IMG/VR virus record: IMGVR_UViG_3300015374_000533
Location: 1-21,786 of that record
From: a virus
Direction: 5' to 3' (one strand)
DNA: 21,786 bases
Below are positions 1 through 21,786 of the stretch, piece after piece (the stretch's first letter is position 1; every line of letters begins with the position of its first letter). The translations under genes and the position numbers were made by a program. The notes beneath the pieces were generated by a model. It had not been told where the DNA came from, ran no database searches, and saw only the letters and a list, made by a program, of their open reading frames with translations.

Positions 1-18
1 ATTGCTACTAGCGTGCGG
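1..18. promoter_or_regulatory. Partial start-associated dyad (copy 0)
   Basis: On the minus strand the sequence reads CCGCACGCTA, a 7-nt spacer GTAGCAA, then T at the window edge. This matches the left arm and the start of the right arm of the 27-bp dyad found at every other gene start in 1-2382. Only the first base of the right arm is visible. Confidence 0.5.
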
Positions 19-30
19 ATCAGTAGTCAT
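1..30 (-). CDS. 5' end of a small early gene, cut by the window edge
   Basis: Ten codons are visible (MTTDPHASSN), and the gene continues beyond base 1. Its ATG overlaps the stop of the 66-aa gene at 20-220, exactly as the 118-aa gene at 1226-1582 overlaps the paralogue at 1572-1772. The N-terminus resembles that gene's MITNSHATQD, so the start region appears to have been duplicated together with the upstream gene. It carries the beginning of the 27-bp start-associated dyad. Product unknown. Confidence 0.6.
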   Translation of the reverse strand, partial: MTTDPHASSN

Positions 31-220
31 TGAACTCCGCTCCAATCACTTCGGCGAGGCGCTTCGCCTCGGACAGCGAGCCCCAGAAGTTGGCGGTCGG
101 GCTCGGTGGCCCTTCGCGGTAGACATGGATTTTCCCCGTCGGCTCGTCCTCCCGGTACTCGCCGTTGACCCAGCCGCCGCTGTCCTCGTGTTTGAAGCTC
201 ACCCGGATGCGATCAGTCAT
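20..220 (-). CDS. Small phage protein, 66 aa, paralogue of 1572-1772
   Basis: This acidic, soluble 66-residue protein starts MTDRIRVSFKHED and ends AEFNDY. I do not recognise its family. It differs from the product of 1572-1772 at only three positions (EY/EF near residue 22 and GP/ES near 37-38), so the two are recent duplicates. The ATG was chosen because AGGG lies just upstream, the ATG overlaps the stop of the 217-363 gene by 4 nt, and the dyad runs through the start codon. Its middle holds a G-W-V-N-G turn and a DEPTGKIHVY strand, suggesting a small beta-rich fold. Function unknown. Confidence 0.75.
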   Translation of the reverse strand: MTDRIRVSFKHEDSGGWVNGEYREDEPTGKIHVYREGPPSPTANFWGSLSEAKRLAEVIGAEFNDY

Positions 221-229
221 CGCGTAACC
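203..229. promoter_or_regulatory. Start-associated dyad copy 1 (gene 20-220)
   Basis: On the minus strand: GGTTACGCGA, spacer TGACTGA, TCGCATCCGG. The start codon begins in the last base of the left arm, so the dyad overlaps the translation start. It is the same as copy 7 except for two outer bases. Confidence 0.75.
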
Positions 230-363
230 CTCCACAGGAAGTAGCGGATGTCGCTCAGGCGATTGCCAGCGAAGATCGCAACCCCTGAGTCGCGGCACTG
301 CAACCAGAACTGAAGACGACCAAGGGCGTCCTGCACGCGATTCACACTTGCGCGGCTAGACAC
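217..363 (-). CDS. Small hypothetical protein, 48 aa
   Basis: This ORF, too short for most gene callers, fills the only apparent gap in the leftward chain. From GTG at 363 it reads VSSRASVNRVQDALGRLQ and ends YFLWRVTR. It overlaps the end of 356-571 by 8 nt and the start of 20-220 by 4 nt (ATGA), as its neighbours do. The dyad sits in codons 3-11. The C-terminal half holds a QFWLQCRDSG stretch and a hydrophobic segment. A GTG at 345 is an alternative start. No family recognised. Confidence 0.6.
   Translation of the reverse strand: MSSRASVNRVQDALGRLQFWLQCRDSGVAIFAGNRLSDIRYFLWRVTR
331..357. promoter_or_regulatory. Start-associated dyad copy 2 (gene 217-363)
   Basis: Minus strand: AGCCGCGCAA, spacer GTGTGAA, TCGCGTGCAG. 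It begins 6 nt into the GTG-started gene. Its presence supports the reality of this otherwise uncalled gene. Confidence 0.7.
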
Positions 364-571
364 CGAGAAACTCCAACACGTCGAGCGCCACAGCGACCAT
401 CAGCTTGCGGTTGTTCTCGGGCACACGATCCCAAGGCACGGCACTCGCAGCGCGGGTGCGGTAGCCGAAGTCGGGCGCTCGACGCTCATAGGAATCGTGG
501 AAGACTTGGGCGACTAACTCGGCCGTCTTCTGGAGTTCGTCGGACACGCGAGTGCCAGTCGCGTCCGTCAT
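356..571 (-). CDS. Small phage protein, 71 aa
   Basis: The protein reads MTDATGTRVSDELQKTAELV at its start and ends VALDVLEFLGV. It is mostly helical with Arg-rich central segments (YERRAPDFGYRTR). No family was recognised. The ATG at 571 is preferred over an upstream one because it has AAGGAG about 7 nt before it, overlaps the stop of the upstream gene by 4 nt, and the dyad begins within codon 2. It shares the MTDAT opening with the gene at 1769-1942, an effect of the shared dyad sequence rather than proof of homology. Confidence 0.7.
   Translation of the reverse strand: MTDATGTRVSDELQKTAELVAQVFHDSYERRAPDFGYRTRAASAVPWDRVPENNRKLMVAVALDVLEFLGV
542..568. promoter_or_regulatory. Start-associated dyad copy 3 (gene 356-571)
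   Basis: Minus strand: ACGGACGCGA, spacer CTGGCAC, TCGCGTGTCC. The inner ACGCGA and TCGCGT arms are perfectly complementary. It begins in codon 2. Confidence 0.8.
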
Positions 572-1050
572 ACAAGCTCCTTGCGCCATCGGATCTTCGC
601 CTCCTCGGGGCGCTGAATCTCTCCGAGAAGGTTCGATTCGTAGCGGTGGCGACCGCCTCCCCAGCCTCGTGCGGGTAGTTCGGCATCCATGACGTAGCCG
701 ACAGCCTTGACGCTCGAACCAGGTTCAGAGGCGAGTGTGTAGGTGATCGCCACGCGGTATCCGAGTGCAGCTGCGGCGCGGTGGATGGCTCCATAGAGGC
801 GTGTGCAAGCGTTCCGTGTGCCGTCTGTGCAGCATCGGAGGACTTCGATGGTTTGGCCGTCGTGGAGCTCGCGGGCGCCGGGGTATGACGCGATGGCGAC
901 TCCGATCAGGCGTTCTCCATCGGAGAGCCCGACTCCGAAGCGCCATCCGATCGGCGCGCGGTTGTGGCGATGGTGCTCCCAGACGAACCGCTTTGCTTCG
1001 GTAAGAGTGACCGGCTCAAGTCGGAGTGGTGCCGTGGCCGCGCGAGTCAC
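568..1050 (-). CDS. XF1762-family (GNAT-like) phage protein
   Basis: This 160-aa protein matches, by motif memory, the XF1762 family often found in phages and related to GNAT acyltransferases. Marks are LRLEPVTLTEAKRF at 9-22, a His-rich HHRH at 26-29, a central EVLRCCTDGTRNAC at 69-82, RAAAALGYR at 91-99 and ITYTLASEPGSS at 102-113. Family members are predicted acyl transferases whose substrates are unknown, so the reaction here is inference. The GTG at 1050 is chosen for its GTGA overlap with the upstream Cys-rich gene and for the perfect dyad around it. It overlaps the next gene by ATGA at 568-571. The C-terminal tail (RGWGGGRHRYESN onward) is basic. Confidence 0.75.
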   Translation of the reverse strand: MTRAATAPLRLEPVTLTEAKRFVWEHHRHNRAPIGWRFGVGLSDGERLIGVAIASYPGARELHDGQTIEVLRCCTDGTRNACTRLYGAIHRAAAALGYRVAITYTLASEPGSSVKAVGYVMDAELPARGWGGGRHRYESNLLGEIQRPEEAKIRWRKELV

Positions 1051-1062
1051 GATCGCGCGGCC
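1036..1062. promoter_or_regulatory. Start-associated dyad copy 4 (perfect, gene 568-1050)
   Basis: Minus strand: GGCCGCGCGA, spacer TCGTGAC, TCGCGCGGCC. This is the only copy with two perfectly complementary 10-bp arms, and it defines the consensus. The GTG start codon lies in the spacer. Confidence 0.85.
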
Positions 1063-1229
1063 CTCGCCGCCGCCAGTCGTCGCGCCTGGTCGTTGAGCCT
1101 CTTCTGCACCCGCCAACGTCGCATATAGCGGGCGTGGCACTCGCGGCGGTAGCCCTGACCTTCGCGGTCACGCGGACGACCACACCCGCAGGAGCACGCC
1201 ACGTGATCGGGTGTCGCGCGGCCAGTCAT
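1047..1229 (-). CDS. Cys-rich 60-aa phage miniprotein
   Basis: The 60-residue basic protein has a CSCGC cluster at 12-16 and a further Cys at 31 (YRRECHARYMRRWR), followed by a highly basic helix. This pattern suggests a small metal-binding knuckle with a nucleic-acid-binding tail, and I infer no more than that. The ATG at 1229 gives an ATGA overlap with the upstream gene and puts the dyad at codon 3. An upstream extension would overlap the neighbour and is rejected. Confidence 0.7.
   Translation of the reverse strand: MTGRATPDHVACSCGCGRPRDREGQGYRRECHARYMRRWRVQKRLNDQARRLAAARAARS
1197..1223. promoter_or_regulatory. Start-associated dyad copy 5 (gene 1047-1229)
   Basis: Minus strand: GGCCGCGCGA, spacer CACCCGA, TCACGTGGCG. 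It begins 6 nt after the start of the ATG. Confidence 0.8.
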
Positions 1230-1582
1230 GCGGCGTCTCCGAGGTAGCGGCATTCGGCCTGCGCGTAGCGATGCTGCTCGCCCCACGGCTTCCGCTCGGT
1301 GTCATTCGGCAGGTCTCCGGTGCCGCCGTCGAAGTCATCCAGGATCTCCTCGTAATCCCAGCCGGCGATCTCGCACACCTTCTGGAGATGCAGGTCGCAT
1401 GTCGGGACAGCGCCGATGACCCACCATGCGTCGACGGCGCACTTCTCTGTGCGCTGCTCGATGGGGGCATCCGTGTCTGGCGTGCCGGGCAGGACGGGCA
1501 GGCAGCACGGCAGCGAGATCGGCACGCGGGTGATGACGGCGTCGGCCGCGTGATCTTGAGTCGCGTGCGAATTAGTAATCAT
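1226..1582 (-). CDS. Hypothetical early protein, 118 aa
   Basis: This acidic protein has four Cys residues (PCCLPV near 25-28, EKCAVDAWW near 48, PTCDLHLQKVCE near 62-70) and a DYEEILDDFDGGTGDLPND loop. Family not recognised. The ATG at 1582 overlaps the end of the 66-aa gene at 1572 by 11 nt. The same arrangement recurs at 20-30, where the start of a paralogue is visible, so duplication covered both the 66-aa gene and at least the start of this one. The dyad lies in codons 5-13. Confidence 0.7.
   Translation of the reverse strand: MITNSHATQDHAADAVITRVPISLPCCLPVLPGTPDTDAPIEQRTEKCAVDAWWVIGAVPTCDLHLQKVCEIAGWDYEEILDDFDGGTGDLPNDTERKPWGEQHRYAQAECRYLGDAA
1544..1570. promoter_or_regulatory. Start-associated dyad copy 6 (gene 1226-1582)
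   Basis: Minus strand: TCGCACGCGA, spacer CTCAAGA, TCACGCGGCC. It lies 12 nt inside the gene, slightly deeper than in most copies. Confidence 0.75.
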
Positions 1583-1772
1583 TGAACTCCGCTCCGATCA
1601 CTTCGGCTAGCCGCTTAGCTTCGGACAGAGAGCCCCAAAAGTTGGCGGTCGGGCTCGGTGACTCTTCGCGGTAGACATGGATCTTCCCAGTCGGTTCGTC
1701 CTCGCGGAACTCGCCGTTGACCCAGCCGCCGCTGTCCTCGTGTTTGAAGCTCACCCGGATGCGATCAGTCAT
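1572..1772 (-). CDS. Small phage protein, 66 aa, paralogue of 20-220
   Basis: This is a near-identical copy of the product of 20-220, with the same length and MTDRIRVSFK start. The gene DNA differs at scattered, often third-codon, positions. Its AGGAGG Shine-Dalgarno is fused to the left arm of the dyad (AGGAGGCCACGCGATG), so a protein bound at the dyad, or a hairpin there, would mask the ribosome site. It overlaps the upstream gene by ATGA. Function unknown; retention of two copies suggests the product is useful or dosage-sensitive. Confidence 0.75.
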   Translation of the reverse strand: MTDRIRVSFKHEDSGGWVNGEFREDEPTGKIHVYREESPSPTANFWGSLSEAKRLAEVIGAEFNDY

Positions 1773-1781
1773 CGCGTGGCC
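1755..1781. promoter_or_regulatory. Start-associated dyad copy 7 (gene 1572-1772)
   Basis: Minus strand: GGCCACGCGA, spacer TGACTGA, TCGCATCCGG. It overlaps both the Shine-Dalgarno sequence and the ATG. Confidence 0.8.
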
Positions 1782-1942
1782 TCCTGATCGGGGCCATGTA
1801 GGCGCTGGACCATGTCGGCGAGATGATCGGCTACGGGCCACCACTCGCTCGGCTTGGCGCGACTGGCGATCATCAGCTTCACCGCGGCCATGACAGCAGC
1901 GGCGTCAGCCTTGGCCGCGCGATGTTCAGTCGCGTCCGTCAT
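1769..1942 (-). CDS. Small hypothetical protein, 57 aa
   Basis: The protein (MTDATEHRAAKADAAAVMAA at its start, HLADMVQRLHG near its end) is Ala-rich and probably all-helical, with a central SEWWPV turn. GGGAGG lies about 8 nt before the ATG at 1942. It overlaps the genes on both sides by 4 nt. No family recognised. Confidence 0.65.
   Translation of the reverse strand: MTDATEHRAAKADAAAVMAAVKLMIASRAKPSEWWPVADHLADMVQRLHGPDQEATR
1913..1939. promoter_or_regulatory. Start-associated dyad copy 8 (gene 1769-1942)
   Basis: Minus strand: ACGGACGCGA, spacer CTGAACA, TCGCGCGGCC. It begins in codon 2. Confidence 0.8.
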
Positions 1943-2058
1943 TCGACAAACCTCCCTCGTTCGACCGGGCCAGCAGCCGACCAGTCGCGCGGCAGAATCC
2001 AGAGCGCGATCCTGATGCGGATGCGGCGGACGCGAGTATGGATCGCGCGGCCAGTCAC
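1939..2058 (-). CDS. Very small basic protein, 39 aa
   Basis: From GTG at 2058 the ORF reads VTGRAIHTRVRRIRIRIALW and ends PVERGRFVE. It is strongly basic in its first half. It is supported by GTGA and ATGA overlaps on its two sides and by the dyad at codon 3. It has no other evidence and could be a leader-like peptide that carries translation across the dyad. Function unknown. Confidence 0.5.
   Translation of the reverse strand: MTGRAIHTRVRRIRIRIALWILPRDWSAAGPVERGRFVE
2026..2052. promoter_or_regulatory. Start-associated dyad copy 9 (gene 1939-2058)
   Basis: Minus strand: GGCCGCGCGA, spacer TCCATAC, TCGCGTCCGC. It begins 6 nt after the start of the GTG codon, as in copy 5. Confidence 0.8.
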
Positions 2059-2231
2059 TCCGGCACCTCTTCCTTGAAGCCCAGCCAGCCGAGCACCTTC
2101 CATGTCCAGATATAGCCCGTGCAGAAGCCGCGAATCCACGGATCAACGTGGACATTCCATGCGTACCGATGTCCAGCGATGAACTCGGCATCCTTGGCCG
2201 CGCGACTTGGAATCGCGTTGCGGTCAGTCAT
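2055..2231 (-). CDS. Small Trp-rich protein, 58 aa
   Basis: The product starts MTDRNAIPSRAAKDAEFIAG and contains a Trp/aromatic cluster (DPWIRGFCTGYIWTWKVLGW, about residues 30-49), which could be one membrane-associated or amphipathic segment. The ATG at 2231 overlaps the upstream gene by 8 nt. The dyad covers codons 4-12. No family recognised. Confidence 0.65.
   Translation of the reverse strand: MTDRNAIPSRAAKDAEFIAGHRYAWNVHVDPWIRGFCTGYIWTWKVLGWLGFKEEVPE
2196..2222. promoter_or_regulatory. Start-associated dyad copy 10 (gene 2055-2231)
   Basis: Minus strand: CGCAACGCGA, spacer TTCCAAG, TCGCGCGGCC. Confidence 0.8.
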
Positions 2232-2382
2232 CATCGTCCTCATAGCGAGCCACGAGCCGGCGAAGCGCCGCGAAGACTCGGTCGGTGGCGGCGGTAATGT
2301 CTTCAGCCCAGAGTTCGATGAGACGACGGGCCTCGTCATCATCGGCCGCGTGATTGTCGGTAGAGTGGCCGCTGCTACTCAC
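2224..2382 (-). CDS. Small acidic protein, 52 aa, first gene after the att site
   Basis: From GTG at 2382 it reads VSSSGHSTDNHAADDDEARR and ends ARYEDDDD, an acidic, helical protein. A longer reading from 2451 would begin MEAAGIEPALP, the familiar spurious translation of a tRNA/tmRNA 3' end in antisense, and is rejected. GGTGGAG lies about 9 nt before the GTG. The dyad lies 27 nt inside the gene. Function unknown. Confidence 0.6.
   Translation of the reverse strand: MSSSGHSTDNHAADDDEARRLIELWAEDITAATDRVFAALRRLVARYEDDDD
2344..2370. promoter_or_regulatory. Start-associated dyad copy 11 (gene 2224-2382)
   Basis: Minus strand: GGCCACTCTA, spacer CCGACAA, TCACGCGGCC. The left inner arm is degenerate. 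It is the copy nearest the att site. Confidence 0.65.
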
Positions 2383-2417
2383 CGAACCATCTCCACCGAT
2401 AGCCCAGGAACGATATG

Positions 2418-2450
2418 GCGGTAACGCGGGTTCGATTCCCGCCGCCTCCA
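2418..2450 (+). other. attP: Putative attP core: tRNA/tmRNA 3'-end mimic
   Basis: The plus strand has a perfect T-arm: stem GCGGG (2426-2430), loop TTCGATT (2431-2437), stem CCCGC (2438-2442). It is followed by a 7-nt acceptor strand CGCCTCC (2443-2449) and discriminator A (2450). No anticodon arm or 5' acceptor half is present, so this is a 3'-end copy, not a gene. Tyrosine-integrase phages commonly carry such copies as attP so that integration restores the host RNA. The CCTCCAC ending with A discriminator looks more like a tmRNA than a serine tRNA (inference). The integrase gene is 1.3 kb away. The 117-bp gap 2383-2499 holds this element and little else. Confidence 0.75.
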
Positions 2451-2465
2451 CTATTCCGCGTAACC

Positions 2466-2510
2466 AAGCCGTTTGCGTGCTCTGATCGGTGTGAACGGTT
2501 CACGCGGCTT
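2466..2510. repeat. Nested inverted repeats next to the att core
   Basis: AAGCCG (2466-2471) pairs with CGGCTT (2505-2510), and between them lies the 13-bp palindrome GTGAACGGTTCAC (2491-2503). The inner palindrome overlaps the stop of the 119-aa gene. It could be an integrase arm or accessory-factor site, or part of a terminator. No T-run follows. Confidence 0.35.
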
Positions 2511-2859
2511 CTCCTCGACGATCATCGCGCGCCTTCCTCTCTCGGTTGAGAGTCCGCGCAGCTTGGAGCCAACCTGAAGTCATGGCGGAGTTGATGAAGT
2601 AGGTGTACTTCCTCCCTCCAGCGAACCCCTCGTCGCGCCGGAACAGGTGCTCCTCGTTCTCGTAGAAGAAGTCGGCAAGGACGGCCCCGAGTTCCATCTT
2701 GACGGGTACCCAACGAGACTCCTCGGGGTTCCAGCATTCAAGGCGTAGGTCGTGACCAGGAGCTCCGTCGTGTCGACGTAGCTTCGTTCCTGCAACGACC
2801 TTGAACCGGAAGCCGTCCACACGGACCTCCTGGCCGACGTGCCAGCGCCTAGACGTCAC
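2500..2859 (-). CDS. Hypothetical protein, 119 aa
   Basis: This basic protein begins TSRRWHVGQEVRVDGFRFKV, a small beta-barrel-like opening of the sort seen in proteins with a short SH3-like domain. It then has ECWNPEESRWVPVKMELGAV and a basic C-terminus (RTLNRERKARDDRRGE). No family recognised. The GTG at 2859 overlaps the stop of the methyltransferase gene (GTGA). It is the last gene of the leftward early operon before the att site. Confidence 0.65.
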   Translation of the reverse strand: MTSRRWHVGQEVRVDGFRFKVVAGTKLRRHDGAPGHDLRLECWNPEESRWVPVKMELGAVLADFFYENEEHLFRRDEGFAGGRKYTYFINSAMTSGWLQAARTLNRERKARDDRRGEAA

Positions 2860-3788
2860 GATGCCACCTCGACATGTTCGAGCGCCTCATTGCCCCAACT
2901 GTCCCAGTTGAACCGCTGCGACCGGGCGAACATCTCAAGATACGGTCCGGGCGAGCACTTCTCGACGAGGTCGTAGAACATGCCGGGCTTGGCGCTGTGC
3001 CGGCCGCGGCGAGCTTCGAACGCGGTGGGCACGTCGCGGGCCTGGGTGCGGAGGCCGCCACGGACGCCGAACAGGACGTGTTCGGTGTTGTTGCGGAAGT
3101 AGTTCCCGAGCCCGATCTGCGGCTTGACCCAGGTCAGGCACGTCTTGTAGGCGAACCCCCACGCGTCTACGACCTGGAAGGCTTCTCGGAGGAAGCCGTT
3201 GGTCGTCCAGAGGTAGAGGTGCGCCTCTTCCGCTACCCACTCGTCAACGGGGAGCGCGCAGAGCTCGTCGATGGTCATGGTGGGGTAGTGGTCTTCGGCG
3301 GCGCCGCGTGTGGCCCTGTTGCCGTACTGCCAGGGCGGGTCGGAGACGACGACGCTGTACCGGCCCGTCGGCATCGGCACGACCTTCGGCGTGTTCTCGT
3401 AGGAAGCTCGCTTGGCGAGTTTGAGCAGTCCAGCCGTCGTCAACTCCTGGGCCGATGCCAGGTAATCCTCGAAGGACTCCTCTGGGACGGACGCGATTCG
3501 TTGCCACCGTGAGGATTGGTTGTGGGAGACTCCTACCTCTACCACGGTGGTAGAGGTAGAGCGCCCACCGGGGTTCTTCGGCATCTCGGAAAGCATCTCT
3601 CCGGCCTTCCGCTCGGCGCGGAGCTTGAGTTCGGCCGCCTGGTTCATCGCCTCCAAGCCCATCCCAGCGGCCTGCGCGTAGGCGCGGAACGCCTCGGCGG
3701 TGTCCCGGATGCGCCGCACATCATCGAAGGACGTAGCGAGTTCAAGCTCCCGCCGGGCCACGGAGATGCGTTCGAGAGCCGAACTCAT
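2856..3788 (-). CDS. MT-A70-family N6-adenine DNA methyltransferase
   Basis: The 310-aa product has an N-terminal helical region (1-128) with an HTH-like stretch GVSHNQSSRWQRIASVPEE (86-104), then an MT-A70 domain. Visible motifs are DPPW (150-153, the catalytic motif IV), DHYPTM (166-171), LYLWTTNG (191-198), CLTWVK (217-222) and HSAKP (264-268). The family transfers a methyl group from S-adenosylmethionine to adenine N6; in phages it is thought to protect DNA from restriction or mark it (inference here). The order DPPW then S-adenosylmethionine-site elements fits the usual MT-A70 topology. ATGA overlap with the integrase gene. The gene carries a 27-bp perfect palindrome at 3533-3559. Confidence 0.88.
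   Translation of the reverse strand: MSSALERISVARRELELATSFDDVRRIRDTAEAFRAYAQAAGMGLEAMNQAAELKLRAERKAGEMLSEMPKNPGGRSTSTTVVEVGVSHNQSSRWQRIASVPEESFEDYLASAQELTTAGLLKLAKRASYENTPKVVPMPTGRYSVVVSDPPWQYGNRATRGAAEDHYPTMTIDELCALPVDEWVAEEAHLYLWTTNGFLREAFQVVDAWGFAYKTCLTWVKPQIGLGNYFRNNTEHVLFGVRGGLRTQARDVPTAFEARRGRHSAKPGMFYDLVEKCSPGPYLEMFARSQRFNWDSWGNEALEHVEVAS
3533..3559. repeat. 27-bp perfect palindrome inside the methyltransferase gene
   Basis: CTACCTCTACCAC (3533-3545), one central G, then GTGGTAGAGGTAG (3547-3559). It encodes TSTTVVEV in the linker before the HTH-like segment. It would form a very stable hairpin in mRNA, or a long dyad for a DNA-binding protein. Confidence 0.8.
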
Positions 3789-4891
3789 TGCGCCTCGGTC
3801 GCCTCCTGGGCGCGCTTTTCAGAGAGGAGCCGCAGCGCCTCCGCCAAGTCGTCCATGTCGAGGTGGGCGTACATCGCAGTCGTCTTGATGTCGGCGTGGC
3901 CGAGCATCTGCCGCGTCAGCTCTAGGTTCCCCGACGAGCGGAGTAGATCCGTCGCCGCGGTGTGCCGCATCTCGTGCATTTTCCGCGACTGGGGGACGCC
4001 GGCTGCGGCGAGGCGGCGCTTCCACCAGTTGTGCATCGCGGCGGCCTTCAGCGGCGCGTGGCGATCCTCCCAGTTCAGTCCGAGCGGCGGCCCGTCCGGG
4101 TCGCGGCGAGGCCCGTACTTCTGGGGGTACATGAGGTATTCGTCGCGGTCGCCGGTGGCGAGGCGGTCGAGCCAGTGCGCGTCTAGGAGCAGGCGGAGCG
4201 CGTCGTTGGCGACGGGGAGGGTGCGGATCTTCCCGCCTTTTCCGGTGATGTGGAGGATCCGCCGGCCGGTGTCGTAGTCTCGGAGGCGGATCGCGGCGAG
4301 CTCGGACTTCCGGAGGCCGTACTCGATCAGGATGGCGACGGCGCAGCGTTCGCGTTCCGTCTCACACGCGGCGAGGATCCGTTTCGGCTCGTCGCCCTGG
4401 TAGACGTTCCGACGCGTGTCGCGGCGTTTCGGGCGGGCGATGCCGATCGTCGGCGAGCCTTTGAGGAGGTCTTCGCCGACGGCCCAGTTGAAGAAGTCGC
4501 TGAGGATGGAGAGGTTCTTCGCCTTCGTCCTGCCGCTGCGGACGCCGGCCTTGCTGCGGGTGCGGGCGTAGGCTGGTGCTCCGCTGCCCCAGTGGCGGTC
4601 GAGGAATTCGCGGACTAGCTTGCGGCCGGTCGGTGGTTCGAAGTCGACGAGTTCGAGGGTGGGGTGGTCGAGGCATAGGTATGCCAGGGGGATCTCGTAG
4701 TCGCGGATGGTGAGTTCCGCAGCCCCGTATTCGTGTTCCTTCCAGCGAAGGTACTCGGCGACCACGAGACCGACGGGGCAGCCCTGGTAGGACTTGTCGC
4801 GCACGGCCTGGCGGACGAGGGTGGCGAGTTCTGCGATCCGCGTCAAGCGTTCGCGGCTGGGAAAGTCGCTGTTTGCGGGGTCTGCGTTCAC
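3785..4891 (-). CDS. int: Tyrosine recombinase (phage integrase)
   Basis: This 368-aa tyrosine integrase has an N-terminal core-binding SAM-like domain (about 38-150: DKSYQGCPVGLVVAEYLRW, then TRSKAGVRSGRTKAKNLSIL). The catalytic domain shows Arg194 (YGLRKSEL), Lys218 or Lys221 (TGKGGK), His306-x-x-Arg309 (MHEMRHTAA), His332 (LGHADIKTT) and the nucleophile Tyr341 (AMYAHL). It would recombine attP with a tRNA/tmRNA attB. The GTG at 4891 gives a GTGA overlap with the upstream gene; longer readings begin in low-quality Arg-rich translation. It sits inside the leftward operon with no promoter of its own seen, so its expression probably follows the early promoter. Confidence 0.95.
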   Translation of the reverse strand: MNADPANSDFPSRERLTRIAELATLVRQAVRDKSYQGCPVGLVVAEYLRWKEHEYGAAELTIRDYEIPLAYLCLDHPTLELVDFEPPTGRKLVREFLDRHWGSGAPAYARTRSKAGVRSGRTKAKNLSILSDFFNWAVGEDLLKGSPTIGIARPKRRDTRRNVYQGDEPKRILAACETERERCAVAILIEYGLRKSELAAIRLRDYDTGRRILHITGKGGKIRTLPVANDALRLLLDAHWLDRLATGDRDEYLMYPQKYGPRRDPDGPPLGLNWEDRHAPLKAAAMHNWWKRRLAAAGVPQSRKMHEMRHTAATDLLRSSGNLELTRQMLGHADIKTTAMYAHLDMDDLAEALRLLSEKRAQEATEAQ

Positions 4892-5163
4892 TGGTCGGAC
4901 TCGTCGGGGTTGCAGGCGAGGATGCAGGAGTGGGGGCGGAAGCGGTAGAAGTCGCCGAGATCGTCGGGATCCCACGGATGCATGACGCCGGTGATGGGGT
5001 GTAGCCACCAGTGGCCGTCTTCGCTGGCGGTCCACGTCTTGGTGAGTTCGCTGGCGCTGGTGCGGGCGCGGATGATCTGGGCGCCGCAGGTGCAGCGTTG
5101 CGGGCCGTAGCGCGTCGCGGCGAGTATCCGGTTCCGGTCTGTGCGGGTGATGTGGCGCGTCAT
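4888..5163 (-). CDS. Hypothetical protein, 91 aa, possible zinc-binding fold
   Basis: The product has CTC at 24-26 (GPQRCTCGAQII), several His (51, 55, 62, 78) and a C-terminal CILAC (80-84), an arrangement that could bind a metal. Two Trp pairs (HWWLHP, MHPWDPDD) lie in the centre. Family not recognised. ATG at 5163 with ATGA overlap on one side and GTGA overlap with the integrase gene on the other. Confidence 0.65.
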   Translation of the reverse strand: MTRHITRTDRNRILAATRYGPQRCTCGAQIIRARTSASELTKTWTASEDGHWWLHPITGVMHPWDPDDLGDFYRFRPHSCILACNPDESDQ

Positions 5164-5480
5164 GTGAGGGGTTCGACCCATCCGTATTTGGTGGGGATGG
5201 TGCCGCTGCCGGGGCATGTGCCGGTGCGGCCTTGGGCGTTCCATTTGGGGTAGCGATGCTTTTTGAGGGTGAGGGTGAGCGGGTCGACGTCGGGGGCTTT
5301 GCCGCAGTCGCGGCAGATGCCGCGGAGGACGTGGCGGCTGCTGGGTCGGGGTGGGGGTGCCCCGGCCGGTCCCAGTTGCGCGCTTGCGGTCGCGCTTGGG
5401 TGGGGAGTGCCGGCCGGGGCTGTGGTCGCGCCTTCCTTGGGCGGTGGCGGCGCGACGAGTTGGAGCTGATCCCGAGTCAC
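5160..5480 (-). CDS. Hypothetical protein, 106 aa, Pro-rich N-terminus and zinc-ribbon-like C-terminus
   Basis: Residues 8-48 are a Pro/Ala/Thr-rich, probably disordered region. The C-terminal half has GICRDCGK (Cys56, Cys59), His75 and Cys89 (GTCPGSG), a zinc-ribbon-like layout. The GTG at 5480 overlaps the stop of the 52-aa gene upstream (GTGA). A decayed copy of the 27-bp start-associated dyad surrounds this start codon. Function unknown. Confidence 0.65.
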   Translation of the reverse strand: MTRDQLQLVAPPPPKEGATTAPAGTPHPSATASAQLGPAGAPPPRPSSRHVLRGICRDCGKAPDVDPLTLTLKKHRYPKWNAQGRTGTCPGSGTIPTKYGWVEPLT

Positions 5481-5492
5481 GATTGCCTGGCC
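5466..5492. promoter_or_regulatory. Degenerate start-associated dyad outside the main cluster
   Basis: Minus strand: GGCCAGGCAA, spacer TCGTGAC, TCGGGATCAG. The left arm matches the consensus at 7 of 10 bases and the spacer equals that of perfect copy 4, with the GTG in the same place. The right arm is mostly lost. Confidence 0.35.
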
Positions 5493-5635
5493 TCCATGCG
5501 ACGGATCGTGTGGGCGTCGGAACGGATGACGTGCCGATAGAACAGGCGCGCGTGGCGCAGCGGCCATAGCCGGCGGATCTCGTCGCGGAGAATCGCCGCC
5601 GTGTAGACGCGATCGGGTGGCGAACCGTGCTTCAC
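5477..5635 (-). CDS. Small hypothetical protein, 52 aa
   Basis: This short ORF fills the gap between the secreted-protein gene and 5160-5480. It reads VKHGSPPDRVYTAAILRDEI at its start and ends TIRRMEARQS. It is basic and helical (RRLWPLRHARLFYRHVIR). It starts 7 nt after the upstream stop and overlaps the next gene by GTGA. The Shine-Dalgarno is weak (AGGGCG). Third codon positions are G/C-rich as in its neighbours. No family recognised. Confidence 0.6.
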   Translation of the reverse strand: MKHGSPPDRVYTAAILRDEIRRLWPLRHARLFYRHVIRSDAHTIRRMEARQS

Positions 5636-5642
5636 GATCGCC

Positions 5643-6017
5643 CTAGTACCGCGCCTTCGAGCACGCGGCGACCGCCGAGACGTATGCCTGGAGCTGGTCG
5701 ACGTTCGTCCAGTCGCCGGGCTTGCCCGGTCCGTGGTCGAACCGTCCGACGACGCTCGGAGCGGCGCCGAGGCGCTTCACGCAACGCGCGAACGGGTCGG
5801 GCCGGCGAACGAGGCACGTCACCTGCTGCGCCGTCACGTTCAACCCCTCCTTCGTGCTGATGCCGGGCGGTACGAACGTGACGCGGTGGCACTGAGCGTC
5901 GAAGACGTAGGTGACGCCTCCGTGTCCGAGGATGTCGGTGGTCTGGGCGCCGGCGGTGGCGGCGCTGCCGGCGAGGGCGCAGACCGCGCCGATGAGTGCA
6001 GCACGCTTGCGAGTCAT
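5643..6017 (-). CDS. Secreted small protein with signal peptide, 124 aa
   Basis: The protein begins with a clear Sec signal peptide: basic n-region MTRKRAA, hydrophobic LIGAVCALAGSAATA, and an AGA site at 22-24 with predicted cleavage before Gln25. The mature part has four Cys (43, 68, 79, 119) that could form two disulphides. Family not recognised. It lies in the early operon between a cytoplasmic gene and a basic miniprotein, which is unusual for a secreted product; it may alter the host envelope during early infection (inference). ATG at 6017 with ATGA overlap. Confidence 0.7.
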   Translation of the reverse strand: MTRKRAALIGAVCALAGSAATAGAQTTDILGHGGVTYVFDAQCHRVTFVPPGISTKEGLNVTAQQVTCLVRRPDPFARCVKRLGAAPSVVGRFDHGPGKPGDWTNVDQLQAYVSAVAACSKARY

Positions 6018-6349
6018 GGGACGGTGACCTCCGGGGTCGTAGTGGGTTTGGCTTGGCGGGCCGCGACGAGGCGTGACCATTCCGCCGTCAGCTCGGCGAA
6101 CTCGATCGCAATCTCATCAGCGGGGACGGTGTCGGGGACGTCGAAGCCGAGGCGGTACGTCCATTCCTCGCCCTTCGTGTCGAAGAACCGCTTGTAGCCG
6201 TTGCGGCCGTTGGTGCTGTAGAGCTGGCCGAGGATGCAGCGACACGGATTGTTGAGGTTGAGCCAGGCGAGGTCGATGCGGCTGGCCCAGTCGGGGTCGT
6301 GCTCGTCGAGCCATGCGGCGCCGTATTCGGCTGGTGTTGCGGGCGTCAT
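6014..6349 (-). CDS. Hypothetical phage protein, 111 aa
   Basis: The acidic N-terminus is followed by NNPCRCILGQLY (34-43), a motif I have seen in small uncharacterised phage proteins, then TYRLGFDVPD and a helical C-terminus (EIAIEFAELTAEWSRLVAAR). The function is not known. Its start at 6349 overlaps the upstream stop by ATGA. Confidence 0.65.
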   Translation of the reverse strand: MTPATPAEYGAAWLDEHDPDWASRIDLAWLNLNNPCRCILGQLYSTNGRNGYKRFFDTKGEEWTYRLGFDVPDTVPADEIAIEFAELTAEWSRLVAARQAKPTTTPEVTVP

Positions 6350-6675
6350 CGGGTGGTGCCCCTTTCGGCGTGGCTGTGTGCCTCCCGACCATCCGCTGCG
6401 TCGGGCACAACGCTGAGGGTTGGCGGATGGTCGGGAGGCTGGTTGAGGCCCATGTCGGCGACGATGCGGTCATAGGGACGTTCGCCCCAGTGTCGAGGCG
6501 CCGGGCGTGCCTGGACACGACCACGCATCGCGTCACGGGCCCGCTCTAAGAGCCGCACGAGGTGTTCGCAACGCTGTTCGAGGATGTCGACGTCCATGTC
6601 GGCCTTCCACCACTGGTACGCGCAGTACGCGGCGACGGGCCAGCCGAGACTCACGATGAGGACGAACCCGGTCAT
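6346..6675 (-). CDS. Membrane-anchored protein with coiled coil, 109 aa
   Basis: An N-terminal membrane segment (about 3-21, GFVLIVSLGWPVAAYCAYQW) is followed by a heptad-like helix (27-48, VDILEQRCEHLVRLLERARD) and a polar, Pro-rich tail. It resembles small phage spanin-like or signal-anchor proteins in shape only; no family recognised. ATG at 6675 overlaps the stop of the annealing-protein gene. The C-terminal coding part contains the 17-bp inverted repeat at 6380-6439. Confidence 0.6.
   Translation of the reverse strand: MTGFVLIVSLGWPVAAYCAYQWWKADMDVDILEQRCEHLVRLLERARDAMRGRVQARPAPRHWGERPYDRIVADMGLNQPPDHPPTLSVVPDAADGREAHSHAERGTTR
6380..6439. repeat. Perfect 17-bp inverted repeat, 26-nt loop
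   Basis: GCCTCCCGACCATCCGC at 6380-6396 and its exact complement at 6423-6439 flank a 26-nt loop. The whole lies within the C-terminal coding part of the 109-aa gene. It would form a strong hairpin in the early transcript. No T-run follows it on either strand. Confidence 0.8.
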
Positions 6676-7466
6676 GACGGGATGGCGGGTTCGTCGAAGT
6701 TGGTTTGGCCGGCCGCTTCGAGTTCTTCGCGGGTGAGGACGTGGTCTTCGCTGGGTTCGCGGATCGCCTGCGCCGCCGTCGACGGAAGATTCTCGGCCTC
6801 CCACTTCAGAAGGTACTTGAGCCCCTTGTCGGGGTCTCCGGCGAATCCGACGAACGCTTCGAGGAGTCGATTGACGCCGCTTCGCGGGACGTCTTTGGAG
6901 CTGGTGACGCCGAAGAGGCGACGAGTGATGCGGTAGCGGAGATGGTCGTCGATGCCGTGATCATTGGCGGTGATGGCGATCTTCTGCTGCTGGCTCTTCG
7001 TGGTGAGCAGCGGCGGCTTCTCAGGCTGAGGCTGAACAGGTTCGGGCGCGTCTTCGTGGCCGGCGAGCGGTTCCTTCGCCCAAAGGTCGAGCGCCACGCC
7101 AAACCGCATCGCGCAACGCCGGATCGCGTCGCTACTGATCTCTTTCATGTTCGGGCCGTCTCCCCACTCGTACTTCGTCGACCCTGCGATTGTGAGGTAG
7201 TGGAGGACGCTGCCGTCCTGTTCCTTCACCGGCCGCTTGTTGACGTCGAGGACGGGGCCGAACTCGTAGTCGGGGTCGACGCTGATGAGGCGATCGGTGA
7301 CGGCGGCGTGGCCGACGTAGTCGAGATGCACCGCCGGCAAGCCGTGCCAGCCGCCGCATTCCTTGCAGCGGCCCTTCGGGTTTTCCTTCTTCGTCGGCTT
7401 GGGGAGCTTCCCGATCTGTTCGGGCTTGAACTCGGCGCGCAACGCTGTCATCTGCTCGCTCGTCAC
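6672..7466 (-). CDS. Putative single-strand annealing protein (Rad52/Erf/Sak-like)
   Basis: The 264-aa protein has a short N-terminal KLPKPTKKENPKGRCKECGG (20-39) with a Cys-x-x-Cys knuckle. It then has HLDYVGHAAVTDRLISVDPD (47-66), a strand YLTIAGSTKYEWGDG (90-104) and EISSDAIRRCAMRFGVALDLW (109-129). This AAVTDRL ... DALRRAAMRFGVA plan is shared by phage recombination proteins of the Rad52/Erf/Sak group. The C-terminal 130 residues are a linker and a helical domain with a final DEPAIPS, reminiscent of acidic SSB-binding tails. Its role is probably recombination and genome circularisation. GTG at 7466 by GTGA overlap; ATG 7451 is the alternative. Confidence 0.6.
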   Translation of the reverse strand: MTSEQMTALRAEFKPEQIGKLPKPTKKENPKGRCKECGGWHGLPAVHLDYVGHAAVTDRLISVDPDYEFGPVLDVNKRPVKEQDGSVLHYLTIAGSTKYEWGDGPNMKEISSDAIRRCAMRFGVALDLWAKEPLAGHEDAPEPVQPQPEKPPLLTTKSQQQKIAITANDHGIDDHLRYRITRRLFGVTSSKDVPRSGVNRLLEAFVGFAGDPDKGLKYLLKWEAENLPSTAAQAIREPSEDHVLTREELEAAGQTNFDEPAIPS

Positions 7467-7633
7467 TGGTCGGCCTCTTCGCGGCGCCGCTTCCGCTCGA
7501 CCACGATCGCTTCGACGTAGGTGCGGACGTAGATGTCGTGGATCGCTGCGGGGTACTGGCCGCGCAGATAGCTCCGCTCGGCTTCCTGGTGGAGCTGGTG
7601 GAGCTCTTGGGCAGCGACGACGACGCTCGTCAT
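7463..7633 (-). CDS. Small helical protein, 56 aa
   Basis: This short gene is found by filling the gap in the overlapping chain. It starts MTSVVVAAQELHQLHQEAER, has YLRGQYPAAIHDIYVRTYV in the middle and ends RKRRREEADQ. It is amphipathic and helical with a basic C-terminus. ATGA overlap with 7630-7830 and GTGA overlap with the annealing protein support it. No family recognised. Confidence 0.65.
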   Translation of the reverse strand: MTSVVVAAQELHQLHQEAERSYLRGQYPAAIHDIYVRTYVEAIVVERKRRREEADQ

Positions 7634-7830
7634 TCTCCGCTCGCTTCTCGGTGGAGTTCCCGCGCGATCGCGGCGTCGATCTCGTCGAAGTCGTCGAGGC
7701 GGAACTCATTCAAGCGGCGCCGAGCCGACGCGGCGAGTTCGTCGTAGCGGGTCCGCTGCCACGGCTCGGCGAGGACGGCGCACAGGACGATGCCGGTGAT
7801 GAGCGCGGCGAGGCAGAGGATGGTGATCAC
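7630..7830 (-). CDS. Single-span membrane protein, 66 aa
   Basis: From GTG at 7830 the product opens with a hydrophobic segment (VITILCLAALITGIVLCAVL, 1-20), followed by a charged cytoplasmic-type helix (RRRLNEFRLDDFDEIDAAIA). It is the second gene of the leftward early operon, right after the HTH gene, with a GTGA overlap. Early membrane proteins of this size sometimes block superinfection, but nothing in the sequence proves that. Confidence 0.6.
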   Translation of the reverse strand: MITILCLAALITGIVLCAVLAEPWQRTRYDELAASARRRLNEFRLDDFDEIDAAIARELHREASGE

Positions 7831-8045
7831 GCGACGGCCTCCCCGTTCAGCTCGATCAGGACGGCCGGGTCGACGTCGAGCGCCGAGGCGAGCTTGCCGG
7901 CGGTGTCGAGCGTCGTGTTCGCGGCGGCCTGGTTTTCGAGCAGCTTGATCATGCTTTTCGACACTCCGCTTTTCTCCGCGAGTTGGTCGCGGGTGAGGCC
8001 GGCGTCTTTGCGGGCCTGGAGGAGTTTCGCGCCGAGGAACTTCAT
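7827..8045 (-). CDS. Cro/CI-type HTH regulator, 72 aa, first gene of the early operon
   Basis: A compact XRE-family domain covers the protein: helix 1 FLGAKLLQARKDAG, then the HTH TRDQLAEKSGVSKSMIKLLE (18-37), then TAGKLASALDVDPAVLIEL. At 72 aa it has no oligomerisation or cleavage domain, which suits a Cro-like repressor. ATG at 8045 is preferred: the -10 box ends 8 nt before it, so the mRNA is probably leaderless. The alternative GTG at 8066 would lie upstream of the expected transcription start. It faces the HTH gene at 8221 across a 175-bp operator region. Confidence 0.85.
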   Translation of the reverse strand: MKFLGAKLLQARKDAGLTRDQLAEKSGVSKSMIKLLENQAAANTTLDTAGKLASALDVDPAVLIELNGEAVA

Positions 8046-8082
8046 TAGGGGCCAACATATCACCCCCAACTAATCGGGTCAA
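8046..8082 (-). promoter_or_regulatory. Leftward early promoter
   Basis: The -35 TTGACC (minus strand, 8082-8077), a 17-bp spacer and the -10 TATGTT (8059-8054) are followed by only 8 nt before the ATG at 8045. This predicts a leaderless transcript. Operator O1 overlaps the -10 box. Confidence 0.7.
8049..8066. promoter_or_regulatory. Operator O1
   Basis: GGGCCAA-CATA-TCACCCC on the plus strand. The left half-site is perfect against the O2 consensus GGGCCAA-N4-TTGGCCC and the right half matches 4 of 7. It covers the -10 region of the leftward promoter. Confidence 0.6.
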
Positions 8083-8097
8083 GTCGTTAGCCTCTAC

Positions 8098-8115
8098 ATC
8101 CCCCAAAAGGGGGAT
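8098..8115. promoter_or_regulatory. Second palindrome in the switch region
   Basis: ATCCCCC-AAAA-GGGGGAT is a perfect 7-bp dyad with the same 4-bp spacing as O1-O4 but different arms. It sits 16 bp upstream of the leftward -35 box, between the divergent promoters. It may be the site of the other HTH protein or of a host factor. Confidence 0.5.
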
Positions 8116-8183
8116 CTGGTGGATACCACGATCCGGGGATGGCGATAAACGGTAAAGTCGTGTAAGCCCGCTTGCCTCCACAC

Positions 8184-8212
8184 TTGACGGGCCAATACTT
8201 TGGCCCTATATT
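8184..8212 (+). promoter_or_regulatory. Rightward repressor promoter
   Basis: TTGACG (8184-8189), 17-bp spacer, TATATT (8207-8212), then 8 nt to the ATG at 8221. This again predicts a leaderless mRNA. Operator O2 fills the spacer. Confidence 0.75.
8189..8206. promoter_or_regulatory. Operator O2 (perfect palindrome)
   Basis: GGGCCAA-TACT-TTGGCCC, a perfect 7-4-7 dyad lying between the -35 and -10 boxes of the rightward promoter. Confidence 0.75.
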
Positions 8213-8220
8213 GGCGGGCT

Positions 8221-8571
8221 ATGGCACGGATGCCAGACACCTTCGGAGGCCGGATCGCGTGGCTCCGCAAGCACCACGCGCTCACCCAGTACCAGCTCGC
8301 GCAGAAGGTCGGAGTCCGCGAAGCCGACATCCAACGCTGGGAAGGCGACCAGAACTTCCCCCGCGAACAGTGGAAACTCGTCGCGCTCGCCGACCACCTC
8401 GACACGACGGTCGACTTCCTCTTGGGACGCGTCAGTGATGCAGCGGCCGGCGTTCCGGCCCCACCTGCGACCGACGATCTATACCCAGAGAGCAGCGACC
8501 CTCGTCGACGCCGAGCGCGCGGAGCGCGACGAGCCAACGGACCGACCGGATCCACTCGTCGGCCATCCTGA
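8221..8571 (+). CDS. XRE-family HTH regulator, candidate immunity repressor
   Basis: The 116-aa protein has an N-terminal HTH domain (RIAWLRKHHALTQYQLAQKV, then GVREADIQRWEGDQNFP) continuing to LADHLDTTVDFLLGR (57-70). Behind it is an Ala/Pro linker and a very Arg-rich tail. The HTH is close to those of phage and chromosomal XRE repressors. It is transcribed towards the lysogeny genes and away from the lytic operon, which favours a repressor role over Cro (inference). The last 140 bp overlap an antisense gene, and codon use in that tail is poorer in G/C at third positions than the opposite strand, so the C-terminus is constrained by that gene. ATG at 8221 is the one placed by the promoter. 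Confidence 0.8.
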   Translation: MARMPDTFGGRIAWLRKHHALTQYQLAQKVGVREADIQRWEGDQNFPREQWKLVALADHLDTTVDFLLGRVSDAAAGVPAPPATDDLYPESSDPRRRRARGARRANGPTGSTRRPS

Positions 8572-8737
8572 CGTTCTCATGGGGGACACGCCCTAGATGG
8601 ACGTTGCGGGGGAGTTGGCGCCGCTCAAGATCAGGATTGGGGAGCGGGTCGGGCGGGTCGGGCATCCTTGGCGCAGCGTACCTCTTGGGGCGCAGCCGAT
8701 GCATTTCGAGGTCAGCGCCGTCCATCCACCCGTCCAT
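8432..8737 (-). CDS. Possible antisense gene, 101 aa, overlapping the repressor 3' end
   Basis: On the minus strand, a 101-aa ORF starts at 8737 (MDGWMDGADLEMHRLRPKRY). It includes RQLPRNVHLGRVPHENVRMA and EWIRSVRWLVALRALGVDEG. GGGAAAGGTG lies just upstream, and a promoter (8809-8838) points at it. Over 8490-8571 its third codon positions are almost all G/C, while the opposite frame is not, which argues for real coding. Family not recognised. It could alternatively be a non-coding antisense transcript against the repressor. The plus strand of 8572-8951 shows no convincing gene. Confidence 0.45.
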   Translation of the reverse strand: MDGWMDGADLEMHRLRPKRYAAPRMPDPPDPLPNPDLERRQLPRNVHLGRVPHENVRMADEWIRSVRWLVALRALGVDEGRCSLGIDRRSQVGPERRPLHH

Positions 8738-8808
8738 AGGTCGCACCTTTCCCACCTGTCGTGTACCGGCGGCGGGGCGCCTCGTTCGCCTCGCCGAATC
8801 CGCCGCGG

Positions 8809-8838
8809 GTTTTACCACGACACCGCGTTGCCCGTCAA
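8809..8838 (-). promoter_or_regulatory. Minus-strand promoter upstream of the antisense gene
   Basis: TTGACG (8838-8833), 18-bp spacer, TAAAAC (8814-8809). A GTTGC/GCAAC inverted repeat surrounds the -35 box and may be an operator. Transcription would run leftward across the 3' end of the repressor gene. Confidence 0.5.
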
Positions 8839-8951
8839 GTAACGCAACCACTTTCGCCTTTCACTCGTGCCCTCCGAGCGGCGCCGGGGTGACGCCATTC
8901 CTAGACAACTCGGTAGGACTCGGAGCGTTTTGGGTGGAAACTACGGGGGCA

Positions 8952-9155
8952 ATGCCGGGGCGCCGCAAACTCACGCCCACCCAGGCCGCGTCGCTTCGCC
9001 ACCTGAAGCGGTGCCGAAAGAACTCGGACCAGGCGCGGAACCTCTTGAACGAGTCGATCCGCGACGCAGCCGAAGTCGGGTGCTCGCTCCGCGCGATCAG
9101 CGAGGCGGCCGGGATGAGCTACCAGCGAGTCCACCAGATCCTCCACGGCGAATAA
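8952..9155 (+). CDS. Small HTH protein, 67 aa
   Basis: The protein has a basic N-terminal helix (RRKLTPTQAASLRHLKRCRK) and a C-terminal resolvase-like HTH (GCSLRAISEAAGMSYQRVHQ, 43-62, ending ILHGE). Such small HTH proteins occur widely in actinobacterial genomes and phages, including as excisionase-type or auxiliary regulators. The exact role here is not known. GGGGG lies just before the ATG. It sits immediately upstream of the operator-controlled 9237 promoter, so it may act on it. Confidence 0.65.
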   Translation: MPGRRKLTPTQAASLRHLKRCRKNSDQARNLLNESIRDAAEVGCSLRAISEAAGMSYQRVHQILHGE

Positions 9156-9173
9156 GGGCCAATCATTTGACAC
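9156..9173. promoter_or_regulatory. Operator O3
   Basis: GGGCCAA-TCAT-TTGACAC. Left half-site perfect, right half 5 of 7. It overlaps the -35 box of the 9237 promoter and starts right at the stop of the HTH gene. Confidence 0.6.
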
Positions 9174-9195
9174 CACCACCTTTGGGGGCTAATCT
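9167..9195 (+). promoter_or_regulatory. Strong promoter of the lysogeny pair
   Basis: Consensus TTGACA (9167-9172), 17-bp spacer, TAATCT (9190-9195). The following gene has a separate AAGGAGG Shine-Dalgarno (9222-9228), so unlike the switch promoters this one gives a leadered mRNA. Confidence 0.8.
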
Positions 9196-9203
9196 TTTGG
9201 CTG
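9186..9203. promoter_or_regulatory. Operator O4
   Basis: GGGCTAA-TCTT-TTGGCTG. Left half 6 of 7 and right half 5 of 7 against O2. It covers the -10 box and starts 30 bp after O3, about three helical turns, which permits cooperative binding. Confidence 0.55.
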
Positions 9204-9236
9204 TACCCTTATTCGACCCGCAAGGAGGGCAAGACC

Positions 9237-9620
9237 ATGCGGAACCTCGCCATCATCACCACGATCGTCGCCGGCGTCGGCATCCTCGCCGGCACAGCCA
9301 ACGCCTCAACCGAAGACGTGACGCTCTCCGCGCCGCTCGTCACCGTCGCGCGAACAAACGCGTTCACCGCCACCACGGCATACCAGATCCCCAACGGCGA
9401 CGCCGCCATCATCACCTACAAGCTCTATCGCCACCGCTCTGGCCCCGGCTTCGAACTCGTCCGCACCGTCCACCACGTCGTCACAATGGCGAACGGCATG
9501 GACACCGCCACTCTCAGGACGCCGCTCTGGTATGGCGTCGGCTACCGTGTGAAGGTGCGCCTCGTCGACGTTTCGACGGCGACCATCGTCCACGCTCCGA
9601 CTGTTAGGATCCACCTATGA
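9237..9620 (+). CDS. Secreted small protein, likely lysogeny-expressed
   Basis: The 127-aa product starts with a Sec signal peptide (MRNLAIITTIVAGVGILAGT, ANA at 21-23, cleavage before Ser24). The mature domain is about 100 aa of alternating strands (TLSAPLVTVARTNAF, AAIITYKLYRHR, ELVRTVHHVV, YRVKVRLVDVS), reminiscent of an Ig/fibronectin-like beta sandwich, with no Cys. The AAGGAGG Shine-Dalgarno is ideal. A strong promoter with two operator sites shared with the switch suggests expression coordinated with lysogeny, so this is a candidate lysogenic-conversion or superinfection-exclusion factor (inference). It overlaps the next gene by ATGA. Confidence 0.7.
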   Translation: MRNLAIITTIVAGVGILAGTANASTEDVTLSAPLVTVARTNAFTATTAYQIPNGDAAIITYKLYRHRSGPGFELVRTVHHVVTMANGMDTATLRTPLWYGVGYRVKVRLVDVSTATIVHAPTVRIHL

Positions 9621-9811
9621 GCGAGTATCACGGCCCATCCCGAACCGCGCACGGACTCGCATATTGGGGCATCGTCGGCTGGTGGTGGGAGCCAATGAAG
9701 TGGCTCGGCCGCGTCGCGTTGTGGATCGTGTTCTGGCCACTCGGCCTGTGGCGCAGCATCCGCCACGGCCGCAAGACGCGTGAAGCGCGCGAGCGGCGCG
9801 GCTACCGGTAA
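9617..9811 (+). CDS. Trp-rich membrane protein, 64 aa
   Basis: A single hydrophobic segment (about 27-46, MKWLGRVALWIVFWPLGLW) is preceded by Trp-rich GWWWEP and followed by a strongly basic tail (RSIRHGRKTREARERRGYR), so the C-terminus is probably cytoplasmic. It is translationally coupled to the secreted protein (ATGA) and the two probably act together at the envelope. Family not recognised. Confidence 0.65.
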   Translation: MSEYHGPSRTAHGLAYWGIVGWWWEPMKWLGRVALWIVFWPLGLWRSIRHGRKTREARERRGYR

Positions 9812-9816
9812 AAGGC

Positions 9817-9878
9817 GGCGCCTCGCCCCGTTCTAGTGAGGAACGGGCCAGGGCAAGTGGCCCAAAGGGCGAGACGCC
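9817..9878. terminator. Three-way-junction inverted repeat between convergent operons
   Basis: An outer 12-bp stem (9817-9828 with 9867-9878, one mismatch) encloses two hairpins, each of 5 bp with a 7-nt loop: CGTTC/GAACG at 9829-9845 and GGCCA/TGGCC at 9846-9862. The element starts 5 nt after the stop of the rightward unit and ends 10 nt from the stop of the leftward late operon. It is the natural place for a bidirectional terminator, although neither strand shows a U-run. Its regular fold also fits a structured RNA. Confidence 0.55.
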
Positions 9879-9888
9879 AACCCAGACG

Positions 9889-10029
9889 TTACCCGACCAG
9901 CGCCGCGACCACCAAGTAGACCGCCACGGCGACGACCGGCACAACGAGGCCGTGGCTAAGAGAGATGACGATCGCCGCGATCGACGCGCAGACCATGAAG
10001 ATCCGCGCCTCGATCGGACAACTGGTCAC
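9889..10029 (-). CDS. Small two-span membrane protein, 46 aa, last gene of the late operon
   Basis: From GTG at 10029: VTSCPIEARI, then hydrophobic FMVCASIAAIVISLS and VVPVVAVAVYLVVAALVG. The hairpin of two short membrane segments suits a holin or antiholin-like protein in the lysis cluster, but the family is not recognised. GTGA overlap upstream. Confidence 0.55.
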   Translation of the reverse strand: MTSCPIEARIFMVCASIAAIVISLSHGLVVPVVAVAVYLVVAALVG

Positions 10030-10178
10030 AAGAGCAGCAGCAATCCCAGCGCTGCGAGCAGGATGCCGACCGCGGCGTGCAGCGAATCGACGTGGAGGGT
10101 CCCCGCCCAGAAGAGGACGCCGACGATGATGGCGATGATGCACAGCAGGCTATGGAGCGTGGGTTCGGGCCTGGTCAC
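10026..10178 (-). CDS. Small two-span membrane protein, 50 aa
   Basis: This ORF is too short for usual callers. It reads VTRPEPTLHSLLCIIAIIVG at its start, then VLFWAGTLHVDSLHAAVGIL, and ends LLAALGLLLLL. Two membrane segments are linked by a short polar turn. GTGA overlaps on both sides support it. A holin-like role is possible from its position only. Confidence 0.6.
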   Translation of the reverse strand: MTRPEPTLHSLLCIIAIIVGVLFWAGTLHVDSLHAAVGILLAALGLLLLL

Positions 10179-10357
10179 GCTTCGTCCTTTCCATAGGTGG
10201 TGAGGAGGTACCCGCCGAGACGGGCGAGGTGTTCATCTTCGGGGCGGACCGGCTCGTTCGGCTGGTCGCCGTAGACAGCTAGGAGATGGCCGCCGAGTTT
10301 CGCCATCTCCTCGTGGACGAGGCGCCGCACTTCTGCTTGGGTGAGGGGTTTCGTCAC
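10175..10357 (-). CDS. 60-aa protein with an internal duplication
   Basis: The product contains two similar halves: HEEMAKLGGHLLAVYGD (15-31) and DEHLARLGGYLLTTYGK (41-57). Soluble and amphipathic. GTG at 10357 overlaps the holin-candidate stop (GTGA). No family recognised. The duplication suggests a dimer-like helical hairpin. Confidence 0.6.
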   Translation of the reverse strand: MTKPLTQAEVRRLVHEEMAKLGGHLLAVYGDQPNEPVRPEDEHLARLGGYLLTTYGKDEA

Positions 10358-10596
10358 TCGGCGGGGTTATCCGGGTTGAGGCTCGGGATCGGCGAGGGAT
10401 CCATGACGGCGTTCCAGAACAGGCCGATGACGGCTACGAGGCCGGCGACGGCGGCGGCGCGGAGCGCGTTCACGTCGACGGGCTGGGATCCGCTGAGAGC
10501 TCCGATGATGGCTGGCGCTCCGTAGACGCCGAGGAACGCGTAGACGAAGACGCGGACGACTTTCTTCCACGTCGACGCGCTGAGGTCGATGTTCAT
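10354..10596 (-). CDS. Holin candidate, 80 aa
   Basis: Two membrane segments (about 13-34 VVRVFVYAFLGVYGAPAIIG and 46-64 AAAVAGLVAVIGLFWNAVMD) follow a basic-polar N-terminus and precede a short Pro/Ser-rich tail. Size, topology and its place two genes after the amidase fit a phage holin, which forms the inner-membrane pores that release or activate the endolysin. GAGGAG lies about 9 nt before the ATG at 10596. Confidence 0.65.
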   Translation of the reverse strand: MNIDLSASTWKKVVRVFVYAFLGVYGAPAIIGALSGSQPVDVNALRAAAVAGLVAVIGLFWNAVMDPSPIPSLNPDNPAE

Positions 10597-10760
10597 GGCA
10601 GGGACTCCTCTCGATCGTTCTTGACACACCCACGCCAGAACGCGGCGTGCTTGGCTAGATAGGCGACGAGCTCGGCCCATCCGAACTCGAGCCACTCGTC
10701 GACGAATCGCTCGTCGATCACGGTTTTCCCCTCCCGCTCATCGGCGGGCATCACAATCAC
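10593..10760 (-). CDS. Small acidic protein between amidase and holin, 55 aa
   Basis: From GTG 10760 (GTGA overlap with the amidase stop) it reads VIVMPADEREGKTVIDERFV, then EWLEFGWAELVAYLAKHAAF, and ends KNDREESLP. It is helical and soluble, with an amphipathic centre. An ATG at 10751 is an alternative start. Function unknown. Confidence 0.6.
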   Translation of the reverse strand: MIVMPADEREGKTVIDERFVDEWLEFGWAELVAYLAKHAAFWRGCVKNDREESLP

Positions 10761-11488
10761 CGGCGGGGGACGGGGTGGATGACGACGTCGCCGCGATGCT
10801 TCGCGCGTGGATGCGCGGTGAGCCATAGACCGGGCGAGTGGTTCACGATCGTCTTCTTGGCTCCATTCCGCGTCGTGTAGGTGATGTGGTAGACATGCCG
10901 CTGCCGCGGCTTCTTCGGCGTCGCCTGGTTCTCGGGCGGCCACCCGCCGGCCTGCTTGAAGCCCTGCGCGATAGCGAGCACCTCGCCGAGCGGATAGTTC
11001 TCGCCGGGATCGGTATGCCCCATCGACTCGGGGTGGATCTTCGACTGCATCGCATGCGTCGAGACGCCGTGGACAGTCGAAATGCGCAGCGGAATGCCGT
11101 ACTCGGCGTTGAGCCAGGCGAGGAGCTTGGCGACCTTCATGAGCTGGTCTGGCCTGGACTCCCACGTCTTCTTCGTGAAGCTGGCGAATCCGACCTGTTC
11201 GATCCCGACGCTGCCGGTGTTCGCGCCGCCGGTGTGGTACATGAGTTCGGTCGGCTCGCCGCACTGCGCGATGTTGCCTTCGGCGTCGACGATGAACTGG
11301 CTTCCGAGTTTGTCGGGCCCGCGGAGCCAGAACGCGACGATGCCCTGCATGTCTCCGATGCCCTTCTCGTCGTGGCTTTCCGTGTCATGCAGGACGACGC
11401 GGACTGGTGCTCCCATCGAGCCATGCGTGAGGCCGGGCGGAGCGTGGTACTGGACGGTCGGCTTGTGGATCGGTACGAGTTTCGGCAT
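10757..11488 (-). CDS. Endolysin: N-acetylmuramoyl-L-alanine amidase (Amidase_2/PGRP)
   Basis: The 243-aa enzyme has an amidase_2 domain at about 25-180: VRVVLHDTES with zinc ligand His34, FIVDAEGNIAQCG (65-77), then GSVGIEQVG (92-100) and MGHTDPGENYP (156-166) carrying His158 and Asp160 as the likely other ligand region. It would cleave the bond between muramic acid and L-alanine in host peptidoglycan. The C-terminal 55 residues (RQRHVYHITYTTRNGAKK onward) are basic and beta-rich, probably a wall-binding domain. GAGAGGAG precedes the ATG at 11488. Confidence 0.9.
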   Translation of the reverse strand: MPKLVPIHKPTVQYHAPPGLTHGSMGAPVRVVLHDTESHDEKGIGDMQGIVAFWLRGPDKLGSQFIVDAEGNIAQCGEPTELMYHTGGANTGSVGIEQVGFASFTKKTWESRPDQLMKVAKLLAWLNAEYGIPLRISTVHGVSTHAMQSKIHPESMGHTDPGENYPLGEVLAIAQGFKQAGGWPPENQATPKKPRQRHVYHITYTTRNGAKKTIVNHSPGLWLTAHPRAKHRGDVVIHPVPRR

Positions 11489-11530
11489 GCTGCTGCTCCT
11501 CTCTCCGGGCGAGGCTTGGACTGGTTAGGC

Positions 11531-11562
11531 GGGCCGGGACGCCCCCGGAGGACGCCCGGCCC
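11531..11562 (-). terminator. GC-rich hairpin upstream of the endolysin
   Basis: GGGCCGGG (11531-11538) and CCCGGCCC (11555-11562) form an 8-bp perfect stem. It lies in the 79-bp gap between the 146-aa gene and the endolysin. No U-run follows. It may attenuate or process the late mRNA rather than end it. Confidence 0.4.
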
Positions 11563-11567
11563 ACGGC

Positions 11568-12008
11568 TTATGGAGCGGGATCGAGCGGAAGCGTCACAGT
11601 GATCGTCGTCGACACGAGATCAGTCTCCGTCGTCGTTTCCGTGACCGTCGTGGGGACGTACATCGTCGACGCGACAGGGACATAGACGGTGACGAGGGGG
11701 TTGGCGACGGTCGCGGATGCCGACCTGAGCGGGAGTTTGTGGGCGGGGACTCGTATGGTGCGATGGTCGGTGTGGACGATGACGACGGGGACGTAGACAT
11801 AGACTTTGTGGTTTTCGTGGATGACGTGGCCGTGGACTACCCGTTTGACGGTTCGGACGCTCGTCTGTGTCCATGTCGATCCTGGTTCGACTATGGTCGA
11901 GGCTGGCGGGGTGGGCGCTATGGCTATAGCGGTTCGCCCTCCGACCGCGAGCATGCCGATGGCTATGAGGATGGCGTTGACTGCCAGCGGCAGGCGGGGA
12001 CGCGGCAT
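11568..12008 (-). CDS. Exported or membrane-anchored Thr/Val-rich protein, 146 aa
   Basis: The N-terminal hydrophobic segment (LAVNAILIAIGMLAVGG) with a following AIA could be a signal peptide or anchor. The rest is beta-rich, with repeated V-x-V patterns (KVYVYVPVVIVHTDHRTIRV) and a Thr/Glu-rich end (TTVTETTTETDL). Family not recognised. It could act at the envelope during lysis, or be a host-derived surface domain. Overlap by one base with the upstream gene (TGATG). Confidence 0.55.
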   Translation of the reverse strand: MPRPRLPLAVNAILIAIGMLAVGGRTAIAIAPTPPASTIVEPGSTWTQTSVRTVKRVVHGHVIHENHKVYVYVPVVIVHTDHRTIRVPAHKLPLRSASATVANPLVTVYVPVASTMYVPTTVTETTTETDLVSTTITVTLPLDPAP

Positions 12009-12292
12009 CAGCAGTCCGCGAATCGGAACGCGCGGACGGTCACCTCCTGCTGGTCGATGCTGCGTTGGATGTCACGCCTCGTGATTCCAGGAATCCCATC
12101 GGGATGCTTCCTGAGAAACTGTTGGGCGTCTTCTATGCTCTGGATGCGGTCGGCTCGGAGGGCGCAGATCGCTTTGTGGGCGTTGTCGGCTAGGTCGTAG
12201 ACCTTCCATACCCCGACGGCGATTCCGACGAGGACGAGGCCGATGCCGAGAGCGACGGCGGCGTCGGTGAGGTGGCTGAACCTACGAGCCAT
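12008..12292 (-). CDS. Single-span membrane protein, 94 aa
   Basis: One membrane segment (about 12-29, VALGIGLVLVGIAVGVWKVY) follows a short basic N-terminus. A soluble helical C-terminal part (ICALRADRIQSIEDAQQFL, then KHPDGIPGITRRDIQRSIDQ) follows. Such N-in/C-out proteins in lysis cassettes can be spanin- or holin-associated, but I do not recognise the family. Overlaps the upstream gene by 11 nt. Confidence 0.6.
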   Translation of the reverse strand: MARRFSHLTDAAVALGIGLVLVGIAVGVWKVYDLADNAHKAICALRADRIQSIEDAQQFLRKHPDGIPGITRRDIQRSIDQQEVTVRAFRFADC

Positions 12293-12470
12293 TCCCGGTC
12301 CGTTTCAGGACTTCGTTGCCGACGCCGACGAGTACAAGCGCGATCCCTCCGAGGGTGATGTCGGGCGTCGCTCCGGTGATGACCCATTTCGCGGTGATCG
12401 TCACGATCATGACGCAGCCTACGGCGAAAAGGATCCAGTCTCGGAGTGCTTTCCCGATCTGGTCATCCAC
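12282..12470 (-). CDS. Two-span membrane protein, 62 aa, second holin candidate
   Basis: Two membrane segments, DWILFAVGCVMIVTITAKWV and ITLGGIALVLVGVGNEVL, are joined by a short GATPD turn, with a polar C-terminal end. GTG 12470 is chosen over GTG 12479 because GAAGGG then lies at a normal distance; the longer form would place the Shine-Dalgarno against the codon. Position between tail and endolysin genes fits a holin. Confidence 0.6.
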   Translation of the reverse strand: MDDQIGKALRDWILFAVGCVMIVTITAKWVITGATPDITLGGIALVLVGVGNEVLKRTGNGS

Positions 12471-12494
12471 TATCGCCACCCTTCGCCCAATCGC

Positions 12495-12992
12495 TCATGT
12501 CGGGATACGCGTGACTCGGATGAATCCGGGGAGGTCAGTCGTAGCGTCGCCGGCCGCGCCGCCAGTACCAGCCTGGTACGTCCACGAGCCGGCGGCGCCA
12601 TTCCAACCCGCGAAGTTGTAGGTGTGGCTCGCCGCTGTGGGGGTTAACCGGCGAGCTGCGTAGACGGCTCCCTGGGTGCCGCTGACCGCGAACCGGGCGA
12701 GCGTCCCTAACACCGTCGTCCCGTCCCGGAGGATCAAGAAGCTCGTCACGGCCGCCGACGTGGCTTGTGGGCAGTAGAACTCGATCAGGTGCGGCGCGTT
12801 CTGGTAGGTGATCGCGCCGGAGCTGACGATCTGGTTCGCGCCGCCGACGGTCGTCGCGTTGACGGTGACATCGCCCGTGAACTCGGTATATCCAACCTCG
12901 GCGAGAAACGCGAGATCGTTGACGATCTCGTTCCAGTTCGTCGCGGTGACGGTGTAGCCGGATGACCGGGTGGATGGGACTGACCATGCCAC
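12495..12992 (-). CDS. Minor tail or fibre-tip protein, 165 aa
   Basis: The N-terminal AWSVPSTRSSGYTVTATNWN and EIVNDLAFL form the short helix-forming start often seen in phage tail-tip or fibre proteins. A beta-sandwich-like C-terminal domain follows (LIEFYCPQATSAAVTSFLIL, GTTVLGTLARFAV, SHTYNFAGWNGAAGSW). It lies downstream of the baseplate gene, where receptor-binding or fibre genes sit. GTG at 12992 shares its first base with the previous stop (TAGTG). Confidence 0.6.
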   Translation of the reverse strand: MAWSVPSTRSSGYTVTATNWNEIVNDLAFLAEVGYTEFTGDVTVNATTVGGANQIVSSGAITYQNAPHLIEFYCPQATSAAVTSFLILRDGTTVLGTLARFAVSGTQGAVYAARRLTPTAASHTYNFAGWNGAAGSWTYQAGTGGAAGDATTDLPGFIRVTRIPT

Positions 12993-13252
12993 TAGACGTC
13001 CTCTTTCGCTTGTCTCATCGCCTCAACCAGCGCTTTGCGAGCGGAGACAACGGCCGGCGTGTTGAGGAGGGCTTGTTCGGCGCGGAACCGCCTGAGTTCG
13101 GCTTCCGCTGCGGCGACAGCCTTCTTCTCGGTCGGGCCACGCCCGAGAACGGCATCGTCGCCGTCTTCGATCTGGATGACGACTTCGCTCGTCTCGTGGT
13201 CGCCGTTCTTCATGGTGCCGCTGCGGCGGATGACGGTGTAGTTCCTGGTCAT
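12992..13252 (-). CDS. Small protein downstream of the baseplate gene, 86 aa
   Basis: The first half forms strands (NYTVIRRSGTMKNGDHETSE, VVIQIEDGD) and the second a long charged helix (EKKAVAAAEAELRRFRAEQA), possibly a chaperone or assembly factor for tail parts. ATGA overlap with the 620-aa gene. Family not recognised. Confidence 0.6.
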   Translation of the reverse strand: MTRNYTVIRRSGTMKNGDHETSEVVIQIEDGDDAVLGRGPTEKKAVAAAEAELRRFRAEQALLNTPAVVSARKALVEAMRQAKEDV

Positions 13253-15111
13253 GCGAGGATCGTCGTCGAGTTGAGTTCGCTGTACCCGGTGACGCCGAGG
13301 TACCAGACGGCTTGGCTAGCGTCGATGCCGCGGCTGAGGTTCCAGGTGCAGGTGAGGTTCCCGTCGGGTGTCCATGTCTTGCGTTTCCCGAGGATGCGGG
13401 TGATGACGTCGACTGGTTCGGCGGTGTCGGTGCGGATCTTGACGCGGATGGTGTCTCCGATCTCTCTGGAGAGGATCTGGAGTCTCCCGTTCGCCGTGAC
13501 GCCGTCGAGGTCGATCGATTCGACGCGGGTGAGGGGTTGGGAGAAGTGGTCGGCGATGCCGGCGGCGGTGAGGTCGGCGTCAGCGTCGCTTTCGACGATG
13601 AGGCCAGTCTGGTTGTAGCCGCGGGTGAAGAATTCTGATACTGACGCGGCGTCGGTCCTGGTTTGGGCTGCGCCGCCTTCGCGGCTTATGGTGATGGTGT
13701 TGTAGAGGTCGTCATCCTGTTTGATCTGGAATGCTGTGTATTCGATGTCGCTGCCGTTGTCGCTGAACGTGGCGGCGCTGGTCGGGGTGTAGTCGGCGCC
13801 TTGGTAGGCGGGGTTCCCCGAGTCGTCGAAGTAGAAGAGGCCGAATGGTTGTTCGGCTTGGGCGACGAGCATGATCTCTGAGAGTTTCGACTGGCCGGTC
13901 TGCATGCGCGCAGCGACGTTTAGGAGTTGGCCTCCTGTGATGCCGGCGGTGCTCCAGAGCGTGTTCGTGGCGAGCGCTGCGACGCGAGTCCCGGTCGGTT
14001 GTCCTGGGTTGCCTAGGTTGAGGGCAGCGTCGGCGTGGGCGGCGATCCTCGCTGCGGGCAGGGCGTAGTCGTAGAACGCTGCGAAGCTGATCGTGCGGTC
14101 AGAGGTTGAAGACTCTCCATGACCGGACGTGGCTACGTAGAGGTAATCGTTCGCGTCGGGAGAGATCAGGTTGCTATTGCTCGTCACGCTCCCGACGAGG
14201 ACTCCATCCTTGTAGTAGGTGAGGGTAGAACCATCCCACGTCATCGCGTGGTGATGCGTACCGCCGGAGAAGTCCGTCGGGGTCGATTGGATAATCGCTC
14301 CCGCTCCTGTCCCGACATAGGCGTTAGCACGTCCATTCTCTAGCTGGAATATCCCTGTGCTATTCGCGGCGCGGTAAGGACCCACTAGAAGAGTCCCGCC
14401 CGGTGAAACTCCAGGCATCGTCGCTACGCACTCAGCGGTGAACTGGTTCGCATCCGTGAAGACATTCACGTCCTCAAGCAGTGATCGTCCATATGCAACA
14501 TCTGACGAGACGCCGAACCTTGCGGCATACCCAGAATCACCCGTGACCGGATTCGGCTGGACATGATCCACAACACCATTCTTATAGGATCCCCCCGGCC
14601 CCACCAAGGACGTCATCGTCGCGCCGCTCTGCTCGTTCAGCGGGAACAACGCTACCGGGTTATCGGACTGGAGGACATCCGCATAGGTCTGCGCATCCGG
14701 CGGAGCTAAGACGGGGAGCGTGTCGAGACTCAAGATCCCGACGCCATCCACACACGACACCGTCGTCGTCGCGTTCGCCGGCAACGCCGCATAGTCAACA
14801 TCCCAACTCTCGGCGAACCAGATCCCCTGCGGATAATCAACAGCGTCCGCGGTGATAGTGATCTTGAAGCGCCGCATCGGCCGGACCGCGGGATAGTATG
14901 GACTGCCGGTATAGTCTGGTTCGAAGAATCGTTGCGAGTTATCGAGGATGATCGTCGCCGTCCCGGCCTGTGGACTGTCGAGGTCGCTAGCCTTCCCCGA
15001 CGAATAGTCGACGCTGATGACGTAGTCGCTGATGTTCGTCCAAGTCGCAGCGGCGTTCGAGACGCTGAGGTCATCCTTCGAGAACTCGACTTTGCAGGTT
15101 GAGAGCGCCAT
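13249..15111 (-). CDS. Baseplate/tail-hub protein with an inserted LamG domain, 620 aa
   Basis: Residues 1-140 and about 370-620 make up a tail-hub fold of the Gp37-like type seen in siphovirus baseplates (VEFSKDDLSVSNAAATWTNI at the start; EIGDTIRVKIRTDTAEPVDV and WTPDGNLTCTWNLSRG at the end). Residues about 150-362 are a concanavalin-like LamG domain (NPVALFPLNEQSG, HHHAMTWDGSTLTYYKDG, ISFAAFYDYALPAARI). LamG domains often bind sugars, so this insert may recognise the host surface. The DNA for it (about 14026-14662) is visibly richer in A/T than its flanks. It starts directly after the tape-measure stop (TAGATG). Confidence 0.75.
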   Translation of the reverse strand: MALSTCKVEFSKDDLSVSNAAATWTNISDYVISVDYSSGKASDLDSPQAGTATIILDNSQRFFEPDYTGSPYYPAVRPMRRFKITITADAVDYPQGIWFAESWDVDYAALPANATTTVSCVDGVGILSLDTLPVLAPPDAQTYADVLQSDNPVALFPLNEQSGATMTSLVGPGGSYKNGVVDHVQPNPVTGDSGYAARFGVSSDVAYGRSLLEDVNVFTDANQFTAECVATMPGVSPGGTLLVGPYRAANSTGIFQLENGRANAYVGTGAGAIIQSTPTDFSGGTHHHAMTWDGSTLTYYKDGVLVGSVTSNSNLISPDANDYLYVATSGHGESSTSDRTISFAAFYDYALPAARIAAHADAALNLGNPGQPTGTRVAALATNTLWSTAGITGGQLLNVAARMQTGQSKLSEIMLVAQAEQPFGLFYFDDSGNPAYQGADYTPTSAATFSDNGSDIEYTAFQIKQDDDLYNTITISREGGAAQTRTDAASVSEFFTRGYNQTGLIVESDADADLTAAGIADHFSQPLTRVESIDLDGVTANGRLQILSREIGDTIRVKIRTDTAEPVDVITRILGKRKTWTPDGNLTCTWNLSRGIDASQAVWYLGVTGYSELNSTTILA

Positions 15112-16614
15112 CTAGGTGGGGCTGATGATGAGTTTCCCGCTATTCGCGCGGCCATAGCTGCGTTGCGAGTCGCGCATCCATTTCCCGACGAGCTTCCCGT
15201 CGAGATATACGTTCCCATGTCCCTGTGTATCACCAGCAGCTCGGGGGTGGTGGACAGGTTGAGCTCCACCACCGAGGATGTCGCTGGGAGATGGGATGTC
15301 GGGTAGATGCGCGATGACCCACTTCATCGCGTCTATGACTGCTTGGATCGCCGTGGCGAGCGCGCTGATGATCGGCGTCGCCACCGTAGAGATGATCTGC
15401 ACCGCCTTAGCGACCGCCTTGAACGCGCCACCGGAATGCTTAGACAACCAGAGAATCGCCGGCGCTATCACGTCAGCAAGGAGGTGACCGAGCAGGTGGA
15501 GGATGGGTTGGATAGCCGTCCATGCCTGGCTGAGCGCCTTCTTGATGTCAGGCCACGCCTGGATGAACCCTTTCGCCAGGTTCCCCATCACCTGCTGCAC
15601 GAACTTCAACGCTCCTCGCAAGCGTGGGAGTACCTCTTGTGAGATGAAGTTCGCCGCTGAGGTGACGGCGTGTTTTATCTGATTCCAGTGCGCGCGGATG
15701 AATCCAGCGACGGCGCCGACGACGCTCCCGACGAATGTGAACGCCGCGGCGAGCGCATGCAAGACTGATCGCATCACCTCATGCGCCGTCTTCGACTTCT
15801 GGAGCTGCTGCACCCACATGGCGAACTGGGTCGCTAGCTGGGTGAGGATGGGCAGCATCGCCGTTCCGATGACTTCGCCGAGGTTGCTGAGCGCCGTCTT
15901 CGCCTTCCCCAACGATCCCGCGAACGTATCTCCCGCCGCCTTCGCCGACCCGCCGAACTCTTTGTTCAGCTCGCCGATGATGATCTTCTGCGCCTCAGCC
16001 GTATGACCAGTATCGACGAGGCGTTGGATGACTGCCTTCTGCTTGTCCGAGAACGTGACGCCGACACGCGTCAGGGCGGTGAGTCCCTTCACGGGATCGT
16101 TCAGCGCTTTCCCGACTTGGATCGTGGCGCTATGGAGATCCTCTTTCATGGCGACCGACATGTCGAGCGTCGCTTTCGTCGCCTGGTTGAAAATGTCGTT
16201 ACCCTTGCCCGCCTCGTTCCTGACGTTGCGGAACGTGAGGAGGAGGTTCTCGCCAGACTGGATCGTCTCGTCGTCGACGCCCGAGAGCATCGACAATGAG
16301 TCGGCCATGTCGTTTACCTGTTTGCTGGAGACGTGGGCTGCGCCTCCCGTCGACTTGAGAACGGCCGCGGTCTGCGCCTGCACCTTCTGCGCCTCCATCG
16401 CCTGTTTCACCGATAGGGCGAGGCCGGTGACGATTCCGGTCCCGATAGCCGCTCCAGCTACGAGGCTCGCCTTCCCGACGGCAAGCATGCCGCCGGCGAC
16501 GTGGCTTCGCATTCTCCCTCCGAACGTCTGCGAATCATGCGACGCTTTCCCGAGAGCTCGGGAGAGACTCGACGTGTCGCCGCTGATCTTGACGTTCAGG
16601 GTGCGGTCAGCCAC
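15112..16614 (-). CDS. Tape-measure protein, 500 aa
   Basis: This long helical protein has hydrophobic segments (about 43-67 GKASLVAGAAIGTGIVTGLA, 285-306 LHALAAAFTFVGSVVGAVAG) and the typical minor-tail opening (VKISGDTSSLSRALGKASHD) with the later EVIGTAMLPILTQLATQF motif. Length times about 0.15 nm per residue predicts a tail near 75 nm. GTG at 16614 overlaps the end of the chaperone's -1 frame; AAGAAGG lies upstream. The C-terminus is soluble and basic. Confidence 0.9.
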   Translation of the reverse strand: MADRTLNVKISGDTSSLSRALGKASHDSQTFGGRMRSHVAGGMLAVGKASLVAGAAIGTGIVTGLALSVKQAMEAQKVQAQTAAVLKSTGGAAHVSSKQVNDMADSLSMLSGVDDETIQSGENLLLTFRNVRNEAGKGNDIFNQATKATLDMSVAMKEDLHSATIQVGKALNDPVKGLTALTRVGVTFSDKQKAVIQRLVDTGHTAEAQKIIIGELNKEFGGSAKAAGDTFAGSLGKAKTALSNLGEVIGTAMLPILTQLATQFAMWVQQLQKSKTAHEVMRSVLHALAAAFTFVGSVVGAVAGFIRAHWNQIKHAVTSAANFISQEVLPRLRGALKFVQQVMGNLAKGFIQAWPDIKKALSQAWTAIQPILHLLGHLLADVIAPAILWLSKHSGGAFKAVAKAVQIISTVATPIISALATAIQAVIDAMKWVIAHLPDIPSPSDILGGGAQPVHHPRAAGDTQGHGNVYLDGKLVGKWMRDSQRSYGRANSGKLIISPT

Positions 16615-16822
16615 GCTGCGCCTTCTTCACCGCATCATCCTCAGCCTTCATATAGTCGAACATCTCTTTCAGACTATGGGGTTTCACTCGGTGCATCTCA
16701 TAGGGCGGGATGTGGAACGTGGCGGCTAGTCGCGGACTCCAGCCGCCTTCAGGGTCGTCACCCGGCTCCCAACTCGAGCGTTTCGTGCGGCGGCGCCGGC
16801 CGCGTCGGAAGGAGGGAGCTGC
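16607..16822 (-). CDS. -1 frame extension of the tail assembly chaperone
   Basis: In the -1 frame relative to 16726-17094, an open stretch of 71 codons runs from 16822 to a TGA at 16609-16607. Its later part is protein-like (EPGDDPEGGWSPRLAATFHI, then PPYEMHRVKPHSLKEMFDYM). It has no good start codon of its own and ends inside the tape-measure start. This is the classical gpG/gpGT layout of siphoviruses, in which ribosomes slip -1 near the end of the first frame. I could not point to a clean slippery heptamer; C-runs near 16810-16816 are one candidate. Confidence 0.6.
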   Translation of the reverse strand, partial: AAPSFRRGRRRRTKRSSWEPGDDPEGGWSPRLAATFHIPPYEMHRVKPHSLKEMFDYMKAEDDAVKKAQRG

Positions 16823-17094
16823 TCATCCCCCTCAGCGGGTATCTCTGGTTCATCATCGGTTGACCATTGGATCTCGCTGACCTTTACGCGTTCCGCCTCC
16901 TCACGCGTAATCGGAGACCCTGCTTGGCGCTTGGCGATCATCACGACCGCTACGAGCATGTCCGGATCCGCCATGTCGATGTCGTCGACGCTAGAGGCAG
17001 TGATTCCGGCGATCTTCTTGAAGATGGCGAGGTCGCCGAGATCGAAGTCGAATGAGAAGTCGTAGGGTTCTCCATTGATCGTGATCGTACTCAT
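16726..17094 (-). CDS. Tail assembly chaperone, 122 aa
   Basis: The protein is small and acidic (ITINGEPYDFSFDFDLGDLA, then FKKIAGITASSVDDIDMADP) with an Ala/Arg-rich end. Position between the tail proteins and the tape measure, plus the open -1 frame behind it, identifies the gpG-type chaperone, which folds the tape measure during tail assembly. It starts directly after the preceding TAG stop, with AAAGGAG about 12 nt upstream. Confidence 0.75.
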   Translation of the reverse strand: MSTITINGEPYDFSFDFDLGDLAIFKKIAGITASSVDDIDMADPDMLVAVVMIAKRQAGSPITREEAERVKVSEIQWSTDDEPEIPAEGDEQLPPSDAAGAAARNARVGSRVTTLKAAGVRD

Positions 17095-17493
17095 CTAGAA
17101 GCCTGCTCCTTTGCCGAACTCGTCGGCTACCCAATCTACGAGCGTCGAGAGTTCATGCTGCACGAGGGGGCGTTGCCGCTCAAACGAGGCGTGTAGGGGA
17201 TGGTTCGATGACGACGCGTATTCGACGCGTTTCGGGTAGGGGTAGCGACTGTATTTGGGGCTCGTCTTCGTGGCGGTGACTCGGATGAGGATGCTTCCGC
17301 GTCTGAGCGCTGGACGGGCGGATGACGCCATTTTCCCGGTCTTCTTCGGAGCCGTCGCCTGATAGTCGATGATGACCGGGATGGCGGCGCGTTTTAGCCG
17401 CGTCTGGAGTTCCTTCTGGAGTCCCTTGTCGATCCGGCCGAACGCGCGGATCAACTGTGGCAACCCCTCGACCTCGACGACACGCGCCGCCAT
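17095..17493 (-). CDS. HK97 gp10-like tail completion/tail component protein
   Basis: A basic 132-aa protein with VEVEGLPQLIRAFGRIDKGL (6-25), RLKRAAIPVIIDYQATAPKK (32-51) and TGKMASSARPALR: the A-P-x-x-T-G-x-x-x-S signature of HK97 gp10-family tail proteins. Here it follows rather than precedes the major tail protein. Start is the TAGATG junction with the major tail gene. Confidence 0.65.
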   Translation of the reverse strand: MAARVVEVEGLPQLIRAFGRIDKGLQKELQTRLKRAAIPVIIDYQATAPKKTGKMASSARPALRRGSILIRVTATKTSPKYSRYPYPKRVEYASSSNHPLHASFERQRPLVQHELSTLVDWVADEFGKGAGF

Positions 17494-18783
17494 CTAGTCG
17501 GCGGTATCCGTCGTCCGATAGACCAGGGATGGGAGCGTCGACCCGTCGTAGAGCGCCTTCCCCGATAGGGTCTGCGTGACGACGTCGGGGCCGGACACGT
17601 CGGGAGACTCGCCGTCGAACCGGACGTTCGGGACGGTCAGCGTGACGGTGTAGAAGTACGTCGGGGTGACCGCTTCGATCTGAGCTCCGACCCATGTCCC
17701 GGTCAGAGTGGTGAGCGTCCCGTTCACGTAGAGGTTGTATGCGGCGGTCGATTCCATCTCGGCTTCGACCTGGACGGCGAGGTCCATGAACGCGTTGTTG
17801 ATCGGCTCCTTTTTCAGCGTCGACGAGCGGGCGAAATACCGGTCGGTCTTGAGGCCGCGGTCTGCTGAGACGGTGATGTTCCGAACTGCCCAGTTCCCAA
17901 GCGACGAGTTCGTGATCATCCCTCCGACGAAGGTGAGCGGAACGAGGTTCGACGGGTATGAGGCTGAGGCAAGGCCGATGGTCTGGTCTTCGTCCTGCGC
18001 GTCGATCGTCGTTTTCAGCATCAGGATCCCGTCGACCGCGTTCGACAACTCCCACGCCGCGATCTTGCAGCCCTTGTAGGTGAATGGGTTGACGGTGCCG
18101 TTCGTGTCGGGGATGCCGAGCTGGACGGTGAGCGACCGCGTCTGGTAGAGGTCCGAGAAGGTGTAGGTGTGGTCGCGGGTCAGGACGCCGTTCGTCGGAG
18201 TCGAGATGTTCGACGTCCCGAACATGTGCTTGAACAGGAGGCCATACCCGGTCTGGTCTACTTCCCAGTTCACGTCGCCGGCGACTCCCTTCTTATTCGC
18301 CGCCCAATGATCCGACCGGAGCACATTCGTGCCGGTGCGGAGCGCTGCCGACTCGATCCGCTGCACATCGAGCTTCAGCGACTCGTCGATGAACTCCAAG
18401 AAGCGGGTGACCGTGACGGCGTCGCCATACCCCGTACCGGGGACAGTGGTAGCGACGACGGGGTTCGGGCTGGTGGATACCGTCATCTGCGGGACGTTCC
18501 GCTTCCCGACGAGGCTCCCCGAAAACGTGACGGTGATCGGCGCCGTGCCAAGCGGCCCGCCGCTGCAAGAGACGCCGTTCGCTCCGATGTTGCCGAGCGC
18601 GTTCAGCGCTGTCTGGACGTTCGCGGCGGACGCCGTCGTAGACGCGATCTGCGCAGTCGTCGCTCCGTCGAAGGTGATCGTCCAGTTCCCCGACGACGCG
18701 GCATTCGTGAGCGTCTGCTGCTCGTTCGTGAACACCTCTTCGGCCATGCCGATCTGTGCGCTGAGGCCAGAGCCGACTGCCAT
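17494..18783 (-). CDS. Major tail tube protein with an inserted Ig-like domain, 429 aa
   Basis: The tube fold is spread over residues 1-16 (GLSAQIGMAEEV) and about 118-429 (YGDAVTVTRFLEFIDESLKL, GYGLLFKHMFGTSN, CKIAAWELSNAVDGILMLKT). Between them, residues 17-117 form a separate module (NWTITFDGATTAQIASTTAS, VQTALNALGNIGANG, GTAPITVTFSGSL) of a type found repeatedly in phage structural proteins. If removed, AEEV would join directly to YGDAVTVTRF, so it is an insertion probably displayed on the tail surface. It overlaps the preceding stop by one base (TAATG). Confidence 0.8.
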   Translation of the reverse strand: MAVGSGLSAQIGMAEEVFTNEQQTLTNAASSGNWTITFDGATTAQIASTTASAANVQTALNALGNIGANGVSCSGGPLGTAPITVTFSGSLVGKRNVPQMTVSTSPNPVVATTVPGTGYGDAVTVTRFLEFIDESLKLDVQRIESAALRTGTNVLRSDHWAANKKGVAGDVNWEVDQTGYGLLFKHMFGTSNISTPTNGVLTRDHTYTFSDLYQTRSLTVQLGIPDTNGTVNPFTYKGCKIAAWELSNAVDGILMLKTTIDAQDEDQTIGLASASYPSNLVPLTFVGGMITNSSLGNWAVRNITVSADRGLKTDRYFARSSTLKKEPINNAFMDLAVQVEAEMESTAAYNLYVNGTLTTLTGTWVGAQIEAVTPTYFYTVTLTVPNVRFDGESPDVSGPDVVTQTLSGKALYDGSTLPSLVYRTTDTAD

Positions 18784-19001
18784 TACGAGTCACCCCCATC
18801 CTTAGCGGCCTGCTTCGTCTGGCGATCGACAGGCTCCCAATTCTCCGCCTGCTCCGCGAGCAGGGCGGCGTGGTCGTGCGTCGTCTCGTACACCTCGCCG
18901 GGCAGGACGGTGGTGCTCCATGACCCGTCAGGGTTGACGACGACGACGCCTTCTGCGTGGGGGCCGCGATAGCGGACGCGGCCCTTGCTGGTCTGTGCCA
19001 T
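18783..19001 (-). CDS. Small structural-region protein, 72 aa
   Basis: Acidic, beta-rich at the start (AQTSKGRVRYRGPHAEGVVV) and polar at the end. A GGAGG Shine-Dalgarno lies 6 nt before the ATG at 19001; the GTG one codon earlier is possible. It could be a head-tail or tail accessory protein. Family not recognised. Confidence 0.6.
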   Translation of the reverse strand: MAQTSKGRVRYRGPHAEGVVVVNPDGSWSTTVLPGEVYETTHDHAALLAEQAENWEPVDRQTKQAAKDGGDS

Positions 19002-19011
19002 CACAAGCCTC

Positions 19012-19446
19012 CTAGTTTCGGCATCGACAATCCAACTGCAACGTGATCCGCGTCTCGACTCGCTCCGCGTCCGCCAAGCTCTGGAGTTGGAATCCCGCCG
19101 GCAACACCCAAAGCGCGGTGTTCGATTGGCGGGGATCGGTCAGGACGGCGCTCCTAACCTCGCCATAGAGCACGAACGCGCGAGCCTCCGACGCGACCTG
19201 GTCATCCCCCGAATGCGACACGCTGATGATGATCTCCTGGAGCCACCGCTCATCGCGTGGCAATGTGGGGGCGAGGGTGGGGGCCGTGTCCTGCATGACG
19301 GCGTCGCCGATCCAGACGAGCTCGTCTTCGAGGGCGTTGACGGGCGACCCGATGTCGACGAAGACGCCGGCGAGGCCGGGGCGAGCCTGGAGTTGCGCGA
19401 GCAGCGTCGCGCGGACGGTCGGCACCGATGAGAGCCGCGTTGTCAC
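19012..19446 (-). CDS. Tail terminator-like protein, 144 aa
   Basis: The protein opens [20 protein letters not shown], continues [20 protein letters not shown] and ends in strands ([13 protein letters not shown]). The alpha/beta layout and its place between connector and major tail genes fit a tail terminator (gpU-type), which caps the tail for joining to the head. GTG 19446 is preferred over the earlier GTG 19455 because of the GTGA overlap. Confidence 0.6.
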
Positions 19447-20396
19447 AACACCCACCGCCGATACGGTGCGAGCAGTCGGAGCGCGCCAGCGGGGAGGCCA
19501 TAGCTAGAGTCGATCGATCCGGGGTAGACGACGCGGGGATCGTCCTGGAGGATGTCTTGCGCGCCGTACCCGGCGATCGAGCGGTCCATCCATGCGCCGA
19601 CGGTGCGAACCGCCGCCATCTTCACGTCGTTCGGGACGGTGGCGAAGCCCCATGCTCCGGTGATGTCGATCAGGGCGTACCCGAACTTCGTAGCGACCGT
19701 CGAGAGGACGGGAGCTGTCGGAGCGAGCCGGAGCCGCTTATACGTCCCCGTAAACGTCGTGACTGGTTCGAGCATATAATCCGTCGTCTGAGTCAAGGCG
19801 ACGGGCGACGATGTTTCCGGGTTGAGGCTGACCGATGATGCTGTGCGGAGGTCGTAGGGGCCGAGTTCGACGACGCCGCCGATCATCGCTTCAACGCGGA
19901 ATCTGCGCGTGGCGCTCGTAGTCGCTGGTGCGAACTCTCGGTCGGTATAGCGGATGATCGCCTGTGACGCGCTCGTGATGAGCGTCGGGATCAGGTCATC
20001 CATCTTGGTGTATTCCTGGCGGAACACGAGCATTTCGCGGACATCGGCGACAGTGCAGAGATCGGCGGTCGACGCCTGGGCGTGGCTGCGGAAATAGATG
20101 GCGAACTCGGGCGTGTCCTGCGTCTTCGCCGAGGTCGTGACTGTCCACCAGCCGACGTATTCGCCAGCCGTGTCGACGTCACCCGATGCCCAGTCATATC
20201 GGACAGTCCCAGCCGGTGCCGAGACGATGACGGCGGTCGCAGCGTTCACTTTCGGCACCGAACTGGTGCGGAGCCGCATCGAGAACGTGACTCCGCTAGC
20301 ACCTGTCAGGTCGATCGCGGCGCCGGTCGAATCGTTCGAGATCGTGTCTGCGAGGCTAGGGTTGCGGTTCCCGACGAACTGAAAGATGTCAGCCAA
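19443..20396 (-). CDS. Head-tail connector fused to a BppU-like N-terminal domain, 317 aa
   Basis: Residues 1-105 form a beta-sandwich resembling the BppU N-terminal domain ([60 protein letters not shown]). From about 110 it is a gp6-like connector ([45 protein letters not shown]). The fusion is unusual because BppU belongs to baseplates. The start is a TTG (20396) with GGAG upstream, 3 nt after the previous stop. Confidence 0.65.
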
Positions 20397-20399
20397 GGC

Positions 20400-21786
20400 T
20401 CACTCCGGTTCCGACGCGTAGCCGCCGCCGCTGGGATCGGTCGAGAAGCCTGGGGGGTGCGGTTCGGACGCGAATCCTGGAGGTGACGGATTGGTGCCGT
20501 ACTCTCCTGGGCTGTGGCGTGTCGCATATCCACGGGACGGATCGCTGCCGAATCTGCCGGTCACGATCGCCACTATGCCGGTGGTTACGATGACTGGGAC
20601 GAGCGCAGACGCTGCGGCCGATGCCGCGGATGGTGTGACCCTGACGATCAACGTCGGCGTGAGCGCCGATCCAGTCGCTGTCGCTACGGGTGGCAGTATC
20701 CTCGTCGCCAAGACCGGAGCGAGAGCCGACGCCGTAGCTGTAGCTACGGCGGGGAGAACCTGAGATGCGAGGGCGGGGGTGAGTGTCGAAGCCGTCGCCG
20801 TGGCAACTGTTGGTGCGACCGTGGTCTGCAACGTCGGCACCAACCCTGATGCCGTCGCCGACGCTGTCGCCGGCAGGATGAAGAGTCCTATCAGGATCGT
20901 CGGGACGGGAGCCGAAGCGGTCGCCGACCCCGAACCAGGCAAGACTATGAGGTTGATGTTCGGGTTCAACCCAGAACCCGTCGCCGACGCCGCTCCGGGA
21001 GGCACGATGAGGTTCACCTGTGGCCCCAACGCTGACGCCGTCGCATTCGCTACGGCTGGCGGTACGACGAGTCGGATCGTCGGTCCGAGAGCCGACGCTG
21101 TCGCAGCCGCAACGGATGGCGGGATCGTCAACACGACTTGCGGACCGACCGCCGAACCAGTGCTCCCCGCGACAGCCGGTTGGAGCATCTCGATCAACGT
21201 CGGCGTCAGCGCCGATGCGGTCGCTCCCGCGACGGCCGGGGTAAGCGTGATGTTTCCGCCAACCGCGGCGGACGGAATCGAGATCGTCCGATCCTCGAAG
21301 AACGCGAACGGCCCCGACGCGGTCGGACCCTCCGTCAAATACGTCTGGCCGAGCGACTCGAACAACTGCGACTGGTCGATCTGCCCCAAGCTCGCCGGCC
21401 GGAACGTCGCCATCACTCCGAAGATGTTCCCCGTATCCGACACGAACGTCGGCGACGACGTGACGGTGCCAGCCGTCGTCATCACCTGGTATTCGACGTA
21501 CTGGTGGATGAACGGCGTCGATGCGTTCGACGGGCCATCCTGATACTCCGTGAACCCGCTCGAAGCCGTCCCCGAATCGCCATTCGCACCCGACCCGACG
21601 TGCGTGATGATCGAGATCGCGAGATCCCCATCCGCCGCATAGGTGGAGAGCGACAGCGGTGATCCGCCGCCGAAGCCGAAGCCCGTATACCGATTCGTCT
21701 GCGGAGTCTCGTTCGCGACACCCGACACTCCGAACGCGGAGAGTTGGTGCCGCGTCGGCGAGTTGTTGTAGTTGATCGTGAACGTC
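20400..21786 (-). CDS. Repeat-rich structural protein, 5' end beyond the window
   Basis: The frame stays open to base 21786 (FTINYNNSPTRHQLSAFGVS upstream of the GTG at 21728), so the start lies outside. Numbering from 21728, residues 1-112 form a beta-sandwich-like domain ending FGVMATFRPASLG. Residues about 164-384 hold eleven 20-residue repeats of the pattern PAVAxATASALxPxxxLxVP. Residues 391-442 hold six nonapeptide repeats of the pattern G-F/Y-A/S-S/T-x-P. Its place beside the connector gene suggests a head decoration or stalk-like fibre. DNA is correspondingly repetitive. Confidence 0.7.
   Translation of the reverse strand, partial: TFTINYNNSPTRHQLSAFGVSGVANETPQTNRYTGFGFGGGSPLSLSTYAADGDLAISIITHVGSGANGDSGTASSGFTEYQDGPSNASTPFIHQYVEYQVMTTAGTVTSSPTFVSDTGNIFGVMATFRPASLGQIDQSQLFESLGQTYLTEGPTASGPFAFFEDRTISIPSAAVGGNITLTPAVAGATASALTPTLIEMLQPAVAGSTGSAVGPQVVLTIPPSVAAATASALGPTIRLVVPPAVANATASALGPQVNLIVPPGAASATGSGLNPNINLIVLPGSGSATASAPVPTILIGLFILPATASATASGLVPTLQTTVAPTVATATASTLTPALASQVLPAVATATASALAPVLATRILPPVATATGSALTPTLIVRVTPSAASAAASALVPVIVTTGIVAIVTGRFGSDPSRGYATRHSPGEYGTNPSPPGFASEPHPPGFSTDPSGGGYASEPE
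20402..20558 (-). repeat. Tandem 27-bp coding repeats (9-aa units)
   Basis: Six nine-residue units, for example PGFASEPHP and PGFSTDPSG, at the C-terminus of the structural protein, rich in Gly, Pro and aromatic residues. Confidence 0.65.
20577..21239 (-). repeat. Tandem 60-bp coding repeats (20-aa units)
   Basis: Eleven consecutive units with invariant spacing of 20 codons, except one of 22. Conserved core is ATASALxP. At the DNA level the units are diverged, so the array is old and kept for protein structure rather than newly expanded. Confidence 0.75.

Follow-up and report, generated by a model that had tools for sequence, protein, structure and literature searches.

Interrupted palindromes with address-like 7-bp spacers suggest in-register exchange of accessory genes between phages

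It has long been asked how phages shuffle accessory and anti-defense genes while keeping operons and reading frames intact; the usual answer is random illegitimate recombination followed by selection. In T4-type phages, work by Arbiol in 2010 and by Comeau in 2014 (both cited in PMC4503421) is said to have found shared PeSL motifs that favor the shuffling of modules in hyperplastic regions; judging by the titles of these reports and by general knowledge, a PeSL is a promoter plus a stem-loop located between genes. Integrons rely on the IntI integrase and on folded attC sites, which are found at the 3' ends of cassettes whose order is variable. Heterospecific lox and FRT sites, used in recombinase-mediated cassette exchange, combine generic arms with spacer-determined partner choice and form an engineered set with few spacers. 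In the R64 shufflon, the sfx sites have a 7-bp core, conserved among the sites, and a variable arm, and segments invert within one plasmid, so that alternative coding segments are joined in frame (PMC11852207). The start-associated sequences (SAS) of cluster K phages are 13-bp asymmetric GGGATAGGAGCCC elements just upstream of start codons, and the accompanying ESAS are inverted repeats with spacers mostly of 4 to 13 bp, for which an RNA hairpin is little supported (PMC3203893).

The window analyzed here, the entire 21,786-nucleotide stretch of the IMG/VR viral record IMGVR_UViG_3300015374_000533, carries at positions 1-2382 an array of 11 full and one partial interrupted palindromes (dyads) that mark the starts of all 12 minus-strand genes of this region. 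Because all array genes lie on the minus strand, the reading order runs from 2382 to 1. The initial annotation correctly placed the 11 complete copies, each with exactly 7 bp between the arms, and the partial copy that it listed at 1-18 is genuine. The copies also fit the consensus it had quoted, but more loosely than implied, with 0 to 7 mismatches in the 20 arm positions: the conserved core is rCGCGA-N7-TCGCGy, with only weak conservation of the outer GGCC positions. A matrix derived from the window copies and related sites scores the complete copies at 13.9 to 26.3. A single further window position, 7107 (score 12.3), reaches 12 with this matrix, and a Markov-shuffled window has on average 0.74 such positions. 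Dyad arrays are present in seven other viral contigs, and the spacers shared with related sequences (handles such as G001) are indicated below.

2344-2370, minus strand: dyad 1, spacer CCGACAA, left arm degenerate; within the start of gene 2382-2224 (GTG start)
2196-2222, minus strand: dyad 2, spacer TTCCAAG; start of gene 2234-2055
2026-2052, minus strand: dyad 3, spacer TCCATAC; start of gene 2058-1939 (GTG)
1913-1939, minus strand: dyad 4, spacer CTGAACA, also in both G002 arrays; start of gene 1942-1769
1755-1781, minus strand: dyad 5, spacer TGACTGA, also in G001, G002B, and window dyad 11; ATG inside the spacer; gene 1772-1572
1544-1570, minus strand: dyad 6, spacer CTCAAGA, also in G001, G002A, G002B, and G007; start of gene 1582-1226
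1197-1223, minus strand: dyad 7, spacer CACCCGA, also in G001; start of gene 1229-1047
1036-1062, minus strand: dyad 8, spacer TCGTGAC, also in G001; perfect palindromic arms; GTG inside the spacer; gene 1050-568 (XF1762-like)
542-568, minus strand: dyad 9, spacer CTGGCAC, also in G001 and G005; start of gene 571-356
331-357, minus strand: dyad 10, spacer GTGTGAA, also in G001, G002B, and G005; start of gene 363-217
203-229, minus strand: dyad 11, spacer TGACTGA, second copy; gene 220-20, a paralogue of gene 1772-1572
1-18, minus strand: dyad 12, truncated by the contig end; spacer GTAGCAA at 2-8, also in G001, G002A, and G009; gene start at 30

The 7-bp spacer, initially treated as filler, carries the main signal. 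Related sites were searched for with a 7-bp spacer required, and all those found have 7 bp. Between arrays, identical spacer pairs number 29 against 0.84 expected, while pairs with one mismatch (9 against 10.8) or two mismatches (56 against 61) do not exceed expectation: spacer sharing is all-or-none. The order of spacers is fixed. With the sites located without use of the spacers, common spacers come in the same order in all 36 pairwise comparisons, and in 65 of 65 when degenerate sites are included; the order is acyclic across 36 spacers. It was matched in none of 20,000 shuffles, with spacer classes that were recognized post hoc. Beyond the spacer, little is shared: flank identity between same-spacer sites (0.29-0.32) is at background (0.27-0.30 between classes), the outer arms are barely class-specific, and exact identity over same-spacer pairs frequently extends for only 8-20 bp.

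Two other explanations of the spacer were considered and rejected. A protein-level motif was discarded, as spacers with only synonymous differences are nearly absent; CACCTGA and CACCCGA at first looked like such a pair, but CACCTGA turned out to be a class of its own, common to L161, G003, G004, and G005. One genome (L139) has a tRNA-Leu(CAA)-like anticodon arm to which the core of the CTCAAGA site is identical, but this was judged a coincidence: position 2, the equivalent of U33 in an anticodon loop, is not T in 21 of 34 spacers.

The genes are decoupled from the spacers that precede them. Only 2 of 57 same-spacer pairs have homologous genes and the other 55 have unrelated ones, while related genes are found behind differing spacers: MT-A70 methyltransferases, which also occur as array cassettes in G001, G004, and G009, behind three, and XF1762-like genes behind two (the window gene 1050-568 has a relative in L161 behind another spacer). 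On one refutation test set by the initial annotation, the dyads persist in relatives, but the accompanying genes differ. One homologous cassette of G001 and G009, extending from CTGCGAA to GCACCAG, is flanked by identical spacers on both sides although the cassette itself has diverged to an identity of 0.53 for amino acids and 0.48 for third positions. The window itself contains a duplication:

11-225, minus strand: duplicated cassette, second copy at 1563-1777, 92% identical

The similarity of the two copies begins and stops inside the flanking dyads, with the downstream limit at the arm/spacer edge; on that side, the two copies meet different spacers.

Window start codons range in position from 12 nt ahead of the dyad to 12 nt within it and all share one frame. 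The link to start codons claimed earlier holds for every window site; however, it is not general, since 10 of 70 curated sites in the relatives lack a nearby in-frame start, most of them being within an ORF, and at least one array gene of G001 has no dyad at its start. Even among sites of one spacer class, the distance from dyad to start differs. The codon frame of the dyad is constant (GGC CRC GCG ANN NNN NNT CGC GYG GCC). The longest-ORF frame test proved unreliable in this GC-rich DNA (39 of 70), and the proximity of stops to the next dyad was used instead: frame 0 ends no more than 30 nt from the following dyad in 43 of 59 intervals, compared with 9 and 8 for the other frames, and in 10 of 10 in the window alone. 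Nine pairs of successive dyads lie within a single ORF. Given that a single frame is kept and that sites in relatives can be internal to ORFs, the dyad is a junction of coding modules rather than a start signal.

No described equivalent of these arrays was found. On another refutation test of the initial annotation, the element is not dense in the genomes of the single bacterial phylum sampled: 396 Actinomycetota genomes yielded six single matches and none with more than one. A host prophage search with the CTCAAGA pattern across 84,980 genomes detected no array, blastn of cultured phages with the window array gave no match, and plasmids gave just a match to the XF1762 gene and short matches.

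Other parts of the window relevant to the array are:

2423-2452, plus strand: tmRNA gene, 3' end (probable attP core), identical (30/30) in the corresponding feature beside the G001 array
2856-3788, minus strand: MT-A70 DNA methyltransferase
3785-5035, minus strand: tyrosine integrase (PF00589, phrog_1), candidate enzyme
6672-7709, minus strand: single-strand annealing protein (phrog_3290), candidate for a rival recombination route

Three contigs (the window, G001, and G005) encode a tyrosine integrase, which in each case adjoins the array; tyrosine recombinases are absent from 5 of the 8 contigs searched, and a search for serine recombinases found none. In G002, G003, G004, and G009, which are possibly fragments, neither PF00589 nor PF00239 recombinases were found, a point against the exchange model, in which an enzyme would then be missing, divergent, or supplied in trans. 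No relatives of the integrase were found in viral_contigs. The window, G001, and G009 represent related phages. The integrases of the window and G001 are only 26% identical, which was counted against exchange by a tyrosine recombinase; likewise, the arrays compared gave no case of recent exchange between near-identical phages, and this was counted against exchange in general.

The dyads are probably exchange junctions through which phages trade accessory gene cassettes and, sometimes, protein modules. The arms would act as a generic pair of protein-binding half-sites and the 7-bp spacer as an address, with strand exchange confined to sites of equal spacer. As the spacer is nearly unique in each array, such exchange would preserve the cassette order and spare the neighbors from deletion, and as all sites are in one codon frame, the reading frame would carry through from any start region into the new body. 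The existence of many arbitrary 7-mers, each exactly conserved, points to a pairing mechanism. With their 7 bp, the dyads match the core-site layout of tyrosine recombinases (inverted arms and a fixed overlap of about 6-8 bp); a 7-bp core next to a variable arm is also how the Rci sfx sites of R64 are built (PMC11852207). The core-site model asks for overlap identity between partners, and the natural spacers are, as a sequence pattern, shared all-or-none. On the other hand, identical spacers were not preferred in an in vitro Cre/loxP screen, which counts against the spacer as an address (PMC1479339), and the single duplicated cassette with two downstream spacers conflicts with a strict rule of spacer identity. 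We infer that exchange takes place at the spacer; the simplest enzyme for it, though less likely than not, would be a recombinase of the tyrosine type whose overlap is 7 bp, and the neighboring phage integrase is one candidate. That at least 36 mutually distinct natural spacer-addressed sites let co-infecting phages swap accessory genes and protein modules with register, reading frame, and order all preserved has a chance somewhat short of even.

An alternative, which we consider unlikely, is that the dyads are short homology patches, at which a phage annealing protein and a Holliday-junction resolvase recombine arrays with no site-specific enzyme. Annealing or recombination proteins are encoded in the window, G001, and probably G009, and RusA-like and RuvC-like resolvases in G002 and G004; the PeSL motifs of T4-type phages, as reported, provide a precedent for modular shuffling, and the duplication joined across two spacers fits arm-mediated exchange. 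However, the stretches of exact identity at same-spacer pairs are often short, one-mismatch spacers should be tolerated and yet show no excess, and the arms should be conserved alongside the spacers, which they are not. Retention of one old site array for some other function, with genes replaced by illegitimate events, is less plausible still. It would account for the single global order that all arrays fit and for the kinship of three of the phages, but a single reader protein would not hold over a dozen 7-mers exact, gene replacement occurs at the dyads themselves, and the outer arms, the expected target of a binding protein, vary.

The two functions proposed in the initial annotation fare worse. 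Palindromic arms close to starts and confined to the accessory region are what one might see if a dedicated repressor controlled each gene separately through operators or stoperators; such a role is very improbable, as it leaves unexplained more than 12 exactly conserved spacers, their fixed order with unrelated genes, the in-frame sites inside ORFs, and the variable distance to the start within one spacer class. A translational RNA hairpin with a 7-nt loop, suggested by roughly complementary arms that overlap start codons, is the least credible reading and was dropped because the arms do not covary: the four combinations A-T, A-C, G-T, and G-C at the variable arm position are as frequent as independence predicts (Fisher p = 0.53), and outer arm pairing is at the level expected from composition. 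The Rfam 15 covariance models gave no family match in the array, and a hairpin would leave the exact spacer classes, the fixed order, and the ORF-internal sites unaccounted for. The earlier preference for a DNA-level element is thereby upheld.

With exchange junctions as the preferred reading, the dyads can be set against the described systems. Like SAS and ESAS, they are repeats at translation starts of small non-structural genes, and some cluster K phages likewise integrate at tmRNA (PMC3203893). The likeness noted initially holds for location and nothing more: window start regions carry the dyad and not the 13-bp GGGATAGGAGCCC, the spacer is exactly 7 bp, spacer identities are common to several arrays, and the dyads overlap coding sequence in frame. 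The SAS and ESAS follow the gene family, whereas the dyad spacers do not (55 of 57 same-spacer pairs unrelated, MT-A70 behind three spacers). PeSL motifs, as far as the reports indicate, are also repeated among small accessory genes; in contrast to their intergenic promoter/terminator stem-loop layout, the dyads are intracoding and frame-locked, lack stem covariation, and have ordered address-like spacers. The R64 shufflon shares the 7-bp core, variable arm, and in-frame joining of alternative coding segments, but the dyads have many distinct cores in one orientation, the proposed exchange is between phages, and an Rci-like enzyme is hypothetical. Compared with the lox/FRT set, the dyads comprise 36 natural spacers and a conjectural enzyme. 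As in integrons, small genes are separated by imperfect palindromes; unlike attC, the dyads are in fixed order, at 5' gene ends or inside ORFs, and in frame, and several array contigs have no integrase or any other tyrosine recombinase.

These comparisons suggest that in-register phage gene swapping via address-like 7-letter centers would be previously undescribed. If true, the ordered, address-coded junctions would give phages a dedicated means of shuffling accessory genes and would be a natural counterpart of multiplex recombinase-mediated cassette exchange. The question becomes directly testable, because the predicted junctions are legible in metagenomes and amenable to plasmid assays; an enzyme that reads the dyads would bring a ready-made natural set of mutually distinct recombination sites. 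Since the cassettes include several DNA methyltransferases, the arrays may be a trading place for phage counter-defense genes.

The sole Rfam match was a sub-threshold tmRNA, the end of which covers the tmRNA 3' end at 2423-2452. The tmRNA T-arm resembles the dyad weakly (a fraction of 5.6e-4 of window positions reach its score) and is one register off the loop, so a common core of attP and the dyad is suggestive only.

The initial annotation is right on the positions of all eleven 27-bp dyads and of the partial twelfth copy. The core of its consensus, rCGCGA-N7-TCGCGy, is well kept, but individual copies carry 0 to 7 mismatches to the full consensus. The array reads from 2382 to 1, with every cluster gene on the minus strand, and is placed downstream of a tyrosine integrase gene in this 21,786-bp IMG/VR virus record, which comes without an attached host genome. 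In a matrix scan, the sole match in the window outside the array was a weak site at 7107, against an average of 0.74 in shuffled windows at the same threshold. Adjacent to the array lies a tmRNA 3' end (2423-2452), a probable attP. The 30-bp tmRNA 3' end is found next to the integrase and the array both here and in the viral contig G001 (24687-24716). The window and G001 integrases share only 26% identity.

It is the 7-bp spacer that carries the signal.

Spacers of the window dyads (minus strand, gene orientation, numbered in reading order)
Dyads 1-4: CCGACAA, TTCCAAG, TCCATAC, CTGAACA
Dyads 5-8: TGACTGA, CTCAAGA, CACCCGA, TCGTGAC
Dyads 9-12: CTGGCAC, GTGTGAA, TGACTGA, GTAGCAA

Further arrays emerged from scanning viral contigs for the pattern and from a matrix search: at least those in G001 (L032), G002 (two, L028), G003 (L015), G004 (L115), G005 (L006), G009 (L140), and L161, as well as a lone dyad site in G007. 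These metagenomic, partial contigs derive from different samples. The window array had no match in cultured phages, and none of the 396 Actinomycetota genomes scanned contained more than one match to the dyad. The CTCAAGA dyad core recurs exactly in one tRNA-Leu(CAA)-like anticodon arm, from a Kerfeldbacteria genome (L139, 3630-3656), which was judged a coincidence.

Across all arrays, 29 pairs of spacers are identical where position-specific composition predicts 0.84, a number of matches that none of 2,000 simulations produced; pairs differing by one or two mismatches stayed at chance level. Any two spacers are thus either identical or unrelated. G001 and the window have CTCAAGA, CACCCGA, TCGTGAC, CTGGCAC, GTGTGAA, and TGACTGA in common, in the same order. 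Spacer order was concordant in 36 of 36 comparisons of sites found independently of their spacers and in 65 of 65 once arm-degenerate sites, located by searching for known spacers, were added; both counts omit the first window TGACTGA (dyad 5), part of a duplicated cassette. None of 20,000 order shuffles reached either value, a count that is not a probability, as arrays from related phages are non-independent. The spacer classes had been spotted before testing, but neither the distribution of distances nor the test of order depends on how they were drawn. The G002 phage, which encodes a DNA polymerase and a ribonucleotide reductase, carries two separate arrays (4151-4715 and 9464-10340 of L129) that reuse several spacers in the same order.

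Gene identity and spacer identity are decoupled. Of the 57 pairs of modules lying downstream of the same spacer, 2 are homologous: the duplication in the window and a methyltransferase cassette. The flanking sequence of same-spacer sites shows background identity. MT-A70 genes follow three spacers (TGACTGA, CTGCGAA, and TAGTGGA) and XF1762-like genes follow two (TCGTGAC in the window and CTCCGCA in L161). In the homologous methyltransferase cassette, third codon position identity falls to 0.48 with both flanking spacers unchanged. The 215-bp window duplication has both ends inside dyads, and similarity on the downstream side ends at the spacer.

All dyads are read in a single frame: in 43 of the 59 intervals, including every one of the window's 10, frame 0 from the dyad runs to a stop no more than 30 nt away from the next dyad, compared with 9 and 8 intervals for the two alternatives. 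The start codon may lie before the dyad or within the spacer, at a distance that varies even inside one spacer class, and in nine pairs of successive sites (in G002, G005, and G009) a single open frame spans both. On these grounds the dyad, initially taken to mark gene starts, is a junction between coding modules that in most cases falls at a gene start, rather than being itself a start signal.

The conservation of many arbitrary sequences letter for letter points to a pairing step rather than a single reader protein, since in pairing any sequence serves if its partner matches. Generic variable arms, an exact 7-bp center, near-uniqueness per array, fixed order, and fixed frame together suggest that cassettes are probably exchanged between dyads of the same address, i.e., the same spacer. 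By analogy, the candidate enzyme class would be the tyrosine recombinases, which work in outline by such pairing; the sfx site of R64 has a 7-bp core and a variable arm (PMC11852207). A PF00589 domain adjoins the array in the window, G001, and G005 and was not found in the remaining array contigs, some possibly fragments, which makes the enzyme the weak point of the model. Identical spacers were not preferred in an in vitro study of Cre (PMC1479339), so spacer strictness should not be assumed. General annealing or homologous recombination at the dyads is a serious rival, as several array phages encode annealing proteins or resolvases.

The closest described systems are the SAS/ESAS sequences of cluster K (PMC3203893), shufflon sfx sites, integron cassettes, and the PeSLs of T4 (cited in PMC4503421); each has one feature in common with the dyads but lacks others. 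Nothing comparable to an ordered, spacer-addressed set of sites was found in the literature covered, which included subscription literature in part.

In L161 (1277-1842), an XF1762-like gene lies directly between two CTCCGCA dyads and, under same-address exchange, would be an excisable cassette. At 27197-27221 of G001, TGACTGA and GTAGCAA stand 18 bp apart in the usual order, with one arm in common and no intervening gene; this is an empty cassette. DNA methyltransferases (MT-A70 and C5 types) are abundant among the cassettes of G001, G004, G009, and L161, and one G004 cassette encodes an SLOG/DprA-like protein, which suggests a counter-defense role. Elsewhere in the window, a perfect palindrome with 13-bp arms, CTACCTCTACCACGGTGGTAGAGGTAG (3533-3559), lies within the methyltransferase gene, and a 58-nt repeat occurs six times at multiples of ∼60 bp (20632-21235) within the large minus-strand ORF 20389-21786.
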